From a virus: a DNA stretch of 64,000 nucleotides. The notes beneath the pieces are model-generated. The model was not told the origin of the DNA, searched no databases, and worked only from the letters and a program-made list of their open reading frames with translations. The DNA is taken from positions 1 through 64,000 of the IMG/VR virus record IMGVR_UViG_3300050166_000025; one strand, given 5' to 3'. The position numbers and the translations under genes were made by a program. This document shows positions 1 to 64,000 of the stretch, piece by piece. Positions within the stretch are counted from its first letter, which is position 1; each line of letters opens with the position of its first letter.

Positions 1-829
1 CTTTCCATAAATCCCAAGTATCTGATACGATTGAAAGAATTCCTGTTGGATATGTTTCCATCAAGTTTCGGAATGTTCCAACCTCATCTTCTTTAGATCC
101 AGCACACATAACTGAGTGTTCAGTTGCATTCACAGAACCTGCTACAAATCCTTCTTCATTATAGAATTTACGTGCTCCAAAGATTGCTGGTAAACTGTCA
201 GAACCAGAGAAACTTGTTAAGTGACCTAATCCCGAACTAATAACAGCATCAACTGAATCCATACCACGCATTGAGAAGTCATGTCCTTGCCAATCAATAA
301 ACCAACCGCGTTCAGCATCGGTTTTTTCTTGCCATTTAGTCAATACTTTTCTGTATGTGTGAGCGATTGTAGCTGACGTCATTGGCTTCCATAACAAATT
401 AGAGATAATTGTCTCTAAGTAATTCGTTATCCAATAGAAATCGGGATGCGTGTTGTAAATTGTTAATACTGGTACCTTGATTGGTACTAATGTTCCCTCT
501 TTAATTGCCTTAACATTGATAGGTAAATAGCCTAGGTCATGTAGAGCTTCAAAATGTGATACATCATAATCAGTACCTAAGTACATCGATAATTCACGTT
601 TCATTTCACCACAAACTTCATCTTTAGATTTACTAAAGAATTCGTTTTGAAATGCTTCGTGAATTTGTTGTACAACCATTTGCTGTCCAAATGAAACTAC
701 TTGTTCACATCCGATAGGAGCATACTTGTTACTACGAGGTGTGAAGTTTGAATATACTAAAGTAGTTCCTTTAGGATATTGTTTGTGATGGCCTGTTTTG
801 TAACCATCTGTTAAAAATAAAGGATTCAT
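1..829 (-). CDS. nadV: Nicotinamide phosphoribosyltransferase-like (NAMPT/NadV), partial, C-terminus beyond left edge
   Basis: The family joins nicotinamide to PRPP to make NMN in NAD salvage; in phage NARP1 a NAMPT homologue (Namat) instead joins nicotinamide to ADP-ribose-pyrophosphate. The 276 visible residues start at an ATG and carry family landmarks: DGYKTGHHKQYP near residue 8, GHDFSMRGM near 182 (substrate Asp), ATEHSV near 235 (catalytic His) and SDTWD near 269 (acidic residue). The C-terminal part lies outside the window. The gene starts 12 bases after the stop of the PRPP-synthetase-like gene and has no promoter of its own that I can see, so the two form an operon, probably driven from the TATATTTGC element at 1710. 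NAMPT-fold assignment is firm; whether it uses PRPP or ADPR-PP cannot be read from sequence. Confidence 0.93.
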   Translation of the reverse strand, partial: MNPLFLTDGYKTGHHKQYPKGTTLVYSNFTPRSNKYAPIGCEQVVSFGQQMVVQQIHEAFQNEFFSKSKDEVCGEMKRELSMYLGTDYDVSHFEALHDLGYLPINVKAIKEGTLVPIKVPVLTIYNTHPDFYWITNYLETIISNLLWKPMTSATIAHTYRKVLTKWQEKTDAERGWFIDWQGHDFSMRGMDSVDAVISSGLGHLTSFSGSDSLPAIFGARKFYNEEGFVAGSVNATEHSVMCAGSKEDEVGTFRNLMETYPTGILSIVSDTWDLWK

Positions 830-841
830 ATATTTTTATAA

Positions 842-1690
842 TTAAAATACGTTAAACTGTTTCACTTTATCGGGAGCACCTTCAATTTCTTTATAAGAAT
901 TAGTGGTATAAATGCCTTCAAAACACTCTTCTAACTTAGAGTATCCTGCGCTGAAAATACCATGTGTTACGACTAAATAAATTTGAGCACTCGGTCTACC
1001 CCATTTGATTGCATTTGCTAATTCTACAAAAGTTCTGCCGCCATCACAGATATCGTCAATGATAATATATTTAATATCATTGTGCTGGTCTAGGGTTGGA
1101 ATTTCTGTTCGAAGAATATCTCCAGTTTTCATATCACGTACTTTATTAGCGGTGATGATTTTCTCAATGCCAAATTCTTTTGCAACATCAAAGATTTTCT
1201 TATAAGCTCCAGCATCAGGACTTACTAGACAAATTTGACTTTTATCTACGTTAATATCCTTTAGCGCATACTTAACCATGATATGATTAGGAACCTTCAT
1301 ATAATTATTTAAGCATGCTTCTAATACATCTGAATGTGGGTCTAATACTGCAACCTCTGCAAAATTCAATGAGTTAATAATTGGACAAATCACCTGCTTT
1401 AAGTAATTAACTCCTCCTTTTTGAAATTTACGGTCTGAGCGTGAACCTAAAAAATAAGGTGCATACAGAGTAATAGGTCGGTCTGTTAAATTACGAAGCG
1501 CTTGCGTTGCACAAATTAAGAGTTCAACATCTTTAAATGAACTTAAGCGTGTATTGATTTGAATTACATCAGTATATCTTTCAATTACGCTCCAATCGGT
1601 TAAGTCAACCGTTTGTTGTCCATCCGGAAACTGACTGATTTTATATTCAATCTGGGATTTTTCTGCGTTTACTAAGTCTAATTTTATCAT
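842..1690 (-). CDS. prs: Ribose-phosphate pyrophosphokinase-like (PRPP synthetase or ADPR-pyrophosphate synthetase)
   Basis: This 282-residue protein belongs to the PRPP-synthetase family, which transfers pyrophosphate from ATP to ribose-5-phosphate. Visible motifs are the ATP-loop SRSDRKF (83-89), the metal site DPHSD (117-121), SPDAGAYKK (157-165) and the PRPP-binding IIDDICDGGRTF (210-221). It is somewhat shorter than typical bacterial Prs (about 315 residues). It lies directly upstream of the NAMPT-like gene and is preceded by a TATATTTGC promoter element. In the phage NAD-restoring pathway NARP1, a Prs homologue (Adps) makes ADP-ribose-pyrophosphate for a NAMPT homologue; the same gene pair is seen here. 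Motifs alone cannot decide between ribose-5-phosphate and ADP-ribose as substrate. Confidence 0.9.
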   Translation of the reverse strand: MIKLDLVNAEKSQIEYKISQFPDGQQTVDLTDWSVIERYTDVIQINTRLSSFKDVELLICATQALRNLTDRPITLYAPYFLGSRSDRKFQKGGVNYLKQVICPIINSLNFAEVAVLDPHSDVLEACLNNYMKVPNHIMVKYALKDINVDKSQICLVSPDAGAYKKIFDVAKEFGIEKIITANKVRDMKTGDILRTEIPTLDQHNDIKYIIIDDICDGGRTFVELANAIKWGRPSAQIYLVVTHGIFSAGYSKLEECFEGIYTTNSYKEIEGAPDKVKQFNVF

Positions 1691-1709
1691 CTTTTATTTT
1701 GTTTGATAA

Positions 1710-1740
1710 GCAAATATAACTAAAAAACCCGAGAATAAAA
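1710..1740 (-). promoter_or_regulatory. Early/middle promoter candidate P1 (prs-NAMPT)
   Basis: On the minus strand TATATTTGC (1718-1710) follows a TC dinucleotide at a fixed 14-nt spacing, and the prs ATG lies 19 nt further on. The box fits the Bacteroidota TAnnTTTG element exactly. The same layout recurs at four other sites in this window. The upstream part overlaps the terminator hairpin of the preceding gene. Confidence 0.6.
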
Positions 1741-1749
1741 AATCTCGGG
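1722..1749 (-). terminator. Rho-independent terminator after the 303-aa gene
   Basis: The minus strand reads CCCGAGA, a short AT loop, TCTCGGG and then TTTTTT. The hairpin sits 10 bases after the stop of the upstream gene and shares bases with promoter P1. Confidence 0.85.
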
Positions 1750-1758
1750 CTAATTATT

Positions 1759-2670
1759 TTAAGCTAACTGCGCATATGTCTCAATCAACTCTGTGATTTT
1801 AGTAGTAAGAGCGCGCAGAGAGCTGTAATCTTTTTGCTTAACGTCTAGACCTAAAACTCGGTTTTTAAGAGCTAGCAATTCTTTTAACAATTCACCAACG
1901 GTACCTTTATCTAAAAGTTTTTGAGATTCCTTAGCGATTTGAAAGCTAATAATATCTTCTAATCTTTTACGAATAGAATTCATTCGAGCAACACATTCAT
2001 CATAGGTAGCAATGATAGTTGGGCTCGAAGTCTTTTCAAAGTCTTCCATTCCAGTTACAAATTTATCGTCAATCTTAACATAACGTAAACCGGAATGAGT
2101 CGGTAAATCAATACGGCTCTTATCAATGCCGTAAGATGCGCAAACTTCAAAGAATAATTCAGAATTATTAGGTACAAACTTACATTTTGTTTCAAATACA
2201 TTATTTGCATCTAGAGAATACAATGGAATGATACATTTGTAAGCGCTCACTGGATAGTTAATAAACTCAATTTCTAAGTTATGAATTTCTTCTACATTTT
2301 CATAGATAGGTTTGTAAGTTCTAGCAAATTTGAAAGCAAAAATCTCATCTTCTAAATTAGAGTATGTAAATTCTTCAGAATCTTCATCCCATTCTCTAGT
2401 TAAATTAATTTTAGCTTCAACTTCTTTATATTTCTCTACGGAAATAGTGGTTAAATCTTCAATATTGTCATAACCAATTAATTTACGGCCAGATGTTTTA
2501 TATGTAATAGTTTCTGGTTTCTCAGAAGTTACTACAAGTTCTCCACTTCTAAAGCCTCGTAATGGATCGCTAGTGGATTTACCATTTAATTCCATTGTTG
2601 TATTAAAACCGTTTTTAAATGTATAAAAACCTGTTTGAGAATCATAACCTACCTTAATTGATGTTTCCAT
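1759..2670 (-). CDS. Hypothetical protein (303 aa)
   Basis: I do not recognise this protein. It is acidic, soluble and mixed alpha/beta, with no signal peptide or membrane segment; the last 80 residues look helical and may form a coiled coil. An upstream in-frame extension exists, but the ATG at 2670 (METSIKVG) is preferred: it lies 23 nt from promoter element P2, matching the other four genes with this promoter. It has its own promoter and terminator, so it is a single-gene early or middle unit upstream of the NAD genes. No function can be assigned. Confidence 0.75.
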   Translation of the reverse strand: METSIKVGYDSQTGFYTFKNGFNTTMELNGKSTSDPLRGFRSGELVVTSEKPETITYKTSGRKLIGYDNIEDLTTISVEKYKEVEAKINLTREWDEDSEEFTYSNLEDEIFAFKFARTYKPIYENVEEIHNLEIEFINYPVSAYKCIIPLYSLDANNVFETKCKFVPNNSELFFEVCASYGIDKSRIDLPTHSGLRYVKIDDKFVTGMEDFEKTSSPTIIATYDECVARMNSIRKRLEDIISFQIAKESQKLLDKGTVGELLKELLALKNRVLGLDVKQKDYSSLRALTTKITELIETYAQLA

Positions 2671-2693
2671 TGCTTTTTGTTTTTGTTTGATAG

Positions 2694-2728
2694 GTAAATA
2701 TAACAATAATTCCCGAATAAAAAAAATA
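2694..2728 (-). promoter_or_regulatory. Early/middle promoter candidate P2
   Basis: TATATTTAC (2702-2694, minus strand) is preceded at 14 nt by TCGGG and followed by the leader TATCAAACAAA, almost the same leader as P1. The ATG at 2670 is 23 nt downstream. Confidence 0.55.
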
Positions 2729-2743
2729 TTTTAAAGATTATTT

Positions 2744-3319
2744 TCAATTATTTTTATAGAACCAAACATCTTGTGAATAATCATGTTGAAAAGTGGCCCC
2801 TAGCTCTTTGAAAAATTCATTTACTGCGTCATATACGCCTTGCCAATATTTTCTGCCCTCAACATAGTCGTGACCTGCAATGATACCACCAGCTTTAACC
2901 TTTGGAAACCAGGCTTTAATATCTGCCATCACATCTAAATAATCATGCGAAGCATCTATAAAAACAAAATCTAGACTGTTATCTGCGTATTTGCTAGCAG
3001 CATCAATGGAATTGAGCTGGACTGTATTAATTAAGTGCTTTACGGGTCTGACATTCAGCATAAAATCCTCATATAATGCCCTATTCACTACGATATCATG
3101 TTCTTGGTGCTCAATGGAGCCTTCCCACGTATCGACACAGTCAAATCTTATCCACTTTGCAGAGTTATTGATTTCCACGGCCATAAACGCAGCGCTTCGG
3201 CCTCTCCAGCTACCTACTTCTACAAATCTGGCGCCAGGCTTTGCTGATTCAACAATCTGCTTATAGAATTCAGAGTAATTAAACCAGTCTTCTCCAATAC
3301 TTTGATAAAAATGTTCCAT
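2744..3319 (-). CDS. Class I SAM-dependent methyltransferase (Methyltransf_24-like)
   Basis: The SAM-binding glycine motif FVEVGSWRGRSAAF lies near residues 32-46. An acidic strand FVFIDASHDY lies near 117 and a GGIIAGHDY stretch near 145, a pattern typical of class I methyltransferases found in glycan and small-molecule modification clusters. The acceptor is unknown. The ORF ends the accessory island and overlaps the nuclease gene by one base. It is paralogous to the gene at 5127-5729, which has the same motifs in the same order (VELGAFKGRSTSYL, FIFFDTHHEY, GSIASGHDW). A role in modifying a sugar or virion glycan is inferred only from the neighbouring glycosyltransferases. Confidence 0.8.
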   Translation of the reverse strand: MEHFYQSIGEDWFNYSEFYKQIVESAKPGARFVEVGSWRGRSAAFMAVEINNSAKWIRFDCVDTWEGSIEHQEHDIVVNRALYEDFMLNVRPVKHLINTVQLNSIDAASKYADNSLDFVFIDASHDYLDVMADIKAWFPKVKAGGIIAGHDYVEGRKYWQGVYDAVNEFFKELGATFQHDYSQDVWFYKNN

Positions 3320-3903
3320 TAAAATTGTTTAATTATATATTGCTGCCAAGGCTTTGTTGGCTTTTCATTCTTAAAATAATATGCCTGGTAAGGCTTATCA
3401 TTCTTGAATATTGTCTTCTTAAAACCGGCCGGAATCAGGGCTCCGTGAGCGCCTCTTTTACTACCAGTGAAATCTAATTCAATTAAGATATTGACTATAC
3501 CTTTACCGGCAAGTTCTTTCTCGTAGGCTTCTAACTCTTTCCAGGCTCCTCTATTCAGGTCTTTATGTTGCAGAGCGCAGTTAACGTACGAGAAGGTGGT
3601 TCTTAATAGAGTTGAGTCGCAGTTAAAATCAGCGGCCGGGGCCATGTGACCCTTATCCCACTCGTTCTGCTCATAGTCCTTTGAGTCTGAGGTGTGAATC
3701 CCGGGAACAGTGTAGAAATCTAAGCCCGTTCTATCATACCATCTTGGTGAAGTGTGAGAACACTTTACCTGATACTCGACCCTTAGTGGTTGCTCATAGT
3801 CCTCTGAATACTGAATTTGATATACGTCATTCTTAACCTGAACAGTTGCAGAGGAGATTAAGAGATAGAACAGTGAGAAAATAGATAAAAGTGGTGCCTT
3901 CAC
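3319..3903 (-). CDS. DNA/RNA non-specific endonuclease (NucA-type beta-beta-alpha-metal) with signal peptide
   Basis: This 194-residue protein starts at GTG and opens with a signal peptide (MKAP then a hydrophobic stretch to about residue 20), so it is probably exported. The catalytic motif is WDKGHMAPAADF near 82-93, a version of the DRGH signature with His86 as general base. The metal-ligand region is VNCALQHKDLNRGAW near 107-121 with Asn118. Family members cut DNA and RNA without sequence specificity using Mg2+. A phage could use it to degrade host or competing nucleic acid in the periplasm or outside the cell. It sits between a methyltransferase and the zinc-ribbon protein. The fold is well supported; the role is inferred. 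Confidence 0.85.
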   Translation of the reverse strand: MKAPLLSIFSLFYLLISSATVQVKNDVYQIQYSEDYEQPLRVEYQVKCSHTSPRWYDRTGLDFYTVPGIHTSDSKDYEQNEWDKGHMAPAADFNCDSTLLRTTFSYVNCALQHKDLNRGAWKELEAYEKELAGKGIVNILIELDFTGSKRGAHGALIPAGFKKTIFKNDKPYQAYYFKNEKPTKPWQQYIIKQF

Positions 3904-3913
3904 TCTCTATTTA

Positions 3914-4633
3914 TTAAAGTTTCTCTCCGCAGTTTGGACAGAATTTCCAGCTTTGCTTCTTCATTCTTGTACCACAGGAAGAGCAGTAATTTCTAATCTC
4001 TTTTACCTCGATCGGGCGATGAGAGTCAGGTAAGATTTTCCATTCTGCGGTTTCACATGCAACCCATTCAAAATCTTGATTGGTTGTACTAAAATTTTGA
4101 GATGATTTAGCGCCCTTTTCAACTCTACCCGTTTCTATCTCATTACTAACCTGAGCGCTATACATTGCTGTAACGCCACCAGTAAACGTAGAAGTGGTGT
4201 AAGTATTACTAGCATAATTGGTATAGTTGGTGCCGGTTGTGAATATGCCCGTTGAAGGATTAATCCAAGAGTTAACGGAGATATTAGGTATGGTTCTCTT
4301 TTCTGGATAGAACATAACCTTTACAGAACCGTTGTTCTTGATTGATTCTAAAACCTGAGGCGTAGTACCTGCATCAACGGTGTAAGTATTAAACTTAAAC
4401 TTTGCGTTCTGGTCTATGTAACGATCTAAAAAGTATCGTTGTCCAGGTCTAAGGACCAGGCCCGATGTTGAAATTAACTGGTCATTAATCCAGATTTTAG
4501 CAAGTACCGAGACTTGATAAGGATTAAACAGTTCTATTTGAAATTCGTCACCATCTTTAAGATAGATGACATCGCCGTAAGATTTAAGACGATTGTTGTT
4601 GAGCGCAATATGCGCGGTTGGTTGGTTATTCAT
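3914..4633 (-). CDS. Hypothetical protein with C-terminal zinc ribbon
   Basis: The protein has 239 residues from the ATG at 4633 (MNNQPTAH); a seven-residue TTG extension is less likely. The N-terminal two thirds looks like a beta-rich virion or surface domain (DGDEFQIELFNPYQ, PGQRYFLDRYID). The C-terminus carries a double CxxC zinc ribbon (YCSSCG and FCPNCG). A Ser/Thr/Tyr/Asn-rich region near residues 125-160 looks like a flexible linker. It follows the intron-containing tRNA and precedes the nuclease gene. No function can be assigned. Confidence 0.7.
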   Translation of the reverse strand: MNNQPTAHIALNNNRLKSYGDVIYLKDGDEFQIELFNPYQVSVLAKIWINDQLISTSGLVLRPGQRYFLDRYIDQNAKFKFNTYTVDAGTTPQVLESIKNNGSVKVMFYPEKRTIPNISVNSWINPSTGIFTTGTNYTNYASNTYTTSTFTGGVTAMYSAQVSNEIETGRVEKGAKSSQNFSTTNQDFEWVACETAEWKILPDSHRPIEVKEIRNYCSSCGTRMKKQSWKFCPNCGEKL

Positions 4634-4708
4634 AGTGCTTATTTGTGTTTTCAAAACCCTTTCACTGCCGTAGACAGTTCCAAAGTCATTATTGACTCAG
4701 GGCCTTTT

Positions 4709-4727
4709 AAAGTGTGGCACCACTTTT
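4709..4727 (-). terminator. Weak hairpin downstream of the tRNA
   Basis: AAAGTG pairs with CACTTT around a six-base loop, with a partial T-run. It could end the tRNA transcript or separate it from the zinc-ribbon gene. A second small hairpin (AGTCA with TGACT) lies just downstream at about 4684-4698. Support is weak. Confidence 0.3.
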
Positions 4728-4756
4728 ATTGTATTTCTCTATGAAGAGAAAAATGA

Positions 4757-5048
4757 GGAGAGTGAGGGATTCGAACCCCCGGTCCTGTTACAGACTTCGG
4801 TTTTCCTTACTACTATAGCTTTCGCTACCATTTAAAATGTTTGATAGTCTGGACTTTATCTCAACCATATCATTTCTGACTTAGGCCATCCCCGTCAAGT
4901 CTCTACACCTTCCTATCACTAGGCTTGGCTCGGGGTTGCCATTTTACAGGTTTCTCCGAATTTGAGGATGTTTGCAACATATCTTTTCAAATATGCAGCT
5001 CGATTTTAGAATTAAGACCGACGCGTTCGACCGCTCTGCCAACTCTCC
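4757..5048 (-). tRNA. tRNA-Ser(UGA) interrupted by a group I intron
   Basis: The 5' exon is 5048-5014 and the 3' exon 4805-4757. Joined, they give acceptor GGAGAGU/ACUCUCC, a 35-nt 5' half of the same length as E. coli tRNA-Ser, anticodon stem UCGGU/ACCGA, loop CUUGAAA with anticodon UGA, a long class II variable arm closed by GUC/GAC, and T-arm GGGGG-UUCGAAU-CCCUC. No CCA is encoded. The D-stem has one A-C mismatch. The exon junction lies between U34 and G35. A late-type motif (AGATATATAG, 5071-5080) lies about 22 nt upstream of the mature 5' end. Confidence 0.85.
4806..5013 (-). ncRNA. Group I self-splicing intron in the tRNA-Ser anticodon loop (208 nt)
   Basis: The intron begins after U34 of the tRNA and ends in the expected terminal G (4806). 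CUU of the 5' exon can pair with GAG about 12 nt into the intron to form P1 with a U-G pair at the splice site. Core elements in order are GCAACCCCGAGCCAAGCC (about 4939-4922), GGUGUAGAGACUUGACGGGG (4909-4890) and AUAAAGUCCAGACU (about 4860-4845). These closely match the core of the small cyanobacterial tRNA-Leu(UAA) group I introns, which occupy the equivalent anticodon-loop position. There is no room for an endonuclease ORF. Confidence 0.88.
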
Positions 5049-5070
5049 TAATATGTTAAAGAACTATAAT

Positions 5071-5080
5071 CTATATATCT
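5071..5080 (-). promoter_or_regulatory. Late-type promoter motif upstream of tRNA-Ser
   Basis: AGATATATAG on the minus strand, about 22 nt before the mature tRNA 5' end. It matches the (G)ATATATA motif found before the structural operons. Confidence 0.45.
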
Positions 5081-5126
5081 GATAAATTACTTTAGTTATA
5101 CTGGAATAGACATTTTTGTTTCAAAA

Positions 5127-5729
5127 TTATTTTACCTTTGTGTACCAACTCGTTAAAAAGTGCTCATATTTTAGATGTGGCAGGTCAATCTTGTGTATTT
5201 TACGGCTCTCAATGGTTTCACAATCACCGAAAACTTCTTCAACGGCATGTCTAACTCCAGGATGACCCCAATCATGACCCGACGCGATTGAACCGGTTTT
5301 AAGTTTTGGTAACCATTGACTTAATTCATCCACTACATGCTGATACTCGTGGTGCGTATCGAAGAAAATAAAGTCTACTTGATTATTCTGAAACCCACTA
5401 GCGGCGTGAATTGAATCAGATCTTACTATATTAACGAAGGGCAATGACAATCTCTCTGCGCCTACAAAGTGCTTAAACTGCTCAAGGGTATCAGTATTCT
5501 CTATCTCTTCGTGCTTTTCAAAATCAAAGTCCCAGGCCCACTTATCTATAACATGTAGCTGAATCTGCTTTCCGCTTTCTTGAATCCTATCTATTAGATA
5601 TGAAGTAGAGCGACCTTTAAATGCTCCTAGCTCTACGAAAATGGCTCCTTTTTGGGCATGATCCACTGCCATATCGTAGATGTCTGTGATTTCGTTATCA
5701 CACCATCCTGGGATTTGATTCCACTCCAT
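5127..5729 (-). CDS. Class I SAM-dependent methyltransferase, paralogue of 2744-3319
   Basis: This 200-residue protein has a SAM-binding motif FVELGAFKGRSTSYL near residue 31, an acidic strand VDFIFFDTHHEY near 121 and SGHDW near 151. It shares the order and wording of these motifs with the methyltransferase at 2744-3319, so the two probably arose by duplication within the island. Its start overlaps the stop of the oxygenase-like gene, forming a tight operon with the oxygenase and the glycosyltransferase-like genes upstream. The acceptor is unknown. Confidence 0.8.
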   Translation of the reverse strand: MEWNQIPGWCDNEITDIYDMAVDHAQKGAIFVELGAFKGRSTSYLIDRIQESGKQIQLHVIDKWAWDFDFEKHEEIENTDTLEQFKHFVGAERLSLPFVNIVRSDSIHAASGFQNNQVDFIFFDTHHEYQHVVDELSQWLPKLKTGSIASGHDWGHPGVRHAVEEVFGDCETIESRKIHKIDLPHLKYEHFLTSWYTKVK

Positions 5730-6445
5730 TATACTTGAATATTAAAATTTATTACACAACGGTGCTCAGCTCCGTAAAAAGGCTCCACTGAATGAACAAT
5801 ATCGTAGGGCCAAATAATTAACATGCCTTTCTTTGGTCTAATAAAGTACTTCATACCTCTGATATGAAATGCAAAAACTCCAGCATAAGGATGGTCCGCG
5901 ATTGGTAAACCGTCGGATAGGTAATAACCGCCAGAGAACATTAAAGGCCCAGCCTCACCAGCACTCCATCTACAATGATTATGTGCGTTGTGACCCCGGC
6001 CACTAAATGGGTCGTAATACTGCATCCAGCTCTCTGTAATAACAGGTTCTCTCTTTGCCGCCACTTCCTGTCCTATGCCTACTAATAAATCCTTAAAGCC
6101 ATGAATGACCCTTCTTCTAATCTCTTTCACGTCAAACTCATCGCGGTTTAAGAAGTCATTCGGCGGTGTCCAGAAACGGCTTCCGATAGGCTGAAATTCA
6201 TTCTCCTCAACCCACTCATCCCGTCTATGATAATTTATATCGTAATTAGATTGTCTCTCTGTATCATACTGCTTTGGTAATTCCTGGCCCATTCTTTTCT
6301 GGGTCTCAGACAGGGTTTCAAAGCCAAGCTGATAGACCCGGTCATTTAGTGGGTCGTGCTCAAATATTTTTTGATACACTGGAATTGGTGCCAGGTAGAA
6401 TACACCTGGGGCATCGGTCTGGATTAATGGTTTTTCAAAATACAT
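5729..6445 (-). CDS. Putative 2-oxoglutarate/Fe(II)-dependent oxygenase-like protein
   Basis: The C-terminal half resembles phage 2OG-Fe(II) oxygenases: a first His cluster HNAHNHC near residues 152-158, a beta-rich segment GGYYLSDG, and a distal His and Arg in IVHSVEPFYGAEHRCVINFN (His218, Arg229). The canonical HxD pair is not clear, since the first cluster reads HNAHNHC, so activity is uncertain. The N-terminal 100 residues are unassigned. The family hydroxylates proteins, sugars or nucleobases. One-base overlaps with both neighbours place it in one operon with a methyltransferase and glycosyltransferase-like genes, suggesting a shared glycan or small-molecule modification pathway. Confidence 0.6.
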   Translation of the reverse strand: MYFEKPLIQTDAPGVFYLAPIPVYQKIFEHDPLNDRVYQLGFETLSETQKRMGQELPKQYDTERQSNYDINYHRRDEWVEENEFQPIGSRFWTPPNDFLNRDEFDVKEIRRRVIHGFKDLLVGIGQEVAAKREPVITESWMQYYDPFSGRGHNAHNHCRWSAGEAGPLMFSGGYYLSDGLPIADHPYAGVFAFHIRGMKYFIRPKKGMLIIWPYDIVHSVEPFYGAEHRCVINFNIQV

Positions 6446-7035
6446 TATAGTGCAATGTTTAATTTTTTCAGGGCAAAAGCCAATGCAATCCCCTCTGCGT
6501 TATCATAACATTCATAATTTGTTTGTCTGTGCCACATGGCTCTGAAAATAGGCTGTATATTTTCAAGGGCTCTGCTTAATTCTTCGGTCGGCACATCTTT
6601 TCTAAAACAGAACTCTGTCTCTCCGATCGCTTCTAATCTCTTATAATCTATCCCGTTCGCTTTACAATAATATATAAAGGGTTCAAAGTAATCTAGGTGC
6701 TCGTAGTCCTGTAAATAGTCTCCGTATGGCCAGTAACCCTTAAACCAGAACTGCTTACTCATATCAGCTTCCAAATTAGACAAGTCAATGTCTTCTAAGT
6801 ATCTAACATCTATATAATAAACGTCATCTTCAAACTTATCTATCATTCTTAGGCTGAAATACATCTTCTCAAAGTAAGAGAACTTTGGCTCAGTGTACTC
6901 TTCAACCCATTCAAAATCATAGTCTGGCTTGTCTGTTAGCAGGGCCACTCGGTGAGATGAAGCTTTTAAGCGTTCTACTTGCGAATCCAACATCTCTCTA
7001 TACTTTTCTCCGATCGCAATCAGTGCTATAATCAT
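6445..7035 (-). CDS. Hypothetical protein, possibly glycosyltransferase-like
   Basis: This 196-residue protein has a Rossmann-like start (MIIALIAIGEKYREML) and a segment DVYYIDVRYLEDID near residue 70 that sits where GT-A glycosyltransferases carry their DxD strand, but the second Asp is replaced (IDVR). Aromatic residues are abundant. It overlaps the next glycosyltransferase-like gene by four bases. I regard it as a divergent or non-metal GT-A-like protein, with low certainty. Confidence 0.4.
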   Translation of the reverse strand: MIIALIAIGEKYREMLDSQVERLKASSHRVALLTDKPDYDFEWVEEYTEPKFSYFEKMYFSLRMIDKFEDDVYYIDVRYLEDIDLSNLEADMSKQFWFKGYWPYGDYLQDYEHLDYFEPFIYYCKANGIDYKRLEAIGETEFCFRKDVPTEELSRALENIQPIFRAMWHRQTNYECYDNAEGIALAFALKKLNIAL

Positions 7036-7811
7036 ATATGTTTTAAGTAAATGTCCTTGTGTATCAACTCGTCTACTCTACTATTCAATACAGTACTTAC
7101 ATTTTGACAAGAAGGCATGTCAAAATGTGCATACTCGTTCTCTCTGCCTCTAATTACAATCGGTTCATACTGCTCGATATAATCTTCAAGACTGGATTGT
7201 GCAAAGCAGTACATTGCAAACTCTTCAATGCAATTTACTAGTCTATTTGCCTTATATATGTCAAATAGTTTTGTGGCAGCTTTGGCCCCTCTTGAGTAGA
7301 AGAAGCAGAAACATGGTAAAACGTGATTCTCATCGAGCTCCCAGCTATATCTTAATAGATTTGCTTGTTGTGATTCGATCCATGCGTGAATATTAGGGTC
7401 CAACTCTAGCCCAGTCTTGGCCACATGCTCCTGAAACTTTTGCTGATACTGAAAAGGGTAGGCGTATACGGGGCATTGAACTGGGCCTCTGGTTCTAATT
7501 AAGTCCCAGAACCTGGTATCGATGGGTCTTACAACTTTCACATCCCAGTCCAGGAATAAGTATTCATCCCACATCATCTCTGCCAAGGACAGGGCTAACA
7601 ATTTATGGGCGTACTGGTCATTGGGGGTGCTGAATTCAGGATGCGTTAGCTGTATGTCATTCATCACGATGGTTCTATACCCCATTGCTGCTAGTTTATC
7701 AGCGCTGGTCTTGCCCCAGACAAACACAAATTCATCGCCAAAGACTGGTCTCTCTGGAATTTCAGACCAGAAACGGCCTGGGTCTCCCCATAAAACTCTA
7801 ACTATTTTCAT
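7032..7811 (-). CDS. Putative glycosyltransferase (GT-A type, DxD)
   Basis: A likely GT-A nucleotide-sugar motif, YLFLDWDVKVVRP, lies near residues 84-96, the usual site that holds Mn2+ and the sugar-nucleotide. N-terminal text (RVLWGDPGRFWSEIPE) and a Cys/aromatic-rich segment near 165 are unassigned. The sequence is noticeably less AT-rich than the structural genes. It sits between two other glycosyltransferase-like ORFs with overlapping ends. Donor and acceptor are unknown; virion or host-surface glycan decoration is the simplest inference. Confidence 0.6.
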   Translation of the reverse strand: MKIVRVLWGDPGRFWSEIPERPVFGDEFVFVWGKTSADKLAAMGYRTIVMNDIQLTHPEFSTPNDQYAHKLLALSLAEMMWDEYLFLDWDVKVVRPIDTRFWDLIRTRGPVQCPVYAYPFQYQQKFQEHVAKTGLELDPNIHAWIESQQANLLRYSWELDENHVLPCFCFFYSRGAKAATKLFDIYKANRLVNCIEEFAMYCFAQSSLEDYIEQYEPIVIRGRENEYAHFDMPSCQNVSTVLNSRVDELIHKDIYLKHI

Positions 7812-8779
7812 AACTCTTTGGGTTTATACACACATAATCTGGGTTGTTCCAAAATCCATCTAGATTCGGGGAAAACATGCCATATCTCTTCGGCGAAACG
7901 CTGACAGTCGCGTTTCATAAACTCAGGGTCCTGGCCATATACAACCTTTGCTAACCAAACATGCTCCCATTCAAACTCATCCTTACACTTATCATGTTGA
8001 ATAGGATAGTACCAGGCCTCGGATAAGCCCTGGTCTCTTGTCTTAGGGCTGCCATAATCCGAGTCGCTTAGGAACACTTTATCTGTTAAAGTATCTATCC
8101 TATATTTCTTGTCTCTAAAACACTGACCTAGGGCGCCCTGGTCAGTGAGCAACCAGAACCATTCGGGAACAGTGTTCTCGGTGCTCACCATCGCACGATG
8201 AATCTCAGTGTAGTCTTTAATTATATCTAGGTTATTGACTCTTAGGAATGAAGTATTCGGTATCCAGGCATTCACGTTGTAGTTCTCCGGTAATTGATAG
8301 TGAGAGACCTCGGCCTCGAACTGTTCTCTTGTGAAATAATAATAGCCTCTGGGTATTTCCCAGTGACCAACTACAATGTCCGGTTTCGTCGTGAATTCGG
8401 GTAGAGTGTCTCTAACTATGAAGTCTTGATCCAGAAAAGTAAAGGGCTCTTCTTCAAATTGTAGACTGTGAATTTTACCAGAGGTCCAGAAATGTGCAGG
8501 GTCTACTTCAGTGTATGAATCTAATACTAGAGTGTTTATCTCATCGTATAGTCGGTCAATGCCAAGAGACGTATAGAATTGAAGTCCAACTTTATCGGTG
8601 TAAAGTTTGATAGGGCCGTTGTGCTTTTGCCATCTTAAGATAGAAAGAATCGTGTATAGAACCTGATAGTCTGGTTGGTTATACATATAATCCAGCTCTC
8701 GCTGAATCTTGAATCCATGACCTCTGAGCCGATGTCTCTCGTAAAAGGGTTTTGTCCAATTTACATGAACTGCTTTCAT
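7808..8779 (-). CDS. Putative glycosyltransferase-like protein (323 aa)
   Basis: The N-terminal half reads like a GT-A fold: YTILSILRWQKHNGPIKLYTD, then a DxD-like strand FTFLDQDFIV near residues 112-121 and NVNAWIPNTSFLRV further on. It is Trp/Tyr-rich. It is the first gene of the operon that runs through the oxygenase and methyltransferase, and it starts 8 bases after the stop of the tape-measure gene, so it may be cotranscribed from the tail operon. Enzyme class is likely; specificity is unknown. Confidence 0.5.
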   Translation of the reverse strand: MKAVHVNWTKPFYERHRLRGHGFKIQRELDYMYNQPDYQVLYTILSILRWQKHNGPIKLYTDKVGLQFYTSLGIDRLYDEINTLVLDSYTEVDPAHFWTSGKIHSLQFEEEPFTFLDQDFIVRDTLPEFTTKPDIVVGHWEIPRGYYYFTREQFEAEVSHYQLPENYNVNAWIPNTSFLRVNNLDIIKDYTEIHRAMVSTENTVPEWFWLLTDQGALGQCFRDKKYRIDTLTDKVFLSDSDYGSPKTRDQGLSEAWYYPIQHDKCKDEFEWEHVWLAKVVYGQDPEFMKRDCQRFAEEIWHVFPESRWILEQPRLCVYKPKEL

Positions 8780-8787
8780 ATTGATGA

Positions 8788-11586
8788 TTATCTAAGAACT
8801 CTAACGATAGGGGCTGTCGCTCCACTCGCATCATTGAATTTAGCGATTAATTCTTCTAAGGCTGTAACTAATGCAGTAATCTCTGTGCTATTTTTAACAG
8901 ATGCGGCGGCTGCAGCGGCTGGAGTTCCCGGTTTAGGTGCAGCTGTTGGAACAGGGGCTGGTTTATCATCACTGAAAGGATTTAATGAGCTAAGAAGATC
9001 TCCTACCTTACTAACTCCTTGACCAACTGCTTCCATTGCACCCGTAGAAGATTCTCCTGAGCTCTGAATAGTGGTCTTGGCCTCCTGAATCATGTCCGCT
9101 AATTTCTTGATAGCTCCAGTTAGTTGCTCTCCCATTTCCTCAATTGCGTTATCCGTCTTAGCAAGGTATGTTAAACCATTGAATATATCATTAGTTAACT
9201 TTAAGTTCTCTCTATCAAACTGATTTACCGCATCTTTGAATTTAACGAAGTGATTTACGTATCTTCCGTAACTGTCAACAAATTTGCTGAATCCGTTAGC
9301 GTTTTGTACTATATTCTTAATGTTGCTGGCTAAATTACCGGTCATTGTGACCATTTCCATGTCAATCGTCTTATTCTTTCCAGCTGCAGCGTATGCAGAG
9401 GTGAATGCATCTATAATTCCGGTGATTTTAGATTTTAAAGCAACAGGATCAATTGCGTTAGAAGATATGATTTTAGCGGTATTAACTAATCTATTTAAAG
9501 GATCTGCAAAATCTTCAACCAATGAAATACCCCTTTCAATATTTGATTTACCAAACCAGCCCCATGCGTCTTCTGCGTCCGGGCTTTTTCCTATATTGCC
9601 AAACACACCGCTGATTCCAGAAACTAAATTTTGTATGTTTCCTCTAACTCTATTAAATACTTCATTTGTTAGTGTTGTGTAACCTACGATTTTAGTGCCT
9701 TGATAAATTGGGAATTTAAGATCAGCCATTGACTGTACACCTTTAGCTATCTCAGCCACAGCATTACCCATCCCAGTGACCACGTTTATTCCATCAACTA
9801 CAGGAGACTGTCCATCTCCAAGTCCTAAGAAGTTTCTACCTCCAGGATATTTAAGACCTATCTCACCGAAAACATCAGCCAATCCATTGGTTAGCATACC
9901 GGCATTGACTTTAACCTTTTCAAATACATTAGAGTCTATCGTGTTATAGCCTACAATCTTAGTACCTTGATAAATTGGGAATCTTAAATTAGCCATCGAT
10001 TGAACTCCTTGTGCAATCGAAGATAAGGCGTTACCCATACCTAAAACTGCATCAATTCCATCGGCTACGGCCGATTGAGAACCTAATCCAACCATCGATA
10101 AGAAGTTTCTACCTCCTGGGAATTTAGAACCGATAGCTCCAAAAGAAGATGCTAGAACAGTAGTTACCTTTGAAATTTGATCTGGTAGAACATCATAATT
10201 GATTTTTAACTTTTGGAAAGCCTCTATTCCTTTTGCAATTGACATTAGGGCAACACCAGATAATAACATTACTGGTACAGTTGCGTACATTGATGCTATT
10301 GCAGCCGGATTTATTAAGAATGAATTGGCTAAAGAGTACATAAAATATTCCATCTTTGACATCATTCTACCACCACCGAATCCCAAGAAAGAATCTGTCA
10401 CGTGACCAGAATCATCCAACAATTGATTTAGTTTTCCACCATTAAATACATTTGCAAGAAGCATTGCTCCACCTGCGATTGCAGCAATTGCAACACCAGC
10501 AAGAATCATAGCTACTGCGCCAGGAATAATAAAGGCGGCAGCTGCGCCAGCAACTGCCATCACAGCTCCTACACCCGTTGTTAATGCCAGTATTTGACCA
10601 ATAGTTATCCAGCCGTTTGCGTCAGGTGAAATAGAAGAGGCAAATATGACAGCGGCTAAACTCAATAGAATTATAGGTATAGCTGTAAAAATCATGGCTG
10701 CTGCTCCATAGGCAATTTGATTCTTGACTAGTCCGGCTAATGCAAATATTATTCCAACTCCAGCGATAAGACCCATGATTTGCATCAATGTAGTCCATTT
10801 ATCTGGAATTGCGTCTAATATAATAGAAGCCAGTAATAAAGATAGACCGACCGTAACTATTGCGGCCGATGCCAGCATCAGCGCAATTGAAGTTTGTTTC
10901 ATTGATTTGGCAACACCCATTTTATCAAGAAGCATAAAGGTGCCTCCTAGGATTAGAAGAGTAACGGCAATCATCGGTATAGATTGAATACCATACGTAT
11001 ATAATGGAACTGCTAATACCATTGCAGCTCCTAATAATAAGATGGCGACGGCTGCCTTTTGCATGCCTTCCATTGCCATCTTAACTGATTCGCTAGCTAA
11101 TGGCTTTGTGACCATCTCTAATGTTTTGGCTATAATCCAAACTGAAATACCCCATAACGGAGCGGTAATAGAACCTATCAGCATTAGAGGTGCTGCAAGG
11201 GCCAAGTAGCCCGCAAACTTGAGAATAGCGGGGCCCATTTGAGATAGGGATTCAATTCCAAGGGCTATAGCTTGAAATTTCTCACTGTTGCTTTTTCCAT
11301 CACCTTGTAAATTATTCAGGGCCTTAACAATCTCTTGTAGACCCTTACCAATATTTGTTAGACCTTTTCCTCCGAAAAGTTTCATTGCCATTGAAGAGCC
11401 TAGACCAGGTGAAGAGGTCTTCTCTGCGTTTTTACCCTGAGCAGCAATAACCCTAATCAGTTCTTCAACCTTACCAAACAGAGCACCACCAGGACTAACT
11501 GCTTGCGCTGTTATTCTGGTGGCATCTGCGATTGCAATTTGGTTTTCGACTGAAAGTTTCTCGAAAGCGCTTCTAAAAATACTCAA
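8788..11586 (-). CDS. Putative tail tape measure protein
   Basis: This 932-residue protein is long, Ala/Gly/Met-rich and has about ten strongly hydrophobic helices between residues 120 and 400, typical of tape measure proteins. Position supports this: it directly follows the tail-chaperone pair and the tube/sheath genes. A block of about 90 residues is repeated, each copy containing PGGRNFL, GMGNA, GVQSMA and FPIYQGTKIVGY (roughly residues 470-640). The C-terminus is Ala/Pro-rich and ends with a helix. T4 gp29 is about 590 residues, so this one is much longer. A late-type motif precedes it at 11606-11616. No lysozyme or peptidase domain was seen. Confidence 0.75.
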   Translation of the reverse strand: MSIFRSAFEKLSVENQIAIADATRITAQAVSPGGALFGKVEELIRVIAAQGKNAEKTSSPGLGSSMAMKLFGGKGLTNIGKGLQEIVKALNNLQGDGKSNSEKFQAIALGIESLSQMGPAILKFAGYLALAAPLMLIGSITAPLWGISVWIIAKTLEMVTKPLASESVKMAMEGMQKAAVAILLLGAAMVLAVPLYTYGIQSIPMIAVTLLILGGTFMLLDKMGVAKSMKQTSIALMLASAAIVTVGLSLLLASIILDAIPDKWTTLMQIMGLIAGVGIIFALAGLVKNQIAYGAAAMIFTAIPIILLSLAAVIFASSISPDANGWITIGQILALTTGVGAVMAVAGAAAAFIIPGAVAMILAGVAIAAIAGGAMLLANVFNGGKLNQLLDDSGHVTDSFLGFGGGRMMSKMEYFMYSLANSFLINPAAIASMYATVPVMLLSGVALMSIAKGIEAFQKLKINYDVLPDQISKVTTVLASSFGAIGSKFPGGRNFLSMVGLGSQSAVADGIDAVLGMGNALSSIAQGVQSMANLRFPIYQGTKIVGYNTIDSNVFEKVKVNAGMLTNGLADVFGEIGLKYPGGRNFLGLGDGQSPVVDGINVVTGMGNAVAEIAKGVQSMADLKFPIYQGTKIVGYTTLTNEVFNRVRGNIQNLVSGISGVFGNIGKSPDAEDAWGWFGKSNIERGISLVEDFADPLNRLVNTAKIISSNAIDPVALKSKITGIIDAFTSAYAAAGKNKTIDMEMVTMTGNLASNIKNIVQNANGFSKFVDSYGRYVNHFVKFKDAVNQFDRENLKLTNDIFNGLTYLAKTDNAIEEMGEQLTGAIKKLADMIQEAKTTIQSSGESSTGAMEAVGQGVSKVGDLLSSLNPFSDDKPAPVPTAAPKPGTPAAAAAASVKNSTEITALVTALEELIAKFNDASGATAPIVRVLR
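9640..10190 (-). repeat. Tandem about 267-bp repeat inside the tape measure gene
   Basis: Two imperfect copies encode the same series of motifs (PGGRNFL, GMGNA, GVQSMA, FPIYQGTKIVGY). Equivalent DNA lies near 9690-9730 and 9958-10010, about 267 bases (89 codons) apart. A partial third copy may precede them. Confidence 0.75.
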
Positions 11587-11605
11587 GGTTTTCTAATTCT
11601 TTTTT

Positions 11606-11616
11606 GTATATATCAC
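11606..11616 (-). promoter_or_regulatory. Late-type promoter motif before tape measure gene
   Basis: GTGATATATAC on the minus strand, 20 nt upstream of the ATG at 11586. Confidence 0.4.
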
Positions 11617-11618
11617 TC

Positions 11619-11846
11619 TTAGAACTTTGGCATTGCAGGCATGCTAACTTTTGGCATATTTACTTTAGGAGTTTTTATACTGCTATGTGAATTTTTACCG
11701 TATTGTTCGTTTGCTTGCTGCTGCTCATTGTCTTGACCCTCTTTCTGTTTCTTCAGAACGTCTGACATGTCCTTTATAAAGTAATGATATTCATAATATT
11801 CAAGTGCATCAATCTCTGAAGGCTGTAACTTCAGATGATACATCAT
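11619..11846 (-). CDS. Tail assembly chaperone C-terminal part (gp51/GT-like)
   Basis: This short ORF (75 residues from the ATG pair at 11846) lies between the gp26-like gene and the tape measure gene. It is open upstream through the end of the gp26-like gene in the +1 frame, so it may be made as a C-terminal extension of that protein instead of, or as well as, from its own start. It contains LKLQPSEIDALEYYEYHYF then a charged Gln-rich linker and a basic Pro/Met tail (VNMPKVSMPAMPKF). Two overlapping ORFs in different frames before a tape measure are typical of lambda G/GT-type chaperones. Confidence 0.6.
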   Translation of the reverse strand: MMYHLKLQPSEIDALEYYEYHYFIKDMSDVLKKQKEGQDNEQQQANEQYGKNSHSSIKTPKVNMPKVSMPAMPKF

Positions 11847-11859
11847 CCAAAACTTTGTT

Positions 11860-11866
11860 TTAAAGA
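11860..11866 (-). promoter_or_regulatory. Candidate programmed +1 frameshift site (CTT TAA A)
   Basis: The gp26-like frame ends GAA CTT CTT TAA. The downstream frame reads TTC TTT AAA ACA. Slippage of the Leu-tRNA from CUU to UUU just before the stop gives a fusion, as at the prfB CUU-UGA site. No Shine-Dalgarno-like spacer element was found. Confidence 0.45.
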
Positions 11867-12804
11867 AGTTCTGAAGAGAAATCTTGAACAATGAAAAGAG
11901 ATTTGATTCCGTCACGAAAGCTGATAGGAACGAGTACCTCCTCATCCTCGTATGGAACCAACATTTCTGGTTGAACTCCAATTTTCATTTGTTCAGCTAA
12001 CTTATAAACTAGCATGTATTTCTTTGAGTCCCAGCTTTGAAAGTCAATTTCTCCTTTAAAGATAGAAGCCTCGTTGAAACCTCTCCAATCTTGTTGAATG
12101 TACGGTAAAATCTGTAAATAAGATTGATCCCATGGTTTCTTCTCAATCTGCTTAACTCTAATGTAATCCGTAATCACTTCCATGATTCCGATCGTCGGCG
12201 GTCTCATTGTGATTGTACCTAGTGTACGAGTTTGAATCTCATAGCTTCTAGTAGTTTCATCGTAGTACTTCTCGATCTCAGCCGGAACTTTAGATAATTG
12301 GAAAAATTTAGATGCAATTTCAGCGTCAAATTCCTCACCATCTTTAGTGGTAGCCTTAACTGTTAATTTGCTCTCTGGTTCAGGAAATGTTAAGTCTCTG
12401 ATTGAAAGTAAAATGAAGACTCTATCTTCTTCTACAATATCCTTATAGGATAAAACTTTAGCCTTAGATGTAAATCTAACGCAGCTCTTAATGATGTAAT
12501 TTAACTTTTCTTCAATATCTAATAGGTTTCCATCATCAACTGTTGAGAAATGTCTAATTTCCGCAACCTTTGCAGAACGAATAGAAATAGATGCTCCGGC
12601 TGGGTAGAATTTACCTGAAGATGGAAGATTTTCCATTTCAATGTTGTAATATCCTAAAATAGTATCAGCGTCTCCAGCCGTTTGTGTAGCGTATCTGTTC
12701 ATGTCTACCTTTCCAAGATTTGCTTCTTGACCCGGTGCTTTTTCAGCTGCCTCTACCATCTTTTTGTAATCTTCACTTAGATTTGGATTTTCTTGTTGAC
12801 TCAT
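11860..12804 (-). CDS. 26: T4 gp26-like baseplate hub / tail assembly chaperone protein
   Basis: This 314-residue protein carries the segment seen in T4-type baseplate-hub proteins: ENLPSSGKFYPAGASI (about residues 58-73), EIRHFSTVDDGNLLDI near 83 and LNYIIKSCVRF near 100. T4 gp26 is 208 residues; this one has an unassigned acidic N-terminal stretch (1-50). Its stop lies within the downstream ORF, which is open in the +1 frame, an arrangement like G/GT tail chaperones. It lies between the sheath/tube genes and the tape measure, where a chaperone or hub protein is expected. Confidence 0.65.
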   Translation of the reverse strand: MSQQENPNLSEDYKKMVEAAEKAPGQEANLGKVDMNRYATQTAGDADTILGYYNIEMENLPSSGKFYPAGASISIRSAKVAEIRHFSTVDDGNLLDIEEKLNYIIKSCVRFTSKAKVLSYKDIVEEDRVFILLSIRDLTFPEPESKLTVKATTKDGEEFDAEIASKFFQLSKVPAEIEKYYDETTRSYEIQTRTLGTITMRPPTIGIMEVITDYIRVKQIEKKPWDQSYLQILPYIQQDWRGFNEASIFKGEIDFQSWDSKKYMLVYKLAEQMKIGVQPEMLVPYEDEEVLVPISFRDGIKSLFIVQDFSSELL

Positions 12805-13031
12805 TATTTCTTTGCTTTAAGTTGATTAATTCTGTCTGAGCTCCATGTTTTGTCTCCGTCTGGTCTCTTTTCAATTTCTTTACGTATTAATTCTCTAATA
12901 AAGGCCGAGATTGAGATCGGTCTTTCTTGATTCTCTAGAGCGTCATTTAGAATGATTCTATTTAAAATAAAAACTTCATCTTCGCTCAACAATACCTGTA
13001 ACTTCTTTGTTAATTTATCTGTGTTTGACAT
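12804..13031 (-). CDS. Small protein, possible ribbon-helix-helix fold (75 aa)
   Basis: The segment KKLQVLLSEDEVFILNRIIL then ISISAFIRELIRKEIEK (about residues 9-60) resembles the strand-helix-helix pattern of ribbon-helix-helix DNA-binding proteins. The C-terminus is basic (NQLKAKK). It starts the operon with the gp26-like gene (one-base overlap) and has a GAATATATAA late motif 23 nt upstream. A regulatory role is possible but unproved. Confidence 0.5.
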   Translation of the reverse strand: MSNTDKLTKKLQVLLSEDEVFILNRIILNDALENQERPISISAFIRELIRKEIEKRPDGDKTWSSDRINQLKAKK

Positions 13032-13053
13032 GTGATATTATCTTGATAATATA

Positions 13054-13063
13054 TTATATATTC
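13054..13063 (-). promoter_or_regulatory. Late-type promoter motif
   Basis: GAATATATAA on the minus strand, 23 nt before the ATG at 13031 and just after the tail-tube terminator. Confidence 0.45.
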
Positions 13064-13068
13064 ATTGC

Positions 13069-13095
13069 AAAAAGAAGGGATGATAAAATCATCCC
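13069..13095 (-). terminator. Rho-independent terminator after tail tube gene
   Basis: GGGATGAT / ATCATCCC stem with a four-base loop followed by TTCTTTTT on the minus strand, about 25 bases after the tube-gene stop. Confidence 0.85.
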
Positions 13096-13121
13096 TCCAA
13101 ATCTTATTAATTAAATCTAAT

Positions 13122-13676
13122 TTAAGCCAATACTTCTTTGTAAGTATCTGCTTTCCACTTAACTGCTAATACAGCAGGTTCAGTTGTACCGTAATCTAAA
13201 TCATTAGTGAACGGTAAGCCTGAAGTAATGTAGCAATCTTCTAGCGTAAGAGTTCTGTAAATATCACCGGCTCTGTTGAATTGAACGATCACCATTGTTC
13301 CAACGTAATCTTTCTTTAAACCCATTACACCTGTTAAAGGATCAAACTGCTTGTTGTACCATGCTCTAAGAGTCTTGTATAGGTATGCTTGATTTGAGTC
13401 ATTTAAGTTTAATGAGAATTCAATTTCAACGTCTAAGGTTGTTTCATCTGGCATGCCAGCGAAAGTTCTTTTAGAAAACTTATATTTTTGTTCTACTGGC
13501 GCTATTTCTTTGTATACATCTAAACCGCTAATTTTGTTAACGTGTTGAAGTAATAAAGATGAACCGGCTACTCCAGCTGGAGGTAATACAGTCACTTCAA
13601 AAAGGTTTGACTGTACTGGTTCGTACTGCATTCCTTTCTTAGCGGTCTGGTCTTGTGAATAATGTGGTAAAGCCAT
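13122..13676 (-). CDS. 19: Tail tube protein (T4 gp19-like)
   Basis: This 184-residue protein matches the contractile tail-tube family in length and layout: QSNLFEVTVLPP near the N-terminus, KISGLDVYKE, a SKRTFAGMPDETTLDVEIEF strand block in mid-protein, LRAWYNKQFDPLTGVMG near 110 and the C-terminal LEDCYITSGLPFTNDLDYG followed by AVLAVKWKADTY. It polymerises into the inner tube. It follows the sheath gene and ends with a strong terminator, fitting high-level late expression. Confidence 0.92.
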   Translation of the reverse strand: MALPHYSQDQTAKKGMQYEPVQSNLFEVTVLPPAGVAGSSLLLQHVNKISGLDVYKEIAPVEQKYKFSKRTFAGMPDETTLDVEIEFSLNLNDSNQAYLYKTLRAWYNKQFDPLTGVMGLKKDYVGTMVIVQFNRAGDIYRTLTLEDCYITSGLPFTNDLDYGTTEPAVLAVKWKADTYKEVLA

Positions 13677-13707
13677 TTTATCTAATATTGTATTTTTTAT
13701 CTATTTA

Positions 13708-16299
13708 TTAAGAAAAGTTTCCAGTTTTGATTTCTCCAGTGTTTAATACTGTAGTTCTCTGTACAACAATCTCTAAACCTTTAACCGGCTCAACAAATGT
13801 ATCTAGGATACCGATATTGTTATCGATCACGTCGGTTGTATTATTAGTTTGATCCATTACGTTTTTGTAATCATAAACTCCACCGTCAGCCTTTAATGAA
13901 TTCATAAATGAATCGGCTAATGTTTTAATCTCTAATCTAGTCTGTGCAGTATTGAATTCATACACATAGTTCTTTAAGATTTTAGCTAAACCTTCTTCGA
14001 TGTAAATTAATACTTCTCTTACGTGAGCAGAAGAAAGTGCAGACTTAATAGATTGTTGAGCTGTTACATTACCAGTAATAACTAAACCAGCTCCTCTTTG
14101 GAAAACAATTGGGTTGATTCCGAATGGCTCTAAAACGTCTCTATCGTTTTTAGAGAAAGGATATTCTACTCCTACCACGTTTGTACCAGACACGACACCT
14201 CTTCTTGGACCCGCAACAATTGACCATGGTAAAGCATTAAATTGCTTATCGATATAGTTGTTGGATACGTAAGCTGCCGGCGGAACAATAATGTCCTTAC
14301 CATTTTCTCTTACAATAATACCCGGTCCATAATAGAAGGCGAAATTAGCTCCTTCGTTAATAGAAGGTAAAGAATATAATGCAGTTGGATTCAGGTCTAA
14401 ATTACCGCCTGTCGCGATGTATTGCGTGCTAAATGCACCGTTAGAATCTTTAAATGAAGGGTTAGTTGAAGATTTAAAATCTTGAACAGTCGGTGCATTT
14501 AAGATAGCTGATGCGTTTTGTCTTTCGTGAGCTAAGAAAGATAATTCTTTCTTGTTTAAGATCGAACCATTTTCGTAAGATGCAAAAGTATCTACTACAT
14601 ATCTGAAATCGATTAAGTCTTTATCTATTAAAGCTTGGAATAAATTGGTTCCTGTTAATTCTGATAAAGAACCTGCGATAGTTTTTTCAGCAACATTCGC
14701 TTTTCCTAACACAAAGGTTTTGTATACTGATGAAGCGTCTTCGAATGAAAGAATTACATAGCCATCGAATGTATCTGATACTTCAGCTGAACAAGTTACC
14801 GTATAAGTATGGACGTTTCCAATTACTGAAGCTTGAACTCTAGTTACTTTAGAAAGTCTACCAGCTGTTGCAGAATCTACGTAATTTCCTTTCTTAATAG
14901 GGAATACGATAGGTGATACTGGGCTAGTATAAGTTACAGTGAATGAACCTCCACCGATGTTAGCATAAACACCTTGAACACCACCGTTAAATAATGAAGT
15001 AGGAACAAATTTGCTAACTGAAATACCGTAAGTATTGATAGTTGCTGGTGCTGAAGTTGTATCGATTCCAGCGTATATTGAACTAATAGCTCCATCGGCT
15101 ACAACAATAGTAACGCCTGCAGTATATTCAACGTGAGTAACTTGAACATATTCGGTTGCAGCAGATGCTTTAACGAACATGTGACCTGTGTTGATTGAGC
15201 CAGTAGCATCAAAACCAACAATGTGTAATGTATCGTTTGCAACGTTAGTTGTATCTAAGTGGGTAGTTACTTCAACTCCACCGTTATTAGCCTTTGTGGG
15301 TAAAGTAACTGGTGTTGTTGTGATAGCTTGATCTACTATGTAAGATAGTAACTCGTAATTTTGATCTTCGTTATATGAATGACCTACAAAATCAACTTTA
15401 GTTCCTGCTGGATTTGTTACCGCATCTTCGTTAACCGCACAGAATAAACCTGTTCTTCTTGCTTCTTGATTAATAGATGTTTCAATGTAAACATTTTTAC
15501 CTTCTAAATCTTTAAAGCCTGGAATAACCGAGCCTGTGTACTTTGCAATTAAAGAAACTTGTCTTAAGTTAGAGAACTCATTGATTTTGTCTTTTAATAA
15601 ACCTTCTGCTGTAAAGTAAGCTCCATAAACTGGATCAGAAACTAAAGAAGCTGCATTAAATTCGCCTTTAAAAACAAACACATCAACCATAAAATCTGAT
15701 ACGTAATCAAATTCATTCATGAATGAAGGAACATTTCCATGACCGTACCATTCTCTTGCAGTGATCTCGAATTGAGGAACATCTTGTGCTTTTCTTAAGA
15801 TCACTGTGATAGGTTCTTGCTTAATGTTGATTAAGTTTAAAACTCTATCGTTATCTAAACCGATTGTGTTTAGGACTGCTTTATCTTCAGGGAACCAGAA
15901 CTTGTCTGTGTTGAAGAAAGAAGCAAATGCATTTTGATCTGAAAGAGATGAAATTGAATCAACTGAACCAGCTGTAACTGGTGATTGTGAGTTAATTGTA
16001 TCAGAACCAGAAATATCTGCAATGTTAAGAGCTAAGATCGCTCCTCTTCCTAATGCGTTTTGCGCAGAACGGTGAAAGAACATACCTTTCTTCTCTAGGT
16101 TTAAATCAATACCACCAAATAAAGAAGTGAATTCTTCAGCGGTTTGAACTAAAACTGGAGTGTTGTAAGGACCTTTTTTAGAGTGTCCAACTACCAATCT
16201 GATTGTTTGAGCATTAAAACTCGTAGTGATAGACTTATCAAATTCTAGTCTATAAACACCAGAGCTTTTAAAATTAGCTAATTGAGGACTAAGTGCCAT
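13708..16299 (-). CDS. 18: Tail sheath protein (T4 gp18-like)
   Basis: At 863 residues this is longer than T4 gp18 (659). The N-terminus (FKSSGVYRLEFDKS) and the C-terminal module (FNTAQTRLEIKTLADSFMNS, then FVEPVKGLEIVVQRTTV) are typical of contractile sheaths and make the mesh that contracts. The middle, roughly residues 320-540, is Thr/Val/Gly-rich and beta-looking and probably forms inserted surface domains. A conserved-looking INPIVFQRGAGLVI stretch lies near 700. The gene precedes the tube gene and follows the terminase. A late motif lies at 16326-16335. Confidence 0.93.
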   Translation of the reverse strand: MALSPQLANFKSSGVYRLEFDKSITTSFNAQTIRLVVGHSKKGPYNTPVLVQTAEEFTSLFGGIDLNLEKKGMFFHRSAQNALGRGAILALNIADISGSDTINSQSPVTAGSVDSISSLSDQNAFASFFNTDKFWFPEDKAVLNTIGLDNDRVLNLINIKQEPITVILRKAQDVPQFEITAREWYGHGNVPSFMNEFDYVSDFMVDVFVFKGEFNAASLVSDPVYGAYFTAEGLLKDKINEFSNLRQVSLIAKYTGSVIPGFKDLEGKNVYIETSINQEARRTGLFCAVNEDAVTNPAGTKVDFVGHSYNEDQNYELLSYIVDQAITTTPVTLPTKANNGGVEVTTHLDTTNVANDTLHIVGFDATGSINTGHMFVKASAATEYVQVTHVEYTAGVTIVVADGAISSIYAGIDTTSAPATINTYGISVSKFVPTSLFNGGVQGVYANIGGGSFTVTYTSPVSPIVFPIKKGNYVDSATAGRLSKVTRVQASVIGNVHTYTVTCSAEVSDTFDGYVILSFEDASSVYKTFVLGKANVAEKTIAGSLSELTGTNLFQALIDKDLIDFRYVVDTFASYENGSILNKKELSFLAHERQNASAILNAPTVQDFKSSTNPSFKDSNGAFSTQYIATGGNLDLNPTALYSLPSINEGANFAFYYGPGIIVRENGKDIIVPPAAYVSNNYIDKQFNALPWSIVAGPRRGVVSGTNVVGVEYPFSKNDRDVLEPFGINPIVFQRGAGLVITGNVTAQQSIKSALSSAHVREVLIYIEEGLAKILKNYVYEFNTAQTRLEIKTLADSFMNSLKADGGVYDYKNVMDQTNNTTDVIDNNIGILDTFVEPVKGLEIVVQRTTVLNTGEIKTGNFS

Positions 16300-16325
16300 A
16301 ATTTTAATTATTATTTTTTTATATT

Positions 16326-16335
16326 CTATATATCG
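16326..16335 (-). promoter_or_regulatory. Late-type promoter motif before sheath gene
   Basis: CGATATATAG on the minus strand, 27 nt before the ATG. Confidence 0.45.
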
Positions 16336-16355
16336 ATGTAAGTAGTGTAATTATA

Positions 16356-18182
16356 TTATACGAGATCATAAATGTCGTATTGTAGATCTCCCTGTGAATC
16401 ATTGTCCTTATAAAGAACCTCTTCCATATATTCATGTAGATCTTCATCTATGATGTCTAGTAATTCTTCAACATAATCAGCGTAATCTGTTGTGCCGAAA
16501 AACTCAGTGGAGTTAACTCCCGTCATCACTACGTCATCATGACCCATCTGGGCTCCATAACTTCCGTTCTTTAAAGTACCAAATAGAGATGCCTCGTTAA
16601 CCGTCTCAACCTCATTAATAAATAGTCTATTTGCCTCTATCAATTTCTTAAAGTTTTGGCAGAACACTGATTTATTATCTGACTTTAATTTTAGGCCCGG
16701 CTTCAGGGTCTTTGAATCATGTCTGTGCTTGAATCTTAGTACCATCTCATCTTCAAACTCATTTCTCTGAGGAAAGACGGTCTGCAAGTATTTTAATAGG
16801 ATCGTACCGTATGTGTTAAACTCAATCACCATCTTTACGCACTCTGGATTGAATACATCACATGATAAGGTATACAGTATCTTTGCAAAGTCTTCAATTA
16901 CGTGCTCATTTGATCTAAAGACGGCTATCTGATTCATTCTAAAGAAATCATATAGAGCGCCTGGATTTAATAGATTATCGATGTGTTTCTTGTCCATCGG
17001 CTCAACTTCAAATACGTTGATGACAGAGTAATCTCCGCCGTTACCCTCTGCAATGTCTACAGAAAATAGAAATCTTCTATCCTCACTCTTTGCGTCTTCT
17101 ACGTCAAACGTAGGATGAAAGCCTAAGAATCCTTTTACATCTATATGAATGTTCTCAAACTCTTCTAAATCGTGATGAATAAATTTCTTTGCTTTCTTTC
17201 TCATTTGTGCCATTGAGCCCGGTGAGAGTAATAGAGAGCTTGAACTTACGAATTCATTACCATATTGTCTATTAAATGCCTCTTCGGAGCCAAGATTTCT
17301 AAGTTCTCTCTGATACCATGCATCATCCCTATCAGGGTGTTGCCACCAGTCAATTCGCATTGGCGTATATGCATTGTCTCCTTTCTCAGCGGAAGACCAA
17401 ATCTCATAGAACTTATTGAATCCATTTGGAGTTGACGTAATATTAATACGAGAAATCTTTGACGAAGATAATGTAGGATAAACGTTTTCATAGAACACGT
17501 CTACGATATTTGGCGGAATGTGGGCAAATTCATCAAGGTAAAGATTGTGAATAGTAAAACCAATACCGGCTTTTGCTGTCGTTGATTGTCCTACAAGTCT
17601 ACATCCATTATCTGCCCTAACGTTCATTACGTCATACTTGATAATTCCTGGTTTCATGTAGAAAGGTAGGTGCTCAATTACAACTTTTGCCTTGTCAATA
17701 ATCTCCTTTGTGGTCTCAGCTTTATTGGCTAATAAGAGTGTGTTCTTATCGTAGTTAAAAACAATGAACCATGCATTAAAGATGGATGCAGTTACAGTCT
17801 TTCCCATTTGACGAGAAGCAAGAACAATATTGAATCTATTGTTCTGTAAATTACGCAACATATCTTTCTGATAGTCTCTTAGCACTACTTGTTGTATACC
17901 ATCATCGGTCATTACTACAGCGTACTTAGAAGCAAAGTAGATGATATCGTTTGCACATCTCGCAATCTCCTGAATCTCTTCGTCAGTGTATTCAAAAACA
18001 AGGTTACCCTTGCGCAAATGTTGTTTACCTTCATAGAAAGGTGAACTGACGTTTGGTTTGTAACCCTTATCAACTGCGATCATATAGTCCTTTACGTTCT
18101 TAGTAGACCATACGAGTTTAGCTGACTGCATTTCATTGGATTCCTTAGGAATCCAAACATTATCACTAGCGTTATCTGCCAT
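16356..18182 (-). CDS. 17: Terminase large subunit (T4 gp17-like)
   Basis: This 608-residue packaging motor has an N-terminal ATPase with Walker A ASRQMGKT near residue 140, Walker B LYLDEFA near 215 and a coupling motif ITSTPNG near 250. The C-terminal RNase H-like nuclease shows acidic residues in FSVDIAEGNGGDYS near 372, MVIEFNTYG near 450 and GHDDVVMTG near 553. Length agrees with T4 gp17 (610). The start follows the small-terminase candidate by two bases, as in T4 where 16 and 17 are adjacent. Confidence 0.96.
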   Translation of the reverse strand: MADNASDNVWIPKESNEMQSAKLVWSTKNVKDYMIAVDKGYKPNVSSPFYEGKQHLRKGNLVFEYTDEEIQEIARCANDIIYFASKYAVVMTDDGIQQVVLRDYQKDMLRNLQNNRFNIVLASRQMGKTVTASIFNAWFIVFNYDKNTLLLANKAETTKEIIDKAKVVIEHLPFYMKPGIIKYDVMNVRADNGCRLVGQSTTAKAGIGFTIHNLYLDEFAHIPPNIVDVFYENVYPTLSSSKISRINITSTPNGFNKFYEIWSSAEKGDNAYTPMRIDWWQHPDRDDAWYQRELRNLGSEEAFNRQYGNEFVSSSSLLLSPGSMAQMRKKAKKFIHHDLEEFENIHIDVKGFLGFHPTFDVEDAKSEDRRFLFSVDIAEGNGGDYSVINVFEVEPMDKKHIDNLLNPGALYDFFRMNQIAVFRSNEHVIEDFAKILYTLSCDVFNPECVKMVIEFNTYGTILLKYLQTVFPQRNEFEDEMVLRFKHRHDSKTLKPGLKLKSDNKSVFCQNFKKLIEANRLFINEVETVNEASLFGTLKNGSYGAQMGHDDVVMTGVNSTEFFGTTDYADYVEELLDIIDEDLHEYMEEVLYKDNDSQGDLQYDIYDLV

Positions 18183-18183
18183 A

Positions 18184-18849
18184 TTAATCCTCGTTTAATT
18201 CAAGATCTTCAGATTCAGTGTCCTCTATCTCTTCCTCTTCTTGTGAAGCCTTTCTGATTAGACGCATCAGGTCTTTAGTGCCTCTTTGTATATTACCGTT
18301 ATCGGTAGAACCACCTGAAGAGATGATCTCTTGCTTATCTACGTTCTTACGATACATTTCAATGTCTCTTGCAATACGTTTGGCACTCTCTTCGGTTGCC
18401 ATTAAATACATTGTTTGGGACTTGATTATATCGAGCATTGATTTCTGTAAGGTAGCAAGCACCTCGAACATTCGTGGCGCTAGTTCACCATCGTCGATAG
18501 TTTCCAATAGTCTCGTTAGCGCAGCCTCTCCAGCTTGTAACTGATACACTAGAGAAGACATTGTCATCTCATCTATTTCTCTCTTGGCTACAATATACTC
18601 GTCCTTCTCGATAATATCTGCATCGAGATAAAATTTCATTAGTGCATTGATTGTTTTCTTGGCTTTAGCGCTAGCACCTACTTTCATCTCATTGAATGAA
18701 ATAGGGGCTCTGTTTCTAGCCGGAGGTAAGACAGGATCTTTGGTTACTATATCTGTGATTGGCGTTTCGTCAGCGCCTATTAATTCATCTAACTCTCGAC
18801 GTATATCATCAGCTTGTTCTGATATACTTCTCTTCTTTTCTTCTGACAT
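18184..18849 (-). CDS. 16: Probable terminase small subunit (gp16-like)
   Basis: This 221-residue protein is acidic and mostly helical, with a central coiled-coil-prone part (residues 75-180) and a Glu/Asp-rich tail (QEEEEIEDTESEDLELNED). It lies immediately upstream of the gp17-like gene, the place of gene 16 in T4, whose product forms a ring that recognises DNA and regulates gp17. I see no sequence motif that proves it; the call rests on position, size and helical nature. A late motif lies at 18871-18880. Confidence 0.65.
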   Translation of the reverse strand: MSEEKKRSISEQADDIRRELDELIGADETPITDIVTKDPVLPPARNRAPISFNEMKVGASAKAKKTINALMKFYLDADIIEKDEYIVAKREIDEMTMSSLVYQLQAGEAALTRLLETIDDGELAPRMFEVLATLQKSMLDIIKSQTMYLMATEESAKRIARDIEMYRKNVDKQEIISSGGSTDNGNIQRGTKDLMRLIRKASQEEEEIEDTESEDLELNED

Positions 18850-18870
18850 ATAATATGATATTATTTCAGA

Positions 18871-18880
18871 TTATATATCG
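18871..18880 (-). promoter_or_regulatory. Late-type promoter motif before the terminase operon
   Basis: CGATATATAA on the minus strand, 22 nt before the ATG at 18849; it overlaps the 3' end of the structural gene upstream. Confidence 0.45.
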
Positions 18881-18884
18881 GGTT

Positions 18885-20825
18885 TTAGCGAGCGTTCTTG
18901 AATTTCTGGAATCCAATGCTTGGAATTGCATTATCGATGATTAGCGCTAACTGAGAATCTCTGACCATATACTGATTTAGCACGTTATGATGCTGCTCAA
19001 GCTCAATCGGTTTACTAAATAGTCTTAAGTTAGTTAAGAATAACTTACCGCCTCTAATTGCGTAATTAGTGTTTGAATCCCATACAAAGGCCTGTTGCAC
19101 ATCTTTTACTTCAGCAAACTCAACCTGTAAATTGTTATCTGCCGACTGTGGTAGACCAAAATTATTAGCTGGATCCAACGAGTAGATGTAAGCTGATAGT
19201 TGCTTAAATTGATTGCTACCATTTAAGATTAAACCATACCACTTATCTGTTCCGAATGTCAAGCCGTGCATGTATGAATATAGAACACCGTTGATCGACA
19301 CCTTCAACTCTTGTGGAGTGACAATAATTCTAAATCCTAGCATTGCATCATAGTCTCCAAATAAGATCTCTTCACCAGCGTAACCGGCTGGAAACTGTGG
19401 GTGAAACCAAACAGAGACAGCAAAGTTCTCGGAGTTAGATAACTTACTTGGTAATATGTAATCAATCGCAGTCTCATTTTTAGGAATCTGTGTTAAGTTG
19501 TAATAGTTTTTAGACACAACAGTCCATCTATTCTTTAACTCGTAGTCTATGATACTCAATTCTTTATGCATAAAATTTCTAATTCCATCTCGGTACGCAG
19601 TGGAAACTGTCTGATACTGCATTGGTTTAGTATCTTTCTCGTAAGTCTCTTGAATCTCAGCACCGAATACCTCATCTATTCCCGTAATTAGATTATCGGT
19701 TGCTAAATCAAACCCATCTGGGTTGATTGCAGTGTGGTCACTGTATTTAGTCAGCTTTATCTTCCAGTATGACTTAGAGTTGTTAAAACGATCACCAATT
19801 GCAACAGAGCTAATAGAATACATCTTATTCATGATAGGAATAAACATATAGTCTTTATTTCTCGGTGTTGTCTTGTAGCCGAAAGCTCTCTCGAATTCTT
19901 GTCTTACAATATGAATTTCAAATTCCTCAAAATCCATTCCAAATAGATCGTATGAAATAGTCGACTCTTGTGGAAACTCATTGTCAGGCACTAAGATTTT
20001 AATGTCTTCTTGTGCAACCACGTTAAATAGAGAATACTCCATTAATATGACATCCTTGCTTCTTTGATCCGGTTCGGTCTTGAAATATGTTACAGTGTGA
20101 CCAAATATGTCGCTCACCATATTAGAAAGCTGCAATTGTATCTGTTGCGCTTTATTTAAGTTATAAGGCTTAAATAGGTTTTCGTATTCACAATCTACTC
20201 TAATATTTGCACAACCAGAGTATAGGAAAGGGTCTGTGCAATCTAAACACAATTGAGGACAGGATTCTACAACACCATTATCTCTTTCGAGTGTATATGT
20301 AACTGAGATCAGGGTCAATGTATTGCCTGGAATTAATTGATTTACTTCCGCTTTAACGTCTAGGTATAAAGGACTTCTAGGATTAAAATTCATGGTGAAT
20401 AGGTCACCAAAATCATTCTGCTTATTTAACTCGTGAAACTCATTGTATGCGTTTCCATCCGTTGAATATCTAAATTCGTATGTAAAATTATTGTATTGGT
20501 CTAGCCATCTATAAAATTGAACGTTTGGAGCGGAAACAGGTGCGTTATCGATTAAAGCCAATCTGTTACTGTCAATGATTGAATCTACCTCGAGCACTAA
20601 ATTTCCAACGATGATCTTATCACCGTGATTAAATCTGCTAAAATTAGTAGCGGAGCCCGTAACTATTCGCGAACCGGCCGTTAGTGTAATCTTACCGACA
20701 GTCGTAGAGTCAGATAAGCCTGCGAGAACCTCCCAGTCTAAAATTCTCAATACATCCTTATATGGATCCTGGATTGATGCTATTAAAAAATCACCGTATT
20801 CAGTGGCTGTATTTCCTCTAATCAT
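18885..20825 (-). CDS. Putative neck/tail structural protein with C-terminal LamG-like region
   Basis: This 646-residue protein is mostly beta. Residues 60-125 look like an SH3/immunoglobulin-type domain (GKITLTAGSRIVTG). A Cys cluster (SCPQLCLDCTDPF, SGCANIRVDC) lies near 185-210 and may bind metal. Residues about 265-365 (DLFGMDFEEFEIHIV, then DYMFIPIMNKMYSISS) distantly resemble the T4 neck protein gp14. The last 180 residues (AVSVWFHPQFP, GFRIIVTPQELKVSING) resemble concanavalin/laminin-G domains that bind glycans. It is next to the terminase genes. Virion location is likely; the exact component is uncertain. Confidence 0.5.
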   Translation of the reverse strand: MIRGNTATEYGDFLIASIQDPYKDVLRILDWEVLAGLSDSTTVGKITLTAGSRIVTGSATNFSRFNHGDKIIVGNLVLEVDSIIDSNRLALIDNAPVSAPNVQFYRWLDQYNNFTYEFRYSTDGNAYNEFHELNKQNDFGDLFTMNFNPRSPLYLDVKAEVNQLIPGNTLTLISVTYTLERDNGVVESCPQLCLDCTDPFLYSGCANIRVDCEYENLFKPYNLNKAQQIQLQLSNMVSDIFGHTVTYFKTEPDQRSKDVILMEYSLFNVVAQEDIKILVPDNEFPQESTISYDLFGMDFEEFEIHIVRQEFERAFGYKTTPRNKDYMFIPIMNKMYSISSVAIGDRFNNSKSYWKIKLTKYSDHTAINPDGFDLATDNLITGIDEVFGAEIQETYEKDTKPMQYQTVSTAYRDGIRNFMHKELSIIDYELKNRWTVVSKNYYNLTQIPKNETAIDYILPSKLSNSENFAVSVWFHPQFPAGYAGEEILFGDYDAMLGFRIIVTPQELKVSINGVLYSYMHGLTFGTDKWYGLILNGSNQFKQLSAYIYSLDPANNFGLPQSADNNLQVEFAEVKDVQQAFVWDSNTNYAIRGGKLFLTNLRLFSKPIELEQHHNVLNQYMVRDSQLALIIDNAIPSIGFQKFKNAR

Positions 20826-21250
20826 TATTCTACGATATCTGTTTTTGCTTTAGCAACTTCATCCTCTGGTTTATACACCTCACCGGCAATCCAAGAGGCT
20901 ATAAAACCTGTAAGTGCGATGAAATAGATAGCCAAGTCATTAAGATTTGCTCCAAATTGAATTCCAACGGCGCCAGCGATAGCCCACACCAACACAACAA
21001 AATAGATCATGATCTCTCTTCTAGAAGAGGGTCCTGGTTGTAAAACTCCTGTCTTTAAGCTGGGTCTTTTTGATTCTGCCCAAACATAAGTTGCGACATA
21101 AGTTGTAAGTGAACCAAAATAAGCTGCTAATTGACTAAAGCTAACCAACTTGTATGCTCCGAAGATACCGGCCGCAATCCACAGTAAAACTGTAATGTAT
21201 ACGAGTTCTTCTCTTTTACCGAAATTGGATACAATTTCCTTGATGTTCAT
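20825..21250 (-). CDS. Small membrane protein with internal duplication, candidate holin
   Basis: This 141-residue protein has four hydrophobic segments in two pairs. The halves are clear repeats: REELVYITVLLWIAAGIFGA...LAAYFGSLTTYVATYVWAES and REIMIYFVVLVWAIAGAVGI...LAIYFIALTGFIASWIAGEVY, separated by a charged Pro-rich linker. Both pairs end near a short KRP/YKP tail. Size, topology and location in a late operon suit a holin, but lysis function is inferred only. A late motif lies at 21269-21278. Confidence 0.5.
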   Translation of the reverse strand: MNIKEIVSNFGKREELVYITVLLWIAAGIFGAYKLVSFSQLAAYFGSLTTYVATYVWAESKRPSLKTGVLQPGPSSRREIMIYFVVLVWAIAGAVGIQFGANLNDLAIYFIALTGFIASWIAGEVYKPEDEVAKAKTDIVE

Positions 21251-21268
21251 TAACTATTAGTCTTTTTT

Positions 21269-21278
21269 GTATATATCT
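21269..21278 (-). promoter_or_regulatory. Late-type promoter motif
   Basis: AGATATATAC on the minus strand, 19 nt before the membrane-protein ATG at 21250. Confidence 0.4.
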
Positions 21279-21289
21279 ACAAAAAAGAT

Positions 21290-21940
21290 TTAATAGTCGG
21301 TCACTAATAAGATTTCAGGGTTATCTCCCTCGAATTTAGGGTCCAGTATATCTAATAGAGAAGCCACTACTTCAACTTCTTCCTGTTCGAAAGAGGCTTC
21401 ATTCAACCAGTTATCCAGCTTATATGTAACGGTTGCTAGCTCATTTCGCTGATATGGAATCCCTTTTTCTAGTAGATTCAACTCTGTCAAGACCCTGGTA
21501 ATAGATGCTAGGCTCTCTTCGTCATCAAAAATCTCATATAGTTTAATAGTTGCGTGAAGAATTTTATAACTGAAATTGATTCTCTTCTCTCCTCCGTTTG
21601 GATCTACAACCAGTCTAGAGTAGCGTCTAGTTTTGTCAAGTGTCAATTTAATCCACTTTAACTTAGACATGTTAGATAGGATACTATTAATAAAATAGAT
21701 TGAATTTGCGTCCTTGTGTAAGAACTCTGAACCTATTGACTTAAAACGGTTTAATTCGTTAGGGTATGTTTTCTCAACATAGCTCTTTAAGTAATAAGGA
21801 GAAACCAGGACGGACTGCTCATTTATTTCAATAAAGTCCAGCTGGTTTTTAACACCGGTCCATATTCTATTGTCGTAATAATTGTAACGATATAAAACTA
21901 CGTCTATTACGTCAACTGTATTTAGTGCAGAAAATCCCAT
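21290..21940 (-). CDS. Hypothetical protein (216 aa), possible neck/connector protein
   Basis: I do not recognise this protein. It is soluble, Tyr/Asn/Leu-rich in the N-terminal half (YRYNYYDNRIWTG) and acidic at the C-terminus (FEQEEVEVVASLLDILDPKFEGD). It lies between the gp62-like gene, which it overlaps by one base, and the membrane-protein/neck genes. The position would suit either a DNA-replication accessory or a head-tail connector protein; sequence does not decide. Confidence 0.5.
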   Translation of the reverse strand: MGFSALNTVDVIDVVLYRYNYYDNRIWTGVKNQLDFIEINEQSVLVSPYYLKSYVEKTYPNELNRFKSIGSEFLHKDANSIYFINSILSNMSKLKWIKLTLDKTRRYSRLVVDPNGGEKRINFSYKILHATIKLYEIFDDEESLASITRVLTELNLLEKGIPYQRNELATVTYKLDNWLNEASFEQEEVEVVASLLDILDPKFEGDNPEILLVTDY

Positions 21941-22362
21941 CAGTAAACTTTAATTGCTTTTTCTATTTTCTTAAGCTCTATTTCTAGATCTTGCTGTGCA
22001 AATTGTTGTAATTCTTTGAATTCTCGCTTTCCTATCTCGTGCTTCTTCATAAAAAATTCAACAACTTCATCACTTGGTATGTATTCTTTTTTGTCAGCCG
22101 CTGTAAGCTTCTTTGTTTTAGTGTAGAACCACATTGGCACTGAAGTAAATCTCTGTGCTACCATCGACCAACTATCTACAACAAAGGCGCCATTGATACC
22201 GTTTATGTTGAACATCTGGGCATTTGCTGGAAATTTAATACTGAAAAAGCGATTAATCATAAAGTGATGTCGCTTCTTAGTGTGCAATTTAATGTTCTGA
22301 TACTCCTTAGGCTTTGTAAACATTATCTTTACAAAGTCAAATAGTTTTGTTTCGTCTAGCAT
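21940..22362 (-). CDS. 62: Probable clamp-loader small subunit (gp62-like)
   Basis: This 140-residue protein contains HHFMINRFFSIKFPANAQMFN near residues 32-52, which resembles the FMINR...ANEMN core of short gp62 proteins from cyanophages, and a C-terminal helix REFKELQQFAQQDLEIELKKIEK. T4 gp62 (187 aa) binds four gp44 ATPases to load the gp45 clamp. The gp44-like gene lies three genes upstream, in keeping with a clamp-loader cluster. The motif match is from memory and modest. Confidence 0.55.
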   Translation of the reverse strand: MLDETKLFDFVKIMFTKPKEYQNIKLHTKKRHHFMINRFFSIKFPANAQMFNINGINGAFVVDSWSMVAQRFTSVPMWFYTKTKKLTAADKKEYIPSDEVVEFFMKKHEIGKREFKELQQFAQQDLEIELKKIEKAIKVY

Positions 22363-22538
22363 GCTGGCTCTTTAATCAAATCCTCAAATGCAGAATTGTA
22401 TGCATCTAGTTTATTATACCCTTCTTTCACTAATTGTTTTGCAGCAACTACAACCTTGGTACGCATTCCATACGCACTCGCCTCTATCAAGATCTCTTCA
22501 ATCTGTTCAGCCACTGATAAAAAATTAGAATAGTTCAT
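22356..22538 (-). CDS. Small hypothetical protein (60 aa)
   Basis: Short helical protein (AEQIEEILIEASAYGMRTKVV) overlapping the RNase H gene by 14 bases and the gp62-like gene by 7. The tight overlaps at both ends argue that it is a real translated gene. No function recognised. Confidence 0.6.
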   Translation of the reverse strand: MNYSNFLSVAEQIEEILIEASAYGMRTKVVVAAKQLVKEGYNKLDAYNSAFEDLIKEPAC

Positions 22539-23730
22539 TTAGGTCTCTGGTTAATGGCGTATCTTTAGTGCTATCGTCTAGGCCAGCAAATGGATCAAAT
22601 TGAGTTGGCACGTCTGATTTTAATTCTAACCACTTATTGCCTTCTAAGATTTTCTCCATCTGGGTTAATCTAGTAACCTCTGGCTCAGTCTCAATGTTTC
22701 TATCGATTGCCAGTTGCATTTGTGTTTGAATTGCTTCTGGTATAGTGTTATAGTGTAACAACATAATGTCCAGGTTTTGATTAAATCTTAATTTAATCTG
22801 TTCACGACTAGAGTTACCAATGATACGATATACTATATCTGCGATCTTATCTACTTGTGCTTCCGAGAACATGTGATCAATTGCAAACCTTGACTCTTCT
22901 TTAAGATACTGTTCTAGAATCTTGTCAGCCTGCTTTAAGCTAATGTTATATGTTCTACCACCCTTTGACCAGGTTACAACAGATTTGATGTTATCTGACT
23001 TGTCACCCGTTAGAATCTTTTGGAAGATAAAAGTATCGCAATTGATCTCTTCGATTTCAATGCCATTCTTTTTGATCCAATCATTCACATCGGCCCTTGT
23101 TTTCTCCATCAGGGCTGTCTTGCTAGCTAAGTTGAATAGTAAGTCTTCGTCTGAAGACGATTCATCTACAGGCATCGCCATCATCTTGTTAAAGCCTTCG
23201 AACACGATTAATCTTTTCTTGGTGTTGTAATACCATAGAGTATATCCGTCGGTGGCCTTGGAGTAGTCGACTAGTTGAATCAAGTCTCTATCGCCAGTCC
23301 ATACAATACAGCTCTTGCCGTTCGAGTTTAAGTAAGTTGACCATGCGAACAGTAAGTCATCGGCCTCTGCACCATTTACTTGTTGAATGATAACGCCTTT
23401 CTTACCTAAGACAGCCTTAAACTCATCGTAGATTTGATAAACACCTTCCCAATCCACTGAATCATCTTGTGTTCGGGTTCCTTTGTATTCAGCATCCGGA
23501 AACAAGTCTTTACGCCAAGACTTAGAGTCGATAGTTAACACGACTTTATCTAAGAAAGGCTGCATCTTTCTAATTTCTGACGCAAAGTCAATGCATAGCT
23601 TGCGTAAAAACTGACCTCTGCTCTTTTCATCGCCCAGTAACTTGCCCTTTGAAGGCTTTGGCATTACAAAGAGTCTGCTATAAATAAAATAGTTTCCATC
23701 TATTAGCAATGTGTGTTTACCTAATTTCAT
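22525..23730 (-). CDS. rnh: RNase H / 5'-3' exonuclease (T4 Rnh-like)
   Basis: T4 Rnh removes RNA primers and flaps from lagging-strand fragments. This 401-residue protein has the FEN/PIN active-site series: LLIDGNYF near residue 8, VVLTIDSKSW near 63, GAEADDLLFAW near 119, WTGDRDLIQL near 143 and TGDKSDN near 239. I place the start at the ATG at 23730 (MKLGKHTL), because it lies 22 nt after promoter P3 like the other P-class genes; an upstream ATG at 23742 would leave only 10 nt. The C-terminus DLNELF ends in LF, like the polymerase, and may be a clamp-binding tail. Confidence 0.88.
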   Translation of the reverse strand: MKLGKHTLLIDGNYFIYSRLFVMPKPSKGKLLGDEKSRGQFLRKLCIDFASEIRKMQPFLDKVVLTIDSKSWRKDLFPDAEYKGTRTQDDSVDWEGVYQIYDEFKAVLGKKGVIIQQVNGAEADDLLFAWSTYLNSNGKSCIVWTGDRDLIQLVDYSKATDGYTLWYYNTKKRLIVFEGFNKMMAMPVDESSSDEDLLFNLASKTALMEKTRADVNDWIKKNGIEIEEINCDTFIFQKILTGDKSDNIKSVVTWSKGGRTYNISLKQADKILEQYLKEESRFAIDHMFSEAQVDKIADIVYRIIGNSSREQIKLRFNQNLDIMLLHYNTIPEAIQTQMQLAIDRNIETEPEVTRLTQMEKILEGNKWLELKSDVPTQFDPFAGLDDSTKDTPLTRDLNELF

Positions 23731-23752
23731 ATCTTCTTCCATGATTTGTTAT

Positions 23753-23785
23753 GTAAATATAACCAATTTTTCTGACATTTAATAA
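23753..23785 (-). promoter_or_regulatory. Early/middle promoter candidate P3 (rnh)
   Basis: TATATTTAC (23761-23753) preceded at 14 nt by TGTCAG on the minus strand. A second TATATTTAC in opposite orientation lies at about 23787-23795, making a GTAAATATAA/TTATATTTAC inverted repeat. Confidence 0.55.
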
Positions 23786-23803
23786 TTATATTTACTTTAT
23801 TTT

Positions 23804-24754
23804 TTATGAGCGGATAATTTCCTGAAGTTTATACGCACATGACAGCATCGTGATGATTGGGTCAATTACATTAACTCGTTGAGCTTGATGTTCTGCGACC
23901 GTAATTACAATTTGAGGAATGCACTTGACGTGATTCGGCTTCTCGGCCTGGATATACTCGATGAAATCACTACCTAGAGTCTGTAAAACATCATCTACTC
24001 GGTTTGAGTATTCGCTAACCAGAACCTTATAGTTCTTTACTGGATCTGTCTCATTAAAGATCAGATCAAACACATCTTTATAGACTGAATTGAAGCGCTT
24101 TACATCTTCGATTCCAATGTTGACTGTGCCTTGCGACTTATAACCCTGTAATTTGTTTAGTGTAGATCTTAAATCTGGAAAGTTTCTCTTTACAAACTCA
24201 ACTAAGGCCGGTTTTTCAATACTCATGCCTTCCTTGCCACAAATATCATACACTCGCTTGATGTACTTCTTTGTCAATTCAGTCTCTTCTTCTTTATCAA
24301 AATCAAAATTAATCAATTCAAAACGAGACAAGATTGGATCGGGTAACTTATTGATGTAATTACAGGTTGCAATAAATCTAGAATTGGCAGCAAACTGCTC
24401 CATAGTTGCGCGTAGAGCCTTAAAGAATTGATCTGAGACACCATCTACCTCATCTAATATCACTACTTTGAATTTGTTGCGATCATCTAGGATTGACATC
24501 GTGGAGCAAAAATCAGTGATTCTGGTTCTAATTACTTCAACGGAAGTATCGGTCGAGGCATTGATGTATAGGTAAGGCAGCTCAAACTGATTAATGATAG
24601 CCTTTGCGGTCGAAGTTTTACCAGTTCCAGGAGAACCAGCAAATAACATATTCTGTGTTAAACCATCTTTGAATTTGCTCATGACTCTATCTGGTAAGAT
24701 TAGATCACTTAAATTTTTAGGACGATACTTTTCTGTAAAGAGTGCTTGAATCAT
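23804..24754 (-). CDS. 44: Sliding-clamp loader ATPase large subunit (gp44-like)
   Basis: This 316-residue AAA+ protein matches T4 gp44 (319). It opens with FTEKYRPKNLSDLILP, has Walker A AGSPGTGKTS near residue 40, Walker B VVILDEVDG near 97, the arginine-finger SRF near 141, and a sensor region FIATCNY. Four such subunits with one gp62 load the gp45 clamp onto DNA. It is the first minus-strand gene after the divergent plus-strand gene at 24823. Confidence 0.94.
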   Translation of the reverse strand: MIQALFTEKYRPKNLSDLILPDRVMSKFKDGLTQNMLFAGSPGTGKTSTAKAIINQFELPYLYINASTDTSVEVIRTRITDFCSTMSILDDRNKFKVVILDEVDGVSDQFFKALRATMEQFAANSRFIATCNYINKLPDPILSRFELINFDFDKEEETELTKKYIKRVYDICGKEGMSIEKPALVEFVKRNFPDLRSTLNKLQGYKSQGTVNIGIEDVKRFNSVYKDVFDLIFNETDPVKNYKVLVSEYSNRVDDVLQTLGSDFIEYIQAEKPNHVKCIPQIVITVAEHQAQRVNVIDPIITMLSCAYKLQEIIRS

Positions 24755-24822
24755 ATTCTATCTGTGCTTTTAATGTAGAGGTTATACCAGAATAGATTAA
24801 AATGTTTCAGATACATATTAAT
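24755..24822. promoter_or_regulatory. Divergent intergenic region between gp44 and the plus-strand gene
   Basis: Sixty-eight AT-rich bases between two divergent ATGs must hold start signals for both. I find neither the TATATTTAC nor the GATATATA motif here. TTATACC and GAATAGATTAAAA are visible on the plus strand but not diagnostic. Confidence 0.35.
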
Positions 24823-25338
24823 ATGGCAATCAAGAAAAAGTATCCTGAGATTAAGAGAACCGGCGGTCCTTACCCTAAGAATCGTTTTGGAATTCATTAC
24901 TCTACCTTATCAAGGGCCCAGCGAAGACTCTTAATGGACTATCCGTTGTTGAAGGAACGCTGCCAGAGTGATCAATTTGTTCAGATTCTATTTGAGCAAC
25001 ACAGTTATACTTTTAGATCTCATAACGTATTCAATAAACTTTTCTATGATTGGTCGACCGGTGAAGTGGTTCAGCGTGAGGAGTTGACTGAGAATTATCA
25101 AACCATAGATTGGCAGTGCGCTATCTCGGGTTTGCCTATTAGAGCTAAGATGGGTGAGTTTAATCTAGAGAACTTTGTGCACCCTAAATACCACGATGTC
25201 TTATTGGCTCCGATGGTCGATAGTCGCATCTTGAAATCTTCGGTGGAGTTTCGCAAGAAATGCAAAGAACTCCTGCTGAATCAACAACAGGAGTTCCTTA
25301 AAATGGCTAAAAAGAATTCTAAAAAGAATCTAGATTAA
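24823..25338 (+). CDS. Hypothetical basic protein on the opposite strand (171 aa)
   Basis: One of only two plus-strand genes seen. I start it at the ATG at 24823 (MAIKKKYPEIK); an ATG seven codons earlier (24802) is possible. The protein is Lys/Arg-rich at both ends (MAIKKKYPEIKRTGG and MAKKNSKKNLD) with a mixed, aromatic-rich middle. No family recognised. It converges on the internal-protein gene at 25335, the two overlapping by four bases. A GAACTCCTG/CAGGAGTTC inverted repeat lies near its 3' end. Confidence 0.65.
   Translation: MAIKKKYPEIKRTGGPYPKNRFGIHYSTLSRAQRRLLMDYPLLKERCQSDQFVQILFEQHSYTFRSHNVFNKLFYDWSTGEVVQREELTENYQTIDWQCAISGLPIRAKMGEFNLENFVHPKYHDVLLAPMVDSRILKSSVEFRKKCKELLLNQQQEFLKMAKKNSKKNLD
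25268..25296. repeat. Inverted repeat at the 3' end of the plus-strand gene
   Basis: AACTCCTG and CAGGAGTT are separated by about 13 bases inside the coding sequence near a convergent junction. It lacks a clear T-run, so I do not call it a terminator. Confidence 0.45.
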
Positions 25339-26579
25339 CCTAGTAGCGTTCTAAACTTGTCTGCTATCGAGATAGCGTTAGATTCGTTTATTTTATTGGA
25401 AGATGATTGTCTATCAATCATCATTTTATATTTGGCGTAAAGAGCTGAATTGTTTTCAAGCTGCCAATTTTCTTTAGTTGAAATTTCTGATGCAAGTTCG
25501 TTTAAACCCAGTTCAGTTGCGCTAAACATTAAAGATTCTTTAGGTGATGCATTCTTCTTTAATTCAGCCTTTAAATCTTTGACGCTATTTTGTAATTCTG
25601 CGATATCTTCTTTAGATTTTTGAATTGAATCCTTTAATTTTGCAACTTTTTCTGGATCAGTTTCAGACTTTAATTCTTCTTTAGCTTTTTCAACAGAAGC
25701 TCTTTCATCAGCTATGTTCTTATTATAAGATTTGATGTCTGCTTCCAATTCAGTGTTGGCATCTTTTTTAGGTTCTTCCTTTGTAGGTTCCTCTTTTTTA
25801 GGCTCCTCTCTTTTAGGTTCTTCTGCTTTTTTAGCAGCTTCTTTTTCTTTTTCTTTGTTTTGTAGTTCTTTAATTGCGGATTGTTCTTCGGCGAATCTTC
25901 TATTTAATTCCTTAAAAGAATCAGCTAATTCTTTTTTCTTAGTAGGATTGTCTTCTTGGCCAGAAGCTCTCTTAACTAATTCCATTTTTCCTTTAATCTT
26001 TTCCGAACTTAGCACTTTTCCAATATACTCTCCTCTTTCTCTAGCTTTAGTGTCTACCTCAGATTGTAAATCTTTGATTGCAGCATCCATGTTAGATTTT
26101 TTTGCCTTTAGAGCATCTCTTTTGGGTGCATCTTCTGCCTTTCCTCCCAATAAATCAATAGCCAGTTGAATGTCTAGCGCATTCATTTTCATTTTATTGA
26201 TTTTTTTTTGCATTCCTCTATATTTAGGAGCATAAAAAATCCAATCTGCCATTTTGCTGCCAGCCTCGCCGGCTGTTAATTCAAAAATAGCTTGATCTTC
26301 ATTTAATTCTTCTTCATTCAATTCTTTACTCTCAAACTCATCAAGAGAATTCATTGCTTCCTTAACCTGAACAGATAAGGTTGCTAGCTGTGACATTATA
26401 CTGTCTACGTCTTTTATGATGTCGCTTTTTTCAGCTGAGATTTCTGATTTGACAGTTGTGGATTGTGTAGTTGTTGTAGGATTAGCAGGTGCTGGAGCAG
26501 TCTGTGCCATCTCTGCATTCTCTTTAACTGATTCTGTAATTGATTTATACCAACTCTCGAATGTCATATTGTTTTCCAT
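25335..26579 (-). CDS. Coiled-coil virion/prohead core protein candidate with capsid-targeting-like N-terminus
   Basis: This 414-residue, charge-rich protein opens with MTFESWYKSITES, a likely capsid-targeting variant ending in ITE. Residues 130-260 and 275-345 are long coiled-coil helices. Between them is a Lys/Glu/Pro repeat (EEPKREEPKKEEPTKEEPKK). It is next to the capsid gene with its own late motif (26608-26617). Position and helical, acidic composition suit a prohead core or internal head protein. Confidence 0.6.
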   Translation of the reverse strand: MENNMTFESWYKSITESVKENAEMAQTAPAPANPTTTTQSTTVKSEISAEKSDIIKDVDSIMSQLATLSVQVKEAMNSLDEFESKELNEEELNEDQAIFELTAGEAGSKMADWIFYAPKYRGMQKKINKMKMNALDIQLAIDLLGGKAEDAPKRDALKAKKSNMDAAIKDLQSEVDTKARERGEYIGKVLSSEKIKGKMELVKRASGQEDNPTKKKELADSFKELNRRFAEEQSAIKELQNKEKEKEAAKKAEEPKREEPKKEEPTKEEPKKDANTELEADIKSYNKNIADERASVEKAKEELKSETDPEKVAKLKDSIQKSKEDIAELQNSVKDLKAELKKNASPKESLMFSATELGLNELASEISTKENWQLENNSALYAKYKMMIDRQSSSNKINESNAISIADKFRTLLG

Positions 26580-26607
26580 TGTGTAGTACTATTATTTAAC
26601 TTATTGT

Positions 26608-26617
26608 CTATATATTC
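26608..26617 (-). promoter_or_regulatory. Late-type promoter motif
   Basis: GAATATATAG on the minus strand, 29 nt before the ATG at 26579. Confidence 0.4.
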
Positions 26618-26636
26618 ATTCCTTTCTACCTAAAAA

Positions 26637-26664
26637 AGAAAAGGTCTCCGAAGAGACCTTTTCA
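26637..26664 (-). terminator. Rho-independent terminator after capsid gene
   Basis: AAAAGGTCTC / GAGACCTTTT stem with a CGAA (TTCG on minus) loop and a T-run, 32 bases after the capsid stop. Confidence 0.88.
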
Positions 26665-26695
26665 ATATAAAACTACTATTCTAGTTATCTTAAAA

Positions 26696-28174
26696 TTAAG
26701 ATAAAGAGATTAAGTTAGTCCACTGTGTAGAACCAGCAACTGGTGAAACAGCTAACTTAACATATTGAGTTTCTGGGTGGAAACCTGCTTCAACTAAAGC
26801 AAATCTAGACTTAACAGCAACCTTTGGAGCCATTGTACCTTCTGCGATAGTTTGAACTGATTCAGCCATTAAGTAAGGCATGAATACTAAACCAGGACCA
26901 TTACCATCACCTTTTCTACCAACTAAGATAGTCATGTTGTTCCACTTCCACTTAGGGTTAGTGTAAACTTGAACACCTGCGATAGAACCTACTGGGTAGA
27001 TTGCACCAGCAGCTTGAGAAACTGTGTTAGCAAATGGATTTGGTACGTAACCTGCAACTGATTGTAAAGCTGTAGCAACTTGTGGTCCTACAACCGCAAA
27101 GTTACCTGCACCTCTTCTACCTCTGTTAGCGATTAAGTTAGCGCCAGCTAAGATACCAGTTAAGATTTTTCTGTGCTCAGAACCTTCAGTTTTACCACCT
27201 TGGAAATCTGCTGCACCGTATAATTTAACATCTAAAGCACCTGAAGAAATTTCACCAGCAGTAACTGCTTTAGAAATGTTAGAAGTACCTAATGAATCGA
27301 TGTTAGCGATGATTAAGTCGTTAATAGTTTGAGTTAATTCGTTAACTAAAACAGCTTCAACTTGAGCAACAGCATCAACACCAAATTGCTTTAAGTCTTG
27401 AACTTGCTCTCTAGTTACTGCAGCAGCAACTTGAATAGTCTTAGCTTCAACAGCCTTAGAGAATAAAGAAAGACCCATTAACTTGTCTGGAGTTCTTTCA
27501 CCTTCTTCTCTTGAGTAAGCTTCAGTGTTAGACTTGCCAGAGAATCCTGGAATGTGATCTTCTAATGCTTTAACTAATTCAACAATAGCAGCAGTACCTG
27601 AATCTTGAGCACCTTCAGCAGCTTGTTGAACTGTGTAACCAGCTTCTAAAGTACCGTTAACTTTGTAAATAGCTTTACCGTCGATTCTAGAAGTACCAAC
27701 TTTCACGAATAATAAACCGTGGTTAGGAGTACCTGCTTGATCTGACTCGTATGATTGGTATGCAGACTTGATGTATGTTGGAGCAACACCGTTATCGATT
27801 CTACCACCTTCGTAAACGAAGTCTAAGTAAGATAATAAGCCCATTGGACCAGCCATTGGAATTACTGGAACTAAATCTAAAGCGATAGTTTGAGCAGCAA
27901 CTTGCATTGCTAAAGGTAATAAAGTTGGAGCTTTGTCACCAGAACCTACTGAAGCTGGGTTAGAACCAAATCCTGAAGGGAAAGATACAGCACCCATACC
28001 TCTTAAGTTCATAGTTGGGTCTAATCTCATAATGTTTGCATCTTCGTAAAGCTTGTGATTGTGGCAATACTCAGACATCCATGCTAATTTACCAGCATCA
28101 GAGATACCAGTTGCTGATTCGATAATCGGAGCCCATGTTGCTCTGATTTCAGCTTCGTTAATTAATTGTGCCAT
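26696..28174 (-). CDS. 23: Major capsid protein (gp23-like)
   Basis: This 492-residue protein is close in length to T4 gp23 (521). Its N-terminal region has the family segment IMRLDPTMNLRGMGAVSFPSG near residue 48, followed by LLPLAMQVAAQTIALDLVPVIPMAGPMGLLSYLDFVYEGG. The C-terminal axial-domain region includes NPKWKWNNMTILVGRKG. Gp23 forms the hexamers of the head and is cleaved by the prohead protease after its first approx. 65 residues. It is flanked by protease-scaffold and core-protein genes, has a 110-nt leader from a late motif and ends in a strong terminator. Confidence 0.95.
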   Translation of the reverse strand: MAQLINEAEIRATWAPIIESATGISDAGKLAWMSEYCHNHKLYEDANIMRLDPTMNLRGMGAVSFPSGFGSNPASVGSGDKAPTLLPLAMQVAAQTIALDLVPVIPMAGPMGLLSYLDFVYEGGRIDNGVAPTYIKSAYQSYESDQAGTPNHGLLFVKVGTSRIDGKAIYKVNGTLEAGYTVQQAAEGAQDSGTAAIVELVKALEDHIPGFSGKSNTEAYSREEGERTPDKLMGLSLFSKAVEAKTIQVAAAVTREQVQDLKQFGVDAVAQVEAVLVNELTQTINDLIIANIDSLGTSNISKAVTAGEISSGALDVKLYGAADFQGGKTEGSEHRKILTGILAGANLIANRGRRGAGNFAVVGPQVATALQSVAGYVPNPFANTVSQAAGAIYPVGSIAGVQVYTNPKWKWNNMTILVGRKGDGNGPGLVFMPYLMAESVQTIAEGTMAPKVAVKSRFALVEAGFHPETQYVKLAVSPVAGSTQWTNLISLS

Positions 28175-28284
28175 TTTTGTAAAATGTTCTTTTTATGTTT
28201 ATTGTTTTGCTACTATGTTGTAGCTACTCGACATATTTCGGATTTTTGCTTCTTATCCAAGAGTCGATTAAGTTATTCTGTTAC

Positions 28285-28294
28285 TCTATATATC
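28285..28294 (-). promoter_or_regulatory. Late-type promoter motif before capsid gene
   Basis: AGATATATAG on the minus strand. The ATG is 110 nt downstream, giving the capsid mRNA an unusually long leader. Confidence 0.4.
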
Positions 28295-28323
28295 TTTTTA
28301 AAAAATGTGTTTTTTAAAAAAAA

Positions 28324-30186
28324 TTACTTTTTGAATCTTTTGTTTAACGCTTCTGCTACACCGTCCATGTTGTATGGTAACTGTTGAGTCTCTACTTCGG
28401 TTGATTCGTTGATGATTTCAACTTTTTCCATCACTGGAGCAACTTCTCTAAAGTCTCTTGTTTGCCAGAAGTTTCTTACTTGATATTCTGTTTCTAATCT
28501 GTGATACTTAGATTGTGCTATTAACTGACTTCTCTTAGATTCAGATAATGTGTTCCAAGTTTCTTTGTATTCTTTTGGCATTGCCGCTAACACGTAAGGC
28601 TCGTTGCTCTCTGTATTTACTGCACCTGCTAAAGATGAGTTCCATAACGCATAGATTTGAGATTCTGTTAAGAAACCTTTACCAGTTACTGCATCTACTA
28701 CTGCAACTTTTTCCGTATCTGTTAAAGTTTCGAACTCTTCTTTCTTTGCTTCAGAAATAAATCTGAAGAAGTGTGGCTCTTCTACTTTCTTTGCGGTTGC
28801 TGATTCTAATAAAGCCTCTAACTTAGCAGAGATTTCGTTCTTGTAAGCTTCCATTCTGTCAACTGACTCAACTACAACTTTACCAGCTTCGCCTTCTTCA
28901 GCTTTTTCGCCATCTACAGTCTTAACTTTATCTTCAGCTTCTCCGTCCTTAGCAACTTCTTTACCAGCTTCTTCTTCTCCTTCTAAATCCTTTTCTAATT
29001 CTTTAGAATCATCATGAGCTGATTGGTCTACTGCTTTATCATCGAATTCGATTTTACCTGAAACATCTTCAGTTTTACCATCTAAGTTGTCTGCTTCGGT
29101 TCCAACTACATCATCAGCTTCAACTAATAGATTAGTGTTAACTGTTTCTGCAACGTACTCGGCGTATTCTGTAACTTGTTGTAAGTTCTCCTTTAAGTAG
29201 TTCATATACTTAACTACATTTTCATGAGACATTGCACCTTCGTTATGAGATTCTGCTAAGTAGTTAGCATATTTCTTAATAGATTCAACTCCTTCAGCAA
29301 TATGCTCAGAGTATTGAATTGATTGGTCTAATTTCTCCGCTAATGAGTCTGCGAATTGAATTCCTTGATCTGCTTTCTCTGCAACGTGCTCTGAATAAGC
29401 AATTGCATCGTTTAACTTTTCAGCAAGGTAAGAAGAATACTCCTTTAAGTTTTCGACCTGAGCTGACATTGACTCGTTGTCGTTTTGCTTAGCAAGAGAT
29501 TCTTTGATTGCTTTGATTTCTTCTGCTAAATACTTAGAGTAATTTTGGAAGTCTTCAGAGCTAATGAATCTTGATGTTTCCATTTTTTCTGCTTCTTTTA
29601 TTTGAGTTTGATTTGTATTATCGTTAGTGTTATCGTAACCTACTTCATAGATTTGAATGTCTGAGTCGTTTTCGAAACCGTAAGCCTCGTTAACTCTTTT
29701 AAGCTCTGCGTTTGCAAAACCTGGATCTGCTACTAGATCGTATGTGAAAAGTTGTTTGATTTTAACTTTACCGTTAGATTCAACTGTACCAGCTGCTCTA
29801 GATGAAATGTGTAAAGGAACTCCTGCATCAACTAGGGCTTTCGCCTGCTTGCCTGCATCAGTATCTAATAGTCTAATTTTACCTAGAATCTGCTTGCTAG
29901 CTTTGTCGTATCTTAATTCTTCGATGATGTGTGAAACATTCTTTAAAGAAACTTCAAAGTTTTGAGGGTGATCTAATTCACCTAATAACTTAGATGATTG
30001 AATTTTAGCTTGAAGAGCCTCAACCTGTGGAAGATATTCATCTTCAGTGTAAATTCTATTGTTACGGTTCAATTTATCAATTTCACCGAAAACGCCTTCA
30101 AGAACATAAGCCCCAGAATTGTCCTGTGCAAAAGATAATGTATTACCGCTTCTCTCTAGAATTAAAAGCTTATGATTTGTATTCAT
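28324..30186 (-). CDS. 21: Prohead protease fused to scaffold protein (gp21-gp22 fusion)
   Basis: Residues 1-165 are a prohead serine protease: GELDHP with His73, the segment LKNVSHIIEEL, and HISSRAAG with Ser128/129, followed by LVADPGFANAEL. Residues 215-355 are a coiled-coil of degenerate units such as YSEHVAEKADQ and YSEHIAEGVES, as expected of a head scaffold, followed by an acidic linker (360-430) and a C-terminal domain. T4 encodes protease and scaffold separately (gp21, gp22). An internal ATG at codon 202 (29583) with an A-rich leader could start a scaffold-only product. It lies between portal/core genes and the capsid gene, as expected. Confidence 0.8.
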   Translation of the reverse strand: MNTNHKLLILERSGNTLSFAQDNSGAYVLEGVFGEIDKLNRNNRIYTEDEYLPQVEALQAKIQSSKLLGELDHPQNFEVSLKNVSHIIEELRYDKASKQILGKIRLLDTDAGKQAKALVDAGVPLHISSRAAGTVESNGKVKIKQLFTYDLVADPGFANAELKRVNEAYGFENDSDIQIYEVGYDNTNDNTNQTQIKEAEKMETSRFISSEDFQNYSKYLAEEIKAIKESLAKQNDNESMSAQVENLKEYSSYLAEKLNDAIAYSEHVAEKADQGIQFADSLAEKLDQSIQYSEHIAEGVESIKKYANYLAESHNEGAMSHENVVKYMNYLKENLQQVTEYAEYVAETVNTNLLVEADDVVGTEADNLDGKTEDVSGKIEFDDKAVDQSAHDDSKELEKDLEGEEEAGKEVAKDGEAEDKVKTVDGEKAEEGEAGKVVVESVDRMEAYKNEISAKLEALLESATAKKVEEPHFFRFISEAKKEEFETLTDTEKVAVVDAVTGKGFLTESQIYALWNSSLAGAVNTESNEPYVLAAMPKEYKETWNTLSESKRSQLIAQSKYHRLETEYQVRNFWQTRDFREVAPVMEKVEIINESTEVETQQLPYNMDGVAEALNKRFKK

Positions 30187-30206
30187 ATATTTTGATACTA
30201 TTTTAA

Positions 30207-30216
30207 TTATATATCC
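30207..30216 (-). promoter_or_regulatory. Late-type promoter motif before protease-scaffold gene
   Basis: GGATATATAA on the minus strand, 21 nt before the ATG at 30186. Confidence 0.45.
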
Positions 30217-30243
30217 TTTTTCTTAATCTACTTTTTCAAAAAA

Positions 30244-30615
30244 TTATAACTTAGAGATATCTGCTCCTAAATCGCCACCGCCAATATCTCCTAAACCATC
30301 GTCTTCTGATTCTTTTTCTTTCTGTTCTTTGTCTGTTTCCTCTTGATTCTTCTCTTCTTGATATTTGTTGAAGTATGTAACCAGTTGACTCATGTCTTCT
30401 GGCGTAAAATCATTCTGACCGTATGTTTGAAAGAAATAATCTTTAAATTGTTCTTCTGTTTCCGATGCAGTAATTGCTCCTAAAATTTCAACAGCTTTAA
30501 TAACTTCACCGGATTCTATTGTTACGTCTTCAACGTATGTTTTAGAATCGGGAGCCTTTACTGGATTTTCAGCTTCGAAAATAAATTGCTCGAATGTTTT
30601 AATATAGCTTTTCAT
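30244..30615 (-). CDS. Internal head/prohead core protein with capsid-targeting sequence (123 aa)
   Basis: The N-terminus MKSYIKTFEQFIFEAE closely follows the T4 capsid-targeting sequence (MKTYQEFIAEA), with a likely protease cut after FIFE. The rest is acidic and helical with a Glu/Lys-rich run near 88-108 and a Gly/Asp-rich tail (DIGGGDLGADISKL). It sits between portal and protease genes, where T4 keeps the small core proteins gp67 and gp68. Packaging into the prohead is inferred from the motif and position. Confidence 0.65.
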   Translation of the reverse strand: MKSYIKTFEQFIFEAENPVKAPDSKTYVEDVTIESGEVIKAVEILGAITASETEEQFKDYFFQTYGQNDFTPEDMSQLVTYFNKYQEEKNQEETDKEQKEKESEDDGLGDIGGGDLGADISKL

Positions 30616-30633
30616 TTATGTCTTTATTATTGT

Positions 30634-31095
30634 TTAATATGCTAATTTTACGTTGTCTTCTCCGTATACCATTGCAAGAATGTTTGTAAATTCTTCGATC
30701 ATTCCTCTAACATCTTTAGGAGAAATTTCTTTGTTAGCATATATTTGATCTGACTTATCTAATTTAAAACCATACTTCTTAGCCCATTGTTTCATGAGTT
30801 TAAGTTCTTCAGGGTGCATCATTGTAATATATCTAACAACGGCAGTTGCGTCAATATATTCAACTGTCATGTTATCTTCGCTTGCTGGTCTATCTCTAAC
30901 TATTTTGTCAAACAAAATCTCTATTTGCGTGCCATTATGTAGTGTTGCTGCCAATAGAGATGGATATCTAGTAGAATCTGAATTCTTCAACCCTGTTTCT
31001 TTCGCAATAAATTTATTAGCGGTTGCAACCTCATCTCTAGTATAGGTTGTATTCAACTCTGTTATAAATTCTTCAAATAGTTTAATATTTTTCAT
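30634..31095 (-). CDS. Internal head/prohead core protein with capsid-targeting sequence (153 aa)
   Basis: The N-terminus MKNIKLFEEFITELN fits the T4 capsid-targeting pattern with a likely cut after FITE. The remaining domain (about 135 residues) is compact and mixed alpha/beta (EYIDATAVVRYITMM, MIEEFTNILAMVYGEDN), not a simple acidic core protein, so it may be a cargo protein. It lies between the portal gene and the other targeted protein. No fold recognised. Confidence 0.6.
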   Translation of the reverse strand: MKNIKLFEEFITELNTTYTRDEVATANKFIAKETGLKNSDSTRYPSLLAATLHNGTQIEILFDKIVRDRPASEDNMTVEYIDATAVVRYITMMHPEELKLMKQWAKKYGFKLDKSDQIYANKEISPKDVRGMIEEFTNILAMVYGEDNVKLAY

Positions 31096-31114
31096 TTTTT
31101 ATACTTGTTTTTAA

Positions 31115-32740
31115 TTATATTCCTCCTAGTCCTCCTCCTAGTCCTCCACCTAATCCTCCCATCATATCGCTAGGTGGTTCTTTAGCTTTCTCGGCTGCGG
31201 CTCTTGCTTTAGCAGCTTCGTTTGCCGCTTTATCATCTGGAGAAAGTTTAAGATACTTATCAACTAAGAAGTCCATATCGAAGAAGTGTTCTTCTTCCAT
31301 CGTCATTGGATTAGTGATCATTAAATCGTCTTTCATTTTAGAGATAAAGTCTAATCGTTTCTCCATGATCTCCATCATTTTCATCTCGGCGAACATGTTC
31401 TCCTCATTGTATCTTAATGCGATTTGAGTTTTAAATGCTGGATCCTCCTTGAATTCAGGAAACTTCATACACATTTGCAACCATAGCGGCTTTACTAAGA
31501 TCTCTTGAAAAGAACTTCTTAAACGATTCACAAATTTACCAAACTTAATCTCGTCTCTGATCATTCCATCGGCAGCCATGTTATTTTCTCCGCCACCATC
31601 TTCGTACATGAATCTATTAAATGGAATCTTTGATACGTGCTTTAGTTTATCAGAGAAGTATTTTAAGGCTTCAGTATCGTTGATTTCTGGGCCTTCACCA
31701 CCAAGAGTTTCAATTTCAGGCTGCTCACCATCTTTTGAAGGTAACCAATATTCCTTATTGAACTGCAGCATTGGCTTACCATTCGTCTTAAGAACGCCTG
31801 AGTCCCAATCAAAGTCAACTACTTCCTTGTAGTTATTCATTAATTGAGCTAGCGATTGTTTTGCTCTAGTCTTAGATTTACCACCAACTGGAATAATAAA
31901 CTTCATTCGGTATGAAGCATTTGTAACTGCCCAGATCACTCTGGTATGCTCCATAACTCTCATTAAGTTGAATGCTCTAATTAAACGTTCAACGTATGAA
32001 ATTCTAGAAGCTGTTGTAATTGAAGAGTAAGAGATGTAGATGATTTGAGCATCATACATTTTGCGCTCTTTGATTGGATCATCCTTAAATTGAATCCAAA
32101 CTTTCTTACCATCTTCTTTATTGTATGCTGGAACTAGTGTAACTGGATCAATCTCTTTGAAACCAATAATCTCTGTCATTTCAGGATTATAGATAATTTC
32201 AAAAGCTAGATAACCGTCAATTAACCATTTACGGAAATAGAACCAAACTGATTGATCCTGCGCAAAGCCAAAGTATTGATAGATATTTCTATAGGCTTTA
32301 TTTAAGTATTCTGTAACATCGCTTGACACTTCTAATCCGATTAGAGAAGGTGATGCGACGAAATTTTTCTCATCGAATACAATAGTCTCATCACATAGAA
32401 TGTCTAGAATGTCTTCAATCTCATCATATAGAGAGAATTGTCTTAACTCTTCTCTCTTTGACTTATAGTTCATGTCGAAGAACGGAATGTTCTTTCTCAT
32501 GTTTGTATCTGCCATTGAAAGGGCTGCAAATGCGCCGTAGATGTCATCTGAATCGACACCCATTAGGTTCATTTGACCATAACCATACTGATCTTCTGCT
32601 GGTCCAATCGCTTGAGATTGTCTCAATACCAAGTCATCGTAGTACATTCCAAAAGACGACAACTTCTTAAGTGTATCACTTAAGTTAAATTGTCTCTTAC
32701 CGGTACTAAATGGTCCGTTTCTCTCTACGAATCCTGCCAT
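31115..32740 (-). CDS. 20: Portal protein (gp20-like)
   Basis: This 541-residue protein matches T4 gp20 (524). Family stretches include DMNYKSKREELRQFSLYDEIEDILDILCDE (only the layout is quoted) near residue 90, GYLAFEIIYN near 170, a KHVSKIPFNRFMYED segment near 370 and FVNRLRSSFQEIL near 405. Twelve copies form the DNA channel at the head vertex. The C-terminus ends in a Gly-rich tail (GGLGGGLGGGLGGI), unlike T4. It begins the head operon, with a late motif at 32772-32781. Confidence 0.95.
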   Translation of the reverse strand: MAGFVERNGPFSTGKRQFNLSDTLKKLSSFGMYYDDLVLRQSQAIGPAEDQYGYGQMNLMGVDSDDIYGAFAALSMADTNMRKNIPFFDMNYKSKREELRQFSLYDEIEDILDILCDETIVFDEKNFVASPSLIGLEVSSDVTEYLNKAYRNIYQYFGFAQDQSVWFYFRKWLIDGYLAFEIIYNPEMTEIIGFKEIDPVTLVPAYNKEDGKKVWIQFKDDPIKERKMYDAQIIYISYSSITTASRISYVERLIRAFNLMRVMEHTRVIWAVTNASYRMKFIIPVGGKSKTRAKQSLAQLMNNYKEVVDFDWDSGVLKTNGKPMLQFNKEYWLPSKDGEQPEIETLGGEGPEINDTEALKYFSDKLKHVSKIPFNRFMYEDGGGENNMAADGMIRDEIKFGKFVNRLRSSFQEILVKPLWLQMCMKFPEFKEDPAFKTQIALRYNEENMFAEMKMMEIMEKRLDFISKMKDDLMITNPMTMEEEHFFDMDFLVDKYLKLSPDDKAANEAAKARAAAEKAKEPPSDMMGGLGGGLGGGLGGI

Positions 32741-32771
32741 AATTTATGGGTTAAAGTTTTTATTATATTGA

Positions 32772-32781
32772 TTATATATTC
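32772..32781 (-). promoter_or_regulatory. Late-type promoter motif before portal gene
   Basis: GAATATATAA on the minus strand, 31 nt before the ATG at 32740, immediately before the end of the upstream gene. Confidence 0.45.
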
Positions 32782-32783
32782 TT

Positions 32784-33407
32784 TTAAAATTTCAGCCTGT
32801 TAATATTATACTCTGTGAACATTCTTCTTACCGCTGATGCCGTGGAACCATGAATATGTATGAAATCGCATAATGCTATTCTAGCCCAACTTTCATAGCT
32901 CACCACAGCTTGATTCTTCTTTAGATTAGTTTTATATCTTCTAATTGCAAATCCAAATCCAAACTTATCCAGAAATTTTTTAACTTCTTCATACCTAAAT
33001 ATCAAAGGATTTTGTAATGCAGCGTTACCGCTTTTAATTCCTTTGGTTAGGCTTTCTATTTTAATATGATATGCCCCGTAAAATGTGTCCAACAATTGTT
33101 CTTTTATTTTAATAGGTAGCAGATTCAAATTAATTCCACAGTCAGTTTTTTTATCTATTGGATATAGTGCTAAAACAGTTGGTTTAATGTCAAACCATTC
33201 CAGATCGTCTTTACCTAATGGTGTCCTATAATCAAAAACATAGATTTTGCCCGGAGAAAAAGGCTTAGGGGTAAATTCAACGTCCTTTATTTTTCTGGAT
33301 TTTAAACCATCTTCAAACCATTGATTTGATTCTACTCTGGCCAACTTTTTACTACCAGCCGTCTTTACTAAATCGTCTATCTGCTTCTTAAGTCTAATGT
33401 AGGCCAT
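32784..33407 (-). CDS. Conserved-type phage hypothetical protein (207 aa)
   Basis: The protein contains PGKIYVFDYRTPLGKDDLEW near residue 51, then PTVLALYPID and GINLNLLPIKIKEQLLD. This layout (start of a short beta segment, D-L-x-W/Y, VLALYP, GIN-x-LP) recurs in many tailed phages, but I cannot name its function. It starts within the end of the gp4-like nuclease gene (14-base overlap) and is the last gene before the portal operon. A late virion or DNA-end role is possible. Confidence 0.55.
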   Translation of the reverse strand: MAYIRLKKQIDDLVKTAGSKKLARVESNQWFEDGLKSRKIKDVEFTPKPFSPGKIYVFDYRTPLGKDDLEWFDIKPTVLALYPIDKKTDCGINLNLLPIKIKEQLLDTFYGAYHIKIESLTKGIKSGNAALQNPLIFRYEEVKKFLDKFGFGFAIRRYKTNLKKNQAVVSYESWARIALCDFIHIHGSTASAVRRMFTEYNINRLKF

Positions 33408-33879
33408 TGATTGAATCTTCTGTTAGCACTATAAAGTGCCAGTTTCTGTTAGCACAGTATGCTTTTGCTGCTGTGTATTTATCCATGTTTCTAACGTATG
33501 CCTCAGCAAGAAACTTATAAGACTCAAGAGCCTTTCTAGAAGTCTTGGTTGGCATTACAGGCTTTTGAATCTGTGCTTTAGGTTTTATTTCAACTAAAAA
33601 TTCTTTTAACTTACCATCGTCTTGTATCACTTTCATATAGAAGTCTGGAAAGTAGTTATGTGTTCTTTGATCCTGTCTCGATAAGTATTCAATTTGAACA
33701 GGCTCACTCGACCACAATAACACCTTCTCGTTAGAATCACACCAGATCATAAACTTTCTTTCCCAAGACGAGCGATATATGATTGGACTAGGTCCTACAT
33801 ATTTTGCTGGATTGTTGGGATTAAAGTAACCCTGATTAAAACCAGAGTTCTTGGTGGGTTTAACGTTTTTAATTGACAT
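33394..33879 (-). CDS. 4: Head completion nuclease (gp4/gp50-like)
   Basis: This 161-residue protein fits T4 gp4, which finishes packaged heads before tail joining. The signature is IYRSSWERKFMIWCDSN near residue 34, then WSSEPVQIEYLS and HNYFPDFYM near 74, and FLVEIKPKAQ near 91. The Asp of PDFY, the Glu and the Lys of EIKP form a PD-(D/E)xK-type nuclease site. It lies between the gp55-like gene and the conserved hypothetical, with one-base and 14-base overlaps. Confidence 0.85.
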   Translation of the reverse strand: MSIKNVKPTKNSGFNQGYFNPNNPAKYVGPSPIIYRSSWERKFMIWCDSNEKVLLWSSEPVQIEYLSRQDQRTHNYFPDFYMKVIQDDGKLKEFLVEIKPKAQIQKPVMPTKTSRKALESYKFLAEAYVRNMDKYTAAKAYCANRNWHFIVLTEDSINGLH

Positions 33880-34289
33880 TATATTGTGTAAATACCGCCA
33901 CCTTCTTCTCCATCTCTACCTCTTCCTGCTCTATCAATTGAGAGTGTGCCTTTATATTTTTCTGGGTGAATAGCATTCCAGCCCTTTGCATAACCTTTCT
34001 TTGCGATTTCTGTAAAGTATGCAAAGGCGTTAGTGTAGATTGGGTTAAAATTACGCCAATACTTTAGTAGATCTAAGATAGCAAACTGAAGACAGTCTTC
34101 TCTATCTTTTTCGTCAACATATTTCATTTTCATGATCGCTTTCTGTGCTAAGAGAATCAGCATCTTTTCAGCGTCTCTCGTTAACTTGTCTTGTTCTTTT
34201 GAAGCAACAATTGCAGCGTAGAAATCTGCGTTGTTCAAATAGTTCTTTTTTCTGGGTGCCTTTGGCTTTTCTGACTTTTCTGGATTCAC
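33879..34289 (-). CDS. 55: Late-transcription sigma factor (gp55-like)
   Basis: This 136-residue protein starts at GTG. After a basic N-terminus, KNYLNNADFYAAIVASK resembles the NYVNNKELLQAII start of T4 gp55. Residues 60-112 (DREDCLQFAILDLLKYWRNF, AFAYFTEIAKKGYAKG) look like sigma region 2 (core binding and -10 recognition). Gp55 directs RNA polymerase to promoters that have only a -10 element, and this window has a -35-less GATATATA motif before the structural genes. T4 gp55 is longer (185 aa) and has a C-terminal clamp-binding tail, which is not evident here. Confidence 0.75.
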   Translation of the reverse strand: MNPEKSEKPKAPRKKNYLNNADFYAAIVASKEQDKLTRDAEKMLILLAQKAIMKMKYVDEKDREDCLQFAILDLLKYWRNFNPIYTNAFAYFTEIAKKGYAKGWNAIHPEKYKGTLSIDRAGRGRDGEEGGGIYTI

Positions 34290-34346
34290 TGTTTATCTTC
34301 TTTTTGATTAATTATACACAGAATCTTTGATTTGTTTATTAAAGAC

Positions 34347-34370
34347 AAAAGGGACACTAGGTCCCTTTTG
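34347..34370 (-). terminator. Rho-independent terminator
   Basis: AAAAGGGAC / GTCCCTTTT stem with a short loop, 21 bases after the stop of the 253-aa gene; T-rich 3' side on the minus strand. Confidence 0.88.
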
Positions 34371-34390
34371 TAACTATAAAATATAGAAGA

Positions 34391-35152
34391 TTATGCTTTT
34401 AATTCAGCAATCTTAGATTCCCAAACTTTGATCTCTGAGTTAATTAAATCATCAGCTGCTTTGATTTCAGCAATTGATTTATCGTGATTTGCAATAACTT
34501 CTCTCTGATCTTTTAAGAATGAGATGATGTCTTGACATTCTGCAACCTGCTCGTTTACTTTAGCAATTTCAGCAGCTGCACCTTCTAATAATTCTGCTAA
34601 GAATGAAGTAGCATCTTCATCAGTTGCCAAATGAACGTATTCTAATGCTGCATTAGCGTTCTTTGCTTCAAAGAATTTAGCAATGCTGTTAGCTTTATTA
34701 TATCTTGCAACGAAAACTTTCTCTTCGACTTTCATTAAGTCAACTGTTACATTATTTCCTTCGAAAGAAGCAACAAAATCTAAGATTGTAAAGTTTTCTA
34801 ACATTGATGGAATTGCTTCAAATAACTCAGCTTGCGCTAAATTTTCATATCTGATTCCACCTGCTGCAAAAATGTGATTAGCAAAAGACTCGTCTAGGAT
34901 TTCAGTATTACCCCATGTGAATTTATTTTCAGCTAAGTTGTAATTGAATCTAGAAGTGCCTAAATACCATCTAACGTTTTCGTTTGTAAATTCAAAAGAT
35001 TCGAAAGCGCTGATTGCCTTTGCAAATTCAGAAGATTCAATCTTTTCTAATTCAGTGATTTGGTTGCCTGTCATTTCAAAAACTCTGCCATTTAAGTAAA
35101 ATTGGCTAGAGGATTCCGTTACTGATACAGGGGCTAAAATGTTAATTTTCAT
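34391..35152 (-). CDS. Hypothetical late protein with C-terminal coiled coil (253 aa)
   Basis: No family recognised. Residues 1-165 are mixed and Phe/Ala/Glu-rich (FESFEFTNENVRWYLG); residues 170-253 are a long helical coiled coil. It is a single-gene unit with its own late motif (35177-35186) and a strong terminator, which suggests high late expression, as for an abundant virion or assembly protein. Function unknown. Confidence 0.65.
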   Translation of the reverse strand: MKINILAPVSVTESSSQFYLNGRVFEMTGNQITELEKIESSEFAKAISAFESFEFTNENVRWYLGTSRFNYNLAENKFTWGNTEILDESFANHIFAAGGIRYENLAQAELFEAIPSMLENFTILDFVASFEGNNVTVDLMKVEEKVFVARYNKANSIAKFFEAKNANAALEYVHLATDEDATSFLAELLEGAAAEIAKVNEQVAECQDIISFLKDQREVIANHDKSIAEIKAADDLINSEIKVWESKIAELKA

Positions 35153-35176
35153 TTGTTATCCGTTTTTATTCTTTTG

Positions 35177-35186
35177 TTATATATCC
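35177..35186 (-). promoter_or_regulatory. Late-type promoter motif
   Basis: GGATATATAA on the minus strand, 25 nt before the ATG at 35152. Confidence 0.45.
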
Positions 35187-35191
35187 TCTTA

Positions 35192-35992
35192 TTATATGGT
35201 ATTTTTTCCAATTATGTTTACATCATCTGTTGACCTGCCTCGCATGAATTGTTCTGACATTTGATCAGTCACCGTTGAAATGATTTCAAACATTCTATTT
35301 CCTGCATGAATCTCTGTGTCAAATTCAAAAACTGGCATAAAGGAGTTCACCTCGATTGGAAAAGTAACCTTATATTTACCCTTATCATCGAACGTAAACT
35401 CAATGGGTCTCTCTTGTGTAAAATCCTCTGGCAATGCGTAGTATGAAGCCAATTTATATGTGCCTTCATTTAAGTGTCCTACTTCAACATTAAAATAGTT
35501 AGATTTGTATAGCTTCTTAATGATCATCTCGGTGATTTTAAGAGCATCTAACTGTGAAGATACTAGAATCTCTACATCAAAGGATAGGGTGATCGGGATC
35601 ATCATGAATTCAGACGTGTAGCCTTCCATGGCTCCTTGATCATTCATCTTTGTGTAGTTACCTCTAACTCTTCTATTAACCAGCTTAGAGGAGTCTATCT
35701 GCATAGAACTTAAATTTGCCACACCTCTTGGAATCTTATCGTAATTACCGTCAGCCATTGCCGGATCCGGTAGGCAGTCTACCCCATCGACCGTTGAGAA
35801 TAGAAAATGATCACGTAAAAATTGATCGTCACCCGTGATTGAATAGTAGAATGGAACGTCGATAGCGGTCCTAGTATTATTGTCTAGTTGACGATAAAAG
35901 AAGACTTTATTGTTTAAGTCTGCTAGAAGACCGATGATAATGTGTCTAACTACACTATCGTCCTGATTATACTTTACGTTATACGACGCCAT
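35192..35992 (-). CDS. 15: Tail completion/terminator protein (gp15-like)
   Basis: This 266-residue protein resembles T4 gp15 (272), the ring that caps the tail and joins it to the head. Shared features are the FYRQLDNNTRTAIDVPFYYS segment near residue 32 (T4 has IKRQLESGDKFIRVPITYAS), a central PRGVANLSSMQIDSSKL strand, MIPITLSFDVEILVSSQLDALKITE near 131 and a PIEVNSFMPVFEF segment near 213. It is separated from the other tail genes and follows the gp46/47 operon. Confidence 0.72.
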   Translation of the reverse strand: MASYNVKYNQDDSVVRHIIIGLLADLNNKVFFYRQLDNNTRTAIDVPFYYSITGDDQFLRDHFLFSTVDGVDCLPDPAMADGNYDKIPRGVANLSSMQIDSSKLVNRRVRGNYTKMNDQGAMEGYTSEFMMIPITLSFDVEILVSSQLDALKITEMIIKKLYKSNYFNVEVGHLNEGTYKLASYYALPEDFTQERPIEFTFDDKGKYKVTFPIEVNSFMPVFEFDTEIHAGNRMFEIISTVTDQMSEQFMRGRSTDDVNIIGKNTI

Positions 35993-36003
35993 ATTTTACT
36001 TTA

Positions 36004-37677
36004 TTATTCAATAACTTCTATTTCAAATTTAGAGAATCCATTTTCTCTAAAAATCTGTAACTTCTTATCAAAGATCTCGTGTGGCAAGGTCGAATGATTG
36101 ATAACAAATGTATTTATCTTGCTTTCTTTTATTACTTGACTCAAGATCTTTAAGATGTTATAGATACCGTCCTGATCCACTGAACTCAATAGCTCATCTA
36201 GGAACAGGAGATTCAATTGTGGAAATCTTAATTTCATGATCTTGATGATGGCAATGATAATTACAAAGTCTGCCTTCTTACGTTCTCCAGTTGACAAGGT
36301 CATTGCATTAATTTCTTGTCCTAAGTGTGTAATAACACAATCAAACTTGTCATTGAACTTTAATTGAAACGGTAAGTGCATTGTCTGACTCATTGCTGAA
36401 ATATTAGCGTTCAGACCTGGCAAAATTGTTTTGATGGCTAGGTTCTTAACTCCATCTTCTCCTAGAATCTCTTCTATTGCTTCAAGGAATACGTATTCCT
36501 TGGACGATTTGTCTTTTTGTTGGCCGGTCTGGTTCTCTTTCTGTTCGAAATCATCTATAATTTGTTTTAAGTGGTCAAACTGACCGTTATTTTCTAAACT
36601 ACTCTTAATTGATAACAATTCATTCTTTAAGTTTCTAATGCTTGAGTTTAACATTGAAACCTTATCTAACACTTGTGTCTCTTTGGTCTTTAAATCACGC
36701 AGAGCCATCTTAACCTGATCTATTTCGGTTGCAACTTGCTCTATTTCAGCCGGCATTTCTGTTGCCTTGGTATTTAATTCTTCTTTTCTATGCTGGTGGA
36801 AATCACCCGTTAGAGGAGCTTCACACGTTGGACATGTACCCTGCTCATAAAGTGCCAATTTCTTTTTTAATTGATCTAGCTCATACTTTAAGATATTATG
36901 AGAGCCAGACTTCTTTTCATAAGAGCTAGTTTCTTTACCAATGGCCTCTTTAATTTTGTCACGAGCATCTTCTAACTTTTTCTTGTTTTCATCCATGTGG
37001 ATTAAACGATCTTTAAGATCCTGTATGCTATCTTTATTTTTCTGATCTGACTCAGCTAAGAGCTCATTTAACTTCATTTGAACTGAAGTCATGCTCTCAT
37101 TAATTTGACGAAGATCTCTCTCAAAAGAATCCAAATCCTGCTTTAGGTTCTTTCTTTCATTCTTAACCGCTAATTGCATATCATTTAAGATTGAGAAACC
37201 AAACATCTTATCGATGATCTGTTTCTTGTCGTTGCCTGACATTGTTAAGAAAGACTTAAAGTCATTCACAGATAAGATGATAATATTCTTAAATACGTGA
37301 TATGGTATACCGTAAATCTCTTCTTCTAAATAGTCTTGAACTGACTTCTTACCTGCTTTATCAAACTCTATGCCGTTCAATAAGACTTTAAAATGAGCTG
37401 GCGCTAGGCCTCTTTCAATCTCAACCTCAATACTCTTGCACTGCAACTTAACCCTGACCATTAGGTTTTTATTGATACGATTAGGTAGTTCACTCATCTT
37501 AACGCCATCTAGTTTACCATACAGCGCAAAGACGATTGCATTTGCAATTGTTGTTTTACCATCGCCATTCTTACCAAGTGTCAAAAACAGCTCAGCCTTA
37601 TCGTCTTCAAATGATAAGGTCTGAACTTTGTTACCGTAAGATGCAAAGTTTTTAAATTCGATTGATCTAATTCGCAT
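36004..37677 (-). CDS. 46: Recombination nuclease ATPase subunit (gp46, SbcC/Rad50-like)
   Basis: This 557-residue ATPase has Walker A GKNGDGKTTIA near residue 36, a central coiled coil with a Rad50 zinc hook GTCPTCEAP near 277, the ABC signature LSTGERKKADF near 455 and Walker B LLFLDELLSSVDQDG near 483. T4 gp46 is 560 residues. With gp47 it resects DNA ends for recombination-dependent replication and degrades host DNA. Its start lies two bases after the gp47 stop. Confidence 0.96.
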   Translation of the reverse strand: MRIRSIEFKNFASYGNKVQTLSFEDDKAELFLTLGKNGDGKTTIANAIVFALYGKLDGVKMSELPNRINKNLMVRVKLQCKSIEVEIERGLAPAHFKVLLNGIEFDKAGKKSVQDYLEEEIYGIPYHVFKNIIILSVNDFKSFLTMSGNDKKQIIDKMFGFSILNDMQLAVKNERKNLKQDLDSFERDLRQINESMTSVQMKLNELLAESDQKNKDSIQDLKDRLIHMDENKKKLEDARDKIKEAIGKETSSYEKKSGSHNILKYELDQLKKKLALYEQGTCPTCEAPLTGDFHQHRKEELNTKATEMPAEIEQVATEIDQVKMALRDLKTKETQVLDKVSMLNSSIRNLKNELLSIKSSLENNGQFDHLKQIIDDFEQKENQTGQQKDKSSKEYVFLEAIEEILGEDGVKNLAIKTILPGLNANISAMSQTMHLPFQLKFNDKFDCVITHLGQEINAMTLSTGERKKADFVIIIAIIKIMKLRFPQLNLLFLDELLSSVDQDGIYNILKILSQVIKESKINTFVINHSTLPHEIFDKKLQIFRENGFSKFEIEVIE

Positions 37678-37678
37678 A

Positions 37679-38794
37679 TTATTGTTCTAAATCGTAGCTA
37701 TAAGCAACGTTGTCGTGTATCTGTTTTAGTCTGGACTTTAACTTTTGTTTCATTTCTTCGTCATGACCCAGCCCTTCAATATACATATTACACAAATGGA
37801 GTATATTGTAGTTCTTATACATGTCCTCGATCTGATCCATGTCATATAGATCCTTATCGACTAGAGACTCGTCTTCGTAAATACTGGGCTCAATTTTTCT
37901 AGACTCTTTCTGAACCTTATTAATCAGCTTTGATAGAGCAGAACTGGTTGCAATACTAGAAGGCACGTATAAGTCTACGAAGTTGTTTTGAATCTGCTTC
38001 TTGAACTCTCCAAGTTGCACCATGTACAGGCTCTTTAAATTAAATTTAAGGAACTTAGGTGATACATCATTCTGAAAGAAAGTCTCCTCCATCGTCTCTA
38101 AATCAACGAGGTCAAAGCCTTTAACGTTACCTGAATCTGAACGTGTCAATTCATAGGGAGTTCCAACCAAGCGTAACTTTCCTTTGCGTTGACGATAGTG
38201 AATGTGACCAGAATAAACTGCGTCAAATCCCTTATAGTTTTCAGTATCTGTTCCATGATGATTCTGTACCTTTGCGTTTAGATGAACTCCAGAAACCTCA
38301 GAGTGACAGAACACAATATTGGAGTTGGAATACTTTGCAAGAGTTTCGACCTCGTGCTCAGCATCTCTTCTCCATGGCATTAATAGAACTTGCTTATCGT
38401 GCCACTTAAACTGCTTAGGCTTCTTATAGATGCCAACGTTAGGGATCCACTTTAGAGCGTCAATTGAAGTTACATCATTTGACTTCTTTGCCCAGATATC
38501 GTGATTGCCACATATAATATGAACTGGCAAGATTTTTCCAAGTCTTTCAAATAGATCGATTGCATAGTGTAGAACTTTAAGATTAACGCTCTGTCTATTA
38601 TCGAACACGTCTCCAACTTGAACAAGGACATCACCTGGTTTTGCATGTTCCAATAATGTTGGAATCATTACCTTCTCAAAGAATTCTGTTTGAATGTCTA
38701 GCCACTCAATTGAGTTGGATCTAACTCCAAAGTGAACATCTCCTAGAACCCAGATTCTTTTTACAGGTTGCTTTAGTACTTTTTCTTCAATCAT
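37679..38794 (-). CDS. 47: Recombination nuclease subunit (gp47, SbcD/Mre11-like)
   Basis: This 371-residue calcineurin-like phosphoesterase has the metal motifs VLGDVHFGV near residue 16, QVGDVFDNR near 59, CGNHDIW near 95 and YSGHIHYR near 194, in the Mre11 order. T4 gp47 is 339 residues. It is the nuclease partner of gp46, its immediate downstream neighbour. It begins in a one-base overlap with the 146-aa gene upstream. Confidence 0.95.
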   Translation of the reverse strand: MIEEKVLKQPVKRIWVLGDVHFGVRSNSIEWLDIQTEFFEKVMIPTLLEHAKPGDVLVQVGDVFDNRQSVNLKVLHYAIDLFERLGKILPVHIICGNHDIWAKKSNDVTSIDALKWIPNVGIYKKPKQFKWHDKQVLLMPWRRDAEHEVETLAKYSNSNIVFCHSEVSGVHLNAKVQNHHGTDTENYKGFDAVYSGHIHYRQRKGKLRLVGTPYELTRSDSGNVKGFDLVDLETMEETFFQNDVSPKFLKFNLKSLYMVQLGEFKKQIQNNFVDLYVPSSIATSSALSKLINKVQKESRKIEPSIYEDESLVDKDLYDMDQIEDMYKNYNILHLCNMYIEGLGHDEEMKQKLKSRLKQIHDNVAYSYDLEQ

Positions 38795-39234
38795 TAGAAT
38801 AAACGATTAATTTTTTTACGCTTTAAGATTTCAGTTCTATCATCAAGGGCTTGAATCAGGTCCTCTTTAAATTTGTTACTTAACGATGAATAGAACTTGG
38901 TTGGATTAACGTTAAAGTAATCTGCTGTCTCTGCAAAGATTTCAATCAATGAATACTTGTCATCTAACTCAGCTGCAATAAATTCATAGACTTCGTTAAT
39001 GTCAAGCTTCTTTAACTTTTTAGCCTCTGCTAAATCATCTAGGTCATTGAATGATTTGAATCTAGACACAACTACCAGATCGTGAATATCTCTTCTGATC
39101 ATATCTAATTGAATCTTGTCTTCTTCATCAGTATTGTCTGCGTACTGTGGAGAGATTTGAAACGAGATGCTCGAATCTAATTCAAACGCCTGATCATGAA
39201 ACGTATTGTCAAATATTTTATCTCTTTTTTCCAT
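38794..39234 (-). CDS. Hypothetical protein, possible late-transcription coactivator (gp33-like)
   Basis: This 146-residue acidic, helical protein has a middle and C-terminal arrangement (KLDINEVYEFIAAELDDK, AETADYFNVNP, FKEDLIQALDDR) loosely like T4 gp33, and ends RKKINRLF. T4 gp33 bridges RNA polymerase and the gp45 clamp through a hydrophobic C-terminus, and an LF tail also ends the polymerase and RNase H here. The similarity is weak; it might instead be a recombination accessory, since it is operonic with gp46/47. Confidence 0.4.
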   Translation of the reverse strand: MEKRDKIFDNTFHDQAFELDSSISFQISPQYADNTDEEDKIQLDMIRRDIHDLVVVSRFKSFNDLDDLAEAKKLKKLDINEVYEFIAAELDDKYSLIEIFAETADYFNVNPTKFYSSLSNKFKEDLIQALDDRTEILKRKKINRLF

Positions 39235-39245
39235 GGGGTTATTGT

Positions 39246-40553
39246 TTATAGTTCATGGATGTTTGAATTACTGAGTTCATCAGTTTCTGTCAATCGCATG
39301 TATTGATAATTAATGTTTAATTTACACTTAACTCCTCGGCCTTCGCCATCTCTAATTTTTAAGATCTTTAACCAGTACTCATAACTGGCTCTCATAATAT
39401 CGTCTTGAATAATACCTAGCATGACGTCGGCTGTGTGTGAAAGACCGGCTGATTCAGCTACGTCTGACATTGAAATATCTGAAGAGTTATAACCGCTTCT
39501 TGTAATCTGAGTTGCTGTTACAATCAACCACTTGTTTCTGACACCCATTGCTCTTAAATCTTCGGCAATCTGCTTAATCTTTAAGTAAGTATTTTCTGAG
39601 TTAGGGTTTCTATAATTTGATAAGATGTTAATGTAATCAATTACAATTTTACCTAATTTGATTTTACGCTCTTCTTCGATCTGCTTTAGGTAGGCTTCAA
39701 TATCTGGCACAGTTGCTTGAGAAGTTGGAAACTGCTTAACGAATAGTTGACCTGGAGGAGTTAACCCGTCGCCAACAGTTTCCAGCTTTCTTTTCAACCA
39801 ATCAGTATTCTTTGCTTTATCATCGTACTCATTCATTGTTACCGAAAGAACATTAGAACCAATACGCTTCATGAATTTGTGAGCTGACATTTCAGCAGTA
39901 ATAACCGCTGTGTTTGTTCCCATCTTTACTGCGCTAGCAGCTTCATTTGCAAGATAGATTGATTTACCAATGTTCTGTTCACCAACATAAACCACTAGAG
40001 TTCCATCTTTATCGTATCCACCGCCTAGAGCTCTATCTAAGAAGTTGTAGCCTGATGAAGTTTTAGTAACTCCTTCTTGAACGTGGTCAGTTGGATTAAA
40101 GAAGTCTAATCCGATGTCTGAATTAAAGGTCAGAGAGTTCCTGTCGTTAATTAAACCTTTAACCTTAGTAATAATACTATCGACGTTATCTGGATTCACC
40201 TGAGTTGTCTTGATGAACTCGATGGTGTCAATCAGAGTTGTATCGAAGTTACGCCATTTAATCCAGGACTCGGCTGTTGTAGTTAACCATTCCTCATCAT
40301 ATTGTGTTAAGTCAGAATGATACACGACATCAATAATGTCGGGATCAACTTCGGTTTTTGCACGTTGAACTAGCAACTTCATCTGCTCTAGAGATGGAGA
40401 TTCATGAAACTTATCATGAAATTTAGTTGCCAGATAGTGCATAGCGTCTATCTCTTCACTAGTATAAAAGCCTTTCTTAATTGCTTCTAAATACTTTGGT
40501 TTTTGTAGAGATAGTTTAAAGAATATTTTCTCGAAGTCTTGTCCGAATTTCAT
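39246..40553 (-). CDS. 41: Replicative DNA helicase (gp41, DnaB-like)
   Basis: This 435-residue protein has a helical N-terminal domain and a RecA-type ATPase with Walker A VGEQNIGKSIYLA near residue 189, a Walker B region KIVIDYINILSNYR near 300 and TATQITRSGYNSS near 345, the DnaB-family motif 3. T4 gp41 is 475 residues. It forms the hexamer that unwinds DNA at the fork. It overlaps the preceding small gene by four bases, in an operon with UvsX. Confidence 0.94.
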   Translation of the reverse strand: MKFGQDFEKIFFKLSLQKPKYLEAIKKGFYTSEEIDAMHYLATKFHDKFHESPSLEQMKLLVQRAKTEVDPDIIDVVYHSDLTQYDEEWLTTTAESWIKWRNFDTTLIDTIEFIKTTQVNPDNVDSIITKVKGLINDRNSLTFNSDIGLDFFNPTDHVQEGVTKTSSGYNFLDRALGGGYDKDGTLVVYVGEQNIGKSIYLANEAASAVKMGTNTAVITAEMSAHKFMKRIGSNVLSVTMNEYDDKAKNTDWLKRKLETVGDGLTPPGQLFVKQFPTSQATVPDIEAYLKQIEEERKIKLGKIVIDYINILSNYRNPNSENTYLKIKQIAEDLRAMGVRNKWLIVTATQITRSGYNSSDISMSDVAESAGLSHTADVMLGIIQDDIMRASYEYWLKILKIRDGEGRGVKCKLNINYQYMRLTETDELSNSNIHEL

Positions 40554-40861
40554 GCGAATGGATTTAAAATTATTCTATACGTTTCTTTGCCTTCTGTTTC
40601 ACATGTGCACTCAATTAATCCTAATTCAATTGCATGTTTTAATCCAGCTTCTATGTTTGACTCTGGAAATCCAGCCGCTTCATACTTGATTAGAGCGTGT
40701 TTAGAAAAAGTGTCCTTATATCTTTCTGAATTTCTTCTGGCACGTTGCACATAGATATACACTATGTCAAACGCATCTGGGTATTGCTCAAATTCCTGCT
40801 CTATACCCAAGATATATTTGATAGGTAACATATCTTCTGATAGTTGATGAACGTTACTCAT
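40550..40861 (-). CDS. Small protein between uvsX and gene 41, possible winged helix (103 aa)
   Basis: I start it at the ATG at 40861 (MSNVHQLSEDML), two bases from the UvsX stop. The segment DIVYIYVQRARRNSERYKDTFSKHALIKYEAAGFPESNIEA (quoted only by layout) followed by ELGLIECTCE looks like a helix-turn-helix/winged-helix domain. The position between recombinase and helicase suggests a replication accessory such as a helicase loader, but that is inference. Confidence 0.5.
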   Translation of the reverse strand: MSNVHQLSEDMLPIKYILGIEQEFEQYPDAFDIVYIYVQRARRNSERYKDTFSKHALIKYEAAGFPESNIEAGLKHAIELGLIECTCETEGKETYRIILNPFA

Positions 40862-40862
40862 T

Positions 40863-41978
40863 TTAATCTTCTTCGTTAATGATGTCATCGATAGTAAAAT
40901 CGTTCACATCAGTGTTGTAGTTAAAGATAGGTTTGATGTGTTCATCAATCTGCTGTAATACTTCTTTAGTGAATACTTTTTCAGTAAAGAATTCTGCGTT
41001 AGTAATAGGTGTGTCTAAGTGCTTACATACCCATGTTCTTGCTGTATCCTTTAAAACTTTCTCCTTTGTTTTTGGGTCGATAGTTCCTCTTGCTACACCG
41101 CAAATATCCCATGTTGCATACTGCTCCAATCCAACATAACGATTCATACCTTTGCTAAAGTCAAGGTGAAACTTAATAGGATGTGGTTTTGCAAATCGAT
41201 TCTTAGCAGGTTTAGCCGTTACAATAATACCTACTCTTTCTGCTCCATCCTTTAACTGTGCTTTTGTAAGCATCAATACAATAGAAGCTGCGTACTCTGG
41301 GCCTGTTCCGCCACCGGCTACATGAACTGGCATAAAATCCTGTGACAAATAAGTGTGGTTAGTAAACAAGAAAGGAATCTTTAAGTCTGCTAAAGGAGTC
41401 ATGATGATTCTAAAGATTGACTTAAGCACTTTAGAGCGAGTCATATCTGCTTTATCTGAACCGTTTGCAGCATCATCAATTTCTTTCTGTGTTGCTAAGT
41501 TACCAGCCGAATCTAAAAGAATCATTACCTTTGGTAATTCTGCTCCATTTCTTTTAGCATCTTGCATCTTCTTAGTAATAGTAGTAACCGAAGTTCTAAA
41601 CTCCTGCACTGTATTTACTGGTTGATAATTGACTTTAGAAATATCGATGCCGAACTTCTTCATTAGGTCTTTATCGATAGCTGCTTCAGAATCATAGTAG
41701 ATGACACTGTAACCCATGTCAATTGCTTCTCTTACTGTATTCAACATTAAGAAAGTCTTGCCTGTTCCTGAAGGGCCAGCTACTGAGACCGCTCTGTTGT
41801 TTGGCCATCCTTTAAAAAGAGAACCCGATACGCATGCATTTAGGTGATAATTACCCGTATCAATATATTCTGTGATTTCACTAAAGTCTGATAGCTCCAT
41901 GATAGAGCCCATTGGATTTAATGCAGCTAATTCACTGTTTAAATCATCAAACGTGAAAGATTTGTTACTTTTTGCCAT
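40863..41978 (-). CDS. uvsX: UvsX recombinase (RecA-like)
   Basis: This 371-residue RecA-family protein has Walker A GPSGTGKTF near residue 69, a Walker B region VMILLDSAGNL near 151, the polar motif FLFTNHTYLSQDF near 203 and the DNA-binding region GGGTGPEYAAS near 224. T4 UvsX is 393 residues. It catalyses strand exchange for recombination-dependent replication and repair. It overlaps the upstream coiled-coil gene by 14 bases. Confidence 0.95.
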   Translation of the reverse strand: MAKSNKSFTFDDLNSELAALNPMGSIMELSDFSEITEYIDTGNYHLNACVSGSLFKGWPNNRAVSVAGPSGTGKTFLMLNTVREAIDMGYSVIYYDSEAAIDKDLMKKFGIDISKVNYQPVNTVQEFRTSVTTITKKMQDAKRNGAELPKVMILLDSAGNLATQKEIDDAANGSDKADMTRSKVLKSIFRIIMTPLADLKIPFLFTNHTYLSQDFMPVHVAGGGTGPEYAASIVLMLTKAQLKDGAERVGIIVTAKPAKNRFAKPHPIKFHLDFSKGMNRYVGLEQYATWDICGVARGTIDPKTKEKVLKDTARTWVCKHLDTPITNAEFFTEKVFTKEVLQQIDEHIKPIFNYNTDVNDFTIDDIINEED

Positions 41979-42171
41979 TTCCTTGTGTTGTTTTTTGTTC
42001 TAATTCTCTTAAATCTTGCAGCTCTTTAGTTGCTAGATTAATTTCAGATTCTAACATAGCCATTCTAGTTTGTAAAACCTTGACTCTATTTAAAATCTCT
42101 TGATATTTCTCGACAAATTCTAATTGAATTTGATCTAAATTATCTAATAAGTGTTCCGAATTCGTTTGCAT
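41965..42171 (-). CDS. Small coiled-coil protein (68 aa)
   Basis: The whole protein is a predicted coiled coil with heptad-like leucines (LEFVEKYQEILNRVKVLQTRM). It starts exactly at the end of the polymerase C-terminal gene and overlaps uvsX. It may be a recombination or replication accessory; no family recognised. Confidence 0.55.
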   Translation of the reverse strand: MQTNSEHLLDNLDQIQLEFVEKYQEILNRVKVLQTRMAMLESEINLATKELQDLRELEQKTTQGNGKK

Positions 42172-43364
42172 TAAAATAGTGTTGATGAATAGATTAAATT
42201 TCTATTTAAAGTTTGTAGACCTACGCAGCCTAATACTCGATTCAATGGATCAATGATACATTTTTCAAATTGAGTTTCATAGTCCATTGCTGGAGCAAAC
42301 TCATAGGGGTGATCTCCTGGCAAGTAGCCAAACATCTCGCATACAGCATGTTCACAGTGATATAGTTTTAACTTTTCACCGTTATTAATCATTCTGTATT
42401 TAGACTTATACTTTGAATTGTTATTCATTAAGTAGTTGTAAAAACCAGCAGCTTTAACGTTAGGTGGACATTTAAGACCATACTCAAAACGACTATGATC
42501 ATCTATGATATACTTTTCAATGTTATTGGTTCTCTTATTGAATGAAATCTCGTCTACGCTTACCATCTTAAACTCTTTCTTGACTTTCTTTAAGAATGTC
42601 ACAATGGTGGTTAGTGTTTCTGGTGTAGGTTTCTTTTCAAAAAGAATCTGCAAAGCTTCTGCTAGTTTTTTTCTGGCGAATGTTGGTGTAGAAGATTGAA
42701 TGGTATCATATCCAACTGTTTTAATCTTCTTTAGCATTTTATGTCTTTCGCTCTTGCTCAACTTATCATCCCATGCTAGATTCTGCAGATACTTTTTCTT
42801 TGCCATCCAGATTCCTGAGTACGCAATCGATTCCATTTCAAAAACTAAGAAGGAATCTGTATTTGTATTTTCAGCGTACTTATCAAGTGCCTTAACAATA
42901 TAGTCTTTAATTCTAAGATCATATATCGCTAAGATGAATGTTACAATGTCCATCTTTTCACCTAACCATTCGATAGATTCATACATTTCCTGAAATTGAA
43001 CGTAGTTTGAATCTGTATCAATATAAATTACAGCCGGTTTATAAACTGGTTTATTTACCTTGATATTAAACTTCTTATGAATCTCTGTGTCCTTTATGAA
43101 AAAGTCTTGAAAATACTTGTTTAGAATCTTTTCTGAATATAAGATAGCGTTTTGTCCTTGTAATGTAATAGACTCTGCGATATCGATATTAAAGAAGTGA
43201 AACCACTTATTTCCAAATGCACCATAAATTGAGTTAAGCATAACTTTAACGGCTTGTTCGTATGCAGTAAACTTAGCAGACTCTACTTCATAGAAATCTG
43301 CTAAGTGTTTCATCTCTTCAAGCGTTAATTCTTCTTCTGGCTTATTTAGAAGTTGTTCTATCAT
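42171..43364 (-). CDS. 43B: DNA polymerase family B, C-terminal half (gp43B)
   Basis: This 397-residue ORF is the second half of a T4-type DNA polymerase. It begins in the fingers, then has polymerase motif B KVMLNSIYGAFGN near residue 41, motif C IYIDTDSNYV near 112 and thumb/C-terminal segments (FEMESIAYSGIWMAKKKYLQ, CIIDPLNRVLGCVGLQTL). Exonuclease and motif A are absent; they lie in the ORF at 46984-48414. The sum of both halves (about 873 residues) is near T4 gp43 (898). The C-terminus SSTLF is a likely clamp-binding tail. It starts in a one-base overlap with the clamp gene. Confidence 0.93.
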   Translation of the reverse strand: MIEQLLNKPEEELTLEEMKHLADFYEVESAKFTAYEQAVKVMLNSIYGAFGNKWFHFFNIDIAESITLQGQNAILYSEKILNKYFQDFFIKDTEIHKKFNIKVNKPVYKPAVIYIDTDSNYVQFQEMYESIEWLGEKMDIVTFILAIYDLRIKDYIVKALDKYAENTNTDSFLVFEMESIAYSGIWMAKKKYLQNLAWDDKLSKSERHKMLKKIKTVGYDTIQSSTPTFARKKLAEALQILFEKKPTPETLTTIVTFLKKVKKEFKMVSVDEISFNKRTNNIEKYIIDDHSRFEYGLKCPPNVKAAGFYNYLMNNNSKYKSKYRMINNGEKLKLYHCEHAVCEMFGYLPGDHPYEFAPAMDYETQFEKCIIDPLNRVLGCVGLQTLNRNLIYSSTLF

Positions 43365-44110
43365 TAATCAGCTGATTGACAAGTTGCAATTGTTAGAAGA
43401 GTATTTGAATCCTTTGAGCGTAATACTACTCGGTTAGAGAATACGTTTGCCGCATAATCTTCTTTATCAAATAGATTTAAGTATTTCTTGTAGATCACTG
43501 CATTGGATTTAGCAGCACCCGTAGTGTTGATTAATTTACTGTAAGACTTACCTTTAATACGAACACCTTCTTTAGAAGAAGAGATTGTAAAGGTTTCATC
43601 TTTATCTAAACCAAATAAAGATTTGATTTTAGTAACCTCGTTGTGAGTAATGTCGAAGTTAACGTCAGCTCCTTCTAGAGAGAAGATGTTCTGTAATTGT
43701 GCTTCAGTTAAGTCTTTGAAGCCAAGAGATGGCTCTGAACAAGCTAAAGTAATCTCTAACTCGTCATTAAAAATCTTAAAGCTAGAAGCTACAAAATCTT
43801 CATCATTTTCTAAGAATTCAATTTCAGCTTGAATAGAATCATACTCAAATTGACGGAATGCATCAATTAATTTATTTGCATCAAAGAATGCAACTTTAAG
43901 CTCCTTTGTGGTTTCAATCTTATTAGCTAGTGCAAAGATTTCATTTACTGGAACTTGGTGATGCTTAACTGCGTCACGCTGAGGCAAATAAGCCGAAGAG
44001 ATAATACGATCATCCTTAATCTTGAAGTAGATGAATGAATCGATAACCTTGAGACGATTGACGAACGTGATGAATGAGTTCTGATCAACCTTAGAGATTG
44101 TTACTTTCAT
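43364..44110 (-). CDS. 45: Sliding clamp (gp45-like)
   Basis: This 248-residue protein fits the phage processivity clamp (T4 gp45 is 228): an N-terminal MKVTISKVDQNSFITFVNRL, repeated beta-alpha-beta layout, an acidic LEGADVNFDITHNEVTKI segment and a C-terminal strand NRVVLRSKDSNTLLTIATC. Trimers encircle DNA, tether polymerase and activate late promoters together with gp55/gp33. It lies between nrdA and the polymerase C-terminal half and shares one base with the latter. Confidence 0.85.
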   Translation of the reverse strand: MKVTISKVDQNSFITFVNRLKVIDSFIYFKIKDDRIISSAYLPQRDAVKHHQVPVNEIFALANKIETTKELKVAFFDANKLIDAFRQFEYDSIQAEIEFLENDEDFVASSFKIFNDELEITLACSEPSLGFKDLTEAQLQNIFSLEGADVNFDITHNEVTKIKSLFGLDKDETFTISSSKEGVRIKGKSYSKLINTTGAAKSNAVIYKKYLNLFDKEDYAANVFSNRVVLRSKDSNTLLTIATCQSAD

Positions 44111-44165
44111 ATTTATTTTTTGTTACGTTTAGTTATTCTATATGAAAGATGCAGTTTGTTTCAAA

Positions 44166-44206
44166 ACAAAAAAAGGGCAGGAATAGTAGCGAACGTTTTC
44201 CTGCCC
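44166..44206 (-). terminator. Strong Rho-independent terminator after nrdA
   Basis: GGGCAGG / CCTGCCC stem with an 18-base loop followed by TTTTTTT on the minus strand; it is the last of three consecutive hairpins between nrdA and the clamp gene. Confidence 0.85.
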
Positions 44207-44258
44207 AAGCCGTTAACTAAGAACGGTCCTAAAATGTGGCCGTCTTTCAGGCCACCGG
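44207..44258 (-). ncRNA. Two extra hairpins between nrdA and clamp gene (possible structured RNA)
   Basis: On the minus strand, GTGGCC/GGCCAC (44255-44236) and CCGTT/AACGG (44226-44210) form compact hairpins just after the nrdA stop and before the terminator. Together the region could be a small structured 3' RNA. No known riboswitch or RNA family recognised. Confidence 0.4.
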
Positions 44259-44263
44259 ATCTT

Positions 44264-45919
44264 TTATGCCTCGCAGCTTGCGCAATCCAATATATCTCTT
44301 GCGAATGACTGCGCTGAACTCTGGCTAAATTGATAATATAGAGTCTTAACTCCTGACTCATGTGCTCTAAGATATAATTGATTAATATCTTTTGCTGGCA
44401 CACTTGGGTGAATCATTAAATTCAGAGACTGTGATTGGTCAATAAATTGTTGTCTTTGACCAGCTTGTAAGATAATTTCACTTGGAGAGATCTCAACGAA
44501 TGACTTAAATACCCTTTTAGTTGGAAAGTCTAAGTGCTGAACTGAACCATCTCTTTTCAAGATTCCTTCCCAAACATCGGGAGTATTCAAATCATATTTA
44601 ATTAGCTCTTTAATTAAGAAAGGATTCTTATAGATGGTCTTTGATTTCGCCAAGTCTTTTACAAAATAGTTAGACTTAATAGGCTCGATTCCCATTGACA
44701 CTTGCCCATGAATAAAAGAGCTTGATTTAGTTGGAGCGATTGCAATCAAGGTAGTGTTTGCAAATCCTTCTCTTAAAGAACGGTATCCCTTCTCATCATG
44801 TAACCATTTTGAAGCCAGTTCTGTCTTCTCTTTAAGAGTTTTAAAGATTTGGAAGTTTAACTGTTTTGCCTCTAGTGAATCAAACTCAATTAGCTTTGAT
44901 TGGAATAGAGAATGGTACCCTAAGACTCCAACTCCAAGAGCTCTGTGCTGCTCTGCGAACCGGTGTGCTCTTGACATACCTGGTAGATTATATGATTTCT
45001 TAACGAATTCATCCATTACTGCGTTTAAGAACATTGTATAGATCTCGATAGCGTCAGTGTCCTTTAATTCATCCCAATGTAAAAGATTGATAGAACCTAA
45101 ACAGCATACGAACGAATTGAATGAGTCGGTCGGTAATTGAATCTCTGAGCACAGGTTACTTGCTGTAATGTCAAGTCCTAGAGCCTTATATGGTGAATTA
45201 TTATTAGAGTTGTCCTTGAACATAATGTAAGGAAAACCAAACTCGTTTCTTCTCTGAATAATCTTAGCCCAGATCTTGCGCTTATCAGCATCACCGGCTT
45301 TCATTTCTTCTATCCACTTATCAGTAACTGTAACACCATACTGTAAGTTTTGAATTGGATTTCCATCCGAACCAATATCTAAAAATTCTAGGATATCACT
45401 GTGCTCTACCGGTAACCAGGCTGCGCATGCTCCTCTTCTTGCTTCTGATTGTTTACATACGTCAACTGTTGTATCGTACATTCTAGCGTAGTGAACTGGG
45501 CCATCTGCTGTTCCGCCTGTTGAAATCTTCGTGCCTCTTGCTCTAATATTACCTAAGAAGATGGAGGTTCCTCCACCATACTTTGACATCATTCCAATTT
45601 CTCTAGAACCATTTAAGATACTATCTAATGTGTCATCGACATTAGAACCGTAGCAGCTGATTGGAAGACCTTTGTCTTTGCCAAAATTAATCCAAACTGG
45701 TGTTGAGAGACTGTAAAATCCTCTAGCCATATAGTCTTCAAACTTCTTTGCAAAGCCTTCAACCTTTAAGTATTTTTCTGCTCTATTTGCAATGTCTTTA
45801 ATTCTTTGTTCAGGCGTTTCTGTAATATAACCCCTTGATAAAAAAGTACGGCTCTCTTCATTTAACCAATAATATCTTTCTCTTGTGCCCTCCATAGGAT
45901 CGTTGCCGTTCATTTGCAT
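44264..45919 (-). CDS. nrdA: Ribonucleotide reductase large subunit (NrdA), short form
   Basis: This class I RNR alpha subunit (551 residues) makes dNDPs from NDPs. Key features are PISCYGS near residue 86 (redox Cys), the catalytic NLCSEIQLPT near 262 (Asn-Cys-Glu), a second redox Cys in FVCCLGSINLL near 275, the radical-transfer YY pair in TLYYQF near 527 and the C-terminal CASCEA relay. It starts at about the catalytic barrel, so the N-terminal ATP-cone domain of E. coli or T4 NrdA (about 750 residues) is missing; overall dATP control may be absent. It follows nrdB by 27 bases. Confidence 0.93.
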   Translation of the reverse strand: MQMNGNDPMEGTRERYYWLNEESRTFLSRGYITETPEQRIKDIANRAEKYLKVEGFAKKFEDYMARGFYSLSTPVWINFGKDKGLPISCYGSNVDDTLDSILNGSREIGMMSKYGGGTSIFLGNIRARGTKISTGGTADGPVHYARMYDTTVDVCKQSEARRGACAAWLPVEHSDILEFLDIGSDGNPIQNLQYGVTVTDKWIEEMKAGDADKRKIWAKIIQRRNEFGFPYIMFKDNSNNNSPYKALGLDITASNLCSEIQLPTDSFNSFVCCLGSINLLHWDELKDTDAIEIYTMFLNAVMDEFVKKSYNLPGMSRAHRFAEQHRALGVGVLGYHSLFQSKLIEFDSLEAKQLNFQIFKTLKEKTELASKWLHDEKGYRSLREGFANTTLIAIAPTKSSSFIHGQVSMGIEPIKSNYFVKDLAKSKTIYKNPFLIKELIKYDLNTPDVWEGILKRDGSVQHLDFPTKRVFKSFVEISPSEIILQAGQRQQFIDQSQSLNLMIHPSVPAKDINQLYLRAHESGVKTLYYQFSQSSAQSFARDILDCASCEA

Positions 45920-45946
45920 ATATTTAATTGTTTTTAAAATTTAGGA

Positions 45947-46927
45947 TTAAAATAAATCGTCTTCTGTAATACTCTTACTCTTCTTATTGTAATCAACTGA
46001 TTTTTTGTAAAAGAAATCTCCCTCCTTAGTTGAAAGAATCTCAACATCAAACCATAGAGTCTTCTCAAGTTCTTGAAAGTCAACCTCGAATACTGGCTCC
46101 ATTCCAATTCTCTGTAAAGAATTATTGAATCTATTTTGAATAAAGTTTTTGATTGTGTCTTTCGAAAGAAAATCAAGTTCTCCTTCTTCAAAGATCCAGT
46201 CTAAGATTTTGCATTCTGAAGCATACGCTTTTTTGCAAGCAGAGTCAATCAGTTCTTCGAATTCTTTATCGAACCACTCTGGATTTTCAGCCTTGATAAT
46301 ATTAATCAGCTCGGAGCCAAAATTACCGTGAATCTCTTCTTCCTTTGAAGTGGCTTCAACCACGTTAGAGATACCCTTAAAGACGTTCTTCTCCTTGTTG
46401 AATGACATCATAATCAAGAACTGACTAAATAAGCTAACGTGTTCGATGAACAGAGAGAATAAAAGAACGCTCTTGGTGTACATCTTATTGTCCTTGCTTC
46501 TAGTACCGTCTAGGTATTTAGATAGGTATGCAATTCTATCTTTGATTGCTGGAATCTCTACTACGTTCTGGAATTCTTCTTCAAGTCCTAGAACTCTTAA
46601 TAGCTGTGCGTAAGCATCTTTGTGTCTTACTTCCGATTCAGCAAAGGTCATGCCTACATCGCCGATTTCAGTGATTGGCATTCTCTTATAAAGATCTGCC
46701 CAGAAAGTTTTAACGTTAACTTCAATTTGTGCAATGGCTAGCATCGCTCTTTTAATTACTTCTCTTTCTTGATCAGTGATTTTTGTCTTAAAATCATCGA
46801 TATCAGTGGTAAAGTTAAATTCAGTGTGAATCCAGTATGAGTGTCTAATTGCGTCTTTATAAGCTAGAAGTGACGGGTACTCGTATGGTAGAATGTTAAC
46901 TCTTTTTTCAAAAATATTATTGTTCAT
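45947..46927 (-). CDS. nrdB: Ribonucleotide reductase small subunit (NrdB)
   Basis: This 326-residue beta subunit holds the diiron-tyrosyl cofactor. The metal/radical signature ESEVRHKDAY near residue 93 gives ExxHxxxY, and the second pair lies in SKEEEIHGNFG near 193. A C-terminal acidic tail (SKSITEDDLF) would bind NrdA. T4 NrdB is 388 residues. It precedes nrdA in an operon with a late-type motif upstream, and lies just after the first half of the polymerase. Confidence 0.93.
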   Translation of the reverse strand: MNNNIFEKRVNILPYEYPSLLAYKDAIRHSYWIHTEFNFTTDIDDFKTKITDQEREVIKRAMLAIAQIEVNVKTFWADLYKRMPITEIGDVGMTFAESEVRHKDAYAQLLRVLGLEEEFQNVVEIPAIKDRIAYLSKYLDGTRSKDNKMYTKSVLLFSLFIEHVSLFSQFLIMMSFNKEKNVFKGISNVVEATSKEEEIHGNFGSELINIIKAENPEWFDKEFEELIDSACKKAYASECKILDWIFEEGELDFLSKDTIKNFIQNRFNNSLQRIGMEPVFEVDFQELEKTLWFDVEILSTKEGDFFYKKSVDYNKKSKSITEDDLF

Positions 46928-46969
46928 TTTTGTCTTTTTTTATAAAACTAGATTAAATATGCTAACTTG

Positions 46970-46979
46970 TTATATATTC
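46970..46979 (-). promoter_or_regulatory. Late-type promoter motif before nrdB
   Basis: GAATATATAA on the minus strand, 42 nt before the nrdB ATG, overlapping the region just before the polymerase N-terminal-half stop. Confidence 0.35.
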
Positions 46980-46983
46980 GAAC

Positions 46984-48414
46984 TTAGTTTTTAGGGGCTA
47001 AATTTGCTTTCTCTATTTCAGCAATTTTTTTTCTTAATAAATCTGCTTTAGTGTAATAAGTATACGAGAGCTTCTTATAATGCTTTCTTTGGTCATATAG
47101 ATCAGATAATATTTTTTTCAAAATAGATTCTTCCTTTGAATAAACTACACCGTTTTCACAAACAATTACGTTCTTATCTTTGCGTCTTTCTGCTATTTTA
47201 TCCGGCGTTACTTTTTCAACAAAGGCATCGGGCGAGATATTAAATTGTCTCATAATCGAAGGATATAGAGATGCAAAGTCAAAGGCTGTAACTCCTTCGT
47301 AGAATCCAACTAAAGGCTCTTTTACAAAGGCTCCAGCGTACTGCGTATCTTTCTTATTGTCTTCTCTTGGTTCTGTTCCAATACGTTTGCCGTCTTCGGT
47401 TAATTTTCTAGCGATAAGAGCTTCGGTTACTGCCACCGGGCTCGCTGCTTTATATAGAGGCATCTTTGCAATCGAGGCTAGAGTCAATAAGACTTCCATT
47501 GACTTTAACTTTTTATCAATGTAATAGACTAGAATTGAATCGACAACGTTATAGTAGATGTATTTTGTAAAGTTATCTCTATATAAATCCTGTAAAGATC
47601 CTGTGTATTTAATCTTATTTGTTTTAAGTACTTGACCGGCCACAAAATCTAGAGCGTTAGACTCTTTTACTTTTACAGAGCGATCATACTTATCGTATAA
47701 CTGCATGTAGTCTAGAATGCCCATGTGAAGAGGACGTGAGTCTTCGGAATCCAATGAACCAGTTTTAGCGGCTTCAGTGATATCGATCTGTAATCTTTTG
47801 CATCGATTTACAATATATTGCCAGTCATAGTTGATAAAGTTCCAACCTGTCATCATTGGAAAGCGAGTCATAAACTTATTGACAAATGTATACACCATAT
47901 CATATTCTGTCTTGAATTTGATATACTGAAAGGACCATTCATCATTAAATTGCTTAAAATACTCGTTCGTATCATCTTCAATCTTCTTGATCTTATCGGC
48001 TTCCATGTCCTCTAAACCCAATACAATTACTTTCTTAGAAGGAGTGACGATTGAAAATGCTAAGATTCTTGATTTAGCCTCCTCTGCTTTTGGAAAACCA
48101 TCGACGATTTCAGTTTCAATATCGACAAAGTAGGTCTTTGGCATATTGTACTCGTAGATTTCTGCTTTATCTGCCTCAGGTAAACCATCCATGAAATAAA
48201 CCAATGAGAACTTATTAAACTGTCTGGACGGAGACATTTTTACAGAACGACCATCCCAGTTCTTAAACTTCTCACTAGTGTCACGCTCTTTCGCATCACA
48301 CACATGCCAATTCTTAAACTGCGCGATCGGGTAACGTTTAAAGGCTACTTCGCCTTCTTTATTGTAATACGATACGATAATTTCCTTATCTCTTTGTTCT
48401 ATATCTAATAGCAT
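46984..48414 (-). CDS. 43A: DNA polymerase family B, N-terminal half (gp43A)
   Basis: This ORF (476 residues from the ATG at 48414, MLLDIEQRDKE) carries the N-terminal and 3'-5' exonuclease domains of a T4-type polymerase: exo I TYFVDIETEI near residue 94, exo II GWNFINYDWQYIVNR near 198, exo III YNVVDSILVYYI near 292, and polymerase motif A FDFASLYPSIM near 381. It stops in the fingers (YYTKADLLRKKIAEIEKANLAPKN), before motif B. The rest is a separate gene at 42171-43364. It begins one base after the dUTPase stop. Confidence 0.93.
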   Translation of the reverse strand: MLLDIEQRDKEIIVSYYNKEGEVAFKRYPIAQFKNWHVCDAKERDTSEKFKNWDGRSVKMSPSRQFNKFSLVYFMDGLPEADKAEIYEYNMPKTYFVDIETEIVDGFPKAEEAKSRILAFSIVTPSKKVIVLGLEDMEADKIKKIEDDTNEYFKQFNDEWSFQYIKFKTEYDMVYTFVNKFMTRFPMMTGWNFINYDWQYIVNRCKRLQIDITEAAKTGSLDSEDSRPLHMGILDYMQLYDKYDRSVKVKESNALDFVAGQVLKTNKIKYTGSLQDLYRDNFTKYIYYNVVDSILVYYIDKKLKSMEVLLTLASIAKMPLYKAASPVAVTEALIARKLTEDGKRIGTEPREDNKKDTQYAGAFVKEPLVGFYEGVTAFDFASLYPSIMRQFNISPDAFVEKVTPDKIAERRKDKNVIVCENGVVYSKEESILKKILSDLYDQRKHYKKLSYTYYTKADLLRKKIAEIEKANLAPKN

Positions 48415-48415
48415 A

Positions 48416-48883
48416 TTAGTATCCTCTTGCTTGACGTGCCTTATTTTCTGCAGCTTTTGTGAAATAGAAATTATAAGCTGTCTTTGCATCTAAGCCAATA
48501 GAAGCTGCGTAATTAATAAAGAAGTGAAGAATGTCAATCCATTCCATGTAAAGTTCTTTCTTATCTCCTTCTGACAAGTCTGCAACCTTTAATGTGTCAT
48601 ACTTGGCAAAGTCTTTCTTCCAATATTTCCAAACTGCATTACCACTACCATCTTTAATACCGCCTAAAGCATCTGTCATCTCGTGAATTTCATCAATCAC
48701 AGCGTGCGTATTTACATGCCAAAAATTCATGACTTCTCTGATTGTCATATCTTCAAACTTAATACCATACGTATTCTCCTGCATCTCTTTCTGATGCTGC
48801 ATGATATCTGCTAGGTGTGTTGTTGATTGGTCATAGAAGTCATTTACTTCCAGGTCTTTGCATTCATTATCTATATTTGCCAT
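48416..48883 (-). CDS. Dimeric all-alpha dUTPase (MazG-like NTP pyrophosphohydrolase)
   Basis: This 155-residue protein resembles dimeric dUTPases, which hydrolyse dUTP to dUMP and keep uracil out of DNA. The metal-binding motifs are AVIDEIHEMTDAL near residue 61 and LYMEWIDILHFFINYA near 113, the paired helical Glu/Asp sites of this family. It precedes the polymerase N-terminal half with one base between them, supporting a role in dNTP pool control. Confidence 0.85.
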   Translation of the reverse strand: MANIDNECKDLEVNDFYDQSTTHLADIMQHQKEMQENTYGIKFEDMTIREVMNFWHVNTHAVIDEIHEMTDALGGIKDGSGNAVWKYWKKDFAKYDTLKVADLSEGDKKELYMEWIDILHFFINYAASIGLDAKTAYNFYFTKAAENKARQARGY

Positions 48884-48963
48884 ATCTTTTTATTTTTAAG
48901 TTATATGATGAGACTGCCTTTTGTTTAAGGAAAAATCAGAATTTTTATCCAATGGTTAGATAT

Positions 48964-48993
48964 AAAGAAAATGGCCTCGATAAGAGGCCATTC
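48964..48993 (-). terminator. Rho-independent terminator after the glucosyltransferase gene
   Basis: AATGGCCTC / GAGGCCATT stem with a five-base loop, then TTTCTTTA on the minus strand, two bases after the upstream gene's stop. It separates the AGT operon from dUTPase. Confidence 0.8.
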
Positions 48994-48995
48994 AA

Positions 48996-50228
48996 TTAAA
49001 ATAAAGCGCTTGGCTTAGGCGTTTCAGCTTCAATGCTGGGTGTTCTTTTCTTGGTTGCAATTGCATCTAAATGCATTTGGCGATACACTACGTCATTGCC
49101 ACAGTGTGCTTTTGCAATTTCAAAGCATCGTTGACGTCGTAGTTCTCTGGCTGTATGATCATTTGCCAATTCTGCTAATTGATCTGCTGTATCGGCTAGG
49201 TTTGAACGATCACTGTATACTGCAAAGTCTTTCATCTTTGCAAACAAGGTTCCATTTAGATGGGTGCAATTATCCGCCCAATGCTTATCAAAAACTGGAA
49301 TGGTTCCACATGCAATGATTTCGCACATTGCAAACTCCATATTATTGCCGTAAGCCTCAGCATCTAAATTGTAGAAGTCAGCACCAAACATAGAAGTTGA
49401 AAGCTCTTCAATTCCTTCAAGTCTGTTGTAAGGTCCGTAGATCCAAACTTTATCAGCAGTTTGCTCAGCTGGTTCCGGGTTCTTATTGTTGACCTCGTAA
49501 ATATTTGGTCTGTATGAATTTTGACGATCCGTTAAGTCTGAATAGAATAGGTCTAATGAGCCAATGGAGCGTTCAATGCCTCTCATCTCTCCAATCACAT
49601 TGACCCTTTCAAGTTCTGCTTGCATATCTACAATTCGCTGTGGATCCTTAAAGCCTGCAAATCTGCCAAAATATGAGATGCGTCTCTTCTGCTCTTCAAC
49701 TGGCTTCCAATATTGTCTTAAGGAGTCAAAGTCAAAACCCAGACCCATCTTAATGACTGGCACGTTTGGATTAAACTCTTTCATCTTCTTTGCAAATGGA
49801 GACGATAGGGAGTGCGTGAATGAAGCGTCCATTTGACCCATAGTTTCCCATATCATTGAGTTTCTAATCAACGACTGCGCTTTGTGGTCATTCTGGTGTG
49901 ATAATTTGATTGGCTTAGTAACTCCGCAAACTAGATGGTCGTAGAAAGCCTTTTGATAAGGCTCTGAATGTCCTTTCTTTGACGGAAGAGATTGATAATA
50001 TACAATGTCGTACTCTTCGTTCAACTTTCTTGAAAGAGCTTCTATCTCATTATTACCAAACTCAATGATGTCATTTTCCTGTGCGTCCTTCCGGCCCCAT
50101 TTCTTATCTGAGCCAGCATAGATATCGCATTGCATATCATTATTACGATACCATTTCTGCTCTTCTAATGCGTACCTGGTAACGCCGCAACCCTCGATAC
50201 CTCTACCTAAAATAATAGCTGCTTTCAT
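48996..50228 (-). CDS. agt: Alpha-glucosyltransferase-like DNA glycosyltransferase (T4 AGT-like)
   Basis: The N-terminus MKAAIILGRGIEGCGVTRYALEEQKWY closely parallels T4 alpha-glucosyltransferase (MRICIFMARGLEGCGVTKFSLEQRDWF; quoted only as layout). It has GT-B features: a hinge YFGRFAGFKDP near residue 186 and a donor-site segment EIIACGTIPVF near 310, which in T4 reads LGACGTIPVF. Length is 410 versus about 400 in T4. T4 AGT adds glucose to 5-hydroxymethylcytosine in DNA and protects against restriction. The enzyme making the hydroxymethylated base is not in this window. The C-terminus ends PSALF. Confidence 0.85.
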   Translation of the reverse strand: MKAAIILGRGIEGCGVTRYALEEQKWYRNNDMQCDIYAGSDKKWGRKDAQENDIIEFGNNEIEALSRKLNEEYDIVYYQSLPSKKGHSEPYQKAFYDHLVCGVTKPIKLSHQNDHKAQSLIRNSMIWETMGQMDASFTHSLSSPFAKKMKEFNPNVPVIKMGLGFDFDSLRQYWKPVEEQKRRISYFGRFAGFKDPQRIVDMQAELERVNVIGEMRGIERSIGSLDLFYSDLTDRQNSYRPNIYEVNNKNPEPAEQTADKVWIYGPYNRLEGIEELSTSMFGADFYNLDAEAYGNNMEFAMCEIIACGTIPVFDKHWADNCTHLNGTLFAKMKDFAVYSDRSNLADTADQLAELANDHTARELRRQRCFEIAKAHCGNDVVYRQMHLDAIATKKRTPSIEAETPKPSALF

Positions 50229-50497
50229 TATACTTGTTTTTCGTTAATGTAATTTTCAAGACCTTGAATGTATGCGACCGCATCTAATAGATTGTCACGC
50301 TTGTGATTGTAGCTTTCACGAGAAAATTTAAGTGCTACTAGAGCCATGAACATTTCACGACCGGTGACAGAGAGACCTGTCATACCATTAAAAATCATTG
50401 CTGCTCTGTCCATGCCTTCGGAGAAAGGGCCATATTGACGATCTGCTTCTTCTGAACGATTGTTAACGATTGAATTTGCTTCTTCTAAAATTGTCAT
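50228..50497 (-). CDS. DUF6378-like phage protein (89 aa)
   Basis: This small helical protein has RQYGPFSEGMDRAAMI near residue 20 and LVALKFSRESYNHKRDNLLDAVAYIQGL near 52, a pattern (YG-x(n)-A-I, K-x-R, HK-DN-x-DA-x-Y) found in many phage DUF6378-type proteins near nucleotide-metabolism genes. Biochemical function unknown. It shares a base with the AGT-like gene. Confidence 0.65.
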   Translation of the reverse strand: MTILEEANSIVNNRSEEADRQYGPFSEGMDRAAMIFNGMTGLSVTGREMFMALVALKFSRESYNHKRDNLLDAVAYIQGLENYINEKQV

Positions 50498-50514
50498 TCT
50501 ATAATATTTAAGAG

Positions 50515-50877
50515 TTATACAGTATATATGTCTTTTGTTTCTAAATAACTTTTAATTAGATTGATAGTTTGAGGTTCTGCGCCTGGATCGTTCCATACTC
50601 TATTCAGCCCACTTGGATGTGGAACTTTAAGATGATTAACCCCATTTCTTATCAGCCAATCGCTCGGCTGATTTCCAAGAGCTATCACTTTATCATACCC
50701 TATGAGCTGTTCTGCTTTCAGTGTAACCTCTTTCATTTTCAAAGAGGCTGTGTGATAGTCTACTAAGTTATACCAATCATATTGTGTTTCGCCTAGCCAT
50801 CGCTTGACTTTAATTCTAGTAATGGATTTAGATTCTGAGACTTTACCGGGAGAGTGGCCAACTATAACTACTCTCAT
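50515..50877 (-). CDS. Uracil-DNA glycosylase superfamily protein (120 aa)
   Basis: The N-terminal VIVGHSPGKVSES (residues 4-16) and the C-terminal VPHPSGLNRVWND (about 85-97) match the two active-site motifs of the UDG superfamily (GxxPG and HPSxxNR). The protein is shorter than usual for the superfamily (about 200), so it is a minimal form. UDG-like enzymes remove damaged or unusual bases. Adjacent to an AGT-like gene, it could process hypermodified bases, or simply repair uracil. No first-motif catalytic Asp is evident after GHSPG. Confidence 0.65.
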   Translation of the reverse strand: MRVVIVGHSPGKVSESKSITRIKVKRWLGETQYDWYNLVDYHTASLKMKEVTLKAEQLIGYDKVIALGNQPSDWLIRNGVNHLKVPHPSGLNRVWNDPGAEPQTINLIKSYLETKDIYTV

Positions 50878-51098
50878 AACGGTGCTTCTTCATTAACCCA
50901 TTCCACCTTTCCTTTGGCCACACCCATAATTTTTACAAAACTATCGTTGCCTTTGGTTGCGATCTTCTTAGTTTTTTCAATTGCCTCATCCATTGTCCAT
51001 GCCATTACACAACATGAAAAATCCTGCTTCACGTTCCAGTATGGAAGTCTAAGCAGCTCGTCTTTGTATTGTAAATAATAAACTAAAAAAGGTTCCAT
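50874..51098 (-). CDS. Small hypothetical protein (74 aa)
   Basis: A compact ORF with MAWTMDEAIEKTKKIA in the middle, resembling a short alpha/beta domain. It overlaps the UDG-like gene by four bases, which supports coupled translation. Function unknown. Confidence 0.55.
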   Translation of the reverse strand: MEPFLVYYLQYKDELLRLPYWNVKQDFSCCVMAWTMDEAIEKTKKIATKGNDSFVKIMGVAKGKVEWVNEEAPL

Positions 51099-51105
51099 GT
51101 TAAAT

Positions 51106-51588
51106 TTATCTTAATCCTCTAGTGCTTTTTCTACCTAATTGAATTGCTATTTCGGATGGAGTTTGACCCAAGCCGGCTTCTCTTTTATACCACCAATATA
51201 GGTCTTCAATGCTTCCAGAACTGAAGTCTGACTCCATCGCTCGATCCCATAGGCAAACTCCAAATTCAAGGGCCAACTCTGCCTTTAAATGGTCTATAAT
51301 TTTAAGCTCTTCTTCATGAGCTTTTTCCATCAGTTTCAAAGCCTTGATTCTTTTCATTCTAGCAGCATCTTCAGCCGCTCTTCGTCGATTCCATTCTTCA
51401 GAGCCTCGATAATTCTTATATGCTTCATCGTATGACATGTTGGCCTCTTGTCGAGTATGTTCTGCCTCTAGAAACATATAAGAGTAATCAAAGTCACCGT
51501 GAAGGATTTTAAGCAGAAGTGGTGCATTTGCCGGAAGAGGTCTTCTGGGTCTGCCCTTAGTATACCACCTGTATTTATTATAAGCCAT
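51106..51588 (-). CDS. Hypothetical protein (160 aa)
   Basis: A basic N-terminus (MAYNKYRWYTKGRPRRPLP) is followed by a long, charged helix (EEWNRRRAAEDAARMKRIKALK) and ends with IQLGRKSTRGLR, an HTH-like tail (TPSEIAIQLGRKSTRG) typical of small DNA-binding domains. It lies in the early-looking operon upstream of the UDG-like gene. A DNA-binding role is inferred from the tail only. Confidence 0.5.
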   Translation of the reverse strand: MAYNKYRWYTKGRPRRPLPANAPLLLKILHGDFDYSYMFLEAEHTRQEANMSYDEAYKNYRGSEEWNRRRAAEDAARMKRIKALKLMEKAHEEELKIIDHLKAELALEFGVCLWDRAMESDFSSGSIEDLYWWYKREAGLGQTPSEIAIQLGRKSTRGLR

Positions 51589-51596
51589 GTGAAAGA

Positions 51597-51758
51597 TTAT
51601 TCTTCTAGCGCATCAATCTTGTCCTCTAATCTAACCATAAGGGCCTCAACAGATTCTACCATCGAAGACCAGCCCTTGGCCTTGTACTGCTCCAATCTGA
51701 TTGAAGCTTCTTCTAATTGAGTTAATAACATCTCAACCTTTAATTCATTTCTAGTCAT
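51597..51758 (-). CDS. Small coiled-coil protein (53 aa)
   Basis: ATG at 51758 and TAA at 51597 frame a 53-residue helical protein starting MTRNELKVEMLL and ending DKIDALEE, with regularly spaced Leu/Glu. It fills the gap between two genes, 8 bases from the downstream start and 12 from the upstream stop, so it is likely real. Function unknown. Confidence 0.55.
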   Translation of the reverse strand: MTRNELKVEMLLTQLEEASIRLEQYKAKGWSSMVESVEALMVRLEDKIDALEE

Positions 51759-51770
51759 AACCTTTATTAT

Positions 51771-51992
51771 TTATAGTTCTACAATTTCTTCAAGTACTCC
51801 ATCATAATAAATTACATTCAACCCCAATGCGGGTAAGTCTACGTTATAGTATTCTTGATTGTAATTAGTCAGTGTAACATCTAACCAAGTGGATTCGATT
51901 CCGTTCTTTTCGCAAAAAGCATCGAATCTAACGGCATCCATTTTAGGTGCCTGTTCGTAAATTTCTTTCTTCGTAATCGCTATAGTGCTCAT
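51771..51992 (-). CDS. Small hypothetical protein (73 aa) from promoter P4
   Basis: First gene of the operon 51992 to 48996. It begins MSTIAITKKEIYEQAPKMD and has no recognised domain. Its own TATATTTAC promoter (P4) lies 25 nt upstream. Position suggests an early or middle gene leading the AGT/UDG operon. Confidence 0.6.
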   Translation of the reverse strand: MSTIAITKKEIYEQAPKMDAVRFDAFCEKNGIESTWLDVTLTNYNQEYYNVDLPALGLNVIYYDGVLEEIVEL

Positions 51993-52017
51993 CTTTTTAT
52001 TTGTTTGTTATTATGTA

Positions 52018-52050
52018 GTAAATATAATATAAAAAACCGACAAATAAAAA
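52018..52050 (-). promoter_or_regulatory. Early/middle promoter candidate P4
   Basis: TATATTTAC (52026-52018, minus strand) preceded at 14 nt by TGTCGG and by TTTATT, as in P5. It probably drives the 73-aa gene and the downstream AGT/UDG operon. Confidence 0.6.
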
Positions 52051-52069
52051 TATTTTTCTGTTTATTTTT

Positions 52070-52079
52070 GAATAAATAT
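52070..52079 (+). promoter_or_regulatory. Possible late promoter for the 44-aa plus-strand gene
   Basis: GAATAAATAT on the plus strand, 38 nt before the ATG at 52118. It resembles T4 late TATAAATA and the minus-strand GAATATATA motif. Confidence 0.3.
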
Positions 52080-52117
52080 CTCGTTATTAATCAAACAAAC
52101 AAAAATACTATAAGGAA

Positions 52118-52252
52118 ATGGCAAAAGCTGCAAATCCAATGGGTGGCGCTCTTAAAAAAGTTAAAAGAAGAGGTAAAGCTGCAAAAACAAAAACTTCATC
52201 GAGCAGAGGTTCTAAGAACTACGCAAAGAAGTATAGAGGCCAAGGCCGCTAA
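52118..52252 (+). CDS. Very basic 44-aa protein on the opposite strand
   Basis: ATG at 52118 begins MAKAANPMGGALKKVKRRGKA and the ORF ends at TAA 52252. Fifteen of 44 residues are Lys or Arg, so a nucleic-acid-binding or DNA-condensing role is possible. It has an A-rich leader (ATACTATAAGGAA) and a strong terminator five bases after the stop. It is short enough to be missed by ORF callers and is one of only two plus-strand genes here. Confidence 0.7.
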   Translation: MAKAANPMGGALKKVKRRGKAAKTKTSSSRGSKNYAKKYRGQGR

Positions 52253-52256
52253 AATA

Positions 52257-52282
52257 CAAAAAGGACCGAAAGGTCCTTTTTT
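52257..52282. terminator. Bidirectional terminator between convergent genes
   Basis: AAAAAGGACC / GGTCCTTTTTT with a GAAA-like loop. T-runs exist on both strands, so it can end the plus-strand 44-aa gene and the minus-strand operon ending at 52303. Confidence 0.9.
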
Positions 52283-52302
52283 AGTTTAAACGATGATACG
52301 CG

Positions 52303-53013
52303 TTAAACTTTTAAATACTTTAAGATTGAATCTTCTATTAAATCATCTGTGATATTGAAACTATATCCTGCACTGCCTTCTTGGTTCTTACTGAAACCTC
52401 CTTTACCAAACTTATGATCTAACCATGTTTGTAATTCAGATGTAGCATCAACTCCTTCTAAAGCATCTACGTCTTTAATTGTGGCTGGCACAAATTGAAC
52501 TACTCCAGAATTGTAAGTGATTAGGAAACTCACTTCCTGTTTAACTGCCTTTAGTTTATATTTAGCCTTAAATGAAACTGATTCATTTATGTTAGCAAAG
52601 CTCTCGTAGGTTTTAATCATTTGCATAAGTCTCTTTCTTTTCTTTTTCTCTTGTTTATATACTTCTTCTGCATCTCCTTGTCCTGAAGCTTTATCTCCAG
52701 AACCAACTCCACCGTTTGACAAATTTGGTAACTGTATTTTGCCCATTCCCGCGCCGGGCATTGAAGCACCTTGCGGAGATGTGTAGCTTGCTGCAAAGGC
52801 TAAGCCCTCTTCTGTCTTTTCGGGAGCCTCATCAGGAAGACCTTCATGCGGAGTTGAAGCAAAATCTTTTAACTCCTTCGTTGTCATACCAACTACAAGA
52901 TCCTTTACCTTGTCCCTGTATTCTGAAGAAACATTCTCTATTGACATACTGCCAGTTTTAACTGCGTATGCAATTCCCATTAATCTCTGTTGTGATTTTG
53001 AAGTAGCTGGCAT
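52303..53013 (-). CDS. DUF3008-like N-terminus with internal capsid-targeting motif (236 aa)
   Basis: The first 60 residues (MPATSKSQQRLMGIAYAVKTG, then TTKELKDFASTPHEGLP) match the DUF3008 type of small phage protein. A Gly/Ser-rich linker follows (80-118), then MIKTYESFANINES near residue 132, which resembles a capsid-targeting sequence placed in the middle of the protein, followed by a separate C-terminal domain. It may be one precursor cut into two virion proteins. It is the last gene of its operon and ends at the bidirectional terminator. Confidence 0.6.
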   Translation of the reverse strand: MPATSKSQQRLMGIAYAVKTGSMSIENVSSEYRDKVKDLVVGMTTKELKDFASTPHEGLPDEAPEKTEEGLAFAASYTSPQGASMPGAGMGKIQLPNLSNGGVGSGDKASGQGDAEEVYKQEKKKRKRLMQMIKTYESFANINESVSFKAKYKLKAVKQEVSFLITYNSGVVQFVPATIKDVDALEGVDATSELQTWLDHKFGKGGFSKNQEGSAGYSFNITDDLIEDSILKYLKV

Positions 53014-53024
53014 ATTATTAATTT

Positions 53025-54227
53025 TTATTTTGAGTCAAATGATAAGTAAAAACCCGATCTAATTTCAACATTATTTTCGCCTACTTCTCTTTCATATTTT
53101 CCAACTATTTCAGTGTTGTTTTTACGAAGCAGCGCAGCATTTTGCATACCTCCTAATTTTTTAGAGAATTTATTAGAATCTACGTCATCTGCAAAACCAA
53201 TATTAATTACAAAATCCATTGGAATTCTAGCAATTAATTGATTTTCATTAGATGATTCCTCATCCCATTCTTCTCCACTTAAAGTTGCAACAATATAGAC
53301 AATAGATTCTTTATCCTTAACTTGCTTCATCACCTCTTGCTCGATGATTTTAGCACCTTCTTTATCAGCCCATTTAGACCATTCTTTGTTAATATTTTCT
53401 AAAGTTGATTTTGCATCTCCTTCAAATTTAACGTGTTCTACGTGTTTTTTAAATGCAAATAAAACCTTGCCCGGTATACCTTTGGCTCCATAAGAACTTG
53501 TTAATTGATACGCTTTTTCATTTAATTCATTTTCAACAAAGTCAGCGAAAGATTCATAAATAAATGTTTCGTTTGCTTTTTTTGTTCTCTGTTGGTGTAA
53601 CTTTTGTTGCAGAGCTCTTAATCTCTTGCCTTCTTCTTCTTTCTTATCAACTGCTTTTAATCTTGCTAATTGATTTTTCTTATATTGGGCTTTTTGTCTT
53701 TCGGCGTCTGTCATTGGTCTATAACCTGACTCATCAACCTCTTCTGTTTCTTTAATTAGATCTGAAAGATGCATGCCATTTTCTTTTCCAGTTTTAGTGT
53801 CCTTTAACTTGGCTTTGCCGCCTGAGATGCTAACAACCGTAAAAGTTTGAGTTGGATCTTCTCCAATAAATTTTCTTGAAACTGTATCTCCTACTTTGAT
53901 TTCAGAGTTGGATTCATTTGTAGTTTGAGAATTCTCCTTTGACATAATGATATGATTTAGTATTTTTTGTCCGTGTTTAGATAATGAAACCTGATCCTCT
54001 GTGACGTTAAAGTATCCTGCATTTCTTCTTAACCATCTAGAATCGTCTGCTGACATCTCCTTTAAGATAGCTTTAAAATCTGCTTTAGTAATCATGCCAT
54101 CTTTAATGGCTTCAATCACTCTATTTCTAACGTTTGCATGCTTACCGGCTGTTTTAGCAGGATATGCTTCAGTATATTGTCTCTTTAAAGTAATTTTAGA
54201 TTCGTTTAAGAAATCATCAAAATTCAT
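53025..54227 (-). CDS. Internal virion protein candidate with two capsid-targeting-like motifs (400 aa)
   Basis: The N-terminus MNFDDFLNESK fits the targeting pattern, and a second copy, FIYESFADFVENELNE, occurs near residues 227-243. Between them are a helical domain and an SH3/KOW-like segment VGDTVSRKFIG...VVSISGGKAKLKD near 113, then a very basic helix. The C-terminal domain is mixed alpha/beta. This suggests two or more modules separated by protease sites. A late motif lies at 54250-54259. Confidence 0.6.
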   Translation of the reverse strand: MNFDDFLNESKITLKRQYTEAYPAKTAGKHANVRNRVIEAIKDGMITKADFKAILKEMSADDSRWLRRNAGYFNVTEDQVSLSKHGQKILNHIIMSKENSQTTNESNSEIKVGDTVSRKFIGEDPTQTFTVVSISGGKAKLKDTKTGKENGMHLSDLIKETEEVDESGYRPMTDAERQKAQYKKNQLARLKAVDKKEEEGKRLRALQQKLHQQRTKKANETFIYESFADFVENELNEKAYQLTSSYGAKGIPGKVLFAFKKHVEHVKFEGDAKSTLENINKEWSKWADKEGAKIIEQEVMKQVKDKESIVYIVATLSGEEWDEESSNENQLIARIPMDFVINIGFADDVDSNKFSKKLGGMQNAALLRKNNTEIVGKYEREVGENNVEIRSGFYLSFDSK

Positions 54228-54249
54228 TTCTTTATTCTATTTTTATAAT

Positions 54250-54259
54250 GTATATATCG
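54250..54259 (-). promoter_or_regulatory. Late-type promoter motif
   Basis: CGATATATAC on the minus strand, 23 nt before the ATG at 54227. Confidence 0.4.
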
Positions 54260-55705
54260 CTATTTCATTTTAAATCCTAGCTTACCATTATCTGGGCTAT
54301 ATACTGACTGATTCGGTGCCTCGAAAGTAAATTTAACTCCCTCATTTGAGAAAGACTTAAGATGTAATAACATCTCCTGTTTCTTTGGAGCAAAGTCTAA
54401 ATACAATTGCTTGACTTCTAGCTTTGAGAGTAATTCTGTTAAAGCTGTCTGATAAACTTGATTTTGATTTAAAATATCTGTCACGTGATAGCAAAGTGGT
54501 CCAACTACTGCGCCATATACTTTTTTATCTTTTACCCTTGACCATTCTACTTTATTTCCTGAAGGTGCTCTACCTATTGTTTTATAGAAATCGGCAAAGA
54601 TAGTCATAAATTGATCTGGATTCTTCGCTAGAATTTCAGTGATGTATTGGTTTAAACTGTCTACTGTCACGTCGGCAATTCCTGTAATCTGTTGTAATTT
54701 AACGTATCCTGGCATTTGAAGATACTTTGCAATCTCTAAGTATCCTGAAGAAACTTTATTACCGTCAACTATTTGAAATATTTTATACAGTTGTTCTTGC
54801 GCATCTGTTGTTAACTGATCGGCCTTGATATTTTTAATGATTCCTGAAAGAGTAGGTGCAGCACCCGATTTATATTTAGAAGAAACTCCATACCCGTCAA
54901 TGTAAAAATCAACCAGCGGATTATTACCGGAAGGAAACTCAATTCCATCTACATATTTAGTAACTCCTAGCATATAGATTGCTCCTAGAATTTCACCAAA
55001 ATCTTTACCGACTGTATTTAGATCAGACGTATCGAAGTGTGTAATTAAGTGAGCTGTTTTGTTTGAATATTTAATGACTTCATCGAGAGTCTTAATAAAG
55101 CCCGGAGATTCAAAATTATATTTTGAACGATGTGATGCAACATCATCTACCATTGCATGTAATAAATCTACTATTACTTGCTGATCACTGAATTTATTGA
55201 TCACCGCTTGTTTTGTCAAACTTACAAGTTGACTCTGCTGTAAATAAGAATTGGGCAAACCTAGTCCCGTTGGAGTTAGTGCCTTTGAATTAAAAGAACC
55301 AACCGCAACATCATCGTTTACAATGTTAAACTCTAACCCTGCTGGAAATTCTAATCCTTTAATGGTGACTGCGTCCTCTAACTTTACTCTGTATGTGTAA
55401 TATTTTCCAGAGTACGATCCATTTCCGTAATTACCGGGTTCAACGGTTTCAACTGAATAGTTATTCAATTCCTTTTTAAGAATAGCATTTATATTGTTAA
55501 CTGTGTCAGACACAGTTTTACCCATCATATATCGTAGATGTTTAGGCCTTCTACCCGATTCAGATTTTCCATCATATCCAGCTTTATCTAAAACTGGTCT
55601 TATAAAATCTATTAGCTTTCCAGCGTCTGCTTGCTTAGATTCGTTGATCGCTTTGTTAAGCGCCATTTCAAATCTGGCTCTAATATCTCCTGGTGTAATT
55701 GCCAT
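54260..55705 (-). CDS. Hypothetical protein with possible PD-(D/E)xK nuclease-like segment (481 aa)
   Basis: I start at the ATG at 55705 (MAITPGDIRARFEMAL), four bases after the stop of the ligase-NMNAT gene; a longer start would overlap it. The segment EFPSGNNPLVDFYIDGYGVSSKYKSGAAP (near residues 255-283; only layout is meant) has an Asp-x(n)-Ser-x-Lys pattern like restriction-type nucleases. The C-terminal half is helical. It lies in a cluster of virion-associated proteins. Nuclease activity is a guess. Confidence 0.5.
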   Translation of the reverse strand: MAITPGDIRARFEMALNKAINESKQADAGKLIDFIRPVLDKAGYDGKSESGRRPKHLRYMMGKTVSDTVNNINAILKKELNNYSVETVEPGNYGNGSYSGKYYTYRVKLEDAVTIKGLEFPAGLEFNIVNDDVAVGSFNSKALTPTGLGLPNSYLQQSQLVSLTKQAVINKFSDQQVIVDLLHAMVDDVASHRSKYNFESPGFIKTLDEVIKYSNKTAHLITHFDTSDLNTVGKDFGEILGAIYMLGVTKYVDGIEFPSGNNPLVDFYIDGYGVSSKYKSGAAPTLSGIIKNIKADQLTTDAQEQLYKIFQIVDGNKVSSGYLEIAKYLQMPGYVKLQQITGIADVTVDSLNQYITEILAKNPDQFMTIFADFYKTIGRAPSGNKVEWSRVKDKKVYGAVVGPLCYHVTDILNQNQVYQTALTELLSKLEVKQLYLDFAPKKQEMLLHLKSFSNEGVKFTFEAPNQSVYSPDNGKLGFKMK

Positions 55706-55709
55706 TCTC

Positions 55710-57575
55710 TTATTTGTTAAATTCTTTGAATTGTTCAAATGTTAATATCTCTGATTCCTCAAAGGTTTCAACTGCTTCAACCAGGCTTAAAGATTTCTCT
55801 AGCTTTTCTTTCAACTCATTAAACATAGGGTGCAACGAGGACGGAGTCATCTTATTGAATTCTTTAGTGTCTCCTGACTCTAATGCTGCTCTAACTTTAG
55901 TGGCCGAGATATCGTCATCTCCTCTTTGAATCTCATGCAGTTCAAATTCTGGAAGAACTCCTAACTCCTCACGATACTTATCATTATTAACCATGTATCC
56001 ATAGGCTTTCATTCTATCGGTGCCTGTGCCCCATAAAACAGGTTCATACTTAGGTCTTAACTCGTTGAACATTACGTCAATTGCAGCAGATGGAACAACT
56101 ATCACATCCTTTAAGAACTTAAATTCTTTTTGAACGTGATTGAACATTTCAATCTGTGTTTCAGTGTCGTACGGTCTCTTGATTGCATCTTCTTTCTTTG
56201 CTTTTGCAGCCTTTACTAAGAATACAACCACTGGAAAACCATTTTTCTTGTATAATGTTTCTAAGACTTTGACGTGGCCTAGTGTAAATGGCTGAAATCT
56301 TCCAACGAAGATATTAACCTTCTCTTTTCCTTGCTCGGCATGAGCAACTTTAAGAGCCTCATTCAGGTTAGACTTAGTGGTCTTAATCTTATTATGAAGC
56401 ATATATGTGTTAAAATTATGGATAGCATTCTCATCTGTTACTTCAGAATAGATGTGCTCCTCAATTTTATCTATAATCTCGTTTAACTGGTCTATCATTG
56501 TTTGATTCATCAATGAAGACTCCTTAATTTTTCTCTTGTTGAATGAGCCTAAAATTATCTTAAACAACTCGGCTAACATTGGATTCTCAACGTAATTCAG
56601 TGTCTTTTCGTTCTCAATCCATTTTGTATTCAACTCGAACACCTCTGATTTTGCAAATTCTGCCGGCTGAAAATTAACGCCAACATACTTTGTGGCATTC
56701 TCTTTTACATAATCATTATACATTACTGAAATTAACTGAATGTATCTTTTATCGGCGGCCGCTTCTGTCAATTCAACCGCATCAATGCTGTAATTAGAAA
56801 AGAATTCTAAAATATCTACCATTGTTAATTGGTACATGTGACTGCCTTCTCTCGGCTCACTATTAGATTCGGCCTTTAGGTCATCTAACTTAAATGATTT
56901 GATTTGAGTAGAGTCAATAAAGCTAATCACTAATCCATCAATCGGCTTTACTAAATCTTCGTTTAAAACTGATTTATATGCAGAAGGATTAAACATCTTA
57001 TATACGTACTGTGTAAATGATTCGTTTGCAAATCTTGTAGTGTAAGCCTCATTTGAAGTGGCTAATAGATTTACTAGTAAATTTCGCTGTGATTCATCTA
57101 GAATACCCTCAAACACTACAGAGGGAGCCTGAACCTCTAGTTTAGTAGCCCATTCAGTTAAGATGACAGGGTCTGTTAGGACTTTCTTAACTTTTCCAGT
57201 ATTGCTTAACACTTGAATGTGTGAAAGAATCATTGAGTTATACGGAGTCTGATCATATTGAATTGAAGAAACTGAAGTCTCTGGTAAATAATCAAAGCCA
57301 AATTTCCAATCAGTTGGCATGTCTAGCTTAGTATTCTTTACTAGGGCTTGAAAATGCTTGATTCCTGTCTCGTATAATGATGTTAAAGTTCTATCTACCA
57401 TTGACATTGGCTCCGAGTTACCAGATTTAAAGTATTCAAAGCCTTCTAAACCTCTTCTAACGTGAAAAGAGGCCGCAGCAATCTTTTCAGTTACTACCAC
57501 CTTTTGTTTCAACATTTCATTGAAAGCGTTTGAATTTGTTGCTTGATAAAAGTCTTTAAGTCTTTGTAGTGCCAT
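55710..57575 (-). CDS. Fusion: ligase-superfamily nucleotidyltransferase plus NMN adenylyltransferase-like domain
   Basis: Residues 20-235 look like an RNA-ligase-type nucleotidyltransferase: motif I VTEKIAAASF with Lys31, motif III KFGFDYL near 91, motif IV DGLVI at 213-217 and motif V KSFKL at 226-230. Residues 415-565 form a separate nucleotidylyltransferase (NMNAT/NadM type): GRFQPFTLGH at 425-434 (the HxGH site) and ISATKVR at 556-562. The C-terminus has a targeting-like LTFEQFKEF. NMNAT converts NMN and ATP to NAD and would complete a pathway with the NAMPT-like gene at the left edge; all are driven by P-class promoters. The ligase domain's substrate is unknown. Confidence 0.82.
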   Translation of the reverse strand: MALQRLKDFYQATNSNAFNEMLKQKVVVTEKIAAASFHVRRGLEGFEYFKSGNSEPMSMVDRTLTSLYETGIKHFQALVKNTKLDMPTDWKFGFDYLPETSVSSIQYDQTPYNSMILSHIQVLSNTGKVKKVLTDPVILTEWATKLEVQAPSVVFEGILDESQRNLLVNLLATSNEAYTTRFANESFTQYVYKMFNPSAYKSVLNEDLVKPIDGLVISFIDSTQIKSFKLDDLKAESNSEPREGSHMYQLTMVDILEFFSNYSIDAVELTEAAADKRYIQLISVMYNDYVKENATKYVGVNFQPAEFAKSEVFELNTKWIENEKTLNYVENPMLAELFKIILGSFNKRKIKESSLMNQTMIDQLNEIIDKIEEHIYSEVTDENAIHNFNTYMLHNKIKTTKSNLNEALKVAHAEQGKEKVNIFVGRFQPFTLGHVKVLETLYKKNGFPVVVFLVKAAKAKKEDAIKRPYDTETQIEMFNHVQKEFKFLKDVIVVPSAAIDVMFNELRPKYEPVLWGTGTDRMKAYGYMVNNDKYREELGVLPEFELHEIQRGDDDISATKVRAALESGDTKEFNKMTPSSLHPMFNELKEKLEKSLSLVEAVETFEESEILTFEQFKEFNK

Positions 57576-57595
57576 TTCTTTCTGTTTGATTATAT

Positions 57596-57632
57596 GTAAA
57601 TATAACTAATTTTGTTGACAAATAAAAATTAT
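57596..57632 (-). promoter_or_regulatory. Early/middle promoter candidate P5 (ligase-NMNAT fusion)
   Basis: TATATTTAC (57604-57596, minus strand) preceded at 14 nt by TGTCAAC and TTTATT, and followed by an AATCAAACAGAA leader; the ATG is 20 nt downstream. Confidence 0.6.
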
Positions 57633-58912
57633 CTGCCATATTTTATTATTCCCATCAGTTGATTAATGGCTGCAAACGTCCCAGTAAGCTTAAACAGCTT
57701 TCCTTTATATTGGAATACTAGGCCTTCAGATGGAACAATAGACTGGATTCCTCCAATTCTATCAAGTCTCTGTAGTTCTTTTTCAACCTTTGCTAACTGG
57801 CTTAGGTCTCCATTCTGTTTGATTTTATCTGCTTCAGTTTTAATCTGAGTGTGAAGTCTCTGCATCTCCTTATCAGGATTTGCCACTAAAAGATTTGAAA
57901 CGTTCTTTAAGACAACCGAACCCAACTCTAAGAAAATGTTCTCAAAAGGTTCGATGTTCTCTTTAAACTTCTTTTTAGCGTCCTCTTTATCGAAACGTTG
58001 AAACTCTTTGTATTCAGCGTCAGACATTTTCTTTGCCAGGTCTCTAATGTTAAGAGTCTTCTTATCATCAAAAGCCCATCTCTGAACTAAACCTGCCTTA
58101 TCGATTTCGTCTAGGTTCTTAAAGTCCTTGTCGATCAATTCTTTCCACCACATTGAATGGTATTTTGAAACCGGATCAGTGTCCTGTAAATGGTATCTGT
58201 TCTGTAAATCTGCTACTTTTTTCATGAAGTAGCCTTTCTTCTCTTCAAAATCGATTGCCTTGCCAATTTGTAATTCTTGAGGAGGAATAATCTGGAATAC
58301 AGATTGTATGTCTTTATTTACGCCTTTAATTGCGTTTGCAATTTGAGAAGCCAATTTAGAGTCTGCTCCAGTTTGATTTCCTTCACCGTCAGTATGAATC
58401 ATTCCATGGAATTGAATAACGTCTTTCTCATAGGAGATAACGTTTGCATTGCCTGAGTAGATTAGCTCCATGTTCATGAAAGATTTGCCTTCGTTGAATT
58501 CAGCCTGATCTTTCTTTGACAAGTGTTGCAGGGCTGATGTCAAGTCTTTTGCTGCGAAAGTAAATGTATCTTTAACTGCAGGCGATGGATGGTCTTGAAA
58601 CATCTGTGTAATTGTCGCTAAGTCAATAGGAGTTTTCATCTGCCCTTTGTTTCGTGCAAATAAGACTTGTCCGCCTTTCATTGTTACAAATAGATTTTGA
58701 CCATCTGTTTTTTCGGTTGGAGCCTCTTCAAAATTAAGACGACCTTGTAATGCAGCATCAACGATATGCTTGATTTCTCCAAATGTTAGAGTGTCATCGT
58801 CAAAGGGGTGCATCATGTGACCAGCTGCTCCACCTTCTAAAACTAGTGTTGGGAACTTATTGTTCCATTTTTCTAATAAGAAATCTTGAAATTTTAAAAG
58901 AGGTGTTTTCAT
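57629..58912 (-). CDS. Ligase/capping-superfamily nucleotidyltransferase with capsid-targeting N-terminus (427 aa)
   Basis: The N-terminus MKTPLLKFQDFLLEK fits the capsid-targeting pattern (cut after FLLE). Ligase-type motifs follow: I TEKTDGQN with Lys68, a downstream ARNKG, III MNMELIYS near 146, IV EGLVF at 396-400 and V KLFKLTG at 405-411. Such enzymes form a covalent lysyl-AMP or lysyl-GMP. The segment between III and IV is long and helical (residues 185-385). Together these suggest an enzyme packed in the head and injected with DNA, perhaps to repair DNA or RNA; this role is inferred. Confidence 0.72.
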   Translation of the reverse strand: MKTPLLKFQDFLLEKWNNKFPTLVLEGGAAGHMMHPFDDDTLTFGEIKHIVDAALQGRLNFEEAPTEKTDGQNLFVTMKGGQVLFARNKGQMKTPIDLATITQMFQDHPSPAVKDTFTFAAKDLTSALQHLSKKDQAEFNEGKSFMNMELIYSGNANVISYEKDVIQFHGMIHTDGEGNQTGADSKLASQIANAIKGVNKDIQSVFQIIPPQELQIGKAIDFEEKKGYFMKKVADLQNRYHLQDTDPVSKYHSMWWKELIDKDFKNLDEIDKAGLVQRWAFDDKKTLNIRDLAKKMSDAEYKEFQRFDKEDAKKKFKENIEPFENIFLELGSVVLKNVSNLLVANPDKEMQRLHTQIKTEADKIKQNGDLSQLAKVEKELQRLDRIGGIQSIVPSEGLVFQYKGKLFKLTGTFAAINQLMGIIKYGR

Positions 58913-58920
58913 ATTAATGT

Positions 58921-58946
58921 AAAAAGACCTGGAATTATCCAGGTCT
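58921..58946 (-). terminator. Rho-independent terminator after the modular 872-aa gene
   Basis: AGACCTGG / CCAGGTCT stem with a six-base loop followed by TTTTT on the minus strand. Confidence 0.85.
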
Positions 58947-58966
58947 ATTATTTATCTTTATTTATA

Positions 58967-61585
58967 TTATCCTAAGCTTGAAGTTAGCATTCCAACTGCT
59001 TCTCCATAATTAGAGCCGGCAACTTTTAGAATACCATCTACTACTTCTTGAGCTTTAGCTTCATCGAAGTCTGCTTCAAAAGCTTGCTTTAAAACTTTGA
59101 ATGCGTATTCTTTAAATTGCTCATCAGAAGTAATATCCTCCTCGTTGATTTCAACTTCCACTTCTTCTGTTAAATTAGTATCTGAGATGCTAACTTTATA
59201 AGTTTTACCATTGAATTCAAATTCTTTTTTGCCTTCTTGCTTAGCTTTAGCTGCAGCGTATACAAAGGCATTGCCTTCAGAAACTACTAATTCTAAATCC
59301 TTGTCTTTATCTGCAATAGCATCATTTAATTCTGATTCTAATGAATTTTTCTTAGCAGTTAATTCTTTTAACTTAGCTAATAGTGGTGCTTTAGCATCTC
59401 CTTCGGCTTTCTTCCAAGAGTCAACTGTTGATTTCATCTCCGCTGTTACTTTAGTCCACTCGTTTTGAATTTTATTGATTGAACGAGCTTCATCGATAGA
59501 TTCTACCGATTCTTTAATTGATTTAAGATTCTTAACGATAGTGTCAACTGAATCATTATATTTACCATAAGCAACTCCAGATTTAACGGCCATATTAACT
59601 ACTTGACCATCATCATAAATGTTATATGAGCCTCCTGCAAATTCTTCTCCATCAACATCTAAATCAAATGAATCTTCTTCTAAAGTTCTCTGATTGACAG
59701 TACACTTGCAATTGTCTTTCTTTGAAATAGCTTTTGCATAAACTTCTGCTACTTTTTTAGTTTCAGCTTTAGAAAGACCCATAGGTTCTTTTTTACCCCA
59801 TAGAGACCAAACCGTATCGGCTTCATTTAAATCTTCACCTTCTTTAATTGCATGTTTTGCCTCCTCTTTATCCCACTTTGATTTTGGCATAGTGCCAACT
59901 CTTTCAATCTTTTCGTCGTCTAATAATTTATCTACGTTTTTATCTGCCCATGATTTAGCAGCCTTATAGTCTTTGAATGTGTCTATTAATTTTTTACCCT
60001 TTTCGAGCTCAACGTAAGCAACGTACTCTTCAGATTCATTAACTTCAACTGATTCAAATGCTTTGTCTTTTTTAGGGGCTGGAAGAATATCACCTACCTT
60101 TGGTAATTTATCGTATTGTTTTAGCCAATTTTCTTCGAGCATCACACCAAACATCATGCGAAATCTTTTATCATCAAGCTTTGATACGTCTGGGAAAGAT
60201 GAATGAATAACTTTATCAACGCTGACAACATAAATTTCATCAGCTTTTTTATCAATTGCGTAAGTTACTAGAGTCTTATCGAAATCTTTAGAACCAAACA
60301 TGCCTTCAAAAACTTCAACTGATTCTGGAATCATTCCTAATTTTTTAACAGCGATTGAAAATCTGTCTTCTAATTTTTCAAAAGCAGATTTAATAGCTTC
60401 TAATTCTTTAGTCCACTCTTTATTTCCTTTTGTAGCATGTAATAAATTACCAATTTGAACTTGTAATTTATTCATAAGGTCAGCTGTTTTGTCATGGATA
60501 TCGATGTCTTCATTTACTTCGATTGCTTCCTCTATTTTATCGCCTTTGATTCTACGATAAACAATGCCGTAAACATCTCCATTGCCAAAATCAACGTCAC
60601 ATTGATCGCTACTGCATTTTACTACTTTACCTTTCTTGTCATTCTTTACCATTGTTAGTTCATCACCAACTTTAGGTTTATTGGCTTCGTTCACTTCTAA
60701 AGATTCTGCTAAACCATATTTGTTAATAGTTTGCTTAACGAAGTTAGCTGCATCTTTTACAGAGTAATCCATGTCTTTTGCTAATTTCTTTAAGAAGTTT
60801 TCAATCATTTTCTCTTCATAAGAAAAACCCTCTGAGACTTCAACTGATTCTTTAACGGGCTTTAATTCTTTATCGTCGTATACATCAGCCATGTACCACT
60901 TACCATCTCTCTCATCGAATAAGTAAACGTATTCTGAATTAGATTCGTTACCAGCATCCTTTAAATATTTTGAGATAGATTTAACATCAGACTTCATTGT
61001 CATATCTCTGTCCTTCTCATCTCTATCTCTACCATAGAATAAAGTGATACCTCTATCAGGCTTATCAAAATCTTGTGGTTTATCTCCAATTTGTTTCTCT
61101 AAAGATGAAATACCGTACTTTCCTAAATCTAATAATTTATTAAGTGTTTTTGAATCTTTATAGTGCTTTAGTAAAGGAATTCTTGTGTTTGGGTTACCGT
61201 CCCAGTGAACATACACCGATGTGATTTTTCCGGCCTTGTCAATCTTACCAATTTGAGAACGAGTTGCTTCAGTAACTAAAGACTCGTTTGTAGACTGAAC
61301 TTTCTTGCCTTCTTCATCTTCGTGCTTTTTAGGCTCGCCCATTTTAACTTTAGCAGCTTCAATATCCTCAGCTCTATCTTCGTTAAAAATTTTAGCAACT
61401 AGGGCTGTTCTTTTCTCCTCGTCTAATTCATCAAACGAAGTAACTCCCTCTTCTTCAAGAGTTTGACCAATCTTAGCTAAAAGTTGCTCTCTTTTTGTCT
61501 TGTTTTCTTCGTGCATCTTAATCGAAGCCTGTTGGTTCTTAACCTCAGTAAAGCTCTTAAAAGATGAAATTCTTTGTACTGACAT
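58967..61585 (-). CDS. Modular virion/internal protein with repeated protease-site-like linkers (872 aa)
   Basis: The protein opens with SSFKSFTEVK, a targeting-like start. It consists of about ten dissimilar small domains joined by repeated short linkers: ESLVTE (101-106), ESVEVSE (246-252), ESLEVNE (294-300), EAIEVNE (353-359), ESVEVFE (421-427), ESVEVNE (511-517), EGEDLNE (582-588), ESVESIDE (692-699) and EVEVEINE (808-815). T4 prohead protease cuts after (I/L)-x-E, so VxE linkers suggest a polyprotein. One module (300-350) is KOW/SH3-like, another (105-245) alpha/beta. The late motif is at 61631-61640. Confidence 0.65.
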   Translation of the reverse strand: MSVQRISSFKSFTEVKNQQASIKMHEENKTKREQLLAKIGQTLEEEGVTSFDELDEEKRTALVAKIFNEDRAEDIEAAKVKMGEPKKHEDEEGKKVQSTNESLVTEATRSQIGKIDKAGKITSVYVHWDGNPNTRIPLLKHYKDSKTLNKLLDLGKYGISSLEKQIGDKPQDFDKPDRGITLFYGRDRDEKDRDMTMKSDVKSISKYLKDAGNESNSEYVYLFDERDGKWYMADVYDDKELKPVKESVEVSEGFSYEEKMIENFLKKLAKDMDYSVKDAANFVKQTINKYGLAESLEVNEANKPKVGDELTMVKNDKKGKVVKCSSDQCDVDFGNGDVYGIVYRRIKGDKIEEAIEVNEDIDIHDKTADLMNKLQVQIGNLLHATKGNKEWTKELEAIKSAFEKLEDRFSIAVKKLGMIPESVEVFEGMFGSKDFDKTLVTYAIDKKADEIYVVSVDKVIHSSFPDVSKLDDKRFRMMFGVMLEENWLKQYDKLPKVGDILPAPKKDKAFESVEVNESEEYVAYVELEKGKKLIDTFKDYKAAKSWADKNVDKLLDDEKIERVGTMPKSKWDKEEAKHAIKEGEDLNEADTVWSLWGKKEPMGLSKAETKKVAEVYAKAISKKDNCKCTVNQRTLEEDSFDLDVDGEEFAGGSYNIYDDGQVVNMAVKSGVAYGKYNDSVDTIVKNLKSIKESVESIDEARSINKIQNEWTKVTAEMKSTVDSWKKAEGDAKAPLLAKLKELTAKKNSLESELNDAIADKDKDLELVVSEGNAFVYAAAKAKQEGKKEFEFNGKTYKVSISDTNLTEEVEVEINEEDITSDEQFKEYAFKVLKQAFEADFDEAKAQEVVDGILKVAGSNYGEAVGMLTSSLG

Positions 61586-61630
61586 AGTGTTCTTTTTTGT
61601 TTTTAATATAAGTGTATTATAATCTTGTTT

Positions 61631-61640
61631 TTATATATCT
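61631..61640 (-). promoter_or_regulatory. Late-type promoter motif before the modular gene
   Basis: AGATATATAA on the minus strand, 45 nt before the ATG at 61585. Confidence 0.35.
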
Positions 61641-61643
61641 AAC

Positions 61644-61958
61644 TTATTCACTTTCAAACGTAACTTTCTTTATTTCATAAGTGAATTGCTCTTGTTTGTA
61701 GATTTGCTGTCTCGCTATGCCATGTTTATATAGATAGTTTTCCCATTCTAGAGTGCATAGATTGTCAACAAAATCAACAATTAAGACATCGGTTTTTGAC
61801 TCATGCTGTCTTAGCCCTCTACCAATCGACTGTCTAATAATCACTTCTGATTTAAAAGACTCTGTGAAAAAGACACTGTGTATTTTTTTGATTGAGATTC
61901 CTGTTGAAAACGTTCCGTCAATATGAGGCAACGATAACAACCGCTGCCTCTTCCGCAT
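61644..61958 (-). CDS. uvsW: UvsW helicase, C-terminal fragment (fractured gene)
   Basis: From DGTFSTGISIKKIH onward this 104-residue ORF matches the motif V-VI region of T4 UvsW (STGIS, then QSIGRGLRQHESKT), including the C-terminal KHGIARQQIYKQEQFTYE. Its first 12 residues (MRKRQRLLSLPH) are not UvsW-like. The missing VVIVASY segment is encoded in another frame just upstream (NAEEAAVVIVASY, then a TGA), so one small frame change separates it from this ORF. The N-terminal half lies at 62990-64000 beyond an HNH endonuclease gene. Confidence 0.75.
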   Translation of the reverse strand: MRKRQRLLSLPHIDGTFSTGISIKKIHSVFFTESFKSEVIIRQSIGRGLRQHESKTDVLIVDFVDNLCTLEWENYLYKHGIARQQIYKQEQFTYEIKKVTFESE

Positions 61959-62002
61959 TTATGTTTTTATGAGCTGTTGGCTTCATGTTCCTTTATCTTT
62001 TT

Positions 62003-62953
62003 TTATAGTTTATTAAATTTGTAACCTTCTGTGTTTATTGCGGCCTGACTTTTTTTACGGCTCGTAAGCTGTTGAGCTGGCAATCCTGTATTTGCAAATT
62101 GTCTTATCAGAGTTATATTGAAATTGAATTCATTGACTATTGCATGTAAACCTTCTCTATACAAAATATTGCCGTCTCTATCTATGATTTCGTATTTATC
62201 TCCTGGCTTTTTCTTTCTATTTCTCATTTTTTCAATGAATTCTGGATCTTGCCAATGCTTTTTTATTGTGCTTCCCGCCTTTTCTCTTTTAGCAGGATCT
62301 TTGTTGACATCATTCATTTTATTTTTAAATGAAATACGTTCTTCTTCACTCATATTTTCATATCTCTTGATGCCTCTTTCGCTAGCAACATTCGGATTAT
62401 TCTTAAAGTATTCTTTCATCTGTTCAGACTTTATTAATTTAAGTTCATCTGTCCAATTCTCTTTATTGATCTCGCATCTTTTTTCGTACTGTTCTTCGCT
62501 TAAATTGTCCCATCCCTTTTTTGATCTTCGGCCCTGTTCTTCGGATGACAATTTTTTCATAGATTCAGATCTTTTTTTACAAAAAGAATCATATTTTTCC
62601 TTGTCGTTTTTAAGTGTTTCCCATCCCTTCTTCGCTGCAGCCGAAACCAAATCAGAATCTTTATAAACTTTAGAGTTCATAAAATTAAGAGTGCGTTGAT
62701 ACGCCCTATTATTGTAAGCTTTAAATAAGATTTCATGAGCCTTAATGTGATCTTCATATTTCAACCTTATCATATTCCAACTTTCAGTAATGTATTCAGG
62801 ATACTTTGACCTTGGCAATATATGATGAACTTCCGAATATGATTCGTTATCGTATGTGTAATTTAATAAAAAATCAATGTATTCTTCTAAATGAAGAGGT
62901 GAATCTGGAAAACCTTCTGTTGATATAAAGATATTGTAAATTTCGTCTTTCAT
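62003..62953 (-). CDS. HNH homing endonuclease with NUMOD modules (316 aa)
   Basis: The N-terminal HNH motif is EVHHILPRSKYPEYITESW near residue 41 followed by RLKYEDHIKAHEIL. The middle has repeats of NUMOD3 type (SESMKKLSSEEQ, SEQMKEYFKN, AGSTIKKHWQDPEF), and the C-terminal part (YEIIDRDGNILYREGLHAIVNEFNF) is NUMOD1-like helix-turn-helix DNA binding. Such enzymes cut DNA at uninterrupted alleles and spread their gene. It lies between two pieces of uvsW. A GAATATATAG late-type motif abuts its ATG (62957-62966). Confidence 0.88.
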   Translation of the reverse strand: MKDEIYNIFISTEGFPDSPLHLEEYIDFLLNYTYDNESYSEVHHILPRSKYPEYITESWNMIRLKYEDHIKAHEILFKAYNNRAYQRTLNFMNSKVYKDSDLVSAAAKKGWETLKNDKEKYDSFCKKRSESMKKLSSEEQGRRSKKGWDNLSEEQYEKRCEINKENWTDELKLIKSEQMKEYFKNNPNVASERGIKRYENMSEEERISFKNKMNDVNKDPAKREKAGSTIKKHWQDPEFIEKMRNRKKKPGDKYEIIDRDGNILYREGLHAIVNEFNFNITLIRQFANTGLPAQQLTSRKKSQAAINTEGYKFNKL

Positions 62954-62989
62954 ATACTATATATTCGTCAAACTTTACGATAATACCAG

Positions 62990-64000
62990 TTATAGTTCTT
63001 TTATTTTTTGAATGATCCATTCATCATCTATATCATCGTCTAGTGTAATATCCTTTGCAAACTTAAAGCTGCCGTCCGATAGTGGCACCTTTGCGTACTG
63101 TAGTACCTTTATTATTTTTTCGCCAAACTCGATGATAGTATGGTCGTCTTGAGAATTTTCCATTTTCTTCTTATGCTCTTCTCTAATGTCCTTATCGGTA
63201 CCGCCGTCAACGTAATATACTTTCTTATTGCTCTTCTCTCTAAGCGCCTCGTATAGTTTTCTACCGTGTTCGATTCGGTGAAAAAGTACCAGAGAATTCC
63301 TTGGTACTCTGGAAATGACTGAGACAATGAAATCAAGCCTTGCCTGATTATTGACCACATAGTTTTGCTCCAGTTGAAAGACGTCTTTATTTTCATAACG
63401 GTTTAATGCTAAATCTTGGAATGCTTGTTTTGTTGTTTCTGGGGCATAATTCATTTCAATCACTTTCACTTTGCATCCTGCAATATAGCCTTCTTTTTGC
63501 AAGAAAGCTGCTTTTACCTCTGTGATAACCGGTCCGGTTTGCGACATTAGGGTTAATTTGTCTAGGGTTCCTTCCTTTGGAATGGTTCCTGTCAAGCCAA
63601 ATTTATAGCTTGCATTTCTACACTTACCTAAGATTTCTTTAATAGATGCTGATTTCATCTTGTGACACTCGTCAATTATAACTGCGTCAAACTCGTCGAA
63701 GTAGGCTACGTCTTTCTTAACCAGAGACTGGTATGTACCTATTACTACGTTTGAGTTGGGCTTAATAGTTTGTCCTGAAAATATTTGTTGAATTTTGATT
63801 CTAACCCCGTTTCGCCAGTTAAAATCTTGAAAGTCCTCAGTCGCTTGTACAACCAGTGAAACGTTAGGCACAATGAAAAGAATCTTAGCTGCCTTTTGAT
63901 GCTCTAACATATAGGCAACCGTCATGAATGAAATCATTGTTTTACCAGCGGAAGTTGCTAGTTCCGATAAGGACCTTTTGAATTTTAGGATATTAAAGGC
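62990..64000 (-). CDS. uvsW: UvsW helicase, N-terminal fragment (partial at right edge)
   Basis: The gene continues past the window. The readable part starts AFNILKFKRSLSELATSAGKT, with Walker A ATSAGKT. It goes on through motif Ia FIVPNVSLVVQ, DEAH-box VIIDECHK near 63680, motif III FGLTGT, and the second RecA domain to GTDKDIREEHKKKMEN. There UvsW similarity stops, and a tail SQDDHTIIEFGEKIIKVLQ... VPLSDGSFKFAKDITLDDD follows to the stop at 62990. T4 UvsW is an RNA-DNA helicase for origin control. The C-terminal motif V-VI is in the ORF at 61644. Confidence 0.85.
   Translation of the reverse strand, partial: AFNILKFKRSLSELATSAGKTMISFMTVAYMLEHQKAAKILFIVPNVSLVVQATEDFQDFNWRNGVRIKIQQIFSGQTIKPNSNVVIGTYQSLVKKDVAYFDEFDAVIIDECHKMKSASIKEILGKCRNASYKFGLTGTIPKEGTLDKLTLMSQTGPVITEVKAAFLQKEGYIAGCKVKVIEMNYAPETTKQAFQDLALNRYENKDVFQLEQNYVVNNQARLDFIVSVISRVPRNSLVLFHRIEHGRKLYEALREKSNKKVYYVDGGTDKDIREEHKKKMENSQDDHTIIEFGEKIIKVLQYAKVPLSDGSFKFAKDITLDDDIDDEWIIQKIKEL

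Follow-up and report, generated by a model that had tools for sequence, protein, structure and literature searches.

The window analysed here is the stretch of DNA formed by bases 1-64,000 of the 151,111-base virus record IMGVR_UViG_3300050166_000025. The record encodes a terminase, a portal and a tail sheath, genes of a contractile-tailed phage. Two adjacent minus-strand genes lie at its very start, with the following features.

2-829, minus strand: Namat-like protein, N-terminal 276 residues; matches PHROG 448 (nicotinamide phosphoribosyl transferase) at E=2.4e-110; frame open at the record start
698-733, minus strand: region of the selectivity-clamp loop in the Namat-like protein (residues 33-44, SNKYAPIGCEQV), including Lys35-Tyr36
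830-841, minus strand: 12-base spacer between adps and namat
842-1690, minus strand: Adps-like protein (PRPP-synthetase fold), 282 residues, complete; matches PHROG 619 (ribose-phosphate pyrophosphokinase) at E=1.6e-69
1706-1720, minus strand: candidate phage promoter element GTTATATTTGCTTAT ahead of adps, exact match
1726-1751, minus strand: terminator-like hairpin of the upstream gene, which sets that gene apart from the adps-namat unit

A preliminary description of this DNA had recognized a NAMPT and a Prs homologue 12 bases apart. Both minus-strand reading frames are indeed real, because the strength of the PHROG 448 and PHROG 619 matches argues that neither is a chance ORF; the NAMPT Pfam domains also scored above their cut-offs and the Prs Pfam domains slightly below theirs. 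The namat frame is open because the record starts at window base 1, and the protein loses about 230 C-terminal residues to this edge, including the positions of R306, D308 and the clamp helix (see below). The missing half was not found in the rest of the window or at the far end of the 151-kb record.

The same description had given the pair its own promoter. An exact GTTATATTTGCTTAT, which we take to be of the Bacteroidota -7 type (TAnnTTTG), does end 15 bases ahead of the Prs-like ATG, downstream of the hairpin. The best other copies, with one mismatch each (2704-2690 and 57606-57592), also stand ahead of an ORF. However, the motif at up to three mismatches was found 19 times for 14.9 expected, no excess over chance, and a promoter belonging to the pair is thus only plausible. 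The two genes are probably co-transcribed, adps first. Near the pair we also observed two Methyltransf_24 genes (2744-3319 and 5127-5729, minus strand) and, between them, a gene for a non-specific DNA/RNA endonuclease (3319-3903).

Characters of the Namat-like and Adps-like proteins

The features that distinguish Namat from Nampt derive from the crystal structures of the SPbetaL1 Namat (PMC12774641). The Namat clamp loop holds either an Arg or a Lys/Tyr with a stacking residue directly after it, the version with Lys being the Bas63-type arrangement, and the clamp helix has the signature GSX-T/S-X-Q/N-X-N/V-TRD (PMC12774641). Since the window copy is incomplete at the record edge, we also considered its nearest relative, the 182.8-kb contig L007, whose Adps is 94% identical and whose Namat is 92% identical over the shared half.

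Over shared columns, the Namat-like half was 50.7% identical to the SPbetaL1 Namat and 30% to the Xanthomonas Nampt. It scored 291 bits against the SPbetaL1 Namat (9W5X) and 132 against human NAMPT; with the full-length L007 Namat, these scores were 530 and 195 bits. The clamp loop carries Lys35-Tyr36, in agreement with the published rule, and Lys35 aligns with SPbetaL1 R40. As a reference for the nicotinamide/ribose site, we used SPbetaL1 D13, Y15, F189, S190, R192, D215, A242, R306 and D308. The window protein keeps all seven nicotinamide-site residues of its half (D8, Y10, F185, S186, R188, D211 and A235) together with the catalytic-His motif TEHS; R306 and D308, both beyond the contig edge in the window copy, are kept in L007. 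The clamp helix, likewise past the edge, reads GSFTYQFNTRD in L007, an exact signature, and GSFTYQYNTRD in the Namats of loci L008 and L009 and of SPbetaL1. In its place, the Nampt yardsticks RB16 and Xanthomonas have GMGGxLLQxV[TD]RDTQK. Finally, in the phylogenetic tree the Namat-like protein fell among the proteins of viral and flavobacterial pairs, and cellular Nampt was placed separately. All together, these characters make a Namat assignment near certain for the lineage; for the window copy we infer it, the clamp helix being taken from the 92%-identical L007.

For the Adps-like protein, structure prediction and an active-site comparison with Prs had been proposed as a check, and they returned a Prs fold with the catalytic residues kept and a ribose-phosphate loop of the Adps type. 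The AlphaFold model had a pLDDT of 92, and its best Foldseek matches were all PRPP synthetases (query TM 0.73-0.82). The catalytic Prs letters R84, D86, H119, D159, K183, R185, D212, D213 and H243 are conserved. The ribose-phosphate loop reads DGGRTF in the window protein, as opposed to DTGGTL in Prs. We compared five cellular Prs sequences with an Adps set of 50 proteins, of which almost all have a Namat-type gene nearby. This set included the Adps of SPbetaL1 and of DyoEdafos, the activities of which are published (PMC12774641 and PMC13232231, respectively). Differences that are fixed or nearly fixed in the set were found at S120, A162, F221, L239, L75, D54, P118 and G217, and the window protein carries the Adps-side letter at all eight positions. 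The G217 position, in the ribose-phosphate loop, is Thr in all five Prs and Phe in the SPbetaL1 Adps. As they were drawn from five Prs sequences, these columns are best taken as marks of lineage, not of proven ADP-ribose specificity; a literature search for a published Adps structure found none. In the Adps tree, cellular Prs formed one group (SH-aLRT 99) and the window protein emerged inside a 21-row viral clade (SH-aLRT 99) that clusters with flavobacterial Adps (96); the deep branches were weak (SH-aLRT 78), as was the placement of the DyoEdafos Adps.

A candidate NARP1 module and its alternatives

We interpret the window pair as a phage NARP1 module (Adps and Namat), with a probability of about 0.88. 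The NARP1-type pairing put forward in the preliminary description is thus well supported, by the homology to SPbetaL1, by the clamp residues (the loop in the window, the helix in L007), by the trees and by the conserved pairing of the genes. The enzyme activities are predicted from sequence. Adps (842-1690) would transfer the pyrophosphate of ATP to the free ribose of ADP-ribose, yielding ADPR-PP, and in the second of two steps Namat (2-829 and beyond) would combine ADPR-PP with nicotinamide to form NAD+. Such two-step rebuilding of NAD+ has been demonstrated for SPbetaL1-type pairs (PMC12774641). ADP-ribose and nicotinamide, the presumed substrates of the pair, are what TIR, SIR2 and SEFIR NADases leave behind. 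Because both are products of NADase defences, the phage would restore its NAD+ and so escape a defence based on NAD+ depletion.

The NARP1 of the Bacillus phage SPbetaL1 (WIT26982 and WIT26983; Namat PDB 9W5W/9W5X) resembles the window in its adjacent genes, adps first, in the Namat half with all its nicotinamide-site residues and, through L007, in the clamp helix. It differs in its clamp loop, where the window has Lys-Tyr in place of Arg40 and two additional residues, and in its Adps, which is only distantly alike (64 bits). In addition, the window Namat is incomplete, as it runs off the contig. The Mycobacterium phage DyoEdafos has the same Adps and Namat families, with the clamp helix GSFTYQHNTRD; however, RyDEP lies between its two genes, whereas the window has no intervening gene. 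RyDEP is a RyR-domain enzyme that releases ADP-ribose for NARP1 (PMC13232231). Nampt of NARP2 or of canonical salvage (Nampt with Nmnat; RB16, Xanthomonas) shares the overall fold and the nicotinamide site, but the identity is about 30% and neither clamp helix nor clamp loop is present.

Three other readings were weighed. The pair may perform the same chemistry for another purpose, serving the general NAD+ and nucleotide economy of the phage instead of counter-defence. This reading is compatible with NARP1 chemistry and differs in the benefit alone. Related chromosomal pairs lie with an NrtR-like regulator, and NAD+ homeostasis is likelier there than anti-defence; published phage pairs, however, protect against NAD+-depleting systems (PMC12774641), and we consider a purely economic role unlikely.

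Less probable still is ordinary NAD salvage, in which a true PRPP synthetase and a true Nampt would make NMN, to be converted to NAD+ by the host or, in a NARP2-like manner, by a protein encoded further along the window:

55710-57575, minus strand: NMNAT-like-domain protein, 621 residues, with a C-terminal nucleotidyltransferase domain (GRFQPFTLGH ... DDISATKVR)

Both window proteins do fall within the Prs and Nampt folds, and an NMNAT-like domain is encoded in the same genome. Moreover, the published Namat retains Nampt activity, making NMN from PRPP in vitro (PMC12774641), which leaves room for a use of the pair as Prs and Nampt. Against this stand the signature of the clamp helix in the 92%-identical L007, the clamp loop in the window, and the Adps-type ribose-phosphate loop and tree grouping. 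The same clamp helix and clamp loop speak against NARP2 in the sense of a clamp-less Nampt with a dedicated NMNAT.

The preliminary description had seen in 55710-57575 a possible route to NARP2, which the data do not bear out. The domain is only weakly NMNAT-like, scoring 29 bits where curated NMNAT models have cut-offs of 127-198, and its best match in the PDB was at E=0.004. The protein is long, is conserved at about 60-78% among viral contigs and has a poor predicted fold (pLDDT 49); in the N-terminal part of the family consensus, ligase-like motifs could be seen by eye (TEKIAAPSF, DGLVISF and IKSFKL). Namat was not found in five tested contigs that carry a homologue, one of them of 139 kb and all possibly fragments. 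With a sub-cut-off domain and no linkage to Namat, NARP2 through this protein is not supported; its sequence and conservation suggest a phage core gene and not a NARP partner.

Lastly, a decayed Namat, the record end marking a true truncation or rearrangement inside the gene, is very improbable: the ORF does run off the contig, and no remainder of it lies elsewhere in the 151 kb, but the record starts within an open frame without a stop, as from an assembly break, the 276 residues are 92% identical to intact L007 without a frameshift, and the 182.8 kb of L007 indicate that about 30 kb are probably missing from the window record.

Gene neighbourhoods in phages and Flavobacteria

An alignment search gave 80 viral loci, which together with the first seven were reduced to 62 non-redundant relatives. 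In 53 of these 62, Namat was encoded on the same strand and no more than 5 kb away, and the clamp signature was present in 44 of their 46 full-length Namats. Two further gene types recurred near the pair: a macrodomain gene in 28 relatives, a Nuc_deoxyri_tr2 gene in 27, and either one in 43. The macrodomain proteins are similar to human TARG1/OARD1 and to yeast Poa1, an ADP-ribose 1''-phosphate phosphatase. Examples are:

L013:5930-6397, L010:6734-7207, L031:5885-6400, L033:5852-6370, L021:2426-2902 and others: TARG1/Poa1-like macrodomain genes, next to adps and namat or lying between them
L008:1692-2171, L009:7868-8335, L033:6761-7255 and others: Nuc_deoxyri_tr2 (PF15891) genes near adps or namat

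Copy number and distance were determined in 20 virus records, hand-picked and thus not a random sample. In these, the macrodomain gene was single-copy in 15 and at most 0.9 kb from adps in 13; Nuc_deoxyri_tr2 was single-copy in 16, and at most 9.9 kb from adps in 16 of 16, the records being 38-344 kb long. In Vibrio phage AG74, the macrodomain gene lies between adps and namat.

No relative of the macrodomain, Nuc_deoxyri_tr2, ARH, NrtR or RyR proteins was found in the 151-kb record, which starts inside namat; a neighbour may still lie on the 3' side of namat, beyond this edge. The sole macrodomain of L007 is divergent and 49 kb away from the pair. In L007, adps and namat are 2.2 kb apart, and a protein that reads as a GIY-YIG homing endonuclease is encoded directly before namat (L007:7300-8037). 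The extended module is therefore a property of the relatives, and the window phage shows the compact two-gene form only.

The linked genes raise the possibility, which we rate at slightly less than even odds, that NARP1 in this lineage forms the centre of a more extensive ADP-ribose-recycling module, which flavobacterial chromosomes also have and of which the window phage has the compact form. In such a module, the TARG1/Poa1-like macrodomain, and perhaps Nuc_deoxyri_tr2, would free ADP-ribose from its derivatives, and Adps and Namat would turn it into NAD+. The sources could be ADP-ribose 1''-phosphate, acyl-ADP-ribose, ADP-ribosylated macromolecules or cyclic signals. A macrodomain feeding ADP-ribose to Adps and Namat would be comparable to RyDEP in DyoEdafos. 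A limited literature search, which does not establish absence from the literature, found no paper joining macrodomains with NARP1. We also considered whether the ICP1 DarT counter, AdfB, might be an earlier example of a macrodomain linked to NARP1; the source passages on it showed no connection to NARP1.

Bacterial NARP1 as such has already been published (PMC12774641). Among the loci L106-L185, which are from Bacteroidota chromosomes, mostly Flavobacteriaceae, the Namats share 56-65% identity with the phage protein and carry the full signature, and Adps is encoded near Namat in most, in two arrangements. The L113 Namat reaches 66.7% identity over the shared half, again with the full clamp signature and Adps nearby. 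These loci differ from the window in being cellular and larger clusters, often with Namat before Adps and with NrtR-like, ADP-ribosylglycohydrolase-like, HAD and Nuc_deoxyri_tr2 genes nearby (the names NrtR and ARH come from sequence reading, not from a family search). At E<=1e-100, Namat was detected in 16 of 196 sampled Flavobacteriales genomes (about 8%). Flavobacteriales chromosomal clusters are also the nearest non-viral relatives of the phage genes, which bears on the origin of phage NARP1.

The pair would thus be an additional case of a known system, NARP1, and the genes linked to it in the relatives may point to a system with more parts than those described so far. With this pair, the range of NARP1 would come to include a large group of mostly uncultivated phages, and NAD+-depleting defence would be predicted in the hosts of that group. 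Together with the macrodomain and Nuc_deoxyri_tr2 genes, the pair suggests that phages, and Flavobacteria, may gather ADP-ribose from several sources for NAD+ synthesis.

Elsewhere in the record, we observed a LOG/SLOG-family protein (PF03641, PF18306) at G000:C1:147640-148395 (L006:3640-4395). In Thoeris ThsA, SLOG domains bind signals derived from ADP-ribose, and by analogy a link of this protein to NAD signalling is conceivable. The window also contains a tRNA-Ser(UGA) gene (4755-5048, minus strand), the anticodon loop of which is split by a 208-nt group I intron. The plain tRNA scan missed this gene; it was recovered by ARAGORN with introns allowed, and the intron matched Rfam RF00028 with a score of 53.4 bits (cut-off 50).
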